A program made the translations under genes and the position numbers. Under the pieces are notes generated by a model. That model worked only from the letters and a program-made list of their open reading frames with translations, did no database searches and was not told the origin of the DNA. This document shows, one piece after another, positions 1-64,000 of a stretch of DNA of 64,000 bases (position 1 is its first letter; the number at the start of each line of letters is the position of its first letter). Source of the DNA: Hyphomicrobiales bacterium (GTDB lineage Bacteria > Pseudomonadota > Alphaproteobacteria > Rhizobiales > Rhizobiaceae); assembly GCA_900473175.1 (NCBI GenBank), contig UCKM01000010.1:62001-126000 (forward strand), written 5' to 3'.

Positions 1-1062
1 GATTCGATGGGGATGGACTATCTCCCCGTTTTTGACGGCGAGGACAAGGACGACGGAACCCTGAAGCTCAGTCTCGGCAAGATGCAACGCACGGGCGTGC
101 GCTCCGAGCAAGCGACAAGCCGGGTGCTGTCGATCCCGGTGCGTGCGTCGGGCACCATTCAGCTCGACGAACGCAGGATTTCTGTTGTTGCCACGCGGTC
201 GGACGCCTTCATCGAAAAGGTGTCCGCGATCACCACGGGAGACAAGGTCGCGAGGGGGCAGGACTTGGTCCGCCTCTATTCCTCCGACATTGCCACTGCC
301 GGAGCCCAATATGTCACCGAACTGAGCGATCCGGAGCGCAGATCGGTCTTGGGCGGTGCCCGGCAAAGGCTTGAGAACCTCGGGGCACCTGCTGACCTGA
401 TCAAGGAAATCGAGCGCACGCGCAAGGTTCCGCTCGCCATTACCTGGACTGCATCGCAGAACGGGATCGTACTGGAGCGCAACGCCGTTGACGGCATGAA
501 GGCGGCACCGGGTGACGTGCTCTTCCGTATTGCCGACGTTTCGACGGTCTGGGCACTGGCGGACATTCCCGAACGCGATCTGCCCAGAATAGTACCGGGT
601 CAAGAGGTGGCAATTCGCGTGCGCGGCTTCGATGACCGGACGTTTGCAGGCAAGGTTGCGCTGATCTATCCGCAGGTCAATAAGGAGACCCGGACAACAC
701 GCGTCCGGGTTGAGCTTGCAAACCCGGAGGGCATCCTGCGGCCGGACATGTATGTCGAAGCCGAAATTGCAACCGGAACCGACAAGCCTGTCACCGCTGT
801 ACCCGCAGGTGCGGTGATTGACAGCGGCACACGCCAAATAGTGCTGATTGACAAGGGCGAGGGCAGTTTTGAGCCTCGTGTTGTTACCGTCGGGCGCAGA
901 GGCGCGGATTATGTCGAAATCCGCGAAGGCATCGCACCCGGGACAAATGTCGTGGTGGCGGCGAACTTCCTGATCGACGCCGAAAGCAACCTCAAGGCTG
1001 CGCTTCGCGGCCTAAGTTCGGATGCCCAAGTACCGGACCAGTCACAGGAGAAGCCGCTATGA
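1..1062 (+). CDS. cusB: Cu/Ag efflux RND periplasmic adaptor, CusB-like (5' truncated by window)
   Basis: Membrane-fusion adaptor of a heavy-metal RND pump, expected to link CusA to an outer-membrane channel in the periplasm. The reading frame is open from base 1, and its first residues (DSMGMDYLPVF) match the end of the metal-binding segment normally found well inside CusB proteins. The true start therefore lies upstream, and the methionine at position 7 is internal. The visible part holds the barrel-sandwich/lipoyl-like region, the helical hairpin (about residues 80-140), the beta-barrel (about 190-260) and the membrane-proximal domain. It overlaps cusA by four bases (ATGA), indicating translational coupling. 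No outer-membrane factor, CusF or cusRS regulator is in this window. Family assignment is firm; Cu/Ag specificity is inferred from cusA. Confidence 0.9.
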   Translation, partial: DSMGMDYLPVFDGEDKDDGTLKLSLGKMQRTGVRSEQATSRVLSIPVRASGTIQLDERRISVVATRSDAFIEKVSAITTGDKVARGQDLVRLYSSDIATAGAQYVTELSDPERRSVLGGARQRLENLGAPADLIKEIERTRKVPLAITWTASQNGIVLERNAVDGMKAAPGDVLFRIADVSTVWALADIPERDLPRIVPGQEVAIRVRGFDDRTFAGKVALIYPQVNKETRTTRVRVELANPEGILRPDMYVEAEIATGTDKPVTAVPAGAVIDSGTRQIVLIDKGEGSFEPRVVTVGRRGADYVEIREGIAPGTNVVVAANFLIDAESNLKAALRGLSSDAQVPDQSQEKPL

Positions 1063-4000
1063 TCGGCCATCTCATCGCCTGGTCGGCACGCAACCTGATG
1101 CTGGTGCTGATCGGTACGGTCTTCGCGGTCGCCGCAGGCGTCTATGCTCTCAAGACCTCGCCGCTTGACGCCATTCCCGACCTTTCCGACGTCCAGGTCA
1201 TCGTCTACACCGACTATCCGGGGCAGGGGCCGCAGGTCGTCGAGGATCAGGTGACCTATCCACTGACGACGGCGATGTTGACGGTGCCGAAATCGAAGGT
1301 CGTCCGTGGCTTCTCCTTCTTCGGCGTCTCCTTTGTCTATGTGATCTTCGAGGACGGCACCGATCCGTACTGGGCCCGCAGCCGTGTCCTTGAATATCTA
1401 AACGCTGCCGCACAGCGACTGCCGCAGGGCGTCACGCCCGGCCTCGGGCCGGATGCAACGGGTGTGGGTTGGGTATACCAATATGCGGTTGTCGCCAAGG
1501 ACCAGACCCTTGCGGAATTGCGGTCGCTGCAGGATTGGGTGGTCCGTTATGCCGCGTCCAAGGCGGAAGGCGTCGCCGAGGTTGCCAGCGTCGGCGGCTT
1601 TGTCAAACAGTACAATGTCGTGGTCGATCCGCAGCGCCTGCGCTCCTTCGGTATCCCGCTGCAGAAGGTCAAGGATGCCGTACGCAACAGCAACATGGAC
1701 ACGGGCGGGCGTTCGGTGGAACTCTCCGAGTTCGAGTTCATGGTGCGCGGGCGCGGTTATCTCAAAGGCATCAGTGACCTCGAACAGATCGTGTTGAAGA
1801 GCGACGGCGGCACGCCCGTCCTCATGCGCGACGTGGCGCACGTGGAACTCGGTCCCGACGAACGGCGCGGTGTCACCGAACTCAACGGCGAAGGGGAGGT
1901 CGCAAGCGGCATCGCCCTGCAGCGTTTCGGTGCCAATGCGCTGACGGTGATCGAGAACGTCAAGGCGAGCCTTGCCCAGATCCTGCCGAGCCTGCCCAAG
2001 GGTACCGAGATCGTTCCCGTCTATGACCGCTCGCAACTGATCGATGCGGCGATTGAAACGCTGAAGAGCACGCTTTTTGAAGAGAGCGTCATCGTAGCGC
2101 TCGTCTCGATCATCTTCCTGTTGCATGTGCGCAGCGCCCTTGTCGCCATCTTGATGCTGCCCGTGGGCGTGCTGATGGCATTTGCCGCCATGCGCCTGCT
2201 TGGACTGGGCTCCAACATCATGAGCCTTGGCGGCATTGCCATCGCAGTCGGTGCCATGATCGATGCGGCGATCGTCATGATCGAGAATGCGCATAAGCAT
2301 CTTGAACGCGCGCCGAAGGACAAACCGCGCATCGACGTGTTGATCGACGCGGCAAAGGAAGTCGGCCCGGCGCTGTTCTTCAGCCTATTGATCATCACCG
2401 TGTCGTTCCTGCCGATCTTCACGCTGGAATCCCAGGAAGGGCGGATGTTCGGACCGCTCGCCTTCACCAAGACCTTCTCCATGGCGGCGGCGGCATTGCT
2501 GTCAGTTACTTTGGTGCCCGCTTTGATGGTGATCTTTGTGCGCGGCCGCATAGTTCCAGAACACCGGAACCCAATCAACCGCTTCCTGATCTGGATCTAC
2601 CGCCCGGTCATCAGTGGCGTGCTGCGTGCCAAGGTGCTGACCATTTTCCTTGCATTGCTGGTCCTTGGTGTTTCGGTCTGGCCTGCCAAACAAATCGGCT
2701 CGGAGTTCATGCCGACGCTCAACGAGGGGACGCTGATGTATATGCCGACGACCCTGCCGGGCATCTCGATCACCAAGGCAGCCGACCTTCTTCAGACGCA
2801 GGACCGGATCATCAAGTCTTTCCCGGAAGTGGCTTCCGTCTATGGCAAGGCGGGCCGAGCGGCGACCGCCACCGATCCGGCACCGACCGAGATGTTCGAG
2901 ACGATCATCAACCTCAAACCGAAGGAGCAATGGCGGCCAGGCGTCACCATCGACAATCTGAAGGAAGAGATGGACAAGGCGCTGCAGTTTCCGGGCGTCT
3001 CCAATGCCTGGACCATGCCGATCCGGGCCCGCATCGACATGCTGTCCACGGGTATCAGAACACCTGTTGGCATCAAGGTGTTCGGCACGGACCTTGCCCA
3101 AATGGAACAGGTGGCGCGCCAGGTTGAACGCGTCGTCAAGGCGGTGCCCGGAACATCCAGCGCCTATGCCGAGCGCGTCATCGGCGGTTACTACCTCGAC
3201 ATCGTCCCGGACCGGGCCTCGCTCGCCCGCTACGGTCTGATGATCAACGATGTTCAGGACGTGATCGCCACCGCACTTGGCGGGGAAGCCGTGACCACGA
3301 CGGTCGAGGGGCGTGAACGATATACGGTCAATGTTCGCTACCCCCGAGATTTCCGCAGCGATCCGCAATCGATCGCCCAGAATGTACTCGTGCCCTTGCC
3401 GAATAATGGCACCGTGCCGCTCGGCGAGGTGGCCAGTGTTCAGCTCACGCGTGGCGCAACCTCGATCCGCACCGAGAACGGCCAGCTGGCGATCTACATC
3501 TTCGTCGACATCGCCGGGCGTGATCTCGGCAGCTACGTCGCCGAGGCGCGGGACGCAGTGTCGAAGGAGGTCGTCTTTCCCCAAGGAACCTATGTCGCGT
3601 GGAGCGGACAATTTGAGTATCTGGAGCGGGCCGAGGCGCGGCTGAAGATCGTCGTTCCGGTGACGCTGCTGATCATTTTCCTCCTGCTTTACCTCAACTT
3701 CCGCAGGCTGACCGAAACCCTGATTGTCATGCTGTCGCTGCCCTTCGCCCTCGTCGGCGGTCTGTGGCTGATGTGGTGGCTGGGCTTCAATATGTCGGTC
3801 GCCGTCGCCGTCGGCTTCATCGCGCTTGCAGGTGTTGCTGCTGAGACAGGCGTCATCATGCTGATCTACCTCGATCAGGCGCTGAACGAGCAGCGTGACA
3901 CGGCAAAGGCTCAAGGCCGAAGGTTCACCCGCGCGGATCTCCATCACGCCATCATGGAGGGTGCAGTAGAGCGCGTGCGGCCGAAGATGATGACCGTCGT

Positions 4001-4235
4001 TGCCATCATGGCGGGGCTGATCCCGATCTTGTGGAGTACCGGGGCAGGGTCCGAGATCATGCAGCGCATCGCCGTGCCGATGATCGGCGGCATGGTGTCG
4101 TCGACGCTTTTGACGCTCATCGTCATCCCGGCGATCTACGGACTGGTCAAGGGCTGGCGATTGCCTGAGGTACACGCGGCTGATCGGACTGATCATGAGA
4201 GCGGCGCGGACGATCTGAAAGTGGCCGCTGAATGA
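1059..4235 (+). CDS. cusA: Cu(I)/Ag(I) RND efflux pump CusA
   Basis: Inner-membrane proton-driven RND pump of the heavy-metal (HME) class, 1058 residues, the usual length. The N-terminal helix (LIAWSARNLMLVLIGT), the central helices with the proton-relay motif GAMIDAAIVMIEN (Asp402) and the C-terminal helix bundle are all present. The three methionines that bind Cu/Ag in E. coli CusA are kept: Met562 in YMPTTLPG, Met612 in PTEMFET and Met661 in RIDMLSTG. This supports monovalent copper or silver rather than Co/Zn/Cd as substrate. The gene overlaps cusB by ATGA. No frameshift or truncation is seen. It forms the left edge of the accessory region; a decayed locus follows. Confidence 0.95.
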   Translation: MIGHLIAWSARNLMLVLIGTVFAVAAGVYALKTSPLDAIPDLSDVQVIVYTDYPGQGPQVVEDQVTYPLTTAMLTVPKSKVVRGFSFFGVSFVYVIFEDGTDPYWARSRVLEYLNAAAQRLPQGVTPGLGPDATGVGWVYQYAVVAKDQTLAELRSLQDWVVRYAASKAEGVAEVASVGGFVKQYNVVVDPQRLRSFGIPLQKVKDAVRNSNMDTGGRSVELSEFEFMVRGRGYLKGISDLEQIVLKSDGGTPVLMRDVAHVELGPDERRGVTELNGEGEVASGIALQRFGANALTVIENVKASLAQILPSLPKGTEIVPVYDRSQLIDAAIETLKSTLFEESVIVALVSIIFLLHVRSALVAILMLPVGVLMAFAAMRLLGLGSNIMSLGGIAIAVGAMIDAAIVMIENAHKHLERAPKDKPRIDVLIDAAKEVGPALFFSLLIITVSFLPIFTLESQEGRMFGPLAFTKTFSMAAAALLSVTLVPALMVIFVRGRIVPEHRNPINRFLIWIYRPVISGVLRAKVLTIFLALLVLGVSVWPAKQIGSEFMPTLNEGTLMYMPTTLPGISITKAADLLQTQDRIIKSFPEVASVYGKAGRAATATDPAPTEMFETIINLKPKEQWRPGVTIDNLKEEMDKALQFPGVSNAWTMPIRARIDMLSTGIRTPVGIKVFGTDLAQMEQVARQVERVVKAVPGTSSAYAERVIGGYYLDIVPDRASLARYGLMINDVQDVIATALGGEAVTTTVEGRERYTVNVRYPRDFRSDPQSIAQNVLVPLPNNGTVPLGEVASVQLTRGATSIRTENGQLAIYIFVDIAGRDLGSYVAEARDAVSKEVVFPQGTYVAWSGQFEYLERAEARLKIVVPVTLLIIFLLLYLNFRRLTETLIVMLSLPFALVGGLWLMWWLGFNMSVAVAVGFIALAGVAAETGVIMLIYLDQALNEQRDTAKAQGRRFTRADLHHAIMEGAVERVRPKMMTVVAIMAGLIPILWSTGAGSEIMQRIAVPMIGGMVSSTLLTLIVIPAIYGLVKGWRLPEVHAADRTDHESGADDLKVAAE

Positions 4236-4314
4236 AGGAGAACCGGATCCGAGAAAGGTTCGGTTTTTCCTCGTGCAGAACGGACCGCTGGAAAGGAGTG
4301 GTCTTGTTTGCGGC

Positions 4315-4390
4315 TGTGCCTGCCAAAGTAGGCAGCGGCGCCGCGGCGGTCGCCGCCAGACCGAGTGCCAGCTTTCATGGCTTCCTCCCA
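4315..4390 (-). pseudogene. Truncated relic of the Tat-signal cupin gene (paralogue of 10035-10463)
   Basis: On the minus strand the stretch from the ribosome-binding site (TGGGAGGAAGCC) through ATG (4378) into the signal peptide closely matches the 5' end of the intact gene that starts at 10463. Out of frame with that ATG, the DNA encodes LALGLAATAAAPLPTLAG, against LAFGLAATAATPLLISAG in the intact copy. About 20 bases after the ATG, including the twin-arginine codons, are deleted, which shifts the frame. Similarity stops after the signal peptide, near the end of cusA. The relic lies divergent to the broken sigma gene. No product is expected. Confidence 0.7.
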
Positions 4391-4432
4391 TCGCGATTGA
4401 TGGATTGACCTGTCGCGGATTTCCATCTCACT

Positions 4433-4458
4433 GTAACTTTTATTCCGCTCCGCACGAA
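4433..4458 (+). promoter_or_regulatory. Candidate SigF-type ECF promoter (GTAACT-N16-CGAA)
   Basis: Upstream of the sigma gene is GTAACT, a 16-base spacer and CGAA, about 17 bases before the GTG start. As I recall, Caulobacter SigF promoters have GTAACC at -35 and CGAA at -10 with the same spacing, and SigF controls its own operon. The match therefore suggests an autoregulatory promoter that has outlived its now defective sigma gene. Only a pattern match is visible. Confidence 0.45.
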
Positions 4459-4474
4459 TAAGGAATGAATCGGA

Positions 4475-4999
4475 GTGCATTCGGTCGAAACGCGATTGAA
4501 GGAACTGATGCTCGCGAGCCTGGCGGGTGATGCGCGTAGCTATGGCGTTCTTTTGGAAAATGTCGCCAAGCACCTGCGCTTTTATTTCCTGCGCCAGCTG
4601 GCGGATGCGCATAAGGGCGACGCCGACGATCTCGTGCAGGAGACGCTGATGGCATTGCACACGCGGCGCGCAACCTATGAGGTCAACCGACCTTTCACCG
4701 CCTGGTTGCATGCGATCGCGCGCTACAAGCTGATCGACTATTTCCGGCGCAACCGCATCAGGGCGACTGTTCCGCTTGACGACGTCGAAGACCTGTTTGC
4801 GCAAGATCAGTCCGATGCGGCGGCGGATCGCATGGATGTGGAGCGGTTCTTGCAATCGGCCCCGGAAAAGTCGCGCGATCTGATCTACCGGACGAAGATC
4901 GAAGGGGTGGGATTTCGGATCGACCGCATCGAGACCGGATATATGGCGGGGCTGAAGCCGATGACGTTTATCCACGAAGGCAGTGCATGGTCGGACTGA
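4475..4999 (+). pseudogene. ECF RNA polymerase sigma factor, SigF type, broken in region 4
   Basis: The first 145 or so residues form a good ECF sigma factor. Region 2 includes DADDLVQETLMALHTRR and the recognition helix around FTAWLHAIARYKLIDYFRR, followed by a linker with PLDDVEDLF and the start of region 4 (KSRDLIYRTKIEG). From about 4905 the frame is wrong. Region 4.2, the helix-turn-helix that reads the -35 element, is absent from the product, but its remains are spread over other frames: GAEAD near 4945, a trace of an HRG-like helix near 4970 and LIRTRA at about 4998-5015. At least two small indels are needed to explain this. No DUF1109-type anti-sigma (NrsF) gene follows. The start is GTG with AAGGA upstream. 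It is probably nonfunctional. Confidence 0.75.
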
Positions 5000-5120
5000 T
5001 CCGGACGCGAGCGCTATTGCAACCAACGTGATCAACGCTGGGACCAACGAACTGGTGCTTCCCAACTACAAGCAGACCTGGGCTAACATCCGAAAGATCT
5101 CGGATGCCCGGAGAACGTGA
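4983..5120 (+). other. Unassigned open fragment after the sigma relic
   Basis: A short open frame encodes DPDASAIATNVINAGTNELV and then a tail ending in WANIRKISDARRT before a stop at 5118-5120. It has no credible start codon or ribosome-binding site of its own, and it reads like the C-terminal end of a lost protein. I do not recognise the family. With the sigma and cupin relics it supports a decayed locus between cusA and tauE. Confidence 0.3.
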
Positions 5121-5132
5121 AGCATCTGTCAT

Positions 5133-6008
5133 TCAAGTCGAACCAATACTCGACAACTTGACGCTCTCTCGTTCGTGCCGCTTCACCGAAAGGTGGAGCG
5201 GGCACGAACCCGAGCTTCGGCACCATCGATGCTGCCCGATTTTGAATGCCGAGATGATCAGAATGGCTGCCAGTGCCGGAAGAAGCATGCCTTCGGGAAC
5301 AATGCCCAGCAATTGACCGCCGATAAATGTTCCGACAATGGAACCAGCCGCCATTATCAGCACAAATGCCTTGTTTCGCCCGAGAACTGCGAAGCTTTGA
5401 TCTCGGCTGTAACGGGTAAATCCCACGATCATTGTCGGCAAACTCACGGCAAGAGACAGGCTTCCTGCCAGTTTGATATCGGCACCGAACAGAAGGACGA
5501 GCGTGGGAATGAGGAGTTCGCCGCCAGCAACTCCCAGCAAGGCGGCAACGATACCGATGCAGAATCCCGTGATAATGCCGCCGACGACCAAAAAGACACC
5601 AGTGAGAGCTGGAGTATGGTTTGAAACCGTCCCATGGCCAAAGACCAACACGACGGCGATTGCCACCAATAACAGCGCTATCAACCGATAGAGAATGGCC
5701 GATTGCAATTTGGTTGCCCAACCCGCACCAAACCAAGCGCCCAGCAGGCTTCCTGCCAAGAGATTGAGGATGATCGGCCATTGTTCGGTAACGTCGGCTA
5801 ACGGGATTGATGCTGCCCGAAAGGGAAGAGCCGTCGCGACAACGACAAGACTCATCGCCTTATTGAGGATCACGGCCTCGAGTGCGCCGAACCGGAACAT
5901 TCCGATCAAGAGCGGCAGGCGGAACTCAGCACCTCCCAGTCCAACGAGCCCGCCGAGCGTGCCGACCAATAACCCTGCACCAAACGTGGCTGTCTTGCTT
6001 TCGTGCAC
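5133..6008 (-). CDS. TauE/SafE family membrane permease
   Basis: Predicted inner-membrane anion permease of the TauE/SafE family, 291 residues with about eight hydrophobic segments. Both copies of the family's glycine-rich repeat are visible: VGTLGGLVGLGGAEFRLPLL near the N-terminus and IVAALLGVAGGELLIPTLV near residue 155. The last 35 residues (after ISAFKIGQ) are polar and not typical of the family, so the 3' end may have been altered next to the decayed locus. The gene is divergent from arsR with about 146 bases between starts, and the arsR promoter lies in that gap. Substrates of this family include sulfite and other organic or inorganic anions; a role in arsenic handling is only suggested by position. 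Confidence 0.85.
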   Translation of the reverse strand: MHESKTATFGAGLLVGTLGGLVGLGGAEFRLPLLIGMFRFGALEAVILNKAMSLVVVATALPFRAASIPLADVTEQWPIILNLLAGSLLGAWFGAGWATKLQSAILYRLIALLLVAIAVVLVFGHGTVSNHTPALTGVFLVVGGIITGFCIGIVAALLGVAGGELLIPTLVLLFGADIKLAGSLSLAVSLPTMIVGFTRYSRDQSFAVLGRNKAFVLIMAAGSIVGTFIGGQLLGIVPEGMLLPALAAILIISAFKIGQHRWCRSSGSCPLHLSVKRHERESVKLSSIGST

Positions 6009-6118
6009 TCTCTTCTCCGGATGACCGACCGACTTGAATCCTCTCTTGCATTGGCATCACCGCGGAGCAAGCCACGGAAAAAGATTTTGAGGACAGGTCT
6101 GCATTAAATGTTCCAGTA

Positions 6119-6147
6119 TTGACATCGAACTATCAAATCTGTAAATC
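6119..6147 (+). promoter_or_regulatory. Candidate arsR promoter
   Basis: TTGACA (6119-6124), a 17-base spacer and TAAATC (6142-6147) lie just upstream of the arsR ATG at 6155. A start site at the usual distance would leave almost no leader, so the transcript may be leaderless; no Shine-Dalgarno sequence precedes the ATG. The AT-rich stretch ATCAAATCTGTAAAT between the elements is a plausible ArsR operator. It could also control the divergent tauE gene. Confidence 0.45.
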
Positions 6148-6154
6148 CCGATAT

Positions 6155-6511
6155 ATGGAAAAACATAAAGCCATCGAAGCCTTTTCGGCTGTTGCGCAGC
6201 CAACGCGCATGGACGCCTTCAAGCTCATCGTCATGCACGAACCGGAAGGTATCGCTGCGGGCGAGGTGTCCCGCATCCTCGACGTTCCACAGAACACCAT
6301 GTCGACCCATCTTGCGATCCTGACGCGAGCAGGGTTGATCTCCTCCGAGCGGCAAAGCCGTTCGATTATTTACCGAGCCAACTTCGAGAACCTGCGCGAA
6401 GCCATCAATTACCTTTTGAAGGATTGCTGCGCGGGGCATCCCGACATTTGCGCGCCCTTGCTTGCCGACATCGTCCCATGTTGCCCGCCCAAAGAGAACT
6501 TCAATGCATGA
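6155..6511 (+). CDS. arsR: ArsR-family metalloregulator
   Basis: Winged-helix repressor expected to leave DNA when it binds As(III), which would induce the downstream operon. The 118-residue form starts at ATG 6155 (MEKHKAIEAFSAVAQPTR), where the family normally begins; the longer frame from 6119 runs through the promoter and is unlikely. The recognition helix is around VPQNTMSTHLAILTRAGLIS (residues 45-64). It lacks the classical ELCVCDL site of the E. coli type and instead has cysteine pairs at 91-92 and 109-110 plus Cys99 near the C-terminus, the likely arsenite ligands. It overlaps the next gene by eight bases. Confidence 0.93.
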   Translation: MEKHKAIEAFSAVAQPTRMDAFKLIVMHEPEGIAAGEVSRILDVPQNTMSTHLAILTRAGLISSERQSRSIIYRANFENLREAINYLLKDCCAGHPDICAPLLADIVPCCPPKENFNA

Positions 6512-7436
6512 TCGCGTCTATAATGTCCTCTTTCTCTGCACCGGAAATTCTGCGCGGTCGATCCTGGCAGAATCGATCTTGAACACCGAGGGTAAGGGCC
6601 GCTTTCGCGCTTTCTCTGCTGGCAGTCAGCCGAAGGGAGAAGTCAACCCGTTCGCGTTGAAGGTTCTCGATGCTCTCGGTTATCCAACGGAAGGTTTCCG
6701 TTCCAAGAGCTGGGACGAATTTGCCGAACCTGGCGCGCCGGAGATGGATTTCATTTTCACGGTCTGCGACAGCGCAGCGGGAGAGGCGTGCCCGATTTGG
6801 CCGGGCCATCCGTTGACCGCTCACTGGGGTATCGAAGATCCTGCCGCCGTCGAAGGCAAGGACATCGAAAAGGAAAGGGCTTTCTCGCTGGCCGCCCGCT
6901 ACATGAAGAACAGGATCATGGCATTCCTCAACCTGCGGCACGATTCCATCGATCGGCTGTGGCTGACAACAAAGCTGCAAGCCATCGGCCGCCGTGAGGG
7001 GCTGGAAGCTGAAGAGATCAGTCCGATCGACGAGGAGCTTGACGCGACATTGCGTTCAGCATCGCTTCCGACTGAAGATCTGGGCCAATCAAGCGGAAAG
7101 TTTTTTCGTTTCTCCGACCGACAGGGCAATCGTGTCGGGTATGGTGGTGTCGAATTTTACGGCAAGGATGCGCTCCTGCGCTCGATCGCCGTGCCTCCCG
7201 AAACACAAAAGCACGGACACGGCAGCGCGATCACACGGCTGCTGCTCCGCTACGCCGACGTCCAGGGAGCGGAAACTGGGTATGTCCTGACGACTGATGC
7301 GGCTCCGTTTTTCGGCAAACTCGGCTTCGATCCGATTGAACGAACCGCTGTGCCCGCCGCGATCCTGGCAACGCCGCAGGCCACAATCCTATGCCCTGCG
7401 ACAGCGTCAGTCCTGACGCGATCCGTTTCCATTTAG
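6504..7436 (+). CDS. Fusion: LMW-phosphatase-type arsenate reductase ArsC + ArsN2-like GNAT acetyltransferase
   Basis: A 310-residue two-domain protein. Residues 1-145 are a thioredoxin-coupled arsenate reductase with the phosphatase loop CTGNSARS (Cys12) and the redox pair Cys88 and Cys96 in VCDSAAGEACPIWPG. After a linker (about 146-180), residues 181-310 match ArsN2-type acetyltransferases, with start LRSASLPTEDLG, core GYGGVEFYGKDALLRSIAV, acetyl-CoA loop around QKHGHGSA and end FFGKLGFDPIERTAVP...LCPATASV. The start at ATG 6504 is set by AAAGAGA seven bases upstream and overlaps arsR. It could combine As(V) reduction with N-acetylation of an arsenical or amino-arsenical; that coupling is inference. 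No stop or frameshift separates the halves. Confidence 0.88.
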   Translation: MHDRVYNVLFLCTGNSARSILAESILNTEGKGRFRAFSAGSQPKGEVNPFALKVLDALGYPTEGFRSKSWDEFAEPGAPEMDFIFTVCDSAAGEACPIWPGHPLTAHWGIEDPAAVEGKDIEKERAFSLAARYMKNRIMAFLNLRHDSIDRLWLTTKLQAIGRREGLEAEEISPIDEELDATLRSASLPTEDLGQSSGKFFRFSDRQGNRVGYGGVEFYGKDALLRSIAVPPETQKHGHGSAITRLLLRYADVQGAETGYVLTTDAAPFFGKLGFDPIERTAVPAAILATPQATILCPATASVLTRSVSI

Positions 7437-7444
7437 GGAAAGCC

Positions 7445-8143
7445 ATGCCCGACCTGTCCCGCCGCCTCGCGGCAGAAGCACTCGGCACGGCGATGCTCGT
7501 TGCCACCGTCGTCGGTTCCGGAATCATGGCCGACCGACTGACCAACGATGTAGCGCTTTCTTTGCTCGGCAATACGATACCCACTGGCGCGATCCTGGTG
7601 GTGCTGATCACCATCCTGGGACCGATCTCAGGCGCGCATCTTAATCCGGTGGTGACGATGGTCTTCGCACTCCGACGGGACATCGGGGTGAATGCATCGC
7701 TCCTCTACATCGTAGCGCAGATCGCAGGCGGCATAGCCGGATCGCTTATGGCCCACGCGATGTTTGAGCTTCCAATCATCGAGGTTTCGACGACGGTTCG
7801 CACCGGGACGGGACAGTGGATTGCGGAAGCGGTAGCGGCCTTCGGTCTCGTGTTTACCATCCTCGCCGGCATTCGCTATCGGGCGGATGCAATTGCCTGG
7901 CTGGTCGGACTTTACATCACCGCCGCCTACTGGTTCACCGCCTCGACATCATTTGCCAATCCCGCCGTCGCGATCGCGCGAGCTCTGTCGGACACCTTCG
8001 CAGGAATCCGGCCCGTTGACTTACCCGGATTTGTCATCGCGGAATTCCTCGGCGCATTGCTCGCAACGGCTCTTGCCAGTTGGATGCTGGCGGATCAGAA
8101 ACCCGCGCCCCAATCGCTCAACAAACTGAAAGGTGCTGATTGA
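7445..8143 (+). CDS. aqpS: Aquaglyceroporin AqpS (arsenite channel)
   Basis: MIP-family channel of 232 residues with six predicted membrane helices. The two half-helix motifs are present as NPV (67-69, in GAHLNPVVTMVF) and NPA (172-174, in FANPAVAIARAL). In Sinorhizobium meliloti the ars operon uses AqpS as a downhill path for As(III) in place of ArsB or Acr3, and the gene sits here in the same kind of operon, with no pump gene present. ATG 7445 is chosen because AGGGAAAG lies just upstream and the reading begins with the typical RRLAAEALGTAMLV helix; the longer frame from 7391 would overlap the fusion gene. The stop is two bases before the next start. Confidence 0.92.
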   Translation: MPDLSRRLAAEALGTAMLVATVVGSGIMADRLTNDVALSLLGNTIPTGAILVVLITILGPISGAHLNPVVTMVFALRRDIGVNASLLYIVAQIAGGIAGSLMAHAMFELPIIEVSTTVRTGTGQWIAEAVAAFGLVFTILAGIRYRADAIAWLVGLYITAAYWFTASTSFANPAVAIARALSDTFAGIRPVDLPGFVIAEFLGALLATALASWMLADQKPAPQSLNKLKGAD

Positions 8144-8145
8144 CC

Positions 8146-8568
8146 ATGAACGTCACCATCTACCACAATCCGTCTTGCGGCACTTCGCGCAACACACTGG
8201 CTCTCATCCGCAACGCCGGCATCGAACCGACCGTCATCGAATATCTCAAGACGCCCCCGAGCCGTCAGGAACTGAAGGATATGATCGGGCGAGCAGGACT
8301 GACGGTCCGAGAGGCCATCCGCGAGAAGGGAACGCCATACGCCGAGCTTGGTCTGGATGATACGTCGTTGACGGACGAGCAGTTGCTTGATGCCATGGAA
8401 GCCCATCCGAATCTGATCAACCGCCCCTTCGTTGTGACCGACTTGGGTGTCCGACTGAGCCGGCCATCCGAGCGCGTTTTGGACATTTTGCCGGTTCCGC
8501 AGAAAGGTTCATTCACCAAGGAAGACGGCGAGATCGTCATCGACAGCGAAGGAAAGCGTGTTGTCTGA
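8146..8568 (+). CDS. arsC: Glutaredoxin-dependent arsenate reductase ArsC
   Basis: Reduces As(V) to As(III) with glutathione and glutaredoxin, 140 residues as usual for the family. The active-site motif is [10 protein letters not shown] (Cys11), and the arginines of [20 protein letters not shown] near residues 93-108 would position arsenate. It is unrelated in sequence to the phosphatase-type reductase two genes upstream, so the operon carries both kinds. ATG 8146 has AAAGGTG upstream, within the 3' end of aqpS. The 3' end overlaps arsH by 11 bases. Confidence 0.95.
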
Positions 8569-9271
8569 TTTGCCCAATGTTTTCCCGGCCGCCCTGCAGG
8601 TGCCGGATGCCGCAAAGCTCTCCGGTCCGCGCTCATTGCACCGTCCACGCATCCTCCTGCTCTACGGTTCCTTGCGCAAAGTCTCCTACAGCCGTCTCTT
8701 GACGCAAGAAGCGGCGCGACTGCTGGAGCATTTCGGAGCCGAGACGCGCATCTACGATCCTGCCGGCTTGCCGTTGCCGGACGACGCGCCGGTCGACCAT
8801 CCGAAGGTGCAGGAACTTCGCGGACTGTCTCTGTGGTCGGAGGGGCAAGTATGGACCAGCCCGGAACGCCACGGCGCGATGACTGGCATTATGAAGTCGC
8901 AGATCGACTGGGTACCGCTGGCAATGGGTTCGATTAGGCCCACCCAAGGGCGTACGCTCGCCGTCATGCAGGTATCGGGCGGTTCTCAGTCGTTCAACGC
9001 AGTCAACCAAATGCGTGTGCTGGGGCGCTGGATGCGGATGATCACCATCCCGAACCAGTCCTCGGTGGCGAAGGCCTATCAGGAATTCGATGAGAACGGC
9101 CGCATGAAGCCATCGGCCTATTATGACCGCGTCGTCGACGTGATGGAGGAGTTGGTCAAATTCACGCTGCTGACGCGGGATGTTTCTCCATACCTTACTG
9201 ACCGCTATAGCGAGCGGAAAGAGAACGCGATCGTGCCTGAAAAACGCGTGAATTTTAAAGCCGCAATCTAG
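8558..9271 (+). CDS. arsH: ArsH, NADPH-dependent FMN reductase / organoarsenical oxidase
   Basis: Flavodoxin-like FMN protein of 237 residues. ArsH enzymes oxidise trivalent methyl- or aromatic arsenicals to less toxic pentavalent forms. The family's N-terminal flavin loop ([15 protein letters not shown]), [20 protein letters not shown] and [20 protein letters not shown] are all visible. The start is either GTG 8558 or TTG 8561, both served by AAGGA at 8549-8553 and both overlapping arsC. It is the last gene of the ars operon. No terminator is clear in the 64 bases before the convergent methyltransferase gene. Confidence 0.93.
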
Positions 9272-9335
9272 GTTCGCTCGGTTGAAGCGCACGTTTCCTA
9301 GATTGCGCAAGAGACCGACGGTTTCATTCAGAACG

Positions 9336-10022
9336 TCAAACCGATCGCTGGAAAATAGCGGCGTAATGGTATGGCGGCAGTTCCTGAATTCGGATGGTAT
9401 GAAACCCGATAGGCCCAACAACAGCTTTGAGCGCTTCGGGCGACATTCGCAAGTCCGTAGCGGGTCCTCGCGGTTGGTTGAGTACGATTGTCTGTTCCCT
9501 CGGAAGGGGGCGCCAATTGACAACCCCAAACAAGCCATTAGGTCGGAGCATTACCCTGACAGCTTCCACTAATCCCAATTTGTCCGGCACACCGTGAAAC
9601 GTGTTCGCCATCAGAACATAATCAACGGGTTCGGTGATATGCTGTGGGGCATCTTGCGCATCGGCACAGATCCATTTTAGGACGGAGGTGTTCAGTCGCG
9701 CCACTTCCTCCTTGGCCCGTTCGATCATGACGGGATCGAGATCGAGCGCGTACACCTTTCCGCCGACGAGTTTCGCGAGCGGAGCGGTAAAATAACCGTC
9801 GCCACAGCATAGATCGAGGACGCTCATCTCGGGGATTACGCCGAGGAGTTGGACCACGTCCAGTGGGTCGGGCCACAACGCCACCCACCAGTCGCGGTCA
9901 GGCATTGAGGTCGCGGGAAATACCTTAGTCAAGACACTCGTCCAGTCGAAAATCGATCGGCTTGGTTGTACAGGCTGGACCCAGGACCGATAGCACGCAC
10001 TGCAGGAGTCCAGCCGGAGCAA
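9336..10022 (-). CDS. Class I SAM-dependent methyltransferase
   Basis: Rossmann-fold methyltransferase. The SAM-binding motif I is VLDLCCGDGYFT, the acidic end of strand 2 is YALDLDP, and WICADAQD and NTFHGVPDK follow. The start is uncertain: the frame opens at a TTG at 10022, and an ATG at 9905 begins MPDRDWWVALWPDP. The upstream residues FDWTSV...VFPATS look like real protein, so the longer form is kept. It lacks the spaced cysteines of ArsM arsenite methyltransferases, so arsenic methylation is not supported despite the neighbours. It is convergent with arsH and followed by the cupin gene on the same strand. The substrate is unknown. Confidence 0.75.
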   Translation of the reverse strand: MLRLDSCSACYRSWVQPVQPSRSIFDWTSVLTKVFPATSMPDRDWWVALWPDPLDVVQLLGVIPEMSVLDLCCGDGYFTAPLAKLVGGKVYALDLDPVMIERAKEEVARLNTSVLKWICADAQDAPQHITEPVDYVLMANTFHGVPDKLGLVEAVRVMLRPNGLFGVVNWRPLPREQTIVLNQPRGPATDLRMSPEALKAVVGPIGFHTIRIQELPPYHYAAIFQRSV

Positions 10023-10034
10023 CGCTAACTTCGT

Positions 10035-10463
10035 TCAAGCTGGGATCAGAATGCCTATGGTATGAATCCCAACCACCTTGCCGGTGTTTGTCGCCATGTC
10101 CGTTTTGCCTTTGGCGCAGGCGTACATCTCTCCTTCCTTTATTTTGAATTCCCTATCTGACTTCTTGATCGTGAACTCACCCGCAGTGATATAACACAGC
10201 ATGTCATTGTCCATGACGGTTTCCGGGGCCACTGCGCCGGGCTGGAACACGATATCTACCATGTTGATGCTCTTGTAGGCGGGGATATCTGACTTAAACG
10301 TGCCCAACTCAACTATTCTGACACCTGGGGCAAGCTCCTTGCCATCATTTTTGCCGTACTTCTTGGTCTTGGCCACAGCCGGGCCTGCCGAAATGAGCAG
10401 AGGCGTCGCGGCGGTCGCCGCCAAACCGAATGCCAATGCCGACCGACGATTCATGTCTTTCAT
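10035..10463 (-). CDS. Tat-exported small cupin-fold protein
   Basis: A 142-residue protein with a twin-arginine signal (NRRSALAFG, then a hydrophobic alanine-rich stretch ending SAGPAVA) and a mature part of about 110 residues. The mature part looks like a single cupin domain (QPGAVAPETVMDNDMLCYIT, then EFKIKEGEMYACAKG). Start ATG 10463 is fixed by a strong GGGAGG site; the longer frame is untranslated leader. A truncated paralogue of its 5' end lies at 4315-4390 in the same orientation. It is probably periplasmic, and its ligand is unknown. TTGACA lies about 70 bases upstream on the minus strand (10530-10535) as a possible -35 element. Confidence 0.72.
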   Translation of the reverse strand: MKDMNRRSALAFGLAATAATPLLISAGPAVAKTKKYGKNDGKELAPGVRIVELGTFKSDIPAYKSINMVDIVFQPGAVAPETVMDNDMLCYITAGEFTIKKSDREFKIKEGEMYACAKGKTDMATNTGKVVGIHTIGILIPA

Positions 10464-11021
10464 GGCTTCCTCCCATTTTCGCATGCAGGATGCACTTGAA
10501 GAGAGTAGTCCATACCTCGAAGGGCCACCTGTCAAAACAATTTAGCAGGCTCATTATGGACGCCTGACTTCCATAATGACACGTTACGCAACTGAGACGA
10601 CGTTTAGCGGAGCTTTGTGGGGAGGTCGGCGTCGGCGCCAACGCGGCCGTTCAGAACACAGTTGGAGGGTCAACAGTCCAACTCAGCAGATCATTCATCT
10701 TGACCAATATTGGGAATTGATTTGAGCCGCCAAGGGAACTTGGCAGGACTTCCTGCGCAAAAGTGATGGGTGCTATCTAAGTATTCGAGCCATCCTGAAC
10801 ATGCGGGGCTCTATGCCAGATCTCGGATGAAGAGACGATCGGGAAAAAATCGGGATTGGTCAATCAGTGTGCGGCGCGGTTGTGTTGCATGAGTATCTCA
10901 GCGCGAGCCCGAAAGGCCAATAGTAATTCAAAGCGTCAGCTAGTAAGTTGAGATTAGGTGAGCAGCGCGTCATCGCGGCAATTATTGTCAACTATGCTTT
11001 GACACCACTGGGAGCATCTCA
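10464..11021. other. 558-base noncoding region upstream of the cupin gene and the 2H-like gene
   Basis: This divergent intergenic region holds the leader of the cupin gene, a 10-base inverted repeat (10551-10579) and a weaker one, AGTTGGA/TCCAACT, at 10660-10683. I find no convincing protein, tRNA or known RNA here. The sequence before 11022 is AT-richer and may carry the promoter of the + strand gene, but no clear -35/-10 pair stands out. Confidence 0.5.
10551..10579. repeat. Perfect 10-base inverted repeat with 9-base spacer
   Basis: TCATTATGGA at 10551-10560 and its exact complement TCCATAATGA at 10570-10579 flank nine bases. The centres of the arms are about two helical turns apart, as in operators of dimeric regulators. 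It lies just upstream of the possible -35 of the cupin gene. It is a candidate operator or recombination site; nothing further can be said from sequence. Confidence 0.5.
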
Positions 11022-11744
11022 ATGTCCGAACCTTTGAAGCTCCTGGCCGCGCTGCTGGTCGGCGCGTCGGCCTTGATGGGCTTTGTCCAAACGTCGCGAG
11101 CCAACGACAACGCGGTAACTGCCATCGACATTGCCCTGGAACCCGATGCCACGATGATCGAGCATGCGAAGACTGCCAACGCCCTCCTACTCAAGGATTT
11201 CCAGAAGGGCTTTGCGCTGGACGATACGCACCATCCACACGTCACCATGTTGCAGCAGTTCGTCCTGACAGCCGATCTCGACAAGGTCTATGCCGTCGCC
11301 AACGGTATTCTGGGCGCGGAGCATCCTACGGGATGGAAGCTCAAGGCGGTCAAATACTACTACATTCCCGATGGCAAGTTCGGCCTTGGCGGCATTGTCG
11401 TCGAACCGACGCCGGACTTGCGCCGGCTGCAGGACAAGCTGATCGAAGCGATTGCTCCGTTCACTGCGAAGAATGGGACGCCCACAGCCTTTATGAGCAC
11501 CGAGGGTGGCAAGGATATCCAGAAATCCTTGATCGAATACGTTGCCAATTTCACAACGGTCGCGGCAGGGGAGAAATTCAATCCGCACGTCACGATTGGT
11601 GTGGGCAACACTGCCTACCTCGATCAGTTGGTGGCGGCCCCGTTTGAAGTCTTCACATTCTCGCCGACGGGGGCGTCGGTTTACCAACTCGGGACGTTCG
11701 GAACGGCCCGCAAGGAACTTAAAGTGCTGGCTTTGACCCCTTAG
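11022..11744 (+). CDS. Predicted secreted 2H phosphoesterase-like protein
   Basis: A 240-residue protein with an N-terminal hydrophobic signal segment (LLAALLVGASALMGFVQ, then SRAND). The mature part has two His-x-Thr motifs about 116 residues apart, HHPHVTM (His73, Thr75) and FNPHVTIGVG (His189, Thr191). Each is followed by hydrophobic residues, as in the 2H phosphoesterase/LigT fold that acts on 2',3'-cyclic phosphates or 2'-5' bonds. Most known family members are cytosolic RNA-processing enzymes, so an exported form is unusual. The assignment rests on the motif pair and spacing, without any search. It stands alone between noncoding DNA and a convergent oxidase gene. Confidence 0.6.
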   Translation: MSEPLKLLAALLVGASALMGFVQTSRANDNAVTAIDIALEPDATMIEHAKTANALLLKDFQKGFALDDTHHPHVTMLQQFVLTADLDKVYAVANGILGAEHPTGWKLKAVKYYYIPDGKFGLGGIVVEPTPDLRRLQDKLIEAIAPFTAKNGTPTAFMSTEGGKDIQKSLIEYVANFTTVAAGEKFNPHVTIGVGNTAYLDQLVAAPFEVFTFSPTGASVYQLGTFGTARKELKVLALTP

Positions 11745-11914
11745 GATCTCAGGAGCGGAACGCGGCTGACCCAAGCGTCCCGCCCCTCATAACAAACTGT
11801 CTTTTTTCAAGCAGTATCAAATTGTTAATAGGCAATTTGTGGTCTTTGCCACCTAATTCCGGATCAAAGCGGTCAATGACAAGGGGGCGGACGGTTGCTT
11901 TGTCGCGTTCGATC

Positions 11915-13306
11915 CTAAGCGTCTGGTCGGATATTCTGGTTCATCCTAAAGAAATTCGTTGGATCGTATTTGCGCTTAAGTTCGACCAGGCGCGGGTAGT
12001 TCACCCCAAATGCAGCCAGCACTGCCTCCTGTTCTCCTTCGGCAAGATAATTCAGCAGGTAGCCACCTGTGGCATAAGGTTGGATCGCTTGCCAGGCCAC
12101 CTTCGCCCAATCGATCTGCGCATCGTCCTCGGTCGGATCGGTCCATTGCGGCATGAAGCCGATCAAATAATCCGAACCGCGCTGGGTGAACGCATTCGCA
12201 TCACTCGCCTTTCGTCCACCAGCACCACCATAATACTCGACGAGAAGTCCAGACAAAGGCGATGTCATCCCTTTCGCCTGCTCGACGAGCACTTCCACAA
12301 GTTCGTCCGAAAGTCCCGTTACAAAGGCTGACTTCCAATAATTGCGAGTCCCGCTCGGGAAGGCGGTATCGAGAATGGATTGCATTGCGGGAAAGGGCAT
12401 GGCCTGTACCGCCTCCATCAGTGGCTCGCCGAGTTTGCGAAGGGGCGCTATGGCTCTTTCTCCCGCTGCCAGGTCCTTACCGCTCCAGCACGCAACTATC
12501 GCCGTCGCAGGCGTTCCATCGGGCGTCGATATGAACCCTGCATAGACTGTCAGTTCCTCTGGTGCCTTGTCCATGAACGCGCGATAGGCACGCAGGATTT
12601 CGCCGGCTGCCGCACGCGGATAGACGATTAGCCCGCCGAACACCGTCGATACTGGATAGGCCTGGTAAAGGAACGAAGTCACAACCCCAAAATTCCCGCC
12701 TCCACCACGCAATGCCCAGAACAGGTCGGGGTTTTCATCCGCGCTGGCGGTCCTGAGGACACCGTCCGCCAACACTACTTCCATGGACAGGACATTGTCA
12801 CAGGTGGGGCCGTACTTGCGAACCAGCCATCCCACGCCGCCGCCAAGCGTCAACCCACCAACACCTGTCTTGGAGATCACGCCGAAAGGCACCGCGAGGC
12901 CATGCACATGCGTCTCGCGATCGACATCGCCCAGGGTGGCACCGCCCTGGACCCGCACGATTTGCCGGGCCGGGTCCACATGCACACCCCGCATCAAGGA
13001 GAGGTCGATGACCAACCCATCGTCGCATAGCGCTCGTCCGCCAACGTTGTGACCGCCACCGCGCACTGCCACGACCACGTCGTTGGCGCGGGCGAATTTC
13101 ACGGCCGCGACAACATCTGCAGTGCCGCGGCATTTCAGGATGGCGCCCGGATGCTTGTCGACAAGCGCGTTCCAGATATGTCTGGCGTCTTCATAATCTT
13201 GGTGACCGGGCTGGATCAGATCGCCCCGGACCTCATTGGTGAACGCAGCTATGCTCTCAGTGGGCACGGCTTTGCCGGCCCTGTTTCGCAACGAAGTATC
13301 GGTCAT
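11915..13306 (-). CDS. FAD-linked oxidase with berberine-bridge-like C-terminus
   Basis: A 463-residue flavin oxidoreductase of the PCMH/FAD_binding_4 class. The FAD domain shows VRGGGHNVGG with His86, the usual site of covalent flavin attachment, and TGVGGLTLGGGVGWLVRKYG. The C-terminal motif NYPRLVELKRKYDPTNFFRMNQNI is the BBE domain signature. The position that is cysteine in bicovalent enzymes (before TGVGG) reads Ile-Ser-Lys here, so at most one covalent bond is expected. ATG 13306 has GGGGAA upstream; the 46-residue extension to 13444 is not protein-like. There is no Tat or Sec signal, so it is probably cytoplasmic. The substrate is unknown; sugars or alcohols are typical. Confidence 0.88.
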   Translation of the reverse strand: MTDTSLRNRAGKAVPTESIAAFTNEVRGDLIQPGHQDYEDARHIWNALVDKHPGAILKCRGTADVVAAVKFARANDVVVAVRGGGHNVGGRALCDDGLVIDLSLMRGVHVDPARQIVRVQGGATLGDVDRETHVHGLAVPFGVISKTGVGGLTLGGGVGWLVRKYGPTCDNVLSMEVVLADGVLRTASADENPDLFWALRGGGGNFGVVTSFLYQAYPVSTVFGGLIVYPRAAAGEILRAYRAFMDKAPEELTVYAGFISTPDGTPATAIVACWSGKDLAAGERAIAPLRKLGEPLMEAVQAMPFPAMQSILDTAFPSGTRNYWKSAFVTGLSDELVEVLVEQAKGMTSPLSGLLVEYYGGAGGRKASDANAFTQRGSDYLIGFMPQWTDPTEDDAQIDWAKVAWQAIQPYATGGYLLNYLAEGEQEAVLAAFGVNYPRLVELKRKYDPTNFFRMNQNIRPDA

Positions 13307-13537
13307 CGTGGTTCCCCAGAAATTGAAGCGGGGCTCGGTCGAACACGCATCCCGGTAGGCATGATGCAACCGCGCCAACGCCAATCCCGGTAGTCTACCC
13401 GATTTCAGACCGGAAGTCGTGTGGGCGCGAACTGCTGCGCCCACCTGGCAAAGCCAATCACGGGATTTCGATTTTACGCCGATACCGGGCGAGGATAGCG
13501 TTGGTTAGAATTAAGACGGGTACCAGAGAGGACCGCT

Positions 13538-14164
13538 ATGAAACTCAAGTTCGGAATGGTTGCGGCGGCTTTGACTTTTTCCGTCGTCGGACTTCACGCG
13601 CAGGACACGGCGATGAGCTTTTTCGTCACCAGTGCAAACCCCGGGAAGGGGGGCGATCTGGGCGGCCTTGCTGGCGCTGACGCGTACTGCAACAAGCTTG
13701 CTGCGGCAAGCGGTTCTACAGGCAAAACCTGGAAGGCATATCTTTCCGCGGATGCCGAGAACGCAAAGGATCGCATCGGCAAGGGGCCTTGGTATAACGC
13801 CAAGGGTGAAAAGATAGCCGACGACGTTGCTTCGCTTCACAGCGACAAAAACAATCTCACGAAGCAGACGGCTCTCAATGAAAAGGGTGAAGTGATCAAT
13901 GGTCGTGGCGACACGCCGAACCGCCACGACATGCTAACAGGCTCGAGGAGCGACGGCACGGCCGCGCCGGAAACCTGCGGCAACTGGACGATGGGAGGCG
14001 CCGAAGGTGCGGCTATCGTCGGCCACAGCGACCGAACAGGGTTGGATGATTCTGCGCAGGCCAAGTCCTGGAATTCGTCCCACACGACACGCGGTGGCTG
14101 CACGCAGGACGCCTTCAAATCCACGGGAGGCGACGGTCTCTTTTATTGCTTTGCGGCAAATTGA
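13538..14164 (+). CDS. Secreted lectin-like protein
   Basis: A 208-residue protein with a Sec signal peptide (MKLKFGMVAAALTFSVVGLHA) and a compact domain with few but conserved-looking cysteines: Cys51 in DAYCNKLAA, one in PETCGNW, one in RGGCTQDAF and one in LFYCFAAN at the very end. The opening SFFVTSANPGKGGDLGGLAGAD and the closing cysteine pattern resemble C-type-lectin-fold proteins often annotated as lectins in rhizobia. GAGAGGA lies before the ATG. It ends nine bases from the convergent moeA stop and marks the right edge of the accessory region. Ligand and role are unknown. Confidence 0.6.
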   Translation: MKLKFGMVAAALTFSVVGLHAQDTAMSFFVTSANPGKGGDLGGLAGADAYCNKLAAASGSTGKTWKAYLSADAENAKDRIGKGPWYNAKGEKIADDVASLHSDKNNLTKQTALNEKGEVINGRGDTPNRHDMLTGSRSDGTAAPETCGNWTMGGAEGAAIVGHSDRTGLDDSAQAKSWNSSHTTRGGCTQDAFKSTGGDGLFYCFAAN

Positions 14165-14173
14165 AGAAGAGAG

Positions 14174-15382
14174 CTACCGCAGCATCAAGACGGTGCAGGT
14201 CGATCCGGCTTTTGCAGCCGGCGCATGCGGCTCGCGAATGATCAGGCCGTTTGCGTCCGCAAGAAACTTCAACATTGAGGAGTCCTGCACGGCAAAGGGG
14301 GTGGCAACGAGGGTCCCGCTTTTCGACTTTACGACACGGGCGCGGACATAATCCTGTCGCTGATCGTTCGTCCCCATATCGGTTTCAAGGACTGCGACGC
14401 GAAGGTCAGGTTCATGCGAGCGGCCGGTCCAAGCGCGCAGTAGCGGCGCCAGAAAAATATGTGCACAAATGAGACTGGAGACAGGATTGCCTGGCAGACC
14501 GAGAATCTTCATCCCATTCAGATATCCGAACATCAGCGGTTTGCCCGGACGCAGTGCGATCTTCCAGAAATCGAGCACCATGCCGCGGGCAGCCAAAGCC
14601 GGTTGAACCAGATCGTGGTCGCCGACGGATGCGCCGCCGAGGGTGACCAGGACATCGGCCGTGGCCGCGACAGCTTCATCGAGCGCTTCGCTCAGAGCTT
14701 CAAGGCGATCCTCAGCTATGCCGAGGTCGATCGGGATCCCTCCCGCCTCGCGGACAATCTCAGCCAACCCGTACGAGTTGGACGCTATGATCTGATCCGC
14801 CCGGTAGTTTTCCCCAGGGCTCACCAGTTCATCACCGGTTGCGAGAATGGCGACACGCGGGCGCCTGACGACGGCAAGCATTGGGTGATTGGCGGAGGCG
14901 GCGAGCGCCAATGCCGCCGGATCGAGAATGCGCCCGGTCTGCAGCAATAAATCGCCTTCGTTGAAGTCGAGCCCGGCCTTGCGGATGTTCTTGCCGTGGG
15001 TGATCGTCTCGATGACCTCCACACGTTCGCCGCCCGGCACCGTATTTTCCTGGATAACCACACTGTCGGCGCCGTCCGGCATCGGCGCACCAGTGAAAAT
15101 ACGGACTGCCTCGCCGGGGTTTACAGTGCCGGAGAAAGCATGACCGGCTGCGGACTGACCGACCAGCCGCAACATGACGGGCACATGCGCAACATCGGCG
15201 GCACGGACAGCATAGCCGTCCATCGCAGAGGCCGCGAAAGGCGGCTGTTGACGTTTGGCGTAGAGGTCGTTTGCGAGGACACGTCCGCCAGCTTGACCGA
15301 GCGGCACCGTCTCGGCCTCTAATCGATGGGCGCCGGAAAGAATTCGGGCCAATGCCTCATCAACGGATAAGAGTCCTGCCAT
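14174..15382 (-). CDS. moeA: Molybdopterin molybdotransferase MoeA
   Basis: Inserts molybdate into adenylated molybdopterin in the last step of Moco synthesis, in the cytoplasm. At 402 residues it has the normal length. Visible family signatures are SAMDGYAVRAADV near residue 52, FTGAPMPDGADSVV, ATGDELVSPGE, the MoCF-domain segment VTLGGASVGDHDLV and LPGNPVSS. It lies one base downstream of moaC, at the end of the run trpD-trpC-moaC-moeA. In related Rhizobiales lexA commonly follows; here accessory genes do. Confidence 0.96.
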   Translation of the reverse strand: MAGLLSVDEALARILSGAHRLEAETVPLGQAGGRVLANDLYAKRQQPPFAASAMDGYAVRAADVAHVPVMLRLVGQSAAGHAFSGTVNPGEAVRIFTGAPMPDGADSVVIQENTVPGGERVEVIETITHGKNIRKAGLDFNEGDLLLQTGRILDPAALALAASANHPMLAVVRRPRVAILATGDELVSPGENYRADQIIASNSYGLAEIVREAGGIPIDLGIAEDRLEALSEALDEAVAATADVLVTLGGASVGDHDLVQPALAARGMVLDFWKIALRPGKPLMFGYLNGMKILGLPGNPVSSLICAHIFLAPLLRAWTGRSHEPDLRVAVLETDMGTNDQRQDYVRARVVKSKSGTLVATPFAVQDSSMLKFLADANGLIIREPHAPAAKAGSTCTVLMLR

Positions 15383-15383
15383 C

Positions 15384-15878
15384 TTAATGCTCGCCGGGAG
15401 TGCTGGCTGACCAATCGCCGGACTTGCCGCCGCTCTTTTGCAGCAGGCGAATGTCCTGGATGATCATGCCCTTATCTGCAGACTTCGCCATGTCGTAGAT
15501 CGTCAGGCATGCAACCGAAACTGCGGTGAGCGCTTCCATTTCGACGCCGGTCTTGCCAGTCAACTTTACGGTGGCGACGACGTTCAGTCCCGGCAGAGCC
15601 TCGTCTGCTTCAATCTCAACAGAAATTTTGCTCAGGAGCAGCGGATGACAGAGCGGTATGAGTTCATGGGTCTTCTTGGCCGCCATGATCCCGGCAATAC
15701 GTGCGGTACCGATGACGTCACCCTTGGCTGCATTGCCGGATTTGATCAGCTCAAGCGTCTCCGGCCGCATCTTCACGCTGCCTTCGGCAATCGCGACCCG
15801 TTCCGTTTGCGCCTTGCCGCCGACATCGACCATGTGGGCAGCGCCCGTCTCATCGAGATGGGTAAGCTTGGCGGTCAT
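15384..15878 (-). CDS. moaC: Cyclic pyranopterin monophosphate synthase MoaC
   Basis: Acts with MoaA to convert GTP-derived 3',8-cH2GTP to cyclic pyranopterin monophosphate, the first stage of Moco synthesis. At 164 residues, full length. Conserved motifs are [14 protein letters not shown] near the N-terminus, [11 protein letters not shown] around residue 75 and [20 protein letters not shown] followed by DKGM near residue 130. It shares ATGA with the end of trpC and is separated from moeA by one base, so trpD, trpC, moaC and moeA are probably one operon. Confidence 0.96.
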
Positions 15879-16690
15879 GCGGCGTCTGTCTGCCTCGGCG
15901 TGCCCTGCAACAGGGCCTTTGTTGCTGCAGCAACATCATCCTGCCGCATCAGGCTTTCGCCAACGAGGAAAGTCCCGATATCGGATTTGGCAAGGCGCTG
16001 GCAATCGGCATGGGTGAATACACCGCTCTCGCTGACCAGCAACTTGCCCGCCGGTACCATCTTCGCAAGCCGCTCCGACACCGCCAGATCAACCTCAAAC
16101 GTACGCAGATTGCGGTTGTTGATGCCGAGCAGGTCGGAGGAAAGGTTCAGAGCGCGCTCCATTTCGGCTTCGTCATGGACCTCGACAAGCACATCCATGC
16201 CCAGCGAGAGTGCGCTATCTTCCAGCGCCTTGGCCACATCGTCCGTCACGCTTGCCAAAATGATCAGAATACAATCGGCGCCCCAGCTGCGCGCTTCATA
16301 GACCTGATAGGTATCGAACAGAAAATCCTTGCGCAACGCGGGCAGGGCAGTCGCTGCGCGTGCCGCTGTCAGAAACTCCGGTGCGCCCTGAAACGAAGGT
16401 TGATCTGTCAGAACTGAAAGGCAGGCGGCCCCGCCCGCCTCATAGGCTTTGGCGAGGACAGGCGGATCGAAATCCGGGCGGATCAATCCCTTGGAGGGAC
16501 TCGCCTTCTTGATCTCGGCGATGAGCGCGAATTGATTGGACGCGCGCCGCACCCGCAAGCCTGCCAGAAATCCCCGTGGGGCATCCTGGTCCTTAGCCAT
16601 GGCCTTCAAATCGTCAAGGGTGATTTGCGCCTTCGCAGCGGCGATCTCGTCGCGCTTGTAGGCTTCGATCTTGCGCAGGATATCAGCCAT
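15875..16690 (-). CDS. trpC: Indole-3-glycerol phosphate synthase TrpC
   Basis: TIM-barrel enzyme that closes the indole ring in tryptophan synthesis. It is 271 residues and single-function, not fused to TrpF. Catalytic and binding motifs are [10 protein letters not shown] (Lys near residue 60), [26 protein letters not shown] and LLVSESGV. Its start is three bases from the trpD stop, and its stop overlaps moaC. No leader peptide or attenuator is visible in front of the pair. Confidence 0.96.
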
Positions 16691-16692
16691 GG

Positions 16693-17712
16693 TCAGACAG
16701 GCTCGCTGTTGGAGACGTGGACGAGCTTCTTTAGCACATTTCGCGCCGCGCCGCTGTCGATTGAGTGTGCTGCCATTGCAATGCCGGTCTTGAGGTCGGA
16801 CGCCGCTGCCGCGATGACCAGTCCTGCTCCGGCGTTGAACAAGGTGATGTCACGATACGCGCCATGCGCCCCATCGAGCACCGAAAGCAGCGAAACGGCG
16901 TTCTCGTCGGCGGTTCCACCCTTCAGGTCCTGGGGGTCGACGAGCCGGAGGCCAAAGGATTCCGGATCGATCTCGAAGGTGCGGATATTGCCGTCTTCAA
17001 GCGCCGCGACCTTGGTGACGCCTGCAGTCGTGATTTCATCTAGGCCATCGCCATGGACGACCCAGACGCATTCGGAACCGAGATTGTTCAGGACGTGCGC
17101 CACCGGCTCGACCCATTCGGGCGCAAAAACGCCAACCAGCTGGCGTTTAACGCCGGCCGGATTGGTGAGCGGCCCAAGTAAATTGAAGATGGTGCGGGTG
17201 CCAAGCTCCACCCGTGCCGGACCAACATGTTTCATTGCGGGATGATGCATTGGCGCAAACATGAAGCCGATCCCCGCCTGCTGAATGCAGGAAGAAATCA
17301 GGTCCGGCCCGATTTCGATGTTGATGCCGAGTGCGGCCAGCGTATCAGCTGCACCGGAACGCGAAGACAAGGCGCGATTGCCATGCTTAGCTACGGGAAC
17401 TCCCGCGCCAGCGACGACAAAAGCGGCACAGGTCGAAACATTGTATGAGCCGGACTGGTCGCCTCCGGTGCCGACTATGTCGATCGCATTGGCAGGCGCC
17501 TTGACGCCAAGCATCTTCGAACGCATTGCGGAGACCGCACCAGCTATCTCGTCAATGTTCTCCCCGCGTACACGCAGAGCCATCAACAGGCCTCCAATTT
17601 GCGCCGGCGTGGCCTGTCCGGACATCATGATATCAAAGGCCTCGATAGCGTCCTCGCGGGTGAGTGCCTTTCCCGCCGCCACTATGCCGATGAAACGCTT
17701 TAGCTCAGCCAT
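16693..17712 (-). CDS. trpD: Anthranilate phosphoribosyltransferase TrpD
   Basis: Joins anthranilate and PRPP in tryptophan synthesis. 339 residues, normal length. The glycine-rich PRPP loop [14 protein letters not shown] is at about residue 80, followed by [17 protein letters not shown] and [12 protein letters not shown]. It starts 15 bases after the ppiD stop, so ppiD and trpDC-moaC-moeA may be cotranscribed, as in other Rhizobiales. Confidence 0.96.
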
Positions 17713-17727
17713 TCTTTGTCTCGCGGC

Positions 17728-19617
17728 TCAACGGGCCATCGCCCGATCTATGATGGTCTGGTTAATAGTGACCGGATAGACAGTCTGCAACTGTGCCACC
17801 ATCTGATCAAGCAAGTCGTCGGCGAGGCGATTGCCGAATGCGTTCTTCTCGACTGTAGTCACCGCTTCCGGTCCGACATTCGCTGGTTCGATTGACTCGG
17901 TCACCTTGAAAATGAGTTTCGAACCATCGGATGCGGATTCCGTTACGCCGACGACGCCTTCCGGACCGTCGAACACGGAGGCAACACCGCCTTCGCCAAG
18001 GTCAACGTCCTTGCTCTCTCGCGTGATGCCGCGTTTGGTGTCCTTGGTGAATTTGAACTCGCTGGCAATTGCATCAAGCGTCGTTCCGTCAGCAACGCGT
18101 TTGCGAAGCTCCTCGGCCTTCGCATTGATCTGCTTCTCGATTTCGGCTTTCTTCCAATTGTCGATGACGCGCTGCTTCACCTCATCGAGCGGGCGCTCGC
18201 GAGCCGGCGTTACACTTACAACGTCATACCAGAGATAGCTGTTTGTCCCCAGATTGAACGGTTCATTGTCAAATCCAACATCGGCCTGAAAGACCATTGC
18301 CAATTGATTTTCATCAAAGGGAAGATTGGGGATACTTTTCTCGTCCGGTCCTCGACCAGCCTGGTCAACCGTATCGACCGTGACCATCTTGAGATTCTGC
18401 TTTGCGGCAGCTTCTTCCATAGTGGCGCCATCGGCACGCGCGTTCTCATAAGCGTCATGCACATCTGCAATTGCCGTGGCGGCCTGGGATAGTGCGATTG
18501 TTTCGCGAATATCGTTTTCAACCTCGGTCAAAGGTTTGACAACTTCCGGAGTGACCGCAGTCACACGTATGATGACATGACCGAATGAGCCCTTGACCGC
18601 GTCGCTGACGCCATTGGCCTGCAGACCGAAAATTGTGTCGGCGATCGATTGGTCGGGCAGGGCAGCCTTGGGGAACGTTCCAAGACGCACGTCGTCCAGG
18701 TTCTTGCCTTCCGACTTCACGATGTCATCAAAGCTCGTCCCGGCCACAATCTTGTCGTGCGCCGCCTTGGCAGCATCTTCATTGGCAAACGTGAGCTGTT
18801 CGACCGTTCGGGTCTCAGGCGTCGTATAGCGCGCTATGTTCTTGTCGTATTCCGCCTTGACTTCTTCCGGCGTCACAGTCGCTGGATTGGCGATGTCCTT
18901 TGGCTCAAGTTTGACATAACTGACCTTGCGGTATTGCGGTGCGCCGTAGGCTTCCTTGTTGGCCTCGAAATAGGTCTTCAAGTCGGCGTCGCTGGGGTTA
19001 GGCACATCCTTGATGAAATCCTTGGGCAGCGCGACATAGTCGATCGTGCGCGATTCGCCTTTGTACAAGGCAACCGCCTTGAGCAGTGTGTCGGGCACCT
19101 TCATACCGTCCGCTACGGCTTCCACGATCTGCTGGCGCCGCGCCACTTGGGCACGATTGTCGAGATAGCTCTGCGGGGTCATATGAGCATTGCGCAATAC
19201 CGCATCAAATTGAGCCGGATTGAAACGGCCGTCGGGCCCTTGAAAGGCCGGGTCTTCCGCCGCGAGTTGGGCCAGACGGTCCTTGGAAAGCCCGAGCGAC
19301 ATGGTGCGTGCCTGTTCATCGAGTACAACACCGGCCACGAGCTGGGATTGCACCTGATGGGCGATCCCGATGGCATCAGCCTGTTCCCGCGTCAGGCGTT
19401 GCCCGAACTGTTGCGAGAGCGCAGCCAGCTGCCGGTCATAGGCAAGGCGGTAATCAACCGGAGACACTTCGGAATGGCCCGCACGAATAGCGGCGCCGCC
19501 GCTGATTGCGCCAAGGATTGTGTTGGAGACACCCCATCCGGCAAAGCTGACAACGAGAAGGCCCATGAGCACCTTGACCACCCAGGTCTGTGCAACATTG
19601 CGGAGAGAGTCGAGCAT
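17728..19617 (-). CDS. ppiD: Periplasmic folding factor PpiD/SurA-type peptidyl-prolyl isomerase
   Basis: Inner-membrane-anchored chaperone facing the periplasm that assists outer-membrane protein folding. The 629-residue protein starts with a cytoplasmic stub and one membrane helix (VLMGLLVVSFAGWGVSNTIL, residues 16-35). A SurA-N-like chaperone region follows (about 35-230), then a parvulin-type domain around residues 240-365 whose core includes SFDDIVKSEGKNLDDVRLG, and a long C-terminal helical region. The parvulin domain is divergent, so isomerase activity is uncertain. It is divergent from tpiA across 153 bases. Confidence 0.9.
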   Translation of the reverse strand: MLDSLRNVAQTWVVKVLMGLLVVSFAGWGVSNTILGAISGGAAIRAGHSEVSPVDYRLAYDRQLAALSQQFGQRLTREQADAIGIAHQVQSQLVAGVVLDEQARTMSLGLSKDRLAQLAAEDPAFQGPDGRFNPAQFDAVLRNAHMTPQSYLDNRAQVARRQQIVEAVADGMKVPDTLLKAVALYKGESRTIDYVALPKDFIKDVPNPSDADLKTYFEANKEAYGAPQYRKVSYVKLEPKDIANPATVTPEEVKAEYDKNIARYTTPETRTVEQLTFANEDAAKAAHDKIVAGTSFDDIVKSEGKNLDDVRLGTFPKAALPDQSIADTIFGLQANGVSDAVKGSFGHVIIRVTAVTPEVVKPLTEVENDIRETIALSQAATAIADVHDAYENARADGATMEEAAAKQNLKMVTVDTVDQAGRGPDEKSIPNLPFDENQLAMVFQADVGFDNEPFNLGTNSYLWYDVVSVTPARERPLDEVKQRVIDNWKKAEIEKQINAKAEELRKRVADGTTLDAIASEFKFTKDTKRGITRESKDVDLGEGGVASVFDGPEGVVGVTESASDGSKLIFKVTESIEPANVGPEAVTTVEKNAFGNRLADDLLDQMVAQLQTVYPVTINQTIIDRAMAR

Positions 19618-19770
19618 GAAAAGTCACCGTATCAGTCGAGAAGTGTAAATTAATCTACGCGGGAATAGCGTGATGCAAGGCATGTGTCGATTGCTTTATC
19701 AATTGAATTTGCTAGTCAGGCAATCAAATGACTGAGAAAGTCGCCAAAACAATCGTTTGAGGAATGCTCC

Positions 19771-20535
19771 ATGACCCCTGATGTCCGCCCGCTCGTTGCC
19801 GGTAACTGGAAAATGAATGGTACCGGAGAGTCGCTCGACGAATTGCGCATCATCGTCAACCGGCCCAATTCCGCCATCGGCGAGAAGATCGATGCCTTGA
19901 TATGCGTGCCCGCAACGCTTGTTTTCAGGGCGGCGCAGTCAGTCGAAGGCGAGGCCCTGAGCATCGGTGGTCAGGATTGCCATTACAAGAAGTCCGGAGC
20001 GCATACGGGTGATATCTCGGCTGACATGCTGCGCGACGCCGGTGCATCGCATGTGATTGTTGGTCATTCAGAGCGACGGACCGATCACGGCGAAACAGAT
20101 GCGATAGTCAACGCCAAGGCCCTGGCAGGTTGGGATGCGGGTCTGACGTCCATTATCTGCATTGGCGAGACCGAAGCACAGCGCAAGGCCGGATCGACGC
20201 TCGACGTCATAGGAAGGCAATTGGCTGGTTCGGTTCCTGACGGTGCCAAACCCACGAACACAATCATAGCTTACGAGCCGGTATGGGCAATCGGGACAGG
20301 TCTCACCCCTACGCCCGACGATGTGAGGGAAGTGCACGGTTCAATTCGCCACGCCCTTGCAAAGCGCTTTGGCACCGAGGGCACCAGGATGCGAATCCTT
20401 TATGGCGGCTCCGTCAAGCCGGCAAATGCGGTGGAACTTCTGGGGATCGAGAACGTCGATGGCGCCCTCGTTGGAGGGGCGAGCTTGAAAGCGGTCGACT
20501 TCCTCGCCATCTGTGAGGCATATCACTCCCTCTGA
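19771..20535 (+). CDS. tpiA: Triose-phosphate isomerase
   Basis: Glycolytic TIM-barrel enzyme, 254 residues. Catalytic residues are all in place: Lys in NWKMNG, His in VIVGHSERR and Glu in [11 protein letters not shown]; the phosphate loop [10 protein letters not shown] is at about residue 212. The start ATG is preceded by TTTGAGGAATG. It is divergent from ppiD and is followed by secG 112 bases later, a common arrangement in this group. Confidence 0.97.
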
Positions 20536-20647
20536 TCAATGAACGAAACTGCGATAGCACCAAGAAAACTGTCGTTGGACGGGCTTGGTTTATTGACCGA
20601 TACGGTGTAAAGAGCCGCGTCCGAGACCTAGAAAGCAGAAATACCCT

Positions 20648-21145
20648 ATGCAAACCGTAGTCATTGTCATTCATCTTCTGATTGTACTTGCCCTTGTTGG
20701 CGTCGTGCTGATGCAGCGCTCCGAAGGCGGTGGTCTGGGAATTGGCGGTGGTTCCGGCTTCATGACGGCGCGTGGTGCCGCAAACGTACTCACACGTGCA
20801 ACCGCGATCCTTGCGACGGGTTTCTTCATTACCTCGCTGGCTCTTGGGATCATGGCGCGCTACGGCGAAAACCCGACAGACATTCTCAAGCGCATCCCGA
20901 CGGCAGCGGGCACGCAGCAGCCGGCAGGCCAGCAGCCCCCCACGAGCGGTGGTATTCTTAACCAATTGGGCGGTGCATCGTCGAAGGCTCCGGCATCCGA
21001 TGCGCCGGCATCTCCGGAAGCGGCCGGGTCGGCTGCGCCTGGAGCAGGCACACCTGCAGCACCAGAATCAACGGTACCAGCAGCGACGGCTCCGGTGACA
21101 CCAGCACCTGCCCAGCCGGCAAATCCGGTGCCGAATTCGCAGTAG
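20648..21145 (+). CDS. secG: Preprotein translocase subunit SecG
   Basis: Small accessory subunit of the SecYEG channel. The first 75 residues contain two membrane helices around the conserved MQRSEGGGLGIGGGSGFMTA loop. The remaining 90 residues are a low-complexity tail rich in Ala, Pro, Gly and Thr, longer than in E. coli but usual in alphaproteobacteria. No other gene is in the 112 bases upstream, which should carry its promoter. Confidence 0.93.
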   Translation: MQTVVIVIHLLIVLALVGVVLMQRSEGGGLGIGGGSGFMTARGAANVLTRATAILATGFFITSLALGIMARYGENPTDILKRIPTAAGTQQPAGQQPPTSGGILNQLGGASSKAPASDAPASPEAAGSAAPGAGTPAAPESTVPAATAPVTPAPAQPANPVPNSQ

Positions 21146-21352
21146 GATCGCGTTGCGCGCAGGTCGCTTGACGGGAGTGAAACAAAGTGTTGCGCTTCCG
21201 CAACTCCTACCGCTAAGACACGTTGAAGTCGATTCTTCACGGCGATTTGCGTTGAGAACAAACCGGTCTTCGGTTATCGCGATAGGAAGTGGCCCAAGGG
21301 GCCTCGTAAACGCCGTGATGGCGTTGTACAATCCATGCGGGAAAATCTAACT

Positions 21353-22030
21353 ATGCTGTCACGTCGTTCCTTGCTCATCGGTATGTCGATCCTGGCTCTG
21401 TCCGGGCCGGCGTCTGCTGAGCCAATTCTCAAGAAAATCATGAAGCCGTTCACCGGCAATACAACCGATCCGGTCGCAAATCCGGATGCGGTCGCTGCAG
21501 CGCAGCCCATCGAAGTTGCGGAAGTGCGCAAGCCTGCAGGCCAGAGCAAGAACAAGTATGGTATCGACCCGAAATACATGCCGCAGGATGTACCCTTCAC
21601 CGGTTACAAGCCTGGCGTCATTGTCATCGATCCGAAGGACAAGTTCCTCTACCTGGTTGAGTCGCCGTTCACGGCTCGCCGGTATGGTATTGCTGTCGGT
21701 AAGGAAGGATTGCAGTTCAAGGGAACCGCGACAATCCAGACCAAGCGCGAATGGCCCCGCTGGATTCCGACAAAAGAAATGATCGAGCGCGAACCGGCGC
21801 ACTACGCGAAATATGAAAACGGCATGGACGGCGGGCCAGGCAATCCGCTCGGCGCGCGCGCTCTCTATCTGTCGCAGGGCAACAAGGACACGCATGTGCG
21901 TATCCATGGGACAATCCAGCCTTGGACCATCGGAAGTTCCGCTTCGAACGGCTGCTTCCGCATGGTGAATGACCATGTTATCGATCTCTACAATCGCGTG
22001 AGCATCGGAACGGAAGTTATTGTTCTGTAA
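21353..22030 (+). CDS. L,D-transpeptidase (YkuD/ErfK family)
   Basis: Periplasmic peptidoglycan cross-linking or lipoprotein-attaching enzyme, 225 residues from ATG 21353. An N-terminal signal with paired arginines (SRRSLLIGMSILALSGPASA) is followed by a short linker and the YkuD domain. That domain includes GVIVIDPKDKFLYLVE and the catalytic HIHGT-type His with SNGCFRM (Cys201). ATG 21353 is preferred to the frame start at 21335 because GGGAAAA lies seven bases before it. It is followed by a strong terminator. The 189-base gap after secG contains only short weak hairpins. Confidence 0.9.
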   Translation: MLSRRSLLIGMSILALSGPASAEPILKKIMKPFTGNTTDPVANPDAVAAAQPIEVAEVRKPAGQSKNKYGIDPKYMPQDVPFTGYKPGVIVIDPKDKFLYLVESPFTARRYGIAVGKEGLQFKGTATIQTKREWPRWIPTKEMIEREPAHYAKYENGMDGGPGNPLGARALYLSQGNKDTHVRIHGTIQPWTIGSSASNGCFRMVNDHVIDLYNRVSIGTEVIVL

Positions 22031-22050
22031 TTGCTTTCGTTGAGGTACCT

Positions 22051-22084
22051 AAAACGGCCAGACCTCGCGTCTGGCCGTTTTCTT
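22051..22084 (+). terminator. Rho-independent terminator after the L,D-transpeptidase gene
   Basis: A perfect 13-base stem (AAAACGGCCAGAC, pairing with GTCTGGCCGTTTT) with a CTCGC loop runs straight into a T-rich tract (TTTTCTTT). It lies 20 bases after the stop codon and well before pyrG. Confidence 0.9.
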
Positions 22085-22162
22085 TGAAATGTACAATTCT
22101 TGGTGCGGAAAAACGGCGGGCGGGCCGATTTTTTTGTGGCCAAATCACTCGCAAAGGACTAA

Positions 22163-23803
<1,641 letters not shown>

Positions 23804-23854
23804 TCCGTGAAAGTGTGACTTGAATCGCATAGCGCATTGAGGCACACCCTTCAC

Positions 23855-24751
23855 ATGACGAATTCTGCACCGCGCATCGCTCGCCCCGTTGATCATCTCG
23901 TCCTTCCCACAGCGGATCTGGATATCGCAGGTACGCGGCTTGATAAGCTCGGATTTACAGTTGCGCCTGTCGGAAAACATCCGTTTGGCACCGAAAATGT
24001 TTGCGTATTCTTTGGCGACGGCAGTTTTCTCGAGTTCTTGGCGATTGGACAACGCGAAATTTGCGAAGAAGAGGCAAGAGCAGGTAATGTCTTTGTCGCG
24101 CGCGATCAGGCCTACCGCTTTCGTAACGGTAGCGATGGTTTCTCCGCACTTGTCATGGGATCGCTGGATGCCGAGGCCGATCATAGGGCATTCGTGAAAT
24201 GCGGGATTTCGGCCGGCAGTGTGTTGAATTTCTCGCGGCCATTTCTCACGCCGGACGGCAGGCACGATATGGCCGGCTTCAGGCTGGCCTTTGCCGCCGA
24301 CCTGCGCGCACCCGACGCCTTCTTCTTCACCTGCCAGCGCGTCAATATCCCCAAGGTCGACCGAACAGCGCTCCAGACGCATCCAAATGGAGCGGTTTCG
24401 CTGCGCGAGATCGTATTGTCTGAAGTCAACCCGACGGATTTTCAATACCTCCTGCAGGAGGTTCTAAATCAGCGCGACGTCAACGCGCATTCGTTCGGCA
24501 TGGATTTGCAGGCAGCCAATGCCAATATCAGTGTATTGACACCGCAAGGCCTGCGGTCGTTCTTCGGTATCGAAACCTCGGAGACAGAACGTGGATTGCG
24601 TCTTCACGCGTTTGTTCTCGCTGTTCCGGATCTGGCCGCAGTTGAATCCCGCCTTACCCACAACGATATTCCCTTCGAAAAGAGTGGCTCCCGCCTGATT
24701 GTGCATAAGGCACCAGGACAGGGTGCTGCCATCGCATTTGAGGCCCTCTGA
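23855..24751 (+). CDS. VOC superfamily (glyoxalase-like) protein
   Basis: Metal-dependent or lyase-like enzyme of the vicinal-oxygen-chelate superfamily, 298 residues from ATG 23855. The N-terminal half starts [20 protein letters not shown] and continues [30 protein letters not shown], the usual beta-alpha-beta unit of glyoxalase-3-like proteins. A second unit is seen near [18 protein letters not shown]. The frame opens at TTG 23837, but the ATG is more credible. Its stop overlaps the kdsA start (TGATG), so the two are coupled. The substrate is unknown. Confidence 0.8.
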
Positions 24752-25581
24752 TGTCCCTGAATTCCACTGTTTCCGCCGGCAACGTCCAATTTTCGAATAC
24801 CGCGCCTTTGTCGATCATCGCAGGACCCTGCCAGATGGAGAGCCGCCAGCATGCCTTCGACATGGCGGGCTCACTTAAGGAGCTTACGGATAAACTCGGC
24901 ATTGGCCTTGTCTACAAGTCCAGCTTCGACAAGGCTAACCGCACGTCCTTGACTGGAAAGCGCGGTTTTGGACTGGAGAATTCGCTGCCGGTCTTCGCCG
25001 ACATCCGCAAAGAATTTGGCCTCCCGACCCTCACCGACGTTCACACTGAAGAACAATGCGCCATCCTGGGCGAGGTCGTCGATGTACTGCAGATTCCCGC
25101 CTTTCTTTGCCGCCAAACCGATCTGCTGATCGCCGCCGCCAGGACAGGCAAGGTGGTCAACATCAAGAAGGGACAGTTCCTCGCGCCTTGGGACATGAAG
25201 AATGTCGTTGCGAAGGTCACCGAGAGCGGCAATCCCAATGTGATGGTAACCGAACGCGGTGCGTCTTTTGGTTATAATACGCTCGTTTCCGATATGCGAT
25301 CGTTGCCGATCATGGCCAGCATTGGCGCACCCGTAATTTTTGATGCCACGCATTCAGTGCAACAGCCCGGCGGTCAGGGCGGCTCCACAGGCGGTCAACG
25401 CGAATTCGTCGAAACCCTGGCGAGAGCTGCAGTCGCAGTTGGGGTCGCTGGTGTGTTCATCGAGACGCACCAGGATCCCGACAATGCTCCGTCGGATGGT
25501 CCGAACATGGTGCCGCTCGATCAGATGCCGCGCCTGTTGGAAAAGCTGCTTGAATTCGACCGAATCGCGAAGAAGCCCTGA
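24751..25581 (+). CDS. kdsA: 3-deoxy-D-manno-octulosonate 8-phosphate synthase KdsA
   Basis: Condenses arabinose 5-phosphate with PEP to make Kdo8P for lipopolysaccharide. 276 residues. Family motifs are [61 protein letters not shown] and [20 protein letters not shown]. The start overlaps the preceding stop (TGATG). A decayed PRC-barrel gene follows after about 100 bases, then eno. Confidence 0.97.
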
Positions 25582-25683
25582 CCGGGCCTCCAGAGTTCCA
25601 TCGAAAAACCTCGTATTTCTATGCAACCCGGATGGCGGTTTGCTCATTACCCCTTCATATGAAATGAGAAGGAGGTATGAGAT

Positions 25684-25925
25684 ATGCCAACCAATTCAGG
25701 CCATACGACAGCCATCCGCGCCAGCCGCGTCGGAACGAACGTCTACAACAGCGCGGGTGGAAGCTTCTGAACTTTGAGGAAAACACTGGCGGATATGTCG
25801 TACCGTTTACGCGCGAGCAACTCGAACAGGCGCCCGCGCACGGCATCACCGAATTGACCGAAAACGACGGACGCAAGGTGCGGGATATCTCGTTTTCCTA
25901 TTACAAGGTCGACAAGGCCGCTTGA
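25684..25925 (+). pseudogene. PRC-barrel domain gene with internal deletion and frameshift
   Basis: A near-perfect AAGGAGGT site is followed seven bases later by ATG 25684. The frame reads MPTNSGHTTAIRASRVGTNV, then YNSAGGSF and a stop: the N-terminus of a small rhizobial PRC-barrel protein. The C-terminal part continues in another frame as WKLLNFEENTGGYVVPFTRE, then QLEQAPAHGITELTENDGRK and ends FSYYKVDKAA. Normal family members have roughly 38 more residues between these halves (the KIG...PIPW segment), so a deletion of about 110 to 120 bases that is not a multiple of three explains the break. The frame starting at ATG 25677 gives an 82-residue product, but its first half is not PRC-like. 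It is probably inactive. Confidence 0.72.
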
Positions 25926-25946
25926 AGTACCCTGAAAATCAGGGGA

Positions 25947-25971
25947 GGGTCGCCAATGGCGGCCCTTTTTT
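25947..25971 (+). terminator. Rho-independent terminator after the PRC-barrel relic
   Basis: GGGTCGCC, loop AAT, GGCGGCCC (one U-G wobble) is followed at once by six T. It lies 22 bases after the stop of the relic and before eno. Confidence 0.8.
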
Positions 25972-26076
25972 ATGCTTCCAGCCACAATTCGTGCTTGTGG
26001 GGATTTTCCTTGTCATTTTCATTCGCTATTCAGAGCCCAGCCTCACGCTGCACAATGCTCATTGAAAGGGAAATGA

Positions 26077-27357
<1,281 letters not shown>

Positions 27358-27386
27358 CATTGGACCGTTGATTTGCACTGCGAAAT

Positions 27387-27417
27387 GGCGGGCCCGGTGC
27401 CCGCCGTTTGTTGTTTG
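27387..27417 (+). terminator. Terminator hairpin after eno
   Basis: GGCGGGC, loop CCGGT, GCCCGCC, then GTTTGTTGTTTG. The stem is perfect, with an imperfect T-rich tail, 30 bases after the eno stop codon. Confidence 0.75.
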
Positions 27418-27517
27418 CTGCTGCTGGTAATCGCCTGTTAAGCAAAAGATAGTCTTATTGGCTGGTGGCAAGTCGGGCCGGGGTGACCTGATTCCTTAGC
27501 AAACCGGATCATTGGTA

Positions 27518-27850
27518 ATGTGGACAAAGCAGAGACGAAAAACGAGGCGCGGACGGTTGATCGTTCCCCTGCTTGCAACCTTGTTCTTCGCCTATTTCGG
27601 GTTCCACGCCTATCACGGCGAGTATGGGCTTTATTCGACCATCAAGCTGCAGGAGCAGACGCAACTGCTGCAGGCACAATTGGAAGCCGTATCAGCTTCC
27701 CGTATTGAGCTTGAACGGCAGGTACAACTTATGCATGATGGAACAATTGAGAAGGACATGCTCGACGAACAGGCGCGTAAAGCGCTGAACCTTTCCCGTC
27801 CGGACGAAGTCACAATCATGCGTGGCTCGGGCGATTTGGCTGTTAACTGA
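27518..27850 (+). CDS. ftsB: Cell-division protein FtsB/DivIC family
   Basis: Bitopic septum protein expected to act in the FtsQBL subcomplex. 110 residues from ATG 27518 (MWTKQRRKTRRGRL). It has a basic cytoplasmic tail, one membrane helix (IVPLLATLFFAYFGFHAY) and a coiled-coil region (residues about 45-75) that includes LQEQTQLLQAQLEAVSASRI. The family's short C-terminal motif follows as DMLDEQARKALNLSRPDEV. The eno-ftsB-pdhA order is usual for Rhizobiales. A short AT-rich hairpin (27843-27861) overlaps the stop codon. Confidence 0.9.
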   Translation: MWTKQRRKTRRGRLIVPLLATLFFAYFGFHAYHGEYGLYSTIKLQEQTQLLQAQLEAVSASRIELERQVQLMHDGTIEKDMLDEQARKALNLSRPDEVTIMRGSGDLAVN

Positions 27851-27978
27851 CTTTCAGTTAATCGGTCTTTTCATGTGTGTTTTGAACACCTTATTTGCAT
27901 AGCACTTATTCGATTCTGCATATTGTAAGTTCCGCCTCTGCTGCTATTCTCGTGCGACCAAATCACAGGGAGTGAGAT

Positions 27979-29010
27979 ATGGCTACGAGGGCGAAGAAAA
28001 GCCCTGCGCGAACGGCGCAGACCTCTGCTGTTAAAGCACCAAAACCCATCCAATTCACCAAGGAGCAAGAGCTCGAAGCCTACCGTCAAATGCTGCTGAT
28101 CCGCCGTTTCGAAGAAAAGGCTGGTCAGTTGTATGGCATGGGCTTCATTGGCGGTTTCTGTCACCTCTATATCGGTCAGGAAGCTGTCGTAACCGGCATG
28201 CAGATGTCCTTGAGGGAGGGTGACCAGGTCATCACGGGTTACCGTGATCACGGCCACATGCTGGCCTGCGGAATGAGTGCCCGGGGTGTCATGGCTGAAT
28301 TGACCGGACGCCGCGGTGGTCTTTCCAAGGGCAAGGGCGGCTCGATGCACATGTTCTCCAAGGAAAAGCATTTCTACGGCGGCCACGGTATCGTCGGGGC
28401 GCAGGTTTCGCTCGGAACCGGGCTAGCCTTTGCCAATCACTACCGTAACAATGGCAATGTATCGCTGGCCTATTTCGGTGACGGCGCTGCCAATCAGGGC
28501 CAGGTCTACGAAAGCTTCAACATGGCGTCGCTGTGGAAGTTGCCAGTAATCTACATCATCGAGAACAACCGCTATGCCATGGGCACGGCCGTATCCCGCG
28601 CTTCTGCCGAGACGGATTTCTCCAAGCGCGGCATTTCCTTCAATATTCCTGGAATTCAGGTCGACGGCATGGATGTACGTGCGGTCAACGCGGCTGGTGA
28701 AGAGGCTGCCGCCTGGGCGCGTTCCGGCAAGGGCCCGATGATCCTTGAAATGCAGACCTACCGGTATCGCGGCCATTCCATGTCGGACCCGGCCAAGTAC
28801 CGATCGAAGGATGAAGTGCAGAAGATGCGCTCCGATCACGATCCCATTGAGCAGGTGAAAGCCCGGTTGATCGGGAACGGATGGTCCAGCGAGGACGATC
28901 TGAAAAAGATCGACAAGGACGTTCGCGATATCGTGGCAGATGCCGCAGATTTCGCCCAGTCCGATCCGGAGCCGGATCCATCCGAGCTTTACACCGATAT
29001 TCTGCTCTAA
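27979..29010 (+). CDS. pdhA: Pyruvate dehydrogenase E1 component, alpha subunit
   Basis: Thiamine-diphosphate decarboxylase subunit, 343 residues. The ThDP/Mg motif [20 protein letters not shown] ends with ENNRYAMGT, and the phosphorylation-loop region reads [19 protein letters not shown]. The first 25 residues are a basic, disordered extension ([18 protein letters not shown]). It pairs with pdhB 13 bases downstream, and GGGAGTGAGAT lies before the ATG. It is the first gene of the pdhA-pdhB-pdhC-GDSL-lpdA operon. Confidence 0.97.
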
Positions 29011-29023
29011 GGGAGGCGCGACC

Positions 29024-30409
29024 ATGCCTGTAGATATTCTGATGCCCGCGCTCTCGCCGACAATGGAAGAGGGCAAACTGTCCAAGTGGCTGAAAAAGGA
29101 AGGCGACAAGGTCACTTCCGGAGACGTGCTAGCAGAAATCGAGACCGACAAGGCGACGATGGAAGTGGAGGCCGTTGACGAAGGCACGATCGGCAAGATC
29201 GTCGTTCCGGAAGGCACCGACAATGTGAAAGTCAATTCGGTGATTGCCGTCCTGCTGGGGGAAGGCGAAAGCGCTGACACTGCAAGCGCGCCGAAGGCTG
29301 CGTCCGATGCACCCAAAGCCGAGGAAGCACCAAAGCAGGACGCTGCTGAAACCCAATCGGCAACGGTTCCCGCCGCACCAAAAACCGAAGTTGCGGCTGA
29401 TCCGGATATTCCGGCTGGTACGGAGATGGTCTCGACCACGGTCCGCGAAGCTTTGCGCGATGCGATGGCCGAAGAAATGCGCCGCGACCCCAATGTCTTC
29501 ATCATGGGCGAGGAAGTCGCCGAATATCAGGGCGCCTACAAGATTACACAAGGGTTGCTAGATGAGTTCGGCCCGCGCCGCGTTGTCGACACGCCCATCA
29601 CCGAGCATGGCTTTGCCGGCGTCGGCGTCGGCGCTGCGATGACCGGTCTGCGCCCGATCGTCGAATTCATGACCTTCAACTTCGCCATGCAGGCGATCGA
29701 CCAGATCATCAATTCGGCCGCCAAGACGCTTTATATGTCCGGCGGTCAGATGGGTGCGCCGATGGTCTTCCGCGGCCCGAGCGGTGCCGCTGCCCGTGTC
29801 GCTGCCCAGCACTCGCAGTGCTATGCCGCCTGGTACAGCCATATTCCCGGTCTGAAAGTCGTCATGCCCTACACCGCTGCCGACGCCAAGGGCCTGCTTA
29901 AGGCCGCCATCCGCGATCCCAATCCGGTCATTTTCCTTGAGAACGAGATTCTCTACGGCCATTCGTTCGATGTGCCGAAGCTTGACGATTTCGTGCTTCC
30001 GATCGGCAAGGCTCGAATTCACAAGAAAGGCACGGACGTAACACTGGTCTCGTTCGGTATCGGCATGAATTACACCGTCAAGGCCGCTGAAGAGCTTTCC
30101 AAGCTGGGTATCGACGCCGAGATCATCGATCTGCGTACCATCCGTCCGATGGATATTCCGACCGTCATTGAATCGGTGAAGAAGACCGGGCGTTGCGTCA
30201 CCATCGAGGAAGGCTATCCGCAGTCCTCCGTTGGCACTGAGATCGCTACACGCGTCATGCAGCAGGCGTTCGACTATCTAGATGCACCGGTGCTGACGAT
30301 TGCCGGGAAAGACGTGCCAATGCCTTACGCGGCAAATCTGGAAAAACTTGCCCTGCCAAGCGTCAAGGAAATCATCGATGCAGTAAAAGCTGTGACCTAC
30401 ACAGCGTAA
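29024..30409 (+). CDS. pdhB: Pyruvate dehydrogenase E1 component, beta subunit with lipoyl domain
   Basis: 461 residues from ATG 29024, served by GGGAGG. Residues 1-78 are a lipoyl domain with the modified Lys in [17 protein letters not shown]. An Ala/Pro/Glu-rich linker runs to about 125. The E1-beta domain follows ([20 protein letters not shown], then [15 protein letters not shown]) and ends with the transketolase C-domain. An E1-beta with its own lipoyl domain is a feature of alphaproteobacteria. The upstream frame from 28940 is not used, since it overlaps pdhA. Confidence 0.97.
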
Positions 30410-30424
30410 GGGGAGGAAACCGAT

Positions 30425-31789
30425 ATGCCGATCAATATCACCATGCCGGCGCTCTCTCCGACGATGGAGGAGGGCAATCTCTCCAAATGGCTCGTCAAGG
30501 AAGGCGACAAAGTGGGTCCCGGCGACGTCATCGCCGAGATCGAGACTGACAAGGCGACGATGGAAGTCGAGGCCGTCGATGAAGGCACTGTCGCCAAGAT
30601 CGTCGTTCCTGCGGGCACCGAAGGCGTCAAGGTCAATGCGCTGATCGCCATCCTGGCAGGCGAGGGCGAAGACGCCGCTACCGCCGCCAAAGGTGACGGT
30701 GCTGCTCCCAAGGCATCAGCCCCGCAGAAGGAAGAAGCGAAAGCGGAGGCAGTCCAAGCTGCAGCAAAGTCCGATGCCCCGAAGGCGGAAGCCGCACCCG
30801 CTGTGGCAACTCCGACCGCATCTGCTGCGCCCGCCAAATCTGGCGATCGACCCTTCTCATCGCCACTTGCCCGGCGCATCGCCAAGGATGCTGGTATCGA
30901 AATTGCGGGCGTTACGGGGTCTGGTCCGCACGGCCGCATTATCAAGAAGGATGTGGAGGCAGCAATTGCCGGCGGCGGCGCAAAGGCCGCTCCGGTGGTC
31001 GGAGCACCTGCGGCAGCAGCGCCAGCAGCGGCCAAGCCGATGTCCGACGATGCAGTGCTCAAGCTATTCGCGGAAGGCTCTTACGAACTCGTTCCGCACG
31101 ACGGGATGCGCAAGACGATTGCCAAACGTCTGGTCGAGGCCAAGTCCACGATCCCGCATTTCTACCTGACGCTTGATTGCGAGCTCGACGCACTGCTTGC
31201 TTTGCGCGCGCAGATCAACTCTGCGTCGCCGATGCGCAAGACCGAAAAGGGCGACGTGCCTGCCTACAAGCTGTCGGTCAACGACATGATCATCAAGGCG
31301 ATGGCTCTTGCCCTGCGCGACGTTCCGGAGGCGAATGTCTCGTGGACAGACGCCAACATGGTCAAGCACAAGCACTCCGATGTCGGGGTAGCCGTATCCA
31401 TCCCGGGAGGCCTGATCACCCCGATCATTCGCAATGCGGAAGAAAAGACGCTTTCCACCATTTCGAATGAGATGAAGGACCTCGCCAAGCGGGCGCGTGA
31501 TCGCAAGCTGAAACCCGAAGAATATCAGGGTGGTACGACGGCGGTATCAAATCTTGGCATGTTCGGCGTCAAGGATTTTGCTGCAATCGTCAATCCGCCG
31601 CATGCAACGATCCTGGCGATCGGCGCAGGCGAGGAGCGGGCAGTTGTCAAGAACGGCGAGATCAAGATTGCGACGATCATGTCGATAACGCTTTCGACCG
31701 ATCATCGCGCTGTTGACGGTGCCCTCGGTGCGGAACTGGCGCAAGCCTTCAAGCGCCATATCGAGAATCCGATGGGCATGCTGGTCTGA
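30425..31789 (+). CDS. pdhC: Dihydrolipoamide acetyltransferase (PDH E2)
   Basis: Core of the pyruvate dehydrogenase complex, 454 residues. One lipoyl domain (1-78, Lys in [13 protein letters not shown]), an Ala/Pro linker, a peripheral-subunit-binding domain (about 138-178: [29 protein letters not shown]), a second linker and the catalytic domain with [15 protein letters not shown], which carries the active-site His. The lipoyl domain is nearly identical to that of pdhB. Its start is 15 bases after pdhB. Confidence 0.97.
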
Positions 31790-31797
31790 GGAACGCC

Positions 31798-32436
31798 ATG
31801 AAAACGGTCCTCTGCTACGGTGACTCGCTGACTTGGGGATACATTCCCGACGGGTCGGGTCGTCACGCGTTCAAGGACCGCTGGCCGCACGTCCTGCAAG
31901 CCGAACTCGGCGATGCCGTTCATGTCATTGCTGACGGCCTGAATGGACGTACCACCGTGTTCGACGATCACATGTCCGGTTTCGAGCGTAATGGCGCCAA
32001 GACACTAACGACCACGCTTGGCACGCATTTTCCGCTCGATCTCGTGATCATCATGCTCGGCACCAACGACATGAAACACGTGCTTTGCGCCAATGCTTTT
32101 GGCGCCAAGCGCGGGATGCAGCGCCTGATCGAAATCGTCAGGACGACGCCCTACCAGTTCGATACCAAAGCCCCTGCCGTGATGATCATGTCGCCGCCGC
32201 CGCTCGGTGATATGGGCGGCGAGGAATTCGAGCTGATATTTGAAGGCGGCATCGAGCAATCACGCCTCCTCTCCGACTTTTACAGGGACGCGGCAAAGCT
32301 TGCAGATTGCACGTTTTTCGATGCGGGGTCAGTCGCAAAGACGTCATCCCTTGATGGCGTTCATCTTGATGCAGAAAACACACGGGCAATCGGCATGGCC
32401 ATTGCTCCCATCGTTCGAGACATACTCGATCTCTAA
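31798..32436 (+). CDS. SGNH/GDSL hydrolase (arylesterase-like)
   Basis: Serine esterase of the SGNH fold, 212 residues without a signal peptide. Block I is LCYGDSLTWGY (Ser nucleophile), the oxyanion Asn is in MLGTNDMKH, and the Asp-His pair is in SSLDGVHLDAENT near the C-terminus. It sits between pdhC (8 bases upstream) and lpdA (18 bases downstream) within the pdh operon. The same arrangement is found in other Rhizobiales, but I know of no established metabolic link. The physiological substrate is unknown. Confidence 0.88.
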   Translation: MKTVLCYGDSLTWGYIPDGSGRHAFKDRWPHVLQAELGDAVHVIADGLNGRTTVFDDHMSGFERNGAKTLTTTLGTHFPLDLVIIMLGTNDMKHVLCANAFGAKRGMQRLIEIVRTTPYQFDTKAPAVMIMSPPPLGDMGGEEFELIFEGGIEQSRLLSDFYRDAAKLADCTFFDAGSVAKTSSLDGVHLDAENTRAIGMAIAPIVRDILDL

Positions 32437-32454
32437 TCCAGGAGGACCAAGGTC

Positions 32455-33900
32455 TTGGCCAATAATTACGACGTGATCATCATTGGTTCGGGTCCCGGAG
32501 GCTACGTTACCGCCATTCGCTCCGCACAGCTCGGCTTCAAGACCGCAATCGTCGAGCGCGAACATCTCGGCGGCATTTGCCTGAACTGGGGCTGCATACC
32601 GACAAAGGCGCTGCTGCGTTCAGCCGAGATATTCCACTACGGCCAGCACGCCAAGGATTACGGCCTCACCATCGAGGGCAAGATTTCCGCCGACGTCAAA
32701 GCTGTCGTCCAGCGCTCGCGTGGTGTTTCCGCCCGCCTCAATGGTGGCGTCGGCTTCCTGATGAAGAAGAACAAGGTCGATGTGATCTGGGGCGAGGCCA
32801 AACTGTCGAAGCCTGGCGAAATCGTCGTCTCGAAAACCGCCAAGAAGCCGATGGAACCGCAAAATCCGGTGCCGAAGAACACGCTTGGCGAGGGTACTTA
32901 TTCGGCTAAGCATATTATCCTGGCCACTGGTGCGCGTCCGCGGGCCTTGCCAGGCATCGAGCCAGACGGCAAGCTGATCTGGACCTATTTCGAAGCGATG
33001 GTGCCGCCTGAGGTGCCAAAATCCCTGGTCGTCATGGGTTCTGGCGCAATCGGTATTGAATTCGCTTCGTTCTATCGAACCATGGGCGCCGAGGTAACTG
33101 TCGTTGAGCTCTTGCCGACCGTCATGCCGGTAGAAGACGCCGAGATTTCCGCGATTGCCCGCAAGCAGTTCGAGAAGCAAGGCATGAAGATCATCACCGA
33201 TGCCAAGGTAACCAAGGTTGAGAAGGCGGCCAATTCCATCACCGCACATGTCGAAACCAAGGATGGGAAGATCGAGAAGATCACGGCAGAGCGGCTGATC
33301 TCGGCCGTTGGCGTGCAGGGCAACATCGAAAATCTCGGACTTGAGGCTTTGGGTGTTAAGACCGACCGTGGCTGCATCGTGACCGATGGCTATGGCAGGA
33401 CCAATGTCGCGGGCATCTATGCTATCGGTGACGTCGCCGGTCCGCCCATGCTTGCACACAAGGCCGAGCATGAAGGCGTCATCTGCGTCGAAAAGATTGC
33501 CAACGTTCCGGGCGTCCATGCGCTCGAGAAGGACAAGATCCCCGGCTGTACCTATTGCCAGCCGCAGGTCGCTTCGGTCGGGCTCACTGAAGAGAAAGCC
33601 AAGGAAAATGGTCGGGAAATCCGGGTTGGCCGCTTCCAGTTTGCCGCAAACGGCAAGGCGATTGCGCTGGGAGAGGATCAGGGCCTGGTCAAGACCATCT
33701 TCGACAAGAAGACGGGCCAGTTGATCGGCGCCCACATGGTTGGCGCGGAGGTGACCGAACTTATCCAGGGGTTCGTGGTTGCCATGAATCTCGAAACCAC
33801 CGAGGAAGAGTTGATGCATACGATCTTCCCGCATCCGACCTTGTCGGAAATGATGAAGGAAAGCGTGCTGGATGCCTATGGCCGCGTGTTGAACGCATAA
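32455..33900 (+). CDS. lpdA: Dihydrolipoamide dehydrogenase (E3)
   Basis: FAD/NAD-dependent enzyme that reoxidises dihydrolipoamide in the PDH complex, 481 residues. The FAD loop is IIGSGPGGYVTAIRSAQLG, the redox disulfide is GGICLNWGCIPTKALL, the NAD-binding motif is MGSGAIGIEFASFY, and the catalytic His is in FPHPTLSEMMKE. The start is TTG at 32455, placed nine bases after GGAGG (32441-32445); no ATG is available nearby. It is the last catalytic gene of the pdh operon. Confidence 0.96.
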   Translation: MANNYDVIIIGSGPGGYVTAIRSAQLGFKTAIVEREHLGGICLNWGCIPTKALLRSAEIFHYGQHAKDYGLTIEGKISADVKAVVQRSRGVSARLNGGVGFLMKKNKVDVIWGEAKLSKPGEIVVSKTAKKPMEPQNPVPKNTLGEGTYSAKHIILATGARPRALPGIEPDGKLIWTYFEAMVPPEVPKSLVVMGSGAIGIEFASFYRTMGAEVTVVELLPTVMPVEDAEISAIARKQFEKQGMKIITDAKVTKVEKAANSITAHVETKDGKIEKITAERLISAVGVQGNIENLGLEALGVKTDRGCIVTDGYGRTNVAGIYAIGDVAGPPMLAHKAEHEGVICVEKIANVPGVHALEKDKIPGCTYCQPQVASVGLTEEKAKENGREIRVGRFQFAANGKAIALGEDQGLVKTIFDKKTGQLIGAHMVGAEVTELIQGFVVAMNLETTEEELMHTIFPHPTLSEMMKESVLDAYGRVLNA

Positions 33901-33916
33901 CAGGATTGTTGACCGG

Positions 33917-34177
33917 TTGATTATCAACGACAGCAAACCCTGGACCGGCCTCGCATGGGCGGTTCTCAAATGGTCGACGATCATCGGCGTCCTGATTGGG
34001 TTTGTGCCTGCCGCCTTGAGTCTCCTCTCCGGTAACACCATATCGGTGAACGGAACGGCGATTGGCGGCTGGACCGGTGTCTGGATTGTGACACTTGCCT
34101 GTGGGTTGGGTGGTTTTCTTTTCGGTGCTATATGGGCTTTGGTGCTTCGCGCCATTGCGATCGCATCAGGGCGCTAG
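33917..34177 (+). CDS. Small two-helix membrane protein, unknown function
   Basis: An 86-residue frame with two hydrophobic segments: STIIGVLIGFVPAALSLLSG near the middle and VWIVTLACGLGGFLFGAIWA near the C-terminus. It starts at TTG 33917, 17 bases after lpdA, and ends 16 bases before the next membrane-protein gene. Spacing and strand suggest cotranscription with lpdA and lipA. I do not recognise a family. The start codon is uncertain because there is no ATG. Confidence 0.6.
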   Translation: MIINDSKPWTGLAWAVLKWSTIIGVLIGFVPAALSLLSGNTISVNGTAIGGWTGVWIVTLACGLGGFLFGAIWALVLRAIAIASGR

Positions 34178-34192
34178 CGAGGGATAAACGAA

Positions 34193-34471
34193 ATGGATCA
34201 ACCAGTCGGTATCATGGGCATGCCCGGTGTAGGTTTCTTCGGCATGCTGGTCATCGGTTTCATCGCGGGCTATATCGCCGAAAGAGCGATGAACCGCGAC
34301 CACGGCCTCTTTACGAACATTCTCGTCGGCATAGCCGGGTCATTTGTCGGGGGCACGCTGGCTGGGCTATTGAACTTCCAGTTCTATGGCTTTCTCGGAA
34401 ATCTGATCGTCGCGACTGCGGGTGCGCTCCTCATTCTATGGGTGTTTGGCAAAGCCAGGCCCGCGAACTAG
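34193..34471 (+). CDS. GlsB/YeaQ/YmgE family stress-response membrane protein
   Basis: A 92-residue inner-membrane protein with three hydrophobic segments and the family's glycine-rich pattern: FFGMLVIGFIAGYIAERAM, then NILVGIAGSFVGGTLAG, then LIVATAGALLILWVFG. Members of this transglycosylase-associated family are small stress-induced proteins with no established enzymatic role. It lies 22 bases upstream of lipA. Confidence 0.85.
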   Translation: MDQPVGIMGMPGVGFFGMLVIGFIAGYIAERAMNRDHGLFTNILVGIAGSFVGGTLAGLLNFQFYGFLGNLIVATAGALLILWVFGKARPAN

Positions 34472-34492
34472 ATAATGAACTAGGAAATAATA

Positions 34493-35458
34493 ATGGTCAC
34501 GGTACTCGACACGATCGATCAGAAGCGACGCCTCCGGCATCCGGAGAAGGCGCACCGTCCAGATTCAGAGATATTGAAGAAGCCCGATTGGATCAGGGTC
34601 AAGGCACCCGTATCAAAAGGCTATGCGGAAACGCGTGACATTGTGCGATCGCACAACCTCGTCACCGTGTGTGAGGAAGCGGGTTGCCCGAACATCGGCG
34701 AGTGCTGGGACAAGAAACACGCAACATTCATGATCATGGGCGAGATATGCACGCGCGCCTGCGCGTTCTGCAACGTCGCGACCGGCCTGCCGAAAGCGCT
34801 CGATCCGAATGAGCCGGAAAATGTGGGCAAAGCCGTCAAGAAGATGGGCCTGACGCACGTGGTCATAACGTCGGTTGACCGCGATGACCTTGCGGATGGT
34901 GGCGCGCAGCATTTTGCCGACGTCATCCATGCGATCCGCCGCATATCGCCGGGAACGACCATCGAGATCCTGACGCCGGACTTTCTGCGCAAGGAAGGCG
35001 CACTTGAAATTGTGGTAGCCGCCCGTCCTGATGTGTTCAACCACAACCTGGAAACGGTTCCTTCTAATTACCTCAAGGTCCGTCCGGGTGCCCGCTATTT
35101 CCACTCGATCCGCCTGTTGCAGCGCGTGAAGGAACTCGACCCGACGATCTTCACCAAATCCGGCATCATGGTCGGGCTCGGCGAGGAGCGGAACGAAGTG
35201 TTGCAGTTGATGGATGACCTTCGCTCTGCGGACGTCGACTTCATGACGATCGGCCAATATCTGCAGCCGACGCGCAAGCATCATGCCGTGCTCAACTATG
35301 TGACGCCTGACGAGTTCAAATCGTACGCGACAATTGCCAAGACCAAGGGCTTCCTCGTCGTCGCTTCGAGCCCGCTGACCCGCTCATCGCATCACGCCGG
35401 CGAGGATTTTGCCAGGTTAAGGGCTGCACGCGAGGCATTGCACGCAGGCCGCAGCTAA
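34493..35458 (+). CDS. lipA: Lipoyl synthase
   Basis: Radical-SAM enzyme that inserts sulfur into octanoyl groups to form lipoate, the cofactor of the PDH lipoyl domains encoded just upstream. 321 residues. Both iron-sulfur sites are intact: the N-terminal auxiliary cluster ([14 protein letters not shown]) and the radical-SAM motif [13 protein letters not shown]. The C-terminal [15 protein letters not shown] contains the conserved RSS element. The close link to pdh genes fits its role. Confidence 0.97.
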
Positions 35459-35461
35459 TCC

Positions 35462-35938
35462 ATGCCGAAATTCGAGACGAGTCGTCCTGTCGTCCATCGA
35501 GCCGAGGAGATGTTCGATCTCGTCGCGGACGTCGAGACCTATCCCCAGTTCCTGCCGATGTGCGAGAGCCTGAAGGTGCGCTCGCGTAAGGAAAGTCACG
35601 GCAAGACTTTGCTGATCGCCGACATGACGGTTGGGTACAAGCTCATCCGCGAAACCTTCACCAGCCAGGTTCTCCTGAAGCCGCACGAAAAGGTCATCCT
35701 GACCAAATATATCGACGGACCGTTTCGCTATCTCGATAACCGATGGCAGTTTGTTCCGGCCGAAAATCCAGATCATTCCGTCGTGAAGTTCTACATCGAC
35801 TATGAGTTCAAAAGCCGGACGCTTGGCTTTGTCATGGGATCGATGTTCGACATTGCGTTTCGGAAATTTACCGAAGCGTTTGAAAAGCGGGCCGATGCGA
35901 TATATGGCAGGGGCGAGACATCACCGGCTCTAAGGTAA
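35462..35938 (+). CDS. Coq10/RatA-type START-domain protein
   Basis: A 158-residue START-fold protein. The opening RPVVHRAEEMFDLVADVETY followed by PQFLPMC is characteristic of the Coq10/RatA (polyketide cyclase-like) family, which binds ubiquinone in respiratory organisms; some gammaproteobacterial members act as the RatA toxin. In this group a ubiquinone-binding role is the more likely one. It starts three bases after lipA and is followed by a GNAT gene, all on one strand. Confidence 0.88.
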   Translation: MPKFETSRPVVHRAEEMFDLVADVETYPQFLPMCESLKVRSRKESHGKTLLIADMTVGYKLIRETFTSQVLLKPHEKVILTKYIDGPFRYLDNRWQFVPAENPDHSVVKFYIDYEFKSRTLGFVMGSMFDIAFRKFTEAFEKRADAIYGRGETSPALR

Positions 35939-35945
35939 TTATGTA

Positions 35946-36380
35946 ATGCGACACGAAGATCCAGATTATCAGGTTCACATCGGAACCCCTTCGGTGGAAG
36001 ACTACAGGCGGCTGCGCGAAGTCGCTGGTCTGAGTCCCAAGAGCCAGGAAGCCGCGGAAAAGGGCCTCCCAAACACCGTCTATGCCGCAACGGTTCGCTA
36101 TCACGCTGATACTGTCGCGATGGGCCGCATTGTTGGCGACAATGGATGTTTCTATCAGGTGGTCGACATCGCCGTTGATCCGGAACATCAGGGCAAGGGT
36201 CTCGGCAAGGTAATTGTCGCGCACCTGGTCGATTTCCTGCAAGCCGAGGCGCCTGACGGGGCCTATGTAAGCCTCATCGCCGACGGTCCCGCACAATACC
36301 TTTATTCGAAATTCGGCTTTCGGCCGGTTATGCCCGAATCGATCGGCATGGCGCTTTATGTAAAGCGACCCGGGGATTAG
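35946..36380 (+). CDS. GNAT-family N-acetyltransferase
   Basis: A 144-residue acetyltransferase. The acetyl-CoA loop is IAVDPEHQGKGLGKVIV around residues 75-91, after GDNGCFYQVVDIAV; the end YLYSKFGFRPVMPESIGMAL is typical. It is seven bases after the coq10-like gene and overlaps the convergent pncC by four bases. The substrate cannot be told from sequence. Confidence 0.88.
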   Translation: MRHEDPDYQVHIGTPSVEDYRRLREVAGLSPKSQEAAEKGLPNTVYAATVRYHADTVAMGRIVGDNGCFYQVVDIAVDPEHQGKGLGKVIVAHLVDFLQAEAPDGAYVSLIADGPAQYLYSKFGFRPVMPESIGMALYVKRPGD

Positions 36381-36874
36381 CTTTCCGAGAGCGCTTTCAG
36401 TATCATGTCGAGCGCGGTGTCGACTGCAGCATGGCGGATCGATGCGCGCCCATTGTCATTAAATACATGGCGGACTGCAAAGGGTTGCGCTCCCTTGCGC
36501 GCCAGACCAAACCATACAAGCCCCACGGGCTTCGCCAGCGAACCACCGCCGGGTCCCGCAACGCCGGTGACTGACACTGCGATCCCAGCGCGGGAATGCC
36601 GAAGTGCACCTTCCGCCATGGCCAGCGCAACCTCTTCCGATACGGCGCCATGCGCAACGATCAATTCATTTGGTATGCCCAGCATCTCGTGCTTGGCCTC
36701 GTTTGAATAGGTGACGAAACCGCGATCAAAGACATCCGAGGAACCGGCAATATCGGTCAAGGCGGCCGCAACCAGCCCCCCAGTGCAGGACTCGGCCGTA
36801 GCACCCAGAATGCCGTTGCGTCGGCAGGCCTCAAGAACGGCGATGGCCTTTACTTCAGCAATCAGCCCGCTCAT
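36377..36874 (-). CDS. pncC: CinA C-terminal-type nicotinamide-nucleotide amidase
   Basis: Stand-alone amidohydrolase of 165 residues that deamidates NMN to NaMN for NAD recycling. Key segments are [19 protein letters not shown] (Ser/Thr motif), [14 protein letters not shown] with the catalytic Lys, and [20 protein letters not shown]. It has only the C-terminal domain of CinA, with no MoaB-like N-domain. Its ATG overlaps the ispDF stop by four bases, so the two are coupled. Confidence 0.93.
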
Positions 36875-38091
36875 TCCGGCAATCCTCCGGGATAAATCAC
36901 CGAGGCCGTGGCAATTGCCGCAATGCCTTCTTTTCGGCCGATAAAACCGAGCTTTTCGTTCGTCGTTGCCTTGATCGAGATTCGGTCAGAAGAAATACCC
37001 AGCATTTTCGCTAATGCCGCCGTCATCGCTTCCCGGTGAGGGCCTACCTTCGGCGCTTCGCAGATCAGCGTGATATCCGCATTGGCAATGCGCCCGCCAG
37101 CCTCCTTCACGAGTTTCACGGCGTGTTCCACGAAAATATGGGAAGCCGCGTCTTTCCACTTTGGATCGGAAGGCGGAAAATGTGTGCCGATGTCGCCTGC
37201 GCCCCGGGTCGCCAGCAAGGCATCGGTCAGCGCATGCAATGCCACGTCTGCGTCGGAATGGCCCGACAGCTTATGGTCATGATCGATGAATACTCCAGCC
37301 AGCATTACTCCATTGCCGGGCTCGAATGCATGGACATCATACCCGTTGCCGGTGCGCACGTCAGGATAGGCGGAATGCTGCTTTGAGAGCCGATCATCTG
37401 CCATGTCGATATCCTTAGCCCAGGTCAGTTTCGTATTATCTGCCGAACCTTCCACGATCCGGACTGGCAAGCCATGCCATTCGGCGATGGCCGAATCGTC
37501 GGTGAAATCGGAGCGCCCGGCCGCAAAGGCCGCATCATGTGCCGCAAGGATCGGCTCGAACGGAAAGGCCTGCGGTGTCTGCGCTGCGTAGAGGCCCGCG
37601 CGTGGTACGGTCGCACTGACCATTGCGTCATGTCCTGCCGCCTTCAATGTATCCGAGACTGCAAGGACCGGCAGGACGCCGATATGCGGCGTCAGGTTGA
37701 ACACGACCCTCTCCAGAAGATCGGCGGATATGAATGGACGCACACCATCGTGAATCAGCACATGGTCTGGAGAAATGTCCTTGAGCGCCAGCAGCCCGAG
37801 GCGGGTCGATTCCTGCCGCGTCGGACCGCCGGTGACTGTAACCACAGCCGAAGCATAGTCACCAAGCGCCTGCGCGAAGAGTGTGGCATCCTCCTTGTGG
37901 ATCACGACAACGACATCATCGATCAACGGGCAATCAAGAAAAGCACGCACGGTATGCGCCAGAACGGCTTCACCGCCGATCTTGCGATATTGCTTTGGTC
38001 CTTCAACGCTTTGGCCCGCACGCTCCCCGCGCCCGGCCGCCACGATGACCGCAGCCACCCGCGATTGCTTGTTTTCAGTCTTGCCCGCCAC
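36871..38091 (-). CDS. ispDF: Bifunctional MEP-pathway enzyme IspDF
   Basis: 406-residue fusion for isoprenoid synthesis. The IspD half (about 10-235) makes CDP-methylerythritol and has the CTP loop [13 protein letters not shown], plus [11 protein letters not shown] and [10 protein letters not shown]. The IspF half (about 245-406) forms the cyclodiphosphate and has the metal ligands in [10 protein letters not shown] with [15 protein letters not shown] and [10 protein letters not shown]. Such fusions are common in alphaproteobacteria. The start is GTG at 38091. It is divergent from dusB across 157 bases containing two GAAGCGGC repeats. Confidence 0.96.
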
Positions 38092-38248
38092 ACTTTTCTC
38101 CGTGATGCCTCATTCCGTTACCCTTTGCCGTGGTGAAAGGCCAGAGCTTTGAACAGGAAGAAGGTCGAAATCAGGTCACGAAGCGGCGCACTTTGCCTTG
38201 CGAAGCGGCACGATCCTGTCTAAAGGGTAGGCTATTGTAAAATTGCAT

Positions 38249-39262
38249 ATGAAACAGGCAGAGCCAGTGATTGATCTAACAGCACCACTGCACGTTGGCG
38301 GCGTGAAATTGCGCAACCGGGTTTTCCTGGCGCCGATGTCGGGCGTATCTGATCTCCCGTTCCGACAATTGGCCTGGCAGGCAGGGGCGGGCATGGTCGT
38401 GTCGGAGATGGTGGCCAGCGCTGAGCTTTGCACGCGGGAACGTGGCAATTTGCTTCGCCTCAAGGGCGATGGGCTTGGCACGCATGTGGTGCAGATCGCC
38501 GGCCGCGAAGCCAAGTGGATGGCAGAAGCGGCGCGGATTGCTGAGGGCGAGGGCGCCCATATTATCGATATAAATATGGGTTGCCCTGCAAAGAAGGTGA
38601 CCGGCGGACTTTCGGGTTCGGCATTGATGCGCGACCTGGACCATGCGCTGACATTGATCGAAGCGACGGTCGCTGCTGTCAGCAGTCCTGTAACGCTGAA
38701 AATGCGGCTCGGCTGGGATGACTCAACCATCAACGCTCCGGAGCTGGCGGCACGCGCAGAGCACGCTGGCATCCAAATGGTAACTGTCCACGGTCGCACG
38801 CGCTGTCAGTTCTACGAAGGCAAGGCGGACTGGCATGCCATTCGCGCCGTCAAGGAGGCGGTGTCGGTCCCGGTTGTCGCCAATGGCGACGTTCTAAATC
38901 CGGACGATGCGGCATCGATCCTTGACGCTTCGGGTGCCGACGCTGTGATGGTCGGGCGCGGATCGTACGGTCAACCCTGGCTTCCCGGGACAATTGCTCA
39001 AGGTCTGAGACACGGCACGAGTGATGTTATCGCCGATTATGCCGTTGCACACTATGAAGCCATGCTCACCCACTACGGCGAACCCACGGGCATTCGTCAT
39101 GCACGCAAACATCTCGGGTGGTACCTTGAGATGCATGGCGTCGATATATCGACGGTGGAGCGTGGTTCGATCATGACAGAAAACAATCCACGCCAGGTTG
39201 CGCGTCGCTTGCATGCAGCGCTCTGCCGCACCAACGCAGCAAACATGAAAAGGGTAGCCTAA
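38249..39262 (+). CDS. dusB: tRNA-dihydrouridine synthase DusB (NifR3)
   Basis: FMN enzyme that reduces uridines in tRNA, 337 residues from ATG 38249. Motifs are [36 protein letters not shown] with the catalytic Cys, [24 protein letters not shown] and [12 protein letters not shown]. In rhizobia it is the first gene of the nifR3-ntrB-ntrC operon and is usually cotranscribed with the nitrogen regulators; ntrB starts one base after its stop here. Confidence 0.95.
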
Positions 39263-39263
39263 G

Positions 39264-40412
39264 ATGACGGCGTCAAATAAGCCGCTGGAAGACCGTTTGG
39301 CGGGCATGGTGCTCAACTCGATCCGGCATCCGGTGATCATGCTCGATGGAGCTGGCTACATCTCCTATGCCAATGCCGATGCGGAAGCTTTCTTCCGCTC
39401 AAGCGCCAGCATTCTAAGCCGCAACACGCTGGATATGCTGCTGCCTTTCGGCAGTCCGCTTTTGGCGCTGGTCAAACAGGTGCGCGAGAATCCATCACCG
39501 GTCAACGAATATCGTGTGGATGTCTCATCGCCGCGTCTTGGCCAAGACCGCATCGTCGATCTCTATGTTACGCCGGTGAACGAAACGCTCGGATCGATCG
39601 TAATCCTGTTCAAGGAAAGGTCGATGGCTGAAAAGCTCGACCGCCAGATGACCCATCGTGGTGCTGCCCGTTCCGTCACAGGACTTGCTTCGATGTTGGC
39701 CCATGAGATCAAGAACCCTCTATCGGGCATCCGCGGCGCCGCGCAATTGCTCGAAACCGGGCTAAACGATGACGATCGCGCCTTGACTCGCCTGATAACC
39801 GATGAGACCGACCGTATCGTCTCACTCGTCGACCGCATGGAGGTCTTTTCCGACGAGCGTCCGATTGAACGCGAGGCGGTGAACATTCACGTCGTCCTCG
39901 ACCACGTCAAGGCAATCGCCAAGAATGGTTTCGCGAGCCATATCAAATTCCACGAGGACTATGATCCTTCGCTGCCCTACGTTTTTGCCAACCGTGATCA
40001 GCTCGTACAGGTTTTCCTCAATCTCGTAAAAAATGCCGCCGAGTCGATCGGTTCCGGCGAACCGGGCGAGATCACGCTTTCCACCGCGTTCCGTCCCGGC
40101 ATCCGGCTCTCGATTCCGGGCATGCGCAATCGCGTATCGTTGCCGCTTGAGTTTACCGTTCAGGATACTGGCGCCGGCGTGTCGCCGGATATCATGCCAC
40201 ATCTGTTTGATCCGTTCGTAACAACAAAGCCCAATGGATCCGGGCTGGGGCTCGCACTTGTCGCCAAGATCGTCGGCGATCATGGCGGCGTCATTGAATG
40301 CGATTCCGTGCCGCGCAAAACCACCTTCAGAATTCTGATGCCCGCATGGCAAAGCGGTGGTGGCGATGAACATGCAGATGATAGTCCATATTCCAAGAAA
40401 GCAGGGTCCTGA
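39264..40412 (+). CDS. ntrB: Nitrogen-regulation sensor kinase NtrB
   Basis: Cytoplasmic PII-controlled histidine kinase/phosphatase, 382 residues. A PAS domain (about 15-120) is followed by HisKA with the intact phosphoacceptor His147 in [20 protein letters not shown], and by an ATPase domain with [23 protein letters not shown] and [12 protein letters not shown]. Unlike NtrY further downstream, all catalytic motifs are intact. It lies between dusB and ntrC with almost no spacing. Confidence 0.96.
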
Positions 40413-40414
40413 TC

Positions 40415-41875
40415 ATGAGTTTGGGCAGTATTCTCGTCGCAGATGACGATGCGGCAATAAGAACCGTCCTCAATCAGGCGCTTTCCCGTGCAGGTTACGA
40501 TGTTCGGATCACATCCAATGCTGCCACATTGTGGCGCTGGATTTCGGCAGGAGACGGCGATCTGGTTATCACCGACGTCGTGATGCCAGATGAAAACGCG
40601 TTTGACTTGTTGCCGCGTATAAAGAAGTCTCGTCCGGACCTTCCCGTGATTGTCATGAGCGCGCAGAACACGTTCATGACCGCAATTCGCGCTTCGGAAG
40701 CAGGTGCTTATGAATACCTGCCCAAGCCATTTGATCTGACCGAACTGGTCAGCATTGTTGGCCGGGCTTTGGCGGAACCCAAGAAGAAACCGGAGAAGTG
40801 GGCGGCTGAGGAACAGCCGGACACGATGCCGCTCGTTGGACGTTCTCCGGCGATGCAGGACATCTATCGTGTGCTGGCACGCATGATGCAGACCGATCTT
40901 ACGATAATGATTTCCGGGGAGTCCGGCACGGGAAAGGAACTCGTCGCGCGCGCCCTGCACGAATATGGTCGTCGGCGCAAAGGCCCTTTCGTCGCCATCA
41001 ATATGGCGGCTATCCCGCGCGACCTGATCGAATCCGAACTGTTCGGACACGAGCGCGGCGCCTTCACTGGTGCGCAGAATCGATCGAGCGGGCGTTTCGA
41101 GCAGGCGGATGGCGGCACGCTGTTCCTTGATGAAATCGGCGACATGCCGATGGAAGCGCAAACACGGCTCCTGCGTGTCTTGCAGCAGGGCGAGTACATG
41201 ACTGTCGGTGGCCGCACGCCGATCAAGACGGATGTTCGTATCGTTGCGGCGACGAACAAGGACTTGCGGACGCTGATCAATCAGGGGTTGTTCCGAGAAG
41301 ATCTTTACTACCGTCTCAACGTCGTGCCACTGCGTCTGCCACCACTGCGCGAGCGCCGCGAAGATATCCCGGATCTGGTCCGCCACTTTTTCAAGATGGC
41401 TGCGAGAGACGGCCTTCCGGAAAAGCGCATTACCTCAGACGGCCTTGACCTGATGCGTCGTTATCCGTGGGCAGGCAACGTTCGGGAACTGGAAAACCTC
41501 GTCCGCCGCCTGGCAGCTCTTTATCCGCAAGAGGAAATCAACGCGGACGTCATCGAAGCCGAATTGAAAGCGGATATGCGCCCGGCTGAGCTTTCGACCA
41601 ACGCCATAACCAACGAAGAGGTTACGATCGGTCGGGCGGTCGAACTGAATATGCAACGCTACTTCATGTCCTATGGAGATGATCTCCCACCGGCGGGTCT
41701 TTACCAGCGTGTGCTCGAAGAGGTGGAGTATCCGTTGATATTGTCATGCCTCACCGCGACCCATGGTAACCAGATCAAGGCGTCCGAATTGCTTGGGCTG
41801 AACCGCAATACGCTGCGTAAGAAAATCCGCGAGCTGGGCGTCAACATTTACAAAGGTTCCAAGAGAGATCGATAG
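40415..41875 (+). CDS. ntrC: Nitrogen-regulation response regulator NtrC
   Basis: Sigma-54 activator for nitrogen-limited growth, 486 residues. The receiver domain has Asp54 in [11 protein letters not shown]. The AAA+ domain has Walker [17 protein letters not shown], the sigma-54 contact loop ERGAFTGAQ and Walker [11 protein letters not shown]. The C-terminal Fis-type helix-turn-helix ends with [18 protein letters not shown]. It starts two bases after ntrB. Confidence 0.97.
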
Positions 41876-42026
41876 TAATCATGTTGGAGCCTCGCGAAAA
41901 GCTAAAATTGTAAACAGTGCAATAGACGCTTTTTAACGGGAGTATGCGCAAAGTAACGACCGGAGATCCCGTGAAGTATTGCAATCGACGAAGTGTCGAT
42001 GTGCGGCCGGTGATGCGGAGGCGAAG

Positions 42027-42500
42027 GTGTTTAGTTTTGCGGAACGTTTGATATTGTTTAACCAGTATGAAATCCTGAAGAAACTTGATCCAGACAAATC
42101 AAGTCTTTATGGGCGGCATCAGGAAGTGGTGGAGAGGGGATTCGAGAATCTCTATCGCGAGCTCGGCATCTCCGAAGGGACGGTCAGCGACGCTGAAGCC
42201 AAGGAAATTGACGACATCCTTGCATTGCTTCGGGCGATCAGGTCGTCCAGCAATGGCGGAAGTAGCGGCGTTGCAGATGAGGCAAAGTTCGTTGGCTTTG
42301 GAGGCTCACAGCCGCACGAGCAATTTGCCTATGCCGAGTTCCTCGGTAAAATCCTTAAGTTTCCGCAGGAAATATCAAGAAGCGCCGACAACCGCCCGGA
42401 ACTCCAGCTGGAAAAGTATCGCGCGATGCTGAAGCGCTGGAATGAAATCGGACGAGCGCGCGAACTCTCCACCGATCAAATAGAATATCTTGTCGCGTAG
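42027..42500 (+). CDS. YfbU family protein
   Basis: 157 residues from GTG 42027, which has GGAGGCGAAG upstream; the longer frame from 41979 has an unlikely Cys/Arg-rich start. It matches E. coli YfbU along its whole length: FAERLILFNQYEILKKLDP, VVERGFENLYREL, KFVGFGGSQPHEQF, EKYRAMLKRWNEIG and LSTDQIEYLV. The function of YfbU is not established; in E. coli it has been linked to cell death. It is the first of three small genes between ntrC and ntrY and ends in a strong hairpin. Confidence 0.82.
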   Translation: MFSFAERLILFNQYEILKKLDPDKSSLYGRHQEVVERGFENLYRELGISEGTVSDAEAKEIDDILALLRAIRSSSNGGSSGVADEAKFVGFGGSQPHEQFAYAEFLGKILKFPQEISRSADNRPELQLEKYRAMLKRWNEIGRARELSTDQIEYLVA

Positions 42501-42507
42501 TGTTTCC

Positions 42508-42550
42508 AATCCGGTCGTGGCTGGCGCTTGGCTGCCACGACCGGATTTCT
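42508..42550. terminator. Bidirectional terminator between yfbU and the DUF1993 gene
   Basis: A 14-base perfect stem (AATCCGGTCGTGGC pairing with GCCACGACCGGATT) with a 12-base loop lies between two convergent genes. The T tract on the + side is short (TTTCT), and AA lies on the other side. It probably serves both directions. Confidence 0.7.
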
Positions 42551-42559
42551 CACGACGGA

Positions 42560-43069
42560 TCAGGCGAGGGCGCCGATATAATCGAGCTTGCCGATCTGGA
42601 CACCATTATGGCGCAGGATGTTCTGGGCCGTGGTGACATGGAAGTAGAAATTCGGCAAAGCGAACTTCTGGACATATTCCTCGCCATTGAGTGTCACTTT
42701 CAACTGCCCCGCACTCAGTGTAACGTCCTTCGTATCCGCGCCCTCGAAGGCGGCAGCATCCACGCTTTCGAGGAAGGCAACTGTTCTGGCAATGCGGTCC
42801 CTTAGCTCGGCAAAGCTGGTTTCTTCATCGGCAAACTTTGGAACTTCGACGGCTGTGAGCCGACCGATCGTTCCTTTAGCAGTGTCGCTGGCCCGCTGGA
42901 TCTGACCTGAAAATGGCAGCATGTCGGGCGCAAGCCGTGCATTGACGAGAACCGATGGACTAATCTTCTTTTCGGCCGCAAATGCTTCGGCCTTGTCGAT
43001 GAGCGATGAGAGAACGGAGAAGCCGCGGATATATGCCGGGACTGAGATCGTGTATATTGAGAGGGACAT
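42560..43069 (-). CDS. DUF1993 family protein (DinB-like fold)
   Basis: 169 residues from ATG 43069, which has AAAGGAGC upstream. The sequence follows the DUF1993 pattern: LSIYTISVPAYIRGFSVLSS, SVLVNARLAPDMLPFSGQIQ, FADEETSFAELRDRIARTVA and PNFYFHVTTAQNILRHNGVQ near the end. DUF1993 proteins are helical-bundle relatives of DinB; their role is unknown. The convergent yfbU and the terminator lie at its 3' end. Its upstream gene on the same strand is the DUF1428 gene. Confidence 0.82.
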   Translation of the reverse strand: MSLSIYTISVPAYIRGFSVLSSLIDKAEAFAAEKKISPSVLVNARLAPDMLPFSGQIQRASDTAKGTIGRLTAVEVPKFADEETSFAELRDRIARTVAFLESVDAAAFEGADTKDVTLSAGQLKVTLNGEEYVQKFALPNFYFHVTTAQNILRHNGVQIGKLDYIGALA

Positions 43070-43197
43070 GGGCTTGCTCCTTTGAAGCACAGGCTGGCTG
43101 GAAAATGTTGGGCATGAACATGCAGCCAGCCGCACATACGTCCTTGCCCGACTTTTTCAAGGGTGACGTCAAAATGTTGTGCGACGTTCCTTTGGTG

Positions 43198-43557
43198 TTA
43201 GCGTTCCAGTTCCAGGAACGACTTAAATCCACCATAGATCATGCGTTTGCCGTCGAAGGGCATGTTCGCCATGTCATCCTTCAGACGCGGGTCTTCCATG
43301 ACCTTCGAATTTATCGCGTCCCGCTGTTCACGCGATTCATAGGTGATCCACGAGAACACCACGATCTCGTCGTCCTTGGCCTGGACCGCACGCGGGAATG
43401 AGGTGAGTTCACCGTAGGGCACGTCATCTGCAGTACACTCGACATAGGCGAGGGCGCCGTACTCCATCCAGACGTCGCCAGCCTTGCGGGCGAGTTCCTT
43501 GTAGGCCTCCAGTTTCTCGTTGGGTACTGCGACCACGAAGCCATCTACATAGGGCAT
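43198..43557 (-). CDS. DUF1428 family protein (YbaA-like)
   Basis: 119 residues from ATG 43557, served by GGGAGGAAGA. It opens MPYVDGFVVAVPNEKLEAYK and contains SRE, DDMANMPFDGKRMIYGGF near the end, which is typical of DUF1428, a small dimeric alpha-beta barrel family like that of E. coli YbaA. No function is known. It is divergent from ntrY, with about 200 bases between them that include the tandem CAA-N4-TTG boxes. Confidence 0.85.
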   Translation of the reverse strand: MPYVDGFVVAVPNEKLEAYKELARKAGDVWMEYGALAYVECTADDVPYGELTSFPRAVQAKDDEIVVFSWITYESREQRDAINSKVMEDPRLKDDMANMPFDGKRMIYGGFKSFLELER

Positions 43558-43693
43558 TTTTTCTTCCTCCCGATCGTTTGAGAACACAAGCACCTATAAC
43601 AATGGGGTGAGTGGTCGGGTGTTCCAAGGCCATTATTCGTATTGCCTCGAAACTTCCCATGTCAAATTTGTTGATGATTGAGGACTGGCGCCA

Positions 43694-43724
43694 CAAAGCG
43701 TTGCATTTCCGCCACAAAGTGTTG
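43694..43724 (+). promoter_or_regulatory. Tandem CAA-N4-TTG boxes upstream of ntrY (candidate NtrX sites)
   Basis: Two near-identical 21-base units are adjacent: GCCACAAAGCGTTGCATTT and GCCACAAAGTGTTGCATGA. Each contains CAA-N4-TTG (43694-43703 and 43715-43724), and a third weaker GCCAC follows at the same 21-base period. From memory, Brucella NtrX binds CAA-N3-5-TTG elements in its own ntrYX promoter. A 21-base period would place both sites on the same DNA face. The pattern is seen; binding is inferred. Confidence 0.5.
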
Positions 43725-43758
43725 CATGAGTGCCACGTGGTTGGAATCGCACAAAACA

Positions 43759-46017
43759 ATGCTCTTATCAAATTCAGTCAACCTGTTTGAGGCATCGGCC
43801 GCTGACGCTACGCGCGGCAGCAACCAAAGGTTTTATTCGCGCGCGGGTATTGCAACCGTTGTGCTTGCTTTGCTGACGACCGGCGTCACATTCCTTATCC
43901 TCACAGGCATAACCCCCATCCATCCGGACAGCCGGGTTACACTGTTGCTGACCAGCATCAACGCGGTTCTGATTGTGGCGCTGATCATCCTGATCGGCCG
44001 TGAAGTCTACCGTATCGCCCAGGCAAGAAGCCGTGGAAAGGCAGCAGCGCGGTTGCATGTCCGGCTCGTGGTGCTGTTTTCGTTGGTTGCTGCCGTCCCG
44101 GCCTTGATCGTTGCCATCGTCGCTTCGATCACCCTTGACCTTGGTCTTGATCGCTGGTTCGAAATGCGGACTACGACCATCGTCAATTCATCCATCAACC
44201 TTGCGAACTCCTACATTCAGGAAAGTGCGCGCAATTTGCAGGGTACGACGCTTGAGATGGTCAACGACCTTGACGGGCAACGCGCGCTCTACAATCTCGA
44301 TCGAAGCAGTTTCACTCGGCTGATGACCCAACAGGCGCTCGGAAGGGGCCTGATCAGTGCCGCGCTGATCCGCACAAATGGCGATACGGCCATACGCGCT
44401 GACATCAAAACTGATATCAAGATCCCGGCTGTCGCAAAATCCATCCTCGATACCGCCTCGGACGGCAAACCCGTTCTCATCCCTCCGGAACAGACCAATC
44501 TGCTCAGCGCCGTCATCAAAATGCGGGAAATCCCCGGTCTCTTCCTCTATGCCGTCAGACCCGTGGATGCAGACATTCTGAGCTCCAGCCGTTTGATGGA
44601 GAAGCGGGCCGAGGACTCGCAGAAGAATGACGGCAATGGAATTACGACTCAGATCCTGTTTGCGCTCCTTTATTTTGGCCTTACCTTGACGCTTCTTCTG
44701 TCAGCCATCTGGACCGGCATCGCTGTTGCCGACCGTCTCGTTCGGCCCATTCGGCTATTGATCGGTGCGGCAGACGACGTAGCGACCGGCAATCTTGACG
44801 TTTCTGTTCCGGTGCGCCGGTCTGACGGCGATGTCGGGTCGCTTTCCCAGACATTCAACACGATGGTGCAGCAACTCAGCACACAGCGCGGTGATCTAGT
44901 GTCCGCAAAGGACCAGATAGACGAGCGGCGACGCTTCTCCGAAGCGGTTCTGTCAGGCGTGACGGCTGGCGTGATCAGTGTCAATGGTGACGGTGTCATT
45001 GGCATTATCAACCGTTCTGCAGAAGCAATGTTTGCACTCGATCCTGCCACCACCGTCGGCAAGAATCTGACGGCGCTCGTGCCTGAGATCGGCCTTGTAT
45101 TCGAGGTGGCGCATGCGACGGGCCGCTCCGTTTATCGCGAGCAGGTGAGCATGTCGCGCCATGGCAGTGCCCGAACGTTTAACGTGCAGATCACAGTCGA
45201 GGATGCTGAATCCATTGAGCATTCCTATGTAGTCACAGTTGACGACATCACCGATCTTGTTGAAGCGCAGCGTTCCTCTGCCTGGGCCGATGTGGCGCGG
45301 CGGATCGCGCGCGAGATCAAGAACCCGCTTACCCCGATCCAACTCTCCGCTGAGCGGCTGCGCCGGCGTTTCGGCAAGGTCATCACCGAAGATCCCGAGA
45401 TTTTCGAACAATGCACGGAAACGATCATACGGCAGGTCGGCGATATTGGCCGCATGGTCGATGAATTCTCCTCATTTGCGCGCATGCCGAAACCTGAATT
45501 CAAGGCCATGGATTTGCGCGAGGCGCTCCGGGAAGCATCGTTCCTGGTCGAGGTTAGTCGAAGCGATATCCGTTTCGAACGCGATTTTGGCGGCGTTCCG
45601 TTGGTCGGGCAGTTTGATGGGCGTCTCCTGGGTCAGGCGTTCGGAAATGTCATCAAGAACGCTGCAGAGTCCATTGAATCTGCTGTGAAAGATGGTCTGA
45701 CTGATGGGCACATCCTTATCCGTTCACGCGAGGACCATAACGTAATTACAGTGGAGATTCTTGATAGTGGGAAGGGGCTGCCGCGCGAACATCGGCAGCG
45801 CCTGCTCGAACCATATATGACCACACGGCAGAAGGGCACGGGCCTCGGCCTTGCAATCGTCAAGAAGATTGTCGAGGACCATGCCGGGCACCTCGAGTTG
45901 CATGACGCGCCTGAGAATTTCTATGGAGGGCGGGGCGCGATGATTCGTATGACTTTTCCGACCACGCTGACCTTCACAGAGGTTGTTGAAAATACCGATA
46001 GTAGACAGGTGAACTAA
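43759..46017 (+). CDS. ntrY: Sensor histidine kinase NtrY, phosphoacceptor His replaced by Arg
   Basis: Membrane sensor of the NtrYX pair, 752 residues from ATG 43759. It has three N-terminal helices, a periplasmic domain (about 110-290), another helix, HAMP (around VRPIRLLIGAADDVATGNLD), PAS (about 390-490), HisKA and ATPase domains. The HisKA motif reads ADVARRIAREIKNPLTPIQL; the residue expected to be the phosphorylated His is Arg518 (codon CGC, 45310-45312). The ATPase boxes are intact (GQAFGNVIKNAAESIE, LDSGKGLP, GTGLGLAIV). Autophosphorylation should therefore fail, although phosphatase or scaffold roles remain possible. It ends one base before ntrX. Confidence 0.93.
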   Translation: MLLSNSVNLFEASAADATRGSNQRFYSRAGIATVVLALLTTGVTFLILTGITPIHPDSRVTLLLTSINAVLIVALIILIGREVYRIAQARSRGKAAARLHVRLVVLFSLVAAVPALIVAIVASITLDLGLDRWFEMRTTTIVNSSINLANSYIQESARNLQGTTLEMVNDLDGQRALYNLDRSSFTRLMTQQALGRGLISAALIRTNGDTAIRADIKTDIKIPAVAKSILDTASDGKPVLIPPEQTNLLSAVIKMREIPGLFLYAVRPVDADILSSSRLMEKRAEDSQKNDGNGITTQILFALLYFGLTLTLLLSAIWTGIAVADRLVRPIRLLIGAADDVATGNLDVSVPVRRSDGDVGSLSQTFNTMVQQLSTQRGDLVSAKDQIDERRRFSEAVLSGVTAGVISVNGDGVIGIINRSAEAMFALDPATTVGKNLTALVPEIGLVFEVAHATGRSVYREQVSMSRHGSARTFNVQITVEDAESIEHSYVVTVDDITDLVEAQRSSAWADVARRIAREIKNPLTPIQLSAERLRRRFGKVITEDPEIFEQCTETIIRQVGDIGRMVDEFSSFARMPKPEFKAMDLREALREASFLVEVSRSDIRFERDFGGVPLVGQFDGRLLGQAFGNVIKNAAESIESAVKDGLTDGHILIRSREDHNVITVEILDSGKGLPREHRQRLLEPYMTTRQKGTGLGLAIVKKIVEDHAGHLELHDAPENFYGGRGAMIRMTFPTTLTFTEVVENTDSRQVN

Positions 46018-46018
46018 C

Positions 46019-47380
46019 ATGGCATCTGACATTCTTGTCGTCGACGATGAAGTCGACATTCGCGAACTCGTTGCCGGAATTCTGGGCGATGAGGGATATG
46101 AGACGCGTGTCGCGTCCGATGCCGACAGCGCGCTTGCGTCGATCGATGACCGTATTCCGCGGTTGATCTTCCTTGATATCTGGATGCAGGGTAGCCGACT
46201 CGATGGCTTGGCGCTCCTTGACGAGATCAAGACGCGTCATCCGGAGATACCCGTTGTTATGATCTCGGGACACGGCAACATCGAAACTGCCGTTTCAGCA
46301 ATTCGCCGCGGCGCTTATGATTTCATCGAGAAGCCTTTCAAGGCTGACCGGTTGATCCTTGTTGCGGAACGCGCACTTGAGACCTCCAAGTTGCGAAGGG
46401 AAGTGTCTGACTTGCGCAAGCGCTCGAGCGAAAGCTTTGAACTTCTCGGCACGTCGCTTCCAATGAATCACCTGCGCCAGACGATCGAGCGGGTCGCGCC
46501 CACCAACAGTCGCATCATGATCACGGGACCGTCGGGTGCCGGCAAGGAACTGACGGCGCGGGCAATTCATGCCCTTTCGGCGCGAGCCAAGGGTCCGTTC
46601 GTCAATTTGAACGCCGCGACGATTACACCTGAACGTATGGAGATCGAACTCTTCGGAACGGAATCCGATGGGGGGGAGCGCAAGGTTGGTGCACTTGAGG
46701 AGGCCCATGGCGGCATTCTTTATCTCAATGAGATCGCTGACATGCCGCGCGAGACGCAAAACAAAATCTTGCGTGTCCTTGTCGACCAGCAGTTCGAACG
46801 GGTAGGGGGAACGAAACGCATAAGGGTCGATGTTCGCATTATTTCGTCGACAGCCCAGAACCTCGAAGCAATGATCGCCGAGGGCCGATTCCGCGAGGAT
46901 TTGTTCCATCGTCTCGCCGTCGTTCCGGTGATTGTGCCGCCACTGGCCGACAGACGCGATGACATCCCGGCCCTCGTTGATTTCTTCATGGCGCAGATCG
47001 CCGATCAGGCCGGCATCAAGCCGCGCAAAATCGGCCCCGATGCGATGGCTGTGCTGCAATCGCATTCGTGGCCCGGCAACATCCGTCAGTTGCGCAACAA
47101 TATTGAACGATTGATCATTCTCGCGCGCGGCGACGACCCGGAAGCCGTCATTACGGCCGATCTTCTGCCCGCGGAAATCGGCGACACCTTGCCAAAGGCA
47201 CCCACAGAATCCGACCAGCACATCATGGCACTGCCTTTGCGGGAAGCGCGGGAACGCTTCGAGAAGGAATATCTCGTTGCCCAGATCAATCGATTCGGTG
47301 GAAACATCTCGCGTACCGCTGAATTCGTTGGTATGGAACGTTCAGCACTGCATCGGAAGCTGAAATCCCTCGGGGTATAA
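46019..47380 (+). CDS. ntrX: Response regulator NtrX
   Basis: NtrC-family regulator of 453 residues. The receiver has Asp53 (LIFLDIWM) and the signalling Lys (EKPF). The AAA+ domain has Walker A GPSGAGKELTARAIH. The sigma-54 GAFTGA loop is missing (GERKVGALEEAHGG in its place), which is normal for NtrX. Walker B reads ILYLNEIADMP with Asn237 where Asp is usual in AAA+ activators (codon AAT, 46727-46729). The Fis-type helix-turn-helix ends MERSALHRKLKSLGV. It probably acts with sigma-70, by direct DNA binding rather than sigma-54 activation. It lies between ntrY and trkA. Confidence 0.94.
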   Translation: MASDILVVDDEVDIRELVAGILGDEGYETRVASDADSALASIDDRIPRLIFLDIWMQGSRLDGLALLDEIKTRHPEIPVVMISGHGNIETAVSAIRRGAYDFIEKPFKADRLILVAERALETSKLRREVSDLRKRSSESFELLGTSLPMNHLRQTIERVAPTNSRIMITGPSGAGKELTARAIHALSARAKGPFVNLNAATITPERMEIELFGTESDGGERKVGALEEAHGGILYLNEIADMPRETQNKILRVLVDQQFERVGGTKRIRVDVRIISSTAQNLEAMIAEGRFREDLFHRLAVVPVIVPPLADRRDDIPALVDFFMAQIADQAGIKPRKIGPDAMAVLQSHSWPGNIRQLRNNIERLIILARGDDPEAVITADLLPAEIGDTLPKAPTESDQHIMALPLREARERFEKEYLVAQINRFGGNISRTAEFVGMERSALHRKLKSLGV

Positions 47381-47387
47381 TCGAAAC

Positions 47388-48764
47388 ATGCGCGTGATTA
47401 TCTGCGGCGCGGGACAGGTCGGCTACGGGATAGCGGAACGTCTCGCAGCAGAAGGCAATGATGTTTCGGTCATTGATACGTCCGCCAAGCTCATCCAGGT
47501 CGTGGGTGATACGCTTGACGTGCGCGGCTTTGTCGGGCACGGCTCCCATCCGGACATTCTTGAAGCGGCCGGCGCGGCACAGGCTGACATGATCATCGCC
47601 GCGACGCTTTATGACGAAGTGAACATCGTCGCTTGCGAGGTGGCGCACGCTCTGTTCAATGTGCCGACCAAGATTGCGCGGATCCGCGCCCAGCCCTACC
47701 TGCAGCCGCACTACCGGGATATTTTCTCCCGCAACCACATGCCGATCGATGTCATCATTTCACCGGAGCTTGAAGTCGGTGAGATGGTGCTGCGGCGCAT
47801 CGCATTGCCCGGAGCTAGTGATGTGGTGCGGTTTGCCGAAGACAATATTGTCGTGCTCGCGATCGAGTGCCTGGAGGACTGTCCAGTCGTCAACACGCCG
47901 CTGGCACAATTGAGCAACCTCTTTCCTGATCTGAACGCAACGGTCATGGCGATTGTCCGGGATGGCAAATTGTTGATCGCCCATTCGGGCGATCAGATGA
48001 AAACTGCAGATATCGCCTATGTTTCGGCTCCCAAGGAGCAGGCTCAACGTACCTTGGCATTATTTGGCCATGAGGAACCGGAGGCGAGGCGTATCGTCAT
48101 CGCCGGTGGCGGCAATATCGGGCTCTTCGTCGCGCAGGCGATAGAAGCGCGCCAGCCAAGAACCAATATCAAGATCATTGAAGCAAGTCTTGCACGGGCC
48201 AATCACATTGCTGACGAATTGCGGCGCGCTTTGGTGCTGCACGGTAGCGCCCTTGATCAGAAGCGCTTGAATGAGGCGGAAACACAGGACGCCGATCTCT
48301 TGGTTGCACTCACCAATGACGATCAGGTCAATATGCTTGTCGGCGTTATGGCCAAGCGTCTTGGCTGCAAGTCTAACCTTGTTCTGATCAACAACCCGAA
48401 TTATCTCGATCTGAGCAAATCGCTAGGTATTGACGCCCATATCAGCCCGCGTAGCGTGACGATCTCCCGCGTGCTTCAGCATGTCCGTAGGGGCCGGATC
48501 CGTGCTGTACATAGTGTACAGGAGGGCCGGGGTGAGATAATCGAGGCTGAGGCGTTGGAGACGTCGCCAATGGTTGGCGCAACGTTGCGCGAGTTCGATT
48601 TGCCGGACGGATTGCGGATCGGTGCGATCTATCGCGATGGGCAGGTCCTGAAGCCTGATGGCAATGTCCGGATCAAACCGCACGATCGCGTCGTACTCTT
48701 CGCCACCGCCGAAACCGTCAAGCAAGTGGAACAGATGTTCCGCGTCAGCCTGGAGTACTTCTGA
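47388..48764 (+). CDS. trkA: Trk potassium uptake regulatory protein TrkA
   Basis: Peripheral NAD-binding subunit that gates TrkH/TrkG channels, 458 residues in two similar halves. Each half has an RCK-N Rossmann fold (MRVIICGAGQVGYGIAERLA and IVIAGGGNIGLFVAQAI) and an RCK-C domain. The end LFATAETVKQVEQMF is typical. It lies seven bases after ntrX, a conserved arrangement (ntrX-trkA) in rhizobia. Confidence 0.96.
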   Translation: MRVIICGAGQVGYGIAERLAAEGNDVSVIDTSAKLIQVVGDTLDVRGFVGHGSHPDILEAAGAAQADMIIAATLYDEVNIVACEVAHALFNVPTKIARIRAQPYLQPHYRDIFSRNHMPIDVIISPELEVGEMVLRRIALPGASDVVRFAEDNIVVLAIECLEDCPVVNTPLAQLSNLFPDLNATVMAIVRDGKLLIAHSGDQMKTADIAYVSAPKEQAQRTLALFGHEEPEARRIVIAGGGNIGLFVAQAIEARQPRTNIKIIEASLARANHIADELRRALVLHGSALDQKRLNEAETQDADLLVALTNDDQVNMLVGVMAKRLGCKSNLVLINNPNYLDLSKSLGIDAHISPRSVTISRVLQHVRRGRIRAVHSVQEGRGEIIEAEALETSPMVGATLREFDLPDGLRIGAIYRDGQVLKPDGNVRIKPHDRVVLFATAETVKQVEQMFRVSLEYF

Positions 48765-48783
48765 CAGAAGCGAGATGTGACCC

Positions 48784-49548
48784 ATGAAACTGCAACTCCT
48801 CCGCAATGCCACGCTGAAAATAGACTATGCCGGCTCGATCATTCTGATTGACCCGGACTTTGGACCGAAACACAGCCGGCCATCCTTCACTGGTCGCTCC
48901 CCCAATCCGATGACGGACTTGCCGGCCTCGCCTGAAGATATCCTAACGGGTGTCGACCTCGTTATTGTGTCGCATCTTCACGCGGATCATTTTGATGCAG
49001 TCGCGCAAGCCCTTGTTCCCAAGCATCTGCCGCTAATTTGCCAGCCCGGCGACGATGAAAGGATCAGATCATTCGGATTTACCGATGTGACGCCGCTGAT
49101 CGACGATCTGACAGTCAATGGGATCTATCTGAAGCGTCGCGAAGGCAATCATGGAACTGGGTCTGTACTCGAAAAGATGGGGCAGGTAATGGGGTTCACG
49201 ATCGAAGGCGAAGGCGAGCCAGCGATCTATTGGGCGGGCGACACCATCCTCTACCCTCCGGTGCGCGAAACCATCGAAACGGTTAGGCCGGACATCATCA
49301 TTACCCATTCGTGCGGCGCCAAATGGGACGATGCCCTGATCGTCATGGACGCTGAGCAGACCGTCGAGGTCTGCCGGATCGCTCCCGAGAACGCGAAAGT
49401 CGTCGCTGTTCATATGGAAGCTCTTGATCATGCGACGATCGCGCGAAGCGACCTGCAGGCCTTTGCGGATGCGTCCAATGTCGATAAGCATAGACTCATC
49501 ATTCCCCATGATGGAGAGATACTCCATCTCACAGCCCCCAGCGCATGA
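48784..49548 (+). CDS. MBL-fold metallohydrolase (UlaG-like)
   Basis: 254-residue metallo-beta-lactamase fold protein. The metal motif is VSHLHADHFDA near residue 63, with the later ligands in YWAGDTIL and ITHSCGAKWDD, and His in VAVHMEALDH. The N-terminus LLRNATLKIDYAGSIILIDP matches UlaG-type hydrolases. It lies between trkA and a lactonase, possibly forming a small operon with the lactonase and aminotransferase. The substrate is unknown. Confidence 0.85.
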   Translation: MKLQLLRNATLKIDYAGSIILIDPDFGPKHSRPSFTGRSPNPMTDLPASPEDILTGVDLVIVSHLHADHFDAVAQALVPKHLPLICQPGDDERIRSFGFTDVTPLIDDLTVNGIYLKRREGNHGTGSVLEKMGQVMGFTIEGEGEPAIYWAGDTILYPPVRETIETVRPDIIITHSCGAKWDDALIVMDAEQTVEVCRIAPENAKVVAVHMEALDHATIARSDLQAFADASNVDKHRLIIPHDGEILHLTAPSA

Positions 49549-49557
49549 GATTATCCA

Positions 49558-50661
49558 ATGTCAAAAACATTCGCCTTTGTCGGCAATCAGAATCGTAACG
49601 CCTTGCCCGGCGAGGGCAAGGGCATCAGCGTTTATGCGTTTGATAACCAGTCCGGTGATCTGACGCTGGCGAGCGAGTATCTTGCCATCGACAATCCCGG
49701 CTATCTGGCGATCGACGAGAAGCGCAAGCGCCTTTATGCCGCTGTCGAAATTCCTGCCTGGAACGAGAACATGGCCGTGGCCTTCGATATCGATCCGGTC
49801 ACCGGCGCACTTTCTTACATCAACATGCAGCCGACACTTGGGAACACGACGTGTCACCTCGGCTTCGACCAGACTGGGGCGATGATCTTCGCATCGAATT
49901 ACACGGTGGCGGATTTTGGCGCGCGCCCGGGTAATGCCGTTGCGGCATTCTCGATACGTGCCGATGGCGGCCTTGAGCCGGCCTTTGCTGCGGCCATCCA
50001 CGAAGGTCCAAACGCTGTCGTGCCAACTGACAAGCGCCAACATGGCCATTGTGCCGTGGTCAGCCCCGACAATCGCTATGTGTATGTGTGCGACCTCGGT
50101 CTCGACCGGATCATGGCGTACAAACTGCCGAACCAGGGCGAGGGGCTCACACTCGCGTCAACTCCTTTCACGCAGCTACCAGACGGTGCGGGACCACGAC
50201 ATCTGACATTCCATCCAAACGGAAAGATCGCCTTCGTTATCAATGAGTTGAACAGCAGTGTCAGCGTATTTCGCTACAATGCCGACAATGCCGAACTTGA
50301 AATTATCCAGACCCTGCCAACGCTTCCCGAGGATTTTACCACGACCAATACCTGTGCTGAAATCGCGGTCAGCACCGACGGGAAGTTCCTCTATGGGTCA
50401 AACCGCGGCCATGACAGCATCGTCAGCTACACGATTGCCCCCTCTGGCGAAATTTCTTTAATGGGCTGGACCCCGTCACAAGGCATCGGACCGCGGAACT
50501 TCACAATCGATCCGTCCGGGGAGTTCATGCTGGTCGCCAACCAGAAAGGCGGGGGCATCGCAGCGTTCAAACGCGATATTGCGACGGGCGCACTCAAGGA
50601 TACAGGCAAGCGCGTCAACCTGCCAAATCCCATGCGCATCGTATTCGGCACCTTTGGTTGA
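49558..50661 (+). CDS. Lactonase-family beta-propeller protein
   Basis: 367-residue seven-bladed propeller of the Pgl/YbhE lactonase family, with repeated motifs such as GYLAIDEKRKRLYAAVE, HCAVVSPDNRYVYVCDLGLD, GPRHLTFHPNGKIAFVINEL and GPRNFTIDPSGEFMLVANQK. E. coli YbhE hydrolyses 6-phosphogluconolactone; other members act on different lactones. There is no signal peptide. It starts nine bases after the MBL gene and ends 12 bases before dat. Confidence 0.88.
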   Translation: MSKTFAFVGNQNRNALPGEGKGISVYAFDNQSGDLTLASEYLAIDNPGYLAIDEKRKRLYAAVEIPAWNENMAVAFDIDPVTGALSYINMQPTLGNTTCHLGFDQTGAMIFASNYTVADFGARPGNAVAAFSIRADGGLEPAFAAAIHEGPNAVVPTDKRQHGHCAVVSPDNRYVYVCDLGLDRIMAYKLPNQGEGLTLASTPFTQLPDGAGPRHLTFHPNGKIAFVINELNSSVSVFRYNADNAELEIIQTLPTLPEDFTTTNTCAEIAVSTDGKFLYGSNRGHDSIVSYTIAPSGEISLMGWTPSQGIGPRNFTIDPSGEFMLVANQKGGGIAAFKRDIATGALKDTGKRVNLPNPMRIVFGTFG

Positions 50662-50673
50662 GGTGGTAATCGA

Positions 50674-51540
50674 ATGTCCCGCATTGCCTATGTGAACGGT
50701 CAGTATATCCAGCACTCCGAAGCTGGAGTTCATATCGAGGACCGTGGCTATCAGTTTGCCGATGGTGTCTACGAGGTCTGTGAGATCGCTCGCGGCAACA
50801 TCATGGACATGACACGGCATTTGGAGCGCCTGAACCGCTCGTTGACAGAACTGAAAATCGCCTGGCCCATGAACCGCAGGGCCCTACAACTTGTGGTCAA
50901 GGAGGTCGTGCGCAGGAATCGTGTGCACAATGGTCTGGTTTACATGCAGGTCACGCGCGGCGTTGCCAGACGCGATCACGTATTTCCGTCCCCGGACACG
51001 CCACCTTCGATCGTCGTTACCGCCAAGCGCACAGATCCGAGGGCATCCGCGGCGAGGGCAGCCCAAGGTATCAAGGTCATTACTGTTCCCGAAAACCGGT
51101 GGGATCGGGTCGATATCAAATCGGTGGGTCTCTTGCCGAATGTGCTGGCACGCCAACAGGCAAAGGAAGAGGGCGCCCAGGAGGCCTGGTTCATCGATCC
51201 GGATGGTATCGTCAAGGAAGGCGCGGCCACCAATGCGTGGATTGTGACCAAGGACGGCGTTCTTGTGACGCGCCCGGCCGAAACCGGCATCTTGCGCGGT
51301 ATCACCCGCACAACCATTTTCGACGTGGCGAAAAAGTTGGGATTGAAGATCGAGGAGCGGGGCTTTTCAGTGGACGAAGCCAAGAAAGCAAAGGAGGTAT
51401 TCATGACGGCGGCGACCACAGTGGTGATGCCAATCGTTGCGATTAATGGCGAATCCGTGGCAAATGGGCATCCTGGAACGACGACACTTTCCTTGCGGGA
51501 AGCGTTTTTTGACATTGCGGAAAAAACGCCAGCCTGTTAA
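50674..51540 (+). CDS. dat: D-amino-acid aminotransferase
   Basis: PLP-dependent class IV aminotransferase of 288 residues that would supply D-amino acids such as D-Ala or D-Glu. The N-terminus is RIAYVNGQYIQHSEAGVHIE followed by DRGYQFADGVYEV. The PLP Lys is in RVDIKSVGLLPNVLARQQA, and the cofactor Glu is in KEGAATNAWIVT. It lies 121 bases upstream of hfq, the same order as in other Rhizobiales. Confidence 0.93.
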   Translation: MSRIAYVNGQYIQHSEAGVHIEDRGYQFADGVYEVCEIARGNIMDMTRHLERLNRSLTELKIAWPMNRRALQLVVKEVVRRNRVHNGLVYMQVTRGVARRDHVFPSPDTPPSIVVTAKRTDPRASAARAAQGIKVITVPENRWDRVDIKSVGLLPNVLARQQAKEEGAQEAWFIDPDGIVKEGAATNAWIVTKDGVLVTRPAETGILRGITRTTIFDVAKKLGLKIEERGFSVDEAKKAKEVFMTAATTVVMPIVAINGESVANGHPGTTTLSLREAFFDIAEKTPAC

Positions 51541-51661
51541 CCGGAGAGTGAGGGGACTAAATCGCCACGCTTTTTCACCTCCTGCAGGAGTAGGGTAGAA
51601 TCCACTCCTGCTGCCGAATGTTGTATGAGACACTTGCTGATCGCATAAAAGGACAAAAACA

Positions 51662-51901
51662 ATGGCTGAACGATCGCAGAATCTTCAGGACCTTTTTCTG
51701 AATTCAGTCAGAAAACAGAAGATTTCTCTGACAATTTTCCTCATCAATGGTGTGAAACTGACCGGGATTGTCACATCCTTCGACAATTTCTGTGTACTTT
51801 TGCGCCGTGACGGCCATTCGCAGCTCGTCTATAAACATGCCATCTCGACCATAATGCCGAGCCAGCCCGTGCAGATGTTCGAGGTTGAAGAAAGCGACTG
51901 A
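51662..51901 (+). CDS. hfq: RNA chaperone Hfq
   Basis: Hexameric Sm-like protein of 79 residues that pairs small RNAs with mRNAs. The Sm1 motif is [20 protein letters not shown] and Sm2 is [12 protein letters not shown]; it has only a short C-terminal tail ([12 protein letters not shown]). Upstream at 51579-51590 is a 12-base palindrome, CTCCTGCAGGAG. It overlaps the hflX frame by 17 bases if hflX starts at 51885. Confidence 0.98.
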
Positions 51902-53291
51902 GACCCATTTGACTAACGAAACGAAGCGTAACGCAAGAAAAACTGCGGGAATTGCTGACAACGGCGAATCCAGCAGGGAGCCGACTTGCGCTCTCGTCAT
52001 CGTGCCTGTGCTGCCGCAGCGTTTTGCTGACGGCAAAAATGACGATAACGGCCGTTCGAAATTCCAGCACGAGTTCCAGCGCAGCGATGAAGCCAGACTG
52101 GAAGAGGCAGAAGGCCTGGCGCGCGCGATCGATTTGGAAATTACTCATTCCGACATTGTTCGGGTTCCTGCGCCGCGCCCAGCCACTTTGCTCGGGACCG
52201 GCAAGGTCGAGAGTATTGCCGAAATCGTCGAAGCGTCGCATGCGGAACTGGTAATCGTCGACCACCCGCTAACTCCAGTGCAACAACGTAATCTCGAAAA
52301 GGCCTGGAATGCAAAGGTGCTCGACAGGACCGGGCTCATCCTTGAGATATTCGGGCGGCGTGCCCAAACGAAGGAGGGCACCCTCCAGGTCGAATTGGCG
52401 CATCTCACCTATCAGAAGGGACGCCTGGTTCGCAGTTGGACCCACCTGGAGCGCCAGCGCGGCGGTGGCGGCTTCCTTGGCGGTCCCGGTGAAACGCAGA
52501 TCGAAGCCGACAGACGTGCATTGCAGGAAAAGATCCTACGTATCAAACGCGAACTCGAGACCGTGGTCCGGACACGTATGCTGCACCGGAGCAAGCGCAA
52601 GAAGGTGCCGCACCCGGTCGTTGCGCTCGTCGGCTATACCAATGCGGGCAAGTCCACTTTGTTCAACCGGCTGACTGGCGCTGGCGTCACGCTCGATCCA
52701 ACATTGCGGCGCATTAAGCTTGAACACGGCGAAACAATCATCCTGTCTGACACAGTCGGATTTATCTCCAACCTGCCGACGCATCTGGTGGCCGCGTTCC
52801 GCGCCACGCTGGAAGAGGTCGTGGAAGCCGACTTGATCCTGCATGTACGTGATATTTCCGATCCGGACACCGCGGCGCAGGCCGAGGACGTTCACGCCAT
52901 TATGGAAAGCCTCGGAATTGAACGCGGTGATAGCAAACGCATCATTGAAGTATGGAACAAGATCGATCTCCTCGACGATGCTGGACGTGAGGCAGCTCAG
53001 CGCCTGAGCGCAGCGTCATCTGGCGACGAACATCCCATACCGATTTCAGCGATAACAGGCGAGGGTGTTGACACACTTCTTCAAGAAATCGAGAGCCGCA
53101 TTTCCGGTACACTGTCCAAGGTCAAGATCACACTGCAGCACGATCAGATGCGTCTCATGGATTGGATCTATCAGCACTCGAGCAATGTCAAACGCAAGGA
53201 CCTTGATGACGGATCGATTTCCCTGACCATGGAGATGACCGTCGCGTCCAATCAACTGCTTGAAGAAAAACTGAGCAGAAACAGCAGGTAA
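51885..53291 (+). CDS. hflX: Ribosome-associated GTPase HflX
   Basis: 468-residue GTPase that splits stalled ribosomes under stress. The N-terminal nucleotide-binding domain contains [17 protein letters not shown] and [17 protein letters not shown], with [13 protein letters not shown] before the G domain. The G motifs are [12 protein letters not shown] (G1), DTVGFI (G3) and NKIDL (G4). The start is uncertain: TTG 51885 (overlapping hfq) or TTG 51909; no ATG fits. The hfq-hflX pair is conserved. It is convergent with mazG, six bases away. Confidence 0.95.
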
Positions 53292-53297
53292 GCAGGT

Positions 53298-54119
53298 TCA
53301 TTTCGCAATTTTTGCTTCCTGCCACAACGCTTCCATCTCGTCGAGCGTGGCAGCATCCAGCGACTGTTTACGCTCACGCAGCCTCTCTTCGATATAATGG
53401 AATCGCTTGCGGAATTTTTCGTTGGTGCCACGCAGCGCACTCTCGGGTTCGAGCTTCAAATGGCGGCCGAGATTGACCATGGCAAATAGCAAATCGCCAT
53501 ATTCCTCTTCAGTGTCTGCTTGATCGCCGCTGGCGATCGCCTGTTTGAGTTCGCCGACTTCCTCCTCGATCTTATCGAGAATTGGACCCGCTTCCGACCA
53601 GTCGAATCCAACCTTGGCGGCCTTCTGCTGGAGCTTCAGTGCACGCATCAGCGCCGGAAATCCATGCGGTATATCATCGAGAAAGCCGGTATTCTCGGTG
53701 AGGCTCATGTTCAGCGCGGCACGACGCTCGCGGCGTTCAGCCTTTTCTTCGGCCTTGATCTTGTCCCACATGCCTTTGGCCATGCCGGCGCCACGCGCAG
53801 CTTCCTCGCCAAAAACGTGGGGGTGGCGGCGGATCATCTTGTGGGTGATCGCCTGAACCACATCGCCGAAATCGAATGCCTTGAGTTCTTCAGCCATGCG
53901 CGCATGGAACACCACCTGCAGCAGCAGATCACCCAGCTCTTCGCGCAGATCATCGACGTCATCACGTTCGATCGCGTCGATTACCTCGAACGCTTCCTCA
54001 AGCGTATAAGGCGCGATGGATTTGAAGTTCTGATCAAGATCCCATGGACAGCCCGTGACCGGCGTCCGCAAGGCCGCCATGATGTCGAGAAGGCGGGTGA
54101 TATCGCGAGATGGTTTCAT
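53298..54119 (-). CDS. mazG: Nucleoside triphosphate pyrophosphohydrolase MazG
   Basis: House-cleaning NTPase of 273 residues with two MazG repeats. The metal-binding EExxE...D pattern shows in YTLEEAFEVIDAIE and LREELGDLLLQVVFHARM in the first repeat, and in EEEVGELKQAI and EEEYGDLLFAMVNL in the second. GCPWDLDQNFKSIAPYT near the N-terminus is a family signature. It is convergent with hflX. Confidence 0.96.
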   Translation of the reverse strand: MKPSRDITRLLDIMAALRTPVTGCPWDLDQNFKSIAPYTLEEAFEVIDAIERDDVDDLREELGDLLLQVVFHARMAEELKAFDFGDVVQAITHKMIRRHPHVFGEEAARGAGMAKGMWDKIKAEEKAERRERRAALNMSLTENTGFLDDIPHGFPALMRALKLQQKAAKVGFDWSEAGPILDKIEEEVGELKQAIASGDQADTEEEYGDLLFAMVNLGRHLKLEPESALRGTNEKFRKRFHYIEERLRERKQSLDAATLDEMEALWQEAKIAK

Positions 54120-54228
54120 GATTGAACCTTATGCCAGTTTGGGAGCCACGAATATGTCGGGGCGAATTGGGTCAGGGCTTGTCCACAACTGTGAGTTCTC
54201 GCTGAAGCGCGACGAGCGACATTTTAAA

Positions 54229-54345
54229 CTAGCCCGCGTGCCGTGTCTGTGCGAGCAGTTTTTGCCGGAAGACTTCTGCTGGCGTTTTATAGCCAAGGCA
54301 TTTGCGCGGTGCCCGCAGAAGATCGTCGCGACCGCCTGTCTCATC
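54229..54345 (-). pseudogene. Transposase C-terminal relic (IS30-like)
   Basis: Thirty-eight codons end in a stop and read DETGGRDDLLRAPRKCLGYK followed by TPAEVFRQKLLAQTRHAG. The motif PRKCLGYKTPAEVF is the typical C-terminus of IS30-group transposases (DDE integrase core). An in-frame stop lies just upstream, so only the tail survives. I cannot identify terminal repeats or a target-site duplication. Confidence 0.7.
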
Positions 54346-54389
54346 GAGCCGTCAAAGGAAAACCAACAGGTGATTTTCCCAGCGCGGAG

Positions 54390-54414
54390 TGGCCGGATTC
54401 CGTCCGGCCATTTT
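54390..54414 (+). terminator. Terminator-like hairpin
   Basis: TGGCCGGA, loop TTCCG, TCCGGCCA, then TTTTCC. The stem is eight perfect pairs with a short T tract. No nearby + strand gene ends here, so it may be a leftover of the lost element or may end read-through from hflX. Confidence 0.5.
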
Positions 54415-54587
54415 CCTTTAATTCTTTAGCTGCCTTTCCGGGCGTGGAGCTGTGGTATGAACAGGTCTGTCCATACCGCCGGTTTGACTTTGATCGTCCC
54501 GGCCAGATGCATGAAACTTTGCGCCTACAATTCCAAAAGTCACATAAGATAGATTATGGAACAAACAGATGGCCCTGGGTTGCCAAA

Positions 54588-55058
54588 TCAGCTCGTGATA
54601 TCAGCGACTTGGGCCTGCGCAGCCGCTACCAAAGCATTGGGTTCACTCGGAAAAACGAAGTTGGTTCCACCTGCCGCGGCCCAAACGACGTCGAATTGCA
54701 TCAAGGTTTCGTCGGCAAAAGCCTTTATGTCGATCAGATGGCCGATTGGCGAAACGCCTCCGATGGCAAAGCCGGTTTCTTTACGGACATGCTTCGGGTC
54801 CGCCCGGTGCAATATTTCACCGGTCAGTTTCGCAGCCTTGTGAAGATCAAGCTTTCGTGGACCTGAAACGAGGAACAGATAAAGTTTCTCAGTATCCGCG
54901 CCTTGAAAGATCAATGATTTGACGATTTGCGCGACCGTAACGCCGCATTGGACCGCCGCATCTTCAGCCGTATGGGTTGAATCGGCCATCTGACGAATTT
55001 CAATGTCAAATCCGGCCGCGTGGGCCGCTCGCCGAACGCGCTCCACGCTCTTGCTCAC
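54588..55058 (-). CDS. YbaK/EbsC-type aminoacyl-tRNA deacylase
   Basis: 156-residue trans-editing protein of the YbaK/ProX fold that hydrolyses misacylated tRNA (often Cys- or Ala-tRNA-Pro). The catalytic Lys region is VTVAQIVKSLIFQG, followed by LVSGPRKLDLHKAAKLTG and the loop GFAIGGVSPIGH. The start is GTG at 55058, overlapping the stop of the upstream MBL gene by four bases. It is the last gene of the minus-strand cluster that begins at rlpA. Confidence 0.9.
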   Translation of the reverse strand: MSKSVERVRRAAHAAGFDIEIRQMADSTHTAEDAAVQCGVTVAQIVKSLIFQGADTEKLYLFLVSGPRKLDLHKAAKLTGEILHRADPKHVRKETGFAIGGVSPIGHLIDIKAFADETLMQFDVVWAAAGGTNFVFPSEPNALVAAAQAQVADITS

Positions 55059-55864
55059 AGCGTCACCTCAAACGACAGGCCATCGAAGGCAGGCTCGACA
55101 TTACCCGGCGTGTCGCGCAGCACGGTTTCGTAATCGAGAGGCACATGCATGTGGGTAAGAATAGCTCGACGCGGCTTCAATTGTTCGATCCACTCTATTG
55201 ATTCATCGAGAGAAAAATGGCTCGGATGCGTCCTGTACTGCAGTGCATCGATAATCAGCGTATCAAGATCGAAGAGCTGTGCGGCCGTGGTATCGGGAAA
55301 CGCACTGACGTCGGAGCAATACGCCACGTTTTCGATGCGAAAAGCCAAAGACAAGATGTCTCCGTGAACCTGCGGCAGGGGCAGGAACCGAATTGGACCT
55401 CCCGCACCGTCAATTTCGAATGACTCGTGGTGAATGATTTCATGCGGTCGCAGGATTGGTGGATAGCTCGACCCCTCGGGAGTACGGAAACAGTAGGCAA
55501 ATCCCTCATATAAACGCTTCTGGGTGGTCAAATCGGCATAGATATCGACAAGATCGCGCCGGTCGATCACGAATGTCCTGAGGTCATCAAGGCCGTGAAT
55601 GTGATCCGCGTGGGCATGGGTATAGATGACGGCATCAAGTCTACCCGAGCCGAAATCGATCATCTGGGAACGAAAGTCCGGACCGGTGTCGATGATAACC
55701 GTCGTAACGCCGCCGTGTTCGTCAATGCGCTCTACAAGCATGGAGGCACGGCGCCTGCGATTTTTCGGATTGGTTGGATCGCATTTGCCCCAGTCACCAT
55801 TGATACGCGGCACGCCCGGAGACGATCCGCAGCCAAGTATGGTGAAACGCAGGCGATCAGGCAT
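55055..55864 (-). CDS. MBL-fold phosphodiesterase (PhnP-like)
   Basis: 269 residues from ATG 55864. The N-terminus FTILGCGSSPGVPRINGDWG and the metal motif YTHAHADHIHGLDDLR are typical of PhnP-type metallo-beta-lactamase proteins, which cleave cyclic phosphodiesters. Later ligands are in YCSDVSAFP and LTHMHVPLDYE. Its start overlaps the end of tatD by eight bases. The tatD-MBL pair beside metG is conserved in alphaproteobacteria. The exact substrate is unknown. Confidence 0.9.
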   Translation of the reverse strand: MPDRLRFTILGCGSSPGVPRINGDWGKCDPTNPKNRRRRASMLVERIDEHGGVTTVIIDTGPDFRSQMIDFGSGRLDAVIYTHAHADHIHGLDDLRTFVIDRRDLVDIYADLTTQKRLYEGFAYCFRTPEGSSYPPILRPHEIIHHESFEIDGAGGPIRFLPLPQVHGDILSLAFRIENVAYCSDVSAFPDTTAAQLFDLDTLIIDALQYRTHPSHFSLDESIEWIEQLKPRRAILTHMHVPLDYETVLRDTPGNVEPAFDGLSFEVTL

Positions 55865-56645
55865 TTGCCGGCCGTGACATTTTGGTGAAGAGCCGGAACG
55901 CGTTGTCCGTGGTGATTTGGGCAACCTCGTCCTGGTTCACACCAATAGTATCAGCCAGAACAGCGGCGGTATGGCGTACAAAGCTGGGCTCATTGCGCTT
56001 GCCGCGATGCGGCGTCGGCGCCAAATACGGAGCGTCCGTTTCGACCAGGAGGCGGTCCCGCGGCACATTGCGGGCAATCTCCCTTATCTCGGGGGAGTTC
56101 TTGAAAGTCAGGATACCGGAGAACGAGACATACCCACCAAGTTCGACGCCGACGCGGGCCAATTCCGGGCCTGACGAGAAGCAATGCAGGATGAACGGGA
56201 AAGCACCCTTCCCTGTTTCTTCCCGCAAAATGGCAATCATATCTTCATCGGCGTTGCGCGCATGAATGACGAGCGGCAGGCTGGTGATGCGTGACGCCGC
56301 GATATGCGTGCGAAATCCCTGGACCTGGGCTTCCGGCGGCGCATAATCATAGTGATAATCGAGGCCCGCCTCGCCGATCGCCACGACTTTGGGATGACGT
56401 GCCAGCCGGATCAGATCGTCAGTCGTAATATCCAACTCTTCATGCGCATTATTCGGATGGGTCCCGACGGAGGCATATACACTGTCATATCGCTCGGCGA
56501 TGGCAATGATACTGTCGAAGCGCCTAACACGCGTGCAGATCGTGACGAGGCGCTCGATCCCATTATCAAGCGCCCGCTGAACGATAAGGTCGCGCTCTTC
56601 GGCAAAATCGGCAAAATCCAGATGGCAATGACTGTCGACAAGCAT
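55857..56645 (-). CDS. tatD: TatD-family metal-dependent DNase
   Basis: 262-residue TIM-barrel hydrolase with 3'-5' nuclease activity on DNA and a link to repair. The metal ligands are in MLVDSHCHLDF, IGEAGLDYHYD, LPLVIHARNADED, ILHCFSSGPE and ETDAPYLAP. ATG 56645 gives the usual start; the upstream extension overlaps metG and is not protein-like. It starts 10 bases after the metG stop. Confidence 0.95.
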   Translation of the reverse strand: MLVDSHCHLDFADFAEERDLIVQRALDNGIERLVTICTRVRRFDSIIAIAERYDSVYASVGTHPNNAHEELDITTDDLIRLARHPKVVAIGEAGLDYHYDYAPPEAQVQGFRTHIAASRITSLPLVIHARNADEDMIAILREETGKGAFPFILHCFSSGPELARVGVELGGYVSFSGILTFKNSPEIREIARNVPRDRLLVETDAPYLAPTPHRGKRNEPSFVRHTAAVLADTIGVNQDEVAQITTDNAFRLFTKMSRPANA

Positions 56646-56655
56646 TGGCTGATTA

Positions 56656-58212
56656 CTATCCTCGGGCTTCCTTGTCCGCTTCGACATAGCGCGGGAAAAT
56701 CGGCTGCGGTGCCGGCAGGTCCGTGCCAGCGGCAAGCTCGCCGCCGCCAGTAAGATCGGCGAAGTTGCGCTTATCTGCCGGTACGGCCAGGATATCCAGC
56801 AGTTTCGCTGCCGAACCAGGAATGAACGGCTGGCAGAGGATGCCGATACGCCGGATAACCTCCGCCGTCACGTAGAGAACCGTGTCCATGCGGGCTGGAT
56901 CGGTCTTTTTCAGCGCCCATGGCTCTTGGCTGGCGAAATAGCGGTTGGCCTCGGCCACAACGCCGAAGATAGCCGCCAGCGCAAGATGAATGGCCTGCGT
57001 CGCGACTGCCTTGCGCGCCGTGTCCAGCGCGGCAATTCCTTGATCGAGAATTGCTTTGTCCGCATCGGTGAATGCGCCCGGTTGCGGAACCTTGGCGCCG
57101 CAGTTCTTGGCAATCATTGATAGTGAACGCTGCGCGAGATTGCCGAGATCATTGGCGAGATCCGCGTTGGTGCGGTTGACGATCGCTTCGTGGCTGTAAT
57201 TGCCATCCTGGCCGAACGGGATTTCACGCAGCAGAAAATACCGCAGCTGATCAAGCCCGTAATGCTCGACCAGCGACACAGGATCGATGACATTGCCGAC
57301 GGACTTCGACATCTTCTCGCCGCGGTTGAAGACGAATCCGTGACCGTAGACGCGCTTCGGCAACTCGATCCCCGCGGACCAGAGGAAGGCCGGCCAATAG
57401 ACGGCGTGGAAGCGGATAATGTCCTTGCCGATCACATGGACGTCCGCAGGCCAATAGCGCCAGCGCTCGGCCTTTTTATCAGGATATCCCGCGGCGGTGA
57501 TGTAGTTGGTCAGCGCGTCGACCCAGACATACATGACATGCTTTTCGTCGCCCGGAACCGGGATGCCCCAATCAAATGTCGTGCGCGATACGGAAAGGTC
57601 TTTCAGGCCAGACTTTACAAACGACACCACTTCGTTGCGGCGCTCATCGGGACCGATGAACGATGGATTGTCCGCATACAGCTTGAGCAAGCGGTCCTGG
57701 TAGGCCGATAGTCGGAAGAAATAACTCTCTTCCTCCAGCCATTCAACCGGCGTACCTTGCGGCCCGTAGCGCACATTGTCGGCGCGCAACTCGGTCTCTT
57801 CTTCCTGATAATAAGCCTCATCACGCACGGAATACCATCCGGCGTAGGAATCCTTATAAATGTCCCCTGCTTCCACCATCTTCGTCCAGATGGCCTGGGA
57901 CGATTTGTAATGCCGCTCTTCGGTCGTGCGAATGAAATCATCATAAGACGCATTCAGAAGCTGACCCATGTCGTGGAAAAGCTTGGCATTTCTGTCGGCT
58001 AGTTCGCGCGGTGCAATACCTTCCTTGCGCGCGGTCTGCAGCATTTTGATGCCATGCTCGTCCGTCCCGCTGAGGAACAGGACGTCCTTGCCGTCGTGGC
58101 GGTTGAACCGCGCTATCGCATCTGTCGCGATCACCTCGTAGGCGTGGCCGATATGCGGGCTCCCGTTCGGGTAGGAAATGGCAGTTGTGATGTAAAATGT
58201 TTCGCGGCTCAT
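56656..58212 (-). CDS. metG: Methionyl-tRNA synthetase
   Basis: Class I aminoacyl-tRNA synthetase, 518 residues. The HIGH motif appears as [12 protein letters not shown] near the N-terminus and KMSKS as [14 protein letters not shown] near residue 300. It is the short form without the C-terminal dimerisation domain. It follows holB on the same strand after 87 bases. Confidence 0.98.
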
Positions 58213-58299
58213 ACGGGACCTGATTTCGTCTCTTATTTGGGCGTCTTGGGAGGTTTGACATAACCCATGTCCGGTCTGATTGCCATAGTGGCAGAACGA

Positions 58300-59358
58300 T
58301 CAACTCTCTGTTAGAGTGCGGTGCATTCGATCAAGAAAAATGAGCACGGTCTGCTTGCGATCGAGATTGAAAGCCGCAGCATCCCCCGCCTCGTTCTGCA
58401 TATCGCTCCACAGGCCAGACCAGCGGTTTGCCTGTGCAATATTCCCCTGCTCAGCAGCAAGTCGTGCTTTGGCAGCAATGCGTGACAACAGGTCTTCAAG
58501 GAAAAGGTCATACTGAATTTCCGCATCGCGGCCCGACAGAGCCGTCGCCAAAGCATGCGCCTGCGGCACATCGAAAACGGCCTTGTTCAGAATAGCATCA
58601 ACGGTCTCGGATATTTCCAGCCCACCAAATGCCAGCAGCAGGGCCGCCTTGCGAACACTGCCGTCGGCATGGGTAACAAGCGCGTCCGGATCTGCCATTT
58701 GCTCGGCATCAAGGCCGATCGCCGACAGTGCAAGAAGTAGATCTTCCCGCTCCAGAGGTTCGAACCGTATCGCCTGACAGCGAGAACGGATGGTCGGCAA
58801 CAGTCGCCCCGATGAATGTGAGATCAGAATGAACACCGTCCGCTGGGGTGGTTCTTCAAGAGTCTTCAGTAACGCATTGGCAGCATTGCGATTCATGTCG
58901 TCGGCGGGGTCGACGATGACAACGCGCCATGATCCATCGTGGGCGGTCCGGTTGAGGAAATGCGTGACGCGCCGGACTTCATCAACTGTGATTCCAGTCT
59001 TGAACTTGCCTGACTTTGCATCGACAGGCCGTGTGATGTGCAGGACGGCCAGATGGGTTCCACTGGCGATTTGACGGTATGGTGCGACTGAATAGTCCGG
59101 TTCGGCGAGTGCCAACGGTGCTTCCCGTTCTGCGGGATACTTCAGCATATGCCCGGCCAGATGAAACGCCAGAGTGGCCTTGCCGATACCCTGCGGCCCC
59201 TCAAGCAGCAAAGCGTGATGCATGTGTCCCGACTGATAGGCTTGCGCGAGGAATGATCTTATTCCTGCATGACCAAACAGTGCCGGGTTTGCCGAAGGCG
59301 CGGGCACACCATCGATGGCATCATGAGTTGCCGGAACATCAAGTACGGCATCACTCAT
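58300..59358 (-). CDS. holB: DNA polymerase III delta-prime subunit
   Basis: Clamp-loader subunit of 352 residues. Walker A reads [18 protein letters not shown], the sensor region is [20 protein letters not shown], and the SRC motif is in [14 protein letters not shown]. The start overlaps the tmk stop by four bases (ATGA), so the two are coupled. The tmk-holB-metG order is conserved in alphaproteobacteria. Confidence 0.96.
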
Positions 59359-60056
59359 TTGAACACCTCGGCGGCGCGCCTTGCCTTCATGCCGCGATCG
59401 ACCTTCAACTGATCGACAAGGACCGCGATTTCCCTCGCAATCTCGCCGGCCGGCCGATCCGCAGCAATGATCTTGCAGCGTTCAGGCTCCTCGGCGGCAA
59501 TGGCAAGATATGCATCGCGCCGCCGCGCGTGCATTTCTATGGTTTCTTTCTCGAAACGATCGGCCGCTCCCGCGCCGCGCCGGGCATTGGCGCGCTGCAA
59601 GCCGACCTCGGCTGGAAGGTCAAGTATGATCGTCAGGTCGGGCATCAAGCCGTTGATGGCGGCCCGCTCGATCGCCCGCATGAGATCGGGATCAAGGTCG
59701 CCGGTCACGCCCTGATAGACACGGCTGGAATCGATGTAACGGTCGCAGAGCACCATTCGCCCGGAACGCAGCGCCGGACGCATGACTTGCTCAACATGAT
59801 CATTGCGAGCGGCCGCAAAGAGCAACGCCTCCATGGCGGGTCCAAACGGTTCCACTGAGCCGCTCAAGATGACGTGGCGCAGCGCCTCGGCGCCTGGTGA
59901 GCCGCCCGGTTCGCGCGTTGCCAGCACGTCATCGCCATCGGCGCGCAGATGCTCCGCAAGCCGCGCAATCTGGGTGGATTTGCCAGCGCCCTCGCCGCCT
60001 TCGAAAGTGATGAATAGTCCTTGCACGCCGCGAGCCGTCTTTCGATGCAGAGTCAT
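59355..60056 (-). CDS. tmk: Thymidylate kinase
   Basis: Phosphorylates dTMP to dTDP, 233 residues from ATG 60056. Walker A is [19 protein letters not shown], the DRX motif is [14 protein letters not shown], and the lid is near [13 protein letters not shown]. The TTG at 60068 is a less likely start. It follows the DD-carboxypeptidase homologue after about 50 bases. Confidence 0.97.
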
Positions 60057-60106
60057 TATCTTCTGCAAATGGTTCTAGCGTTCGAAAATGAAAAGGTCGA
60101 GGCGCA

Positions 60107-61336
60107 TTAGAACTTGAGTTGCCGGACCCAGCCGGTCGTGGCTTCGAGCAAGGCGTCCACCGTGCGCTTCTTGAGGTTACCGACCTCAACTGCCTCAGCG
60201 GTGTAGACTGGTGTTTGCTGCACAAGTTCATCGCCGATCCAGATTTTCAATGTGCCGGCTGGCTGGTCGGCCTTTACGGGTGCAATGAGAGGGCCTTGAT
60301 AGACCACATGCGCCTTAAGTCGATCGCGGTTGGCGACGGGCACAAGCAGGCTCACCTTCTCGTGCGCTTTAAGCGCGACGGCGGATTTGATGCCGCCGAA
60401 CACACTTGCCTCGCCAATCGTTTCGTTCGTCGCAAAGACCTCGATTTCCTCAAACGCCTGGAAAGCCCAGTCAAAGATTCGCTTGGCTTCTTCCGCCCGT
60501 TCCTTGTCGCTTGCAAGTCCGCTGAGCGCAACAATATAGCGCCGCCCGCTGCGTTCGGCCGAGCCGACAATACCGTAGCCAGATTGTTCCGTGTAACCGG
60601 TACCCATGCCATCGGCGCCGATATCGAGCCGCAGCAACGGATTGCGGTTGCGCTGGAAGATATTATTCCAGGTGAAGTTGTCCTGGGCGTAGATGGGGTA
60701 ATATTCGGGATACTCCCGCTTGATATGGCGCGCCAGGGTAATGAGGTCGGTCAACGAAACACGCTGCTCCGGTGCGGGCAATCCAGTCGAGTTAACGAAG
60801 GTTGAGCTTTTAAGGCCGATCTCCCTGGCCCGCGCATTCATCATGTCGGCGAACTTCGCTTCTGAACCGGCGATACCTTCGGCCAGGATAATGCAACCAT
60901 CGTTGGCCGATTGTACGATAACGCCCTGTATCAGGTCGCCGACGCTGATCGAGGATTTCAGCTTGGCAAACATGGTCGAACCGCCTGAGGGTGCTCCGCC
61001 CGTCCGCCAGGCGTTTTCGCTGACCGTATACTGGGTCCCGAGTGTGATCCTGCCAGCCTTGAGCTCGTGGAAAACTACTTCCATCGTCATGAGCTTGGCG
61101 AGAGCCGCCGGCTCGATCAGGGTGTCGGCTGATTTAGCATAAAGGACTGTGCCGGTCTGGTCCTCGATCATCAATGCCTGTTTGGCCTTGGTATCAAACA
61201 GCCCATCCTGCGCAGCCACCCCCGCACTGCACGCGAATGTGATTGTCAGGCACAGGGCAAGGATACGGAACAGCTCAGCCAGGACACGTACGCGGTGCTG
61301 GAAATCAATTACCGTCATCGCGAACGACAAATGCAT
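60107..61336 (-). CDS. D-alanyl-D-alanine carboxypeptidase homologue lacking the catalytic Ser
   Basis: PBP5/6-type (S11) protein of 409 residues with a signal peptide (ALCLTITFACSAGVAA) and a C-terminal domain (about 305-390). The SxxK motif, normally PASLAKLMT, reads PAALAKLMT: Ala78 (GCT, 61103-61105) replaces the nucleophile Ser. The KTG motif reads GTG in DGMGTGYTEQSGYG (60602-60604). The SxN motif (SANDGC) is intact. It should not acylate peptides or penicillin in the normal way. ATG 61318 is an alternative start; both overlap rlpA. Family firm, activity doubtful. Confidence 0.92.
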   Translation of the reverse strand: MHLSFAMTVIDFQHRVRVLAELFRILALCLTITFACSAGVAAQDGLFDTKAKQALMIEDQTGTVLYAKSADTLIEPAALAKLMTMEVVFHELKAGRITLGTQYTVSENAWRTGGAPSGGSTMFAKLKSSISVGDLIQGVIVQSANDGCIILAEGIAGSEAKFADMMNARAREIGLKSSTFVNSTGLPAPEQRVSLTDLITLARHIKREYPEYYPIYAQDNFTWNNIFQRNRNPLLRLDIGADGMGTGYTEQSGYGIVGSAERSGRRYIVALSGLASDKERAEEAKRIFDWAFQAFEEIEVFATNETIGEASVFGGIKSAVALKAHEKVSLLVPVANRDRLKAHVVYQGPLIAPVKADQPAGTLKIWIGDELVQQTPVYTAEAVEVGNLKKRTVDALLEATTGWVRQLKF

Positions 61337-62648
61337 CGTTTGCCCCGGCCGCCCAAGCCGCCTTAAGCAATGTATCAGTATCTTTGCCGGTATCTGCGCG
61401 GGCAGTCAGTTCAATTCGACGGCCTTCGGGGCTGTCCACTTCGGACAACTCAACTTTGCCAAGCAGGGAAAGCTTCGACATGATCCGTGAGGCCTCGCCT
61501 TTGCTCGCGAACAGCCCGAGTTCGACATATTCGCCGGGTAGCGTGGCAAGGCCGGGCAACCTGCTCATGCTTTTCCATGATGCCGAGATTGCCGCGGGTG
61601 ACAAGATGCCCGTCGTCGCCCGTATCGTTTTGTTGGCGCTTGCCACTCGCTCGCTGGCATAGGAGCTCACAAACGGCGACTGTGCGCCTCTGGTTCCCTT
61701 GAGCGAACCAATCAGGATGCTCGGCTTGTCGTCCACATAGGGACCGATCAAGGGCAATACCGGATCAATATCCGTGCTGAAGTTCAAGACCGTAATAGCG
61801 GCGGGTGTTCCCTGCTGTTGCATGGAACCATTCAGGCGCGCGGCCTGATCATTGAGCGACAGTGGCTGAGTGCCAAGGCTCGCCATCTGTATGCCGACCG
61901 CCTGCTGCGATTGCATGCCGGGGATTGGAACAGGCGCACGCCGCGTCGGCGTGCCGCCGTTCATGGCAATCATAACGCCGGACGCCGGCTGTCCATAGGG
62001 ATCAACGCCCGGCGCATGATAGGAAGCCATGAGGAACCCGTCATCATTGCCTTCGAGCGGCGCCCGACCCACATACTCTACTTTCACATCGGCGGTGCCG
62101 GTGTGCTGGTAGTCGAGCACCGTCGCGGCCTTTTGCGACAGGTCGATTACGCGGTCACTGTGATAGGGTCCGCGGTCATTGACGCGGACGATTACCGAAC
62201 TGCCATTCGCCAGGTTGGTCACGCGTGCATAGCTTGGCAGCGGCATTGTTGGATGCGCCGCGGTCAGACGCGTGGTGTCGTAAATCTCGCCATTGGCAGT
62301 CAATCTACCATGGAAGGCAGATCCGTACCAGGACGCCTTGCCCTGCCGCCTGTAGCCCGGCTCTTCCTTGGGATAATACCATCTGCCTGCGACCTTGTAG
62401 GGCTGCCCGATCAGCTCGCGGCCGCCCCCTCGCGGTATATGCCGAAGATCCGTCACAACGCGTGGGCTGGCCTTCACGCCATATTCGGATTCTGCGAAAT
62501 ATTCCTTGGGATGTTTCCTGGCCACCTTCGCTTGGGGCGATGCGCATGCGGTCATTAGAGCGCCCACAGCGACAACACCCACAACTCGAAAAGCTTTGGT
62601 TTTTGACAATGCAGACCACCGGCCGCGCGGGCCGTCCCCAGGAAACAT
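61305..62648 (-). CDS. rlpA: RlpA-type septal lipoprotein with SPOR domain
   Basis: 447 residues from ATG 62648. A lipoprotein signal ends ALMTACAS. The double-psi beta-barrel lies at about residues 100-190 (GKASWYGSAFHGRLTANGE, VRVNDRGPYHSDRVIDLS), the region with lytic transglycosylase activity in RlpA. A long Ser/Pro/Ala linker leads to a C-terminal SPOR domain that binds denuded glycan at the septum. It is the first gene of the rlpA-dac-tmk-holB-metG-tatD-MBL-ybaK run. Confidence 0.93.
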   Translation of the reverse strand: MFPGDGPRGRWSALSKTKAFRVVGVVAVGALMTACASPQAKVARKHPKEYFAESEYGVKASPRVVTDLRHIPRGGGRELIGQPYKVAGRWYYPKEEPGYRRQGKASWYGSAFHGRLTANGEIYDTTRLTAAHPTMPLPSYARVTNLANGSSVIVRVNDRGPYHSDRVIDLSQKAATVLDYQHTGTADVKVEYVGRAPLEGNDDGFLMASYHAPGVDPYGQPASGVMIAMNGGTPTRRAPVPIPGMQSQQAVGIQMASLGTQPLSLNDQAARLNGSMQQQGTPAAITVLNFSTDIDPVLPLIGPYVDDKPSILIGSLKGTRGAQSPFVSSYASERVASANKTIRATTGILSPAAISASWKSMSRLPGLATLPGEYVELGLFASKGEASRIMSKLSLLGKVELSEVDSPEGRRIELTARADTGKDTDTLLKAAWAAGANDAFVVRDDGN

Positions 62649-62790
62649 GATGTATCGATAGCAGATCAGAACGATGACACAACCCCGACGCCCATCATGG
62701 AGTTGCATTAGCACTATAAGTGCCACCGATAGGTTGATAGCCCCTTAACAAGGCCTATAGTGTTGAAAAGTCGTCATTTACGGAGATCAC

Positions 62791-63315
62791 ATGAGCCGCA
62801 TTTCACAAATCGTCTATGCCCAATCGTCGCCAGAAATTCGTGCCGAACATGACGAAGAGTTGAGGTTGCGTGGGCGCATGACCAACATGAAACGCATAAT
62901 GCTGCATTCACCTGTCGCGCACCGGATTTATGCCGAGTGGTTCACACTGCGCGACCTGTTGCGACCGGCTCTCTCCGATCGGGGAATCTGGCTGTTCTCG
63001 CTGGCCATATCCGAGGCAAGCAATTCAGTGATCCCAGCAACCTTTTTTCGCCGCGCCTTGATTGAACAGGGATTGCAACCGGAAACGATCGTTCCAACCG
63101 CGGATGAGGCAACACTTATCGAACTTGGCAAGGCTATTGTTGCAAACTCCAATGCCGTTCCGAACGATCTCTGGAACCAGATCGAAAAGCGCTTTGACGA
63201 AGCCACGCTTGTCAATCTCGTCGCCTTTGCCGGCATGATGGTAGCCACCACCATTTTCACCAACGTCATCGAGGTGGAGCTCGATCCTGAACTGGCTGCC
63301 TATAAGAAGGTGTAA
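62791..63315 (+). CDS. Hypothetical protein, possible AhpD-like helical fold
   Basis: 174-residue helical protein without a signal peptide. CGGAGATC precedes the ATG. The C-terminal half (DLWNQIEKRFDEATLVNLVA, then FAGMMVATTIFTNVIEVEL) resembles the carboxymuconolactone decarboxylase/AhpD fold, but the CxxC redox pair is absent: the protein has no cysteine at all. It is divergent from rlpA and convergent with osmC. Peroxidase function is not supported; the role is unknown. Confidence 0.6.
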   Translation: MSRISQIVYAQSSPEIRAEHDEELRLRGRMTNMKRIMLHSPVAHRIYAEWFTLRDLLRPALSDRGIWLFSLAISEASNSVIPATFFRRALIEQGLQPETIVPTADEATLIELGKAIVANSNAVPNDLWNQIEKRFDEATLVNLVAFAGMMVATTIFTNVIEVELDPELAAYKKV

Positions 63316-63318
63316 GGC

Positions 63319-63753
63319 CTACAATGCGTTATTCGCGAGTTTGGTTATGAACTCGGCGTCGCCGCGCAGCGTGTTGGAAACGGTGCAGATTTCCTCCGCA
63401 GTTTCAACGATCCGTTGCCGCGCCGCGTTATCAAGGTCGCCATCGAGCTCGATATCGATGTTGAACCTTGCGATCCGAGACGGCTCTTCATGGGCCTTTT
63501 CGCCGGTCACACGCACCCGCACTTCTTCCAACTTGTCCGCGACGCCCAAACGTGAGGCGGCAATGCGCGCGCTGAGCACGATGCACGCCGCCAGTGAAGC
63601 ATAGAGCAGGTCCAGCGGGTTGAAACCCGGTTGCGAGACCGAGGTGACAATCTTAATTTCGCCGCCTGTCTCGGACGTAATGACCGGCAGTTCCTTGCCT
63701 TTGAGGACGGCTCGTGCCCCAACGGCCCTTGTTCGCACTTTGAGTTCAGACAT
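63319..63753 (-). CDS. osmC: OsmC family peroxiredoxin-like protein
   Basis: Thiol peroxidase-type protein of 144 residues from ATG 63753. The two active-site cysteines are in SLAACIVLSARIAA and AEEICTVSNTLRG. The N-terminal ETGGEIKIVTSVSQPGFNPL fits the OsmC/Ohr superfamily. It probably detoxifies organic hydroperoxides. It is convergent with the hypothetical gene; the gap to the tRNA follows upstream. Confidence 0.9.
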   Translation of the reverse strand: MSELKVRTRAVGARAVLKGKELPVITSETGGEIKIVTSVSQPGFNPLDLLYASLAACIVLSARIAASRLGVADKLEEVRVRVTGEKAHEEPSRIARFNIDIELDGDLDNAARQRIVETAEEICTVSNTLRGDAEFITKLANNAL

Positions 63754-63842
63754 CGCACACCTTGCTGCAACTATTGGATGATTCACTTACGTCGCGGCCA
63801 GTATGCAATCAAGCCTTAGGCAAAAGATCTCTCTCTGCACCG

Positions 63843-63870
63843 TTGACGCCGTAATGCGAAAAGCTATAAA
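63843..63870 (+). promoter_or_regulatory. Promoter of the tRNA-Ser gene
   Basis: TTGACG (63843-63848), a 16-base spacer and TATAAA (63865-63870) form a good housekeeping promoter about 67 bases before the tRNA start. Transcription would begin near 63878. Confidence 0.6.
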
Positions 63871-63937
63871 GCCGCGTTGATGCTTGGCGCCGGATTCCGG
63901 CGATTGTCTCGACAAAGACCCAGCATGGCGATGGCTG

Positions 63938-64000
63938 GGAAGAGTGGCCGAGTGGTTTAAGGCAACGGTCTTGAAAACCGTCGTGCGGGGAACCGTACCG
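63938..64000 (+). tRNA. tRNA-Ser (anticodon UGA), 3' end beyond the window
   Basis: The acceptor GGAAGAG is followed by TGGCCGAGTGGTTTAAGGCA, the D-arm typical of tRNA-Ser. The anticodon stem CGGTC and CTTGAAA loop give anticodon TGA, and a long variable arm begins at CGTGCGGGGAACCGTACCG. The T-arm and acceptor 3' strand lie beyond base 64000. tRNA-Ser genes are frequent integration sites, but no element is visible up to the edge. Confidence 0.93.

Follow-up and report, generated by a model that had tools for sequence, protein, structure and literature searches.

A full-length PBP5-like protein without its catalytic serine is retained at the rlpA-tmk locus of Phyllobacterium

The window, the whole stretch of DNA analysed here, comprises 64,000 nucleotides of contig UCKM01000010.1 from a member of the Rhizobiaceae. 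The nearest named relatives of the protein described below are from Phyllobacterium (L035-L039, 76-81% identity), which is taken to be the genus of the window. A dacF-type gene is sandwiched between rlpA and tmk, with all three genes on one strand (Table 1), in the setting that an initial annotation of this DNA had recognized. The open reading frame encodes 409 amino acids and is free of internal stops. Descent from the S11 peptidases is indicated by a Peptidase_S11 match of 208 bits against a cut-off of 27.6, and the PBP5_C domain, together with a predicted PBP5 fold, gives the protein an architecture of the PBP5 type. Translation probably begins at the ATG at 61318 (residue 7), whose overlap with the rlpA stop covers 14 nt (61305-61318). 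An ATG occupies the same 14-nt overlap in 18 of the 20 Phyllobacterium loci, and the overlap is 11 nt in the remaining two; its recurrence across the genus suggests that translation of dacF and rlpA is coupled. Residue numbers are counted from the start of the open reading frame (from the ATG at 61318, each is 6 lower). A C-terminal stretch of 18 residues has a hydrophobic moment of 0.43, and the helix modelled there (residues 388-406) is, by analogy with PBP5, a possible anchor at the membrane surface.

Table 1. Genes, domains, and active-site positions at the dacF locus (window coordinates)
Feature	Position	Strand	Remark
dacF-type gene, putative S11/PBP5-like pseudo-DD-carboxypeptidase, 409 aa	60107..61336	-	likely start 61318
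Peptidase_S11 domain, residues 48-269	60530..61195	-	Pfam PF00768, 1.5e-61
PBP5_C domain, residues 295-384	60185..60454	-	PF07943, 7.6e-19
rlpA, upstream	61305..62726	-	stop overlaps likely dacF start by 14 nt
tmk (thymidylate kinase), downstream	59355..60068	-	same strand as dacF
Glu75 replacing Pro, three residues ahead of position 78	61112..61114	-	fixed in Phyllobacterium
Codon GCT, Ala78 replacing the SxxK catalytic serine	61103..61105	-	Ala in 20/20 Phyllobacterium genomes
Lys81, lysine of SxxK, retained	61094..61096	-	Lys in 171/171 family genomes read
SxN motif Ser143-Ala-Asn145, retained	60902..60910	-	Asn145 in 171/171 family genomes read
Codon GGT, Gly245 replacing the KTG lysine	60602..60604	-	motif reads Gly245-T-G
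Arg280, matching the Arg that follows KTG in solved PBP5/PBP6	60497..60499	-	Arg in 171/171 family genomes read
C-terminal helix, residues 388-406	60119..60175	-	predicted model; possible membrane-surface anchor

Two residues by which S11 enzymes are recognized are missing from the window protein: the SxxK serine is Ala78 (PAALAKLM, residues 76-83) and the KTG lysine is Gly245 (DGMGTGYT, residues 242-249), while the SxN motif is present. The initial annotation had read both replacements, together with an unbroken SxN motif and a full-length frame; both changes are confirmed, each at exactly the codon named. In alignments, Arg280 matches the arginine that follows KTG in PBP5 and PBP6 (Arg248 of E. 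coli PBP5), a residue that contacts the carboxylate of the substrate. An arginine at residue 293 (60458-60460) is conserved in 95% or more of 78 intact orthologues. It is missing from all 20 Phyllobacterium genomes and from roughly 85% of the 89 other degenerate sequences, and so seems to be lost along with the KTG lysine.

The AlphaFold2 model of the protein, built with 40 sequences, has a mean pLDDT of 85, and the ten-residue blocks around the motifs score 94-98 (SxxK), 91 (SxN), and 90 (KTG). Among solved structures it comes closest to PBP5 of P. aeruginosa (4k91_B), with 38% identity, Z 39.7, and an rmsd of 3.6 over 341 residues; E. coli PBP6 comes next, one of its entries containing a substrate fragment. 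The fold of the model is thus ordinary, and the chemistry alone is missing. The window protein shares this predicted fold, the order of the S11 and PBP5_C domains, a predicted C-terminal helix, and the rlpA neighbor with PBP5/DacA and PBP6/DacC of E. coli and PBP5/DacC of P. aeruginosa, in which species rlpA adjoins dacA or dacC (PMC9712689). Unlike those S11 proteins, it lacks both the catalytic serine and the KTG lysine, a state fixed in 20 genomes of one genus.

Each of the 20 Phyllobacterium genomes has one dacF match at 1e-100, and every one of these reads PAAL[AV]KLM and DGMGTG[YF]T. Ala78 is encoded by GCG in 14 genomes, GCT in three, and GCA in three, and Gly245 by four different codons; both residues are therefore old and have been held while their codons drifted. 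The median pairwise dN/dS of dacF is 0.052 (residues 46-395, 173 of 190 pairs), at a median dS of 1.59 that is near saturation, and is the lowest of the three neighboring genes, with 0.076 for tmk and 0.131 for rlpA over the available parts of these neighbors in the same genomes. The intact orthologues of the whole family have a median dN/dS of 0.215 (1930 pairs), a value from a far more divergent set that is not comparable with that of the genus. The 78 intact orthologues have 100 sites with conservation of 95% or higher; 90 of these reach that level in Phyllobacterium too, and 56 do so in the 89 other degenerate sequences. The motif segments are almost invariant throughout the genus. Loss of the catalytic residues under purifying selection is one mark of a functional pseudoenzyme, and Phyllobacterium dacF displays it.

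The orthologue was read in 171 Rhizobiaceae genomes representing 96 genera by group code, 20 of them Phyllobacterium. A family search over a partly different set of 171 genomes matched 162 of them at 1e-60, of which 152 were read (left out, mostly from the weak end of the matches, were G069, G086, which is partial, G091, G099, G133, G135, G137, G168, G174, and G183); the other 19 genomes read were 17 further Phyllobacterium plus G239 and G261, picked after the pattern search for the serine loss described below. The nine genomes with no dacF match at 1e-60 are G024, G025, G087, G098, G118, G123, G153, G202, and G209, six of which are 2 Mb or smaller. Ser78, Ser143, and Lys245 are all present in 74 of the genomes read (48 genera), and the remaining 97 are degenerate, so that the orthologue has lost at least one of these residues in 48 of the 96 genera sampled, an extent that the initial annotation did not foresee. 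The KTG lysine is gone in every degenerate genome: alone in 20 (13 genera), with Ser143 in 52 (34 genera), with Ser78 in 24 (3 genera), and with both serines in one, which has Thr at position 78. The expectation that the KTG change would be common in rhizobia and the serine loss rare thus holds for the family, the SxxK serine being absent from 25 of 171 genomes (Ala in 24, Thr in one), 20 of which are Phyllobacterium. No genome among the 171 has lost either serine while keeping Lys245. Intact and degenerate forms are never mixed within one genus, but outside Phyllobacterium few genomes per genus were sampled. Lys81, Asn145, and Arg280 are present in all 171 genomes, including all 97 degenerate ones. 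Thr246 is present in every one of the 74 intact genomes and in 70 of the 97 degenerate ones, with Phyllobacterium among those that retain it.

Among 80 named loci (one unscored), the orthologue is degenerate in Rhizobium (13/13), Sinorhizobium (5/5), Aminobacter (2/2), and, by NCBI name, Mesorhizobium (11/13), and intact in Nitratireductor (6/7) and Hoeflea (2/2); Tianweitania populi has GTG together with Ala78. Of 13 genomes read from the order but outside the family, 10 are intact, the exceptions being L265, L268, and L270. L270, from another family of the order, reads AxxK/AxN/FLG, and L260, from a 1.9-Mb genome within the family, reads TxxK/NxN/AAA; all three catalytic residues are gone from both. 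The motif positions of L268 (G046) are SxxL, IxY, and MVG, possibly a disturbed reading and not a true change of the protein. In six of the 13 two-copy genomes described below (L276, L278, L280, L283, L284, and L298), the locus copy has Glu for the KTG lysine (ETG or EIG), a reversal of charge. Flanks were long enough in 74 of the 171 genomes, and rlpA or tmk adjoins dacF in all 74 and both do in 67 (42 of 44 degenerate, 25 of 30 intact); the locus of the remaining 97 genomes is taken from orthology. A DNA-pattern search for the serine loss matched 15 of 394 family genomes, and 12 of these matches are dacF (eight Phyllobacterium, two g61, two g104), the other three (G144, G155, and G274) being chance matches in unrelated frames. 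The same search at the level of the class (385 genomes) gave four matches, in which the window's own protein is the sole S11 protein and the other three lie in an unrelated long open reading frame. The pattern, PAA-x-[AT]-K-x-M, is strict in accepting Ala or Thr and not Val two residues past the Ala; since it sees Ala in one exact context only, these counts are lower bounds.

The number of losses was estimated on an IQ-TREE phylogeny of 92 rows with the motif columns masked. An earlier set comprised 285 rows, three of them short after cutting at stops (L025, L111, and L208), and 204 were kept, the rest being near-identical; 22 rows whose reading ran past neighboring stops were cut at the stop for the trees. 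From the 285 rows, 26 were picked by hand and the rest of the 92 by identity, and L025, L111, L208, L255, L256, L260, L265, L268, and L270 were left out. Ala78 rows fall in three separate positions. One is Phyllobacterium (support 100/100). A second is a Tianweitania group (100/99), nested at 100/100 with a relative that has GTG but keeps the serine. The third is a pair of g104 genomes (100/95), whose third congener, G261, keeps Ser78 and has lost Ser143. The fewest changes of Ser78 on the tree are three, and forcing all Ala78 rows into one clade costs 69 log-likelihood units (p-AU 0.006, for a group named after the first tree was seen), which rejects a single origin. The serine-to-alanine change arose at least three times independently, each time with the KTG lysine gone too, a recurrence not anticipated from the window. 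If placed on the tree, L260 (Thr78) would add one serine loss and L270 another Ala. The KTG lysine has been lost seven times if regain is disallowed and changed five times under free-direction parsimony, and the SxN serine 18 and 13 times, respectively. The KTG lysine accordingly goes first, and either serine may be lost afterward. The backbone has weak forks and intact rows nest among degenerate ones, so that, formally, some lineages may have regained the KTG lysine.

Two DacF-type matches at 1e-60 occur in 13 of the 171 family genomes searched, and in all 13 one copy has all three residues and the other is degenerate. Within flanks of about 1.5 kb, the degenerate copy lies beside tmk in 13 of 13 and beside rlpA in 12 of 13, and the intact second copy has neither neighbor in any of the 13. 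Among 172 loci with flanks, in which some species are counted twice and a single missing neighbor may reflect a contig end, both neighbors flank 96 of the 98 degenerate copies and 53 of the 61 intact copies at the locus, and none of the 13 intact copies elsewhere. A degenerate copy retained alongside an active one is hard to credit as a mere leftover. The window genome itself contains three other S11 genes with SLTK, SxN, and KTG motifs, which speaks against a general loss of DD-carboxypeptidases and means that carboxypeptidase capacity need not depend on the window gene. The initial annotation had proposed a search for a second active DacF-type gene; these three S11 genes carry full motifs, and no PBP5_C match beyond the window protein was found in the same genome. 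A match to the S13 family was likewise not found there.

Acylation in penicillin-binding proteins needs the serine. With neither the nucleophile nor the KTG lysine, no acyl-enzyme would form, and hence no DD-carboxypeptidase activity and no covalent binding of penicillin would be expected of the window protein. The S44G mutant of E. coli PBP5 resembles it in having the nucleophile removed from an otherwise whole protein, and is described as neither binding penicillin nor having carboxypeptidase activity (PMC2909392). From this precedent and the need for the serine, we strongly infer that catalysis is lost in the window protein, which would also make it blind to acylation by beta-lactams. The pseudoenzyme reading of the initial annotation is supported by genus-wide fixation, strong purifying selection, the predicted PBP5 fold, and the three intact S11 proteins elsewhere in the genome.

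The protein probably does a useful job that requires no cutting. The reading we favor, with a probability of roughly 0.65, is that of an exported, PBP5-shaped, acylation-blind protein kept for a non-catalytic role in the rlpA wall-remodeling module, likely through binding in its pocket. In this proposal, Ala78 and Gly245 would prevent the acyl-enzyme from forming, and selection would retain dacF for its role beside RlpA. The most likely mechanism is that a pocket with Lys81, Asn145, and Arg280 would reversibly hold D-Ala-D-Ala stem peptides or a protein segment, while the body of the protein and PBP5_C would position RlpA or partners in division or polar growth. Since selection keeps the fold, Lys81, Asn145, and Arg280, and the locus, we favor such reversible binding of a stem peptide or partner coupled to RlpA. 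The ligand and partner are proposed only, as is the link to RlpA, which comes from gene order and a shared phenotype. The PBP5(S44G) mutant loses its septal localization and does not complement (PMC2909392), whereas the serine-less window protein is under strong selection; removing the serine is thus not enough to turn an ordinary PBP5 into a functional binder. This loss of localization counts against the peptide version of the proposal, though the mutant protein had not evolved without its serine, and so does the absence of Thr246 from 27 of the 97 degenerate genomes.

Binding in the pocket has to be weighed against a role in which the pocket is irrelevant and the protein serves purely as a platform on which RlpA, FtsK-like proteins, or partners in polar growth assemble. 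In vitro, the strongest partners of P. aeruginosa RlpA include two class C PBPs (PMC9712689), and in E. coli, DacA is a candidate FtsK partner, with deletion of either dacA or rlpA suppressing ftsK44 at least partly (PMC6113214). The SxN serine and KTG lysine have been lost many times in relatives, and Thr246 is gone in 27 of 97 degenerate genomes; this and the 56 of 100 conserved sites kept in the other degenerate sequences indicate that not all relatives have an intact pocket. A spectator pocket, however, would have no need of Lys81, Asn145, and Arg280 in 171 of 171 genomes or of nearly invariant motif segments in Phyllobacterium, and we regard a pure platform as unlikely, if still deserving of weight; the three residues may be kept for folding. 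Residual or different hydrolysis, by Lys81 and a migrated residue such as Glu75, is very improbable. Lys81 and the SxN motif do remain, and position 75 stands out as Glu in all 20 Phyllobacterium genomes versus Pro in all 78 intact orthologues, but the other Ala78 lineages lack this residue (the Tianweitania group has Ala there, and the two g104 genomes have Pro and Ala), the KTG lysine is absent too, and no serine-less S11 enzyme is known to us to be active. A decaying gene or an error of sequencing or assembly, which an Ala78 codon one base away from a serine codon might bring to mind, is practically ruled out by both changes in 20 of 20 genomes, several synonymous codons, a dN/dS of 0.05, full length, and the absence of stops.

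The favored reading, pocket binding in the rlpA module, may be extended to the family, tentatively and with less than even confidence. The DacF proteins of the Rhizobiaceae rlpA/tmk locus would be recurrently evolved, penicillin-blind sensors of the wall, reversible readers of D-Ala-D-Ala stems that place RlpA at sites of growth or division while another DacF-type or S11 enzyme covers the carboxypeptidase work. Such proteins would have dropped the KTG lysine first and then the SxN or SxxK serine, keeping Lys81, Asn145, and Arg280, and Phyllobacterium would stand out among them as the lineage that has fixed the nucleophile loss. Genetic data from relatives may speak for function without full motifs, as in the favored reading. 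The telomere-resolvase domain, which we take to be a marker of Agrobacterium, is found in g42 alone among 20 genera tested (two of 33 genomes), and g42 is taken as Agrobacterium from this match; its two genomes read SxxK, NxN, and GLG. In A. tumefaciens, insertions in Atu1499 (annotated as a DD-carboxypeptidase) and in Atu1500 (RlpA) both show a synthetic detrimental interaction with loss of yejABEF, which encodes the muropeptide importer (PMC9790009); as a transposon phenotype, that of Atu1499 could be polar. If Atu1499 matches the g42 state, as the two genomes suggest, a motif-degenerate member matters for the wall. In R. leguminosarum, the dacF gene RL2477 promotes root colonization (PMC11103875), though it may not be the rlpA/tmk copy.

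Pseudo-hydrolases that act on the wall are already known, among them DipM and other LytM proteins. DipM of Caulobacter, a LytM pseudo-hydrolase, is an alphaproteobacterial precedent for how a dead wall-hydrolase fold may work: it binds and regulates wall enzymes, and its degenerate groove has been proposed as a docking site (PMC10336132). Its fold is unrelated to that of the window protein, whose partners are proposed only. Searches of an open-licence paper library turned up no description of a serine-less or degenerate DacF from rhizobia.

Low-molecular-mass PBPs are seen as enzymes and penicillin targets, and here one is kept without its chemistry, throughout the Phyllobacterium genomes sampled and, in a weaker form, in half of the family genera sampled. 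Automatic labels of "D-alanyl-D-alanine carboxypeptidase" at the rhizobial rlpA/tmk locus are accordingly doubtful. The locus offers a natural test of the roles that PBP5-like proteins have besides cutting, and, in bacteria with growth at a single pole, it connects a PBP5-like protein with the rlpA module.
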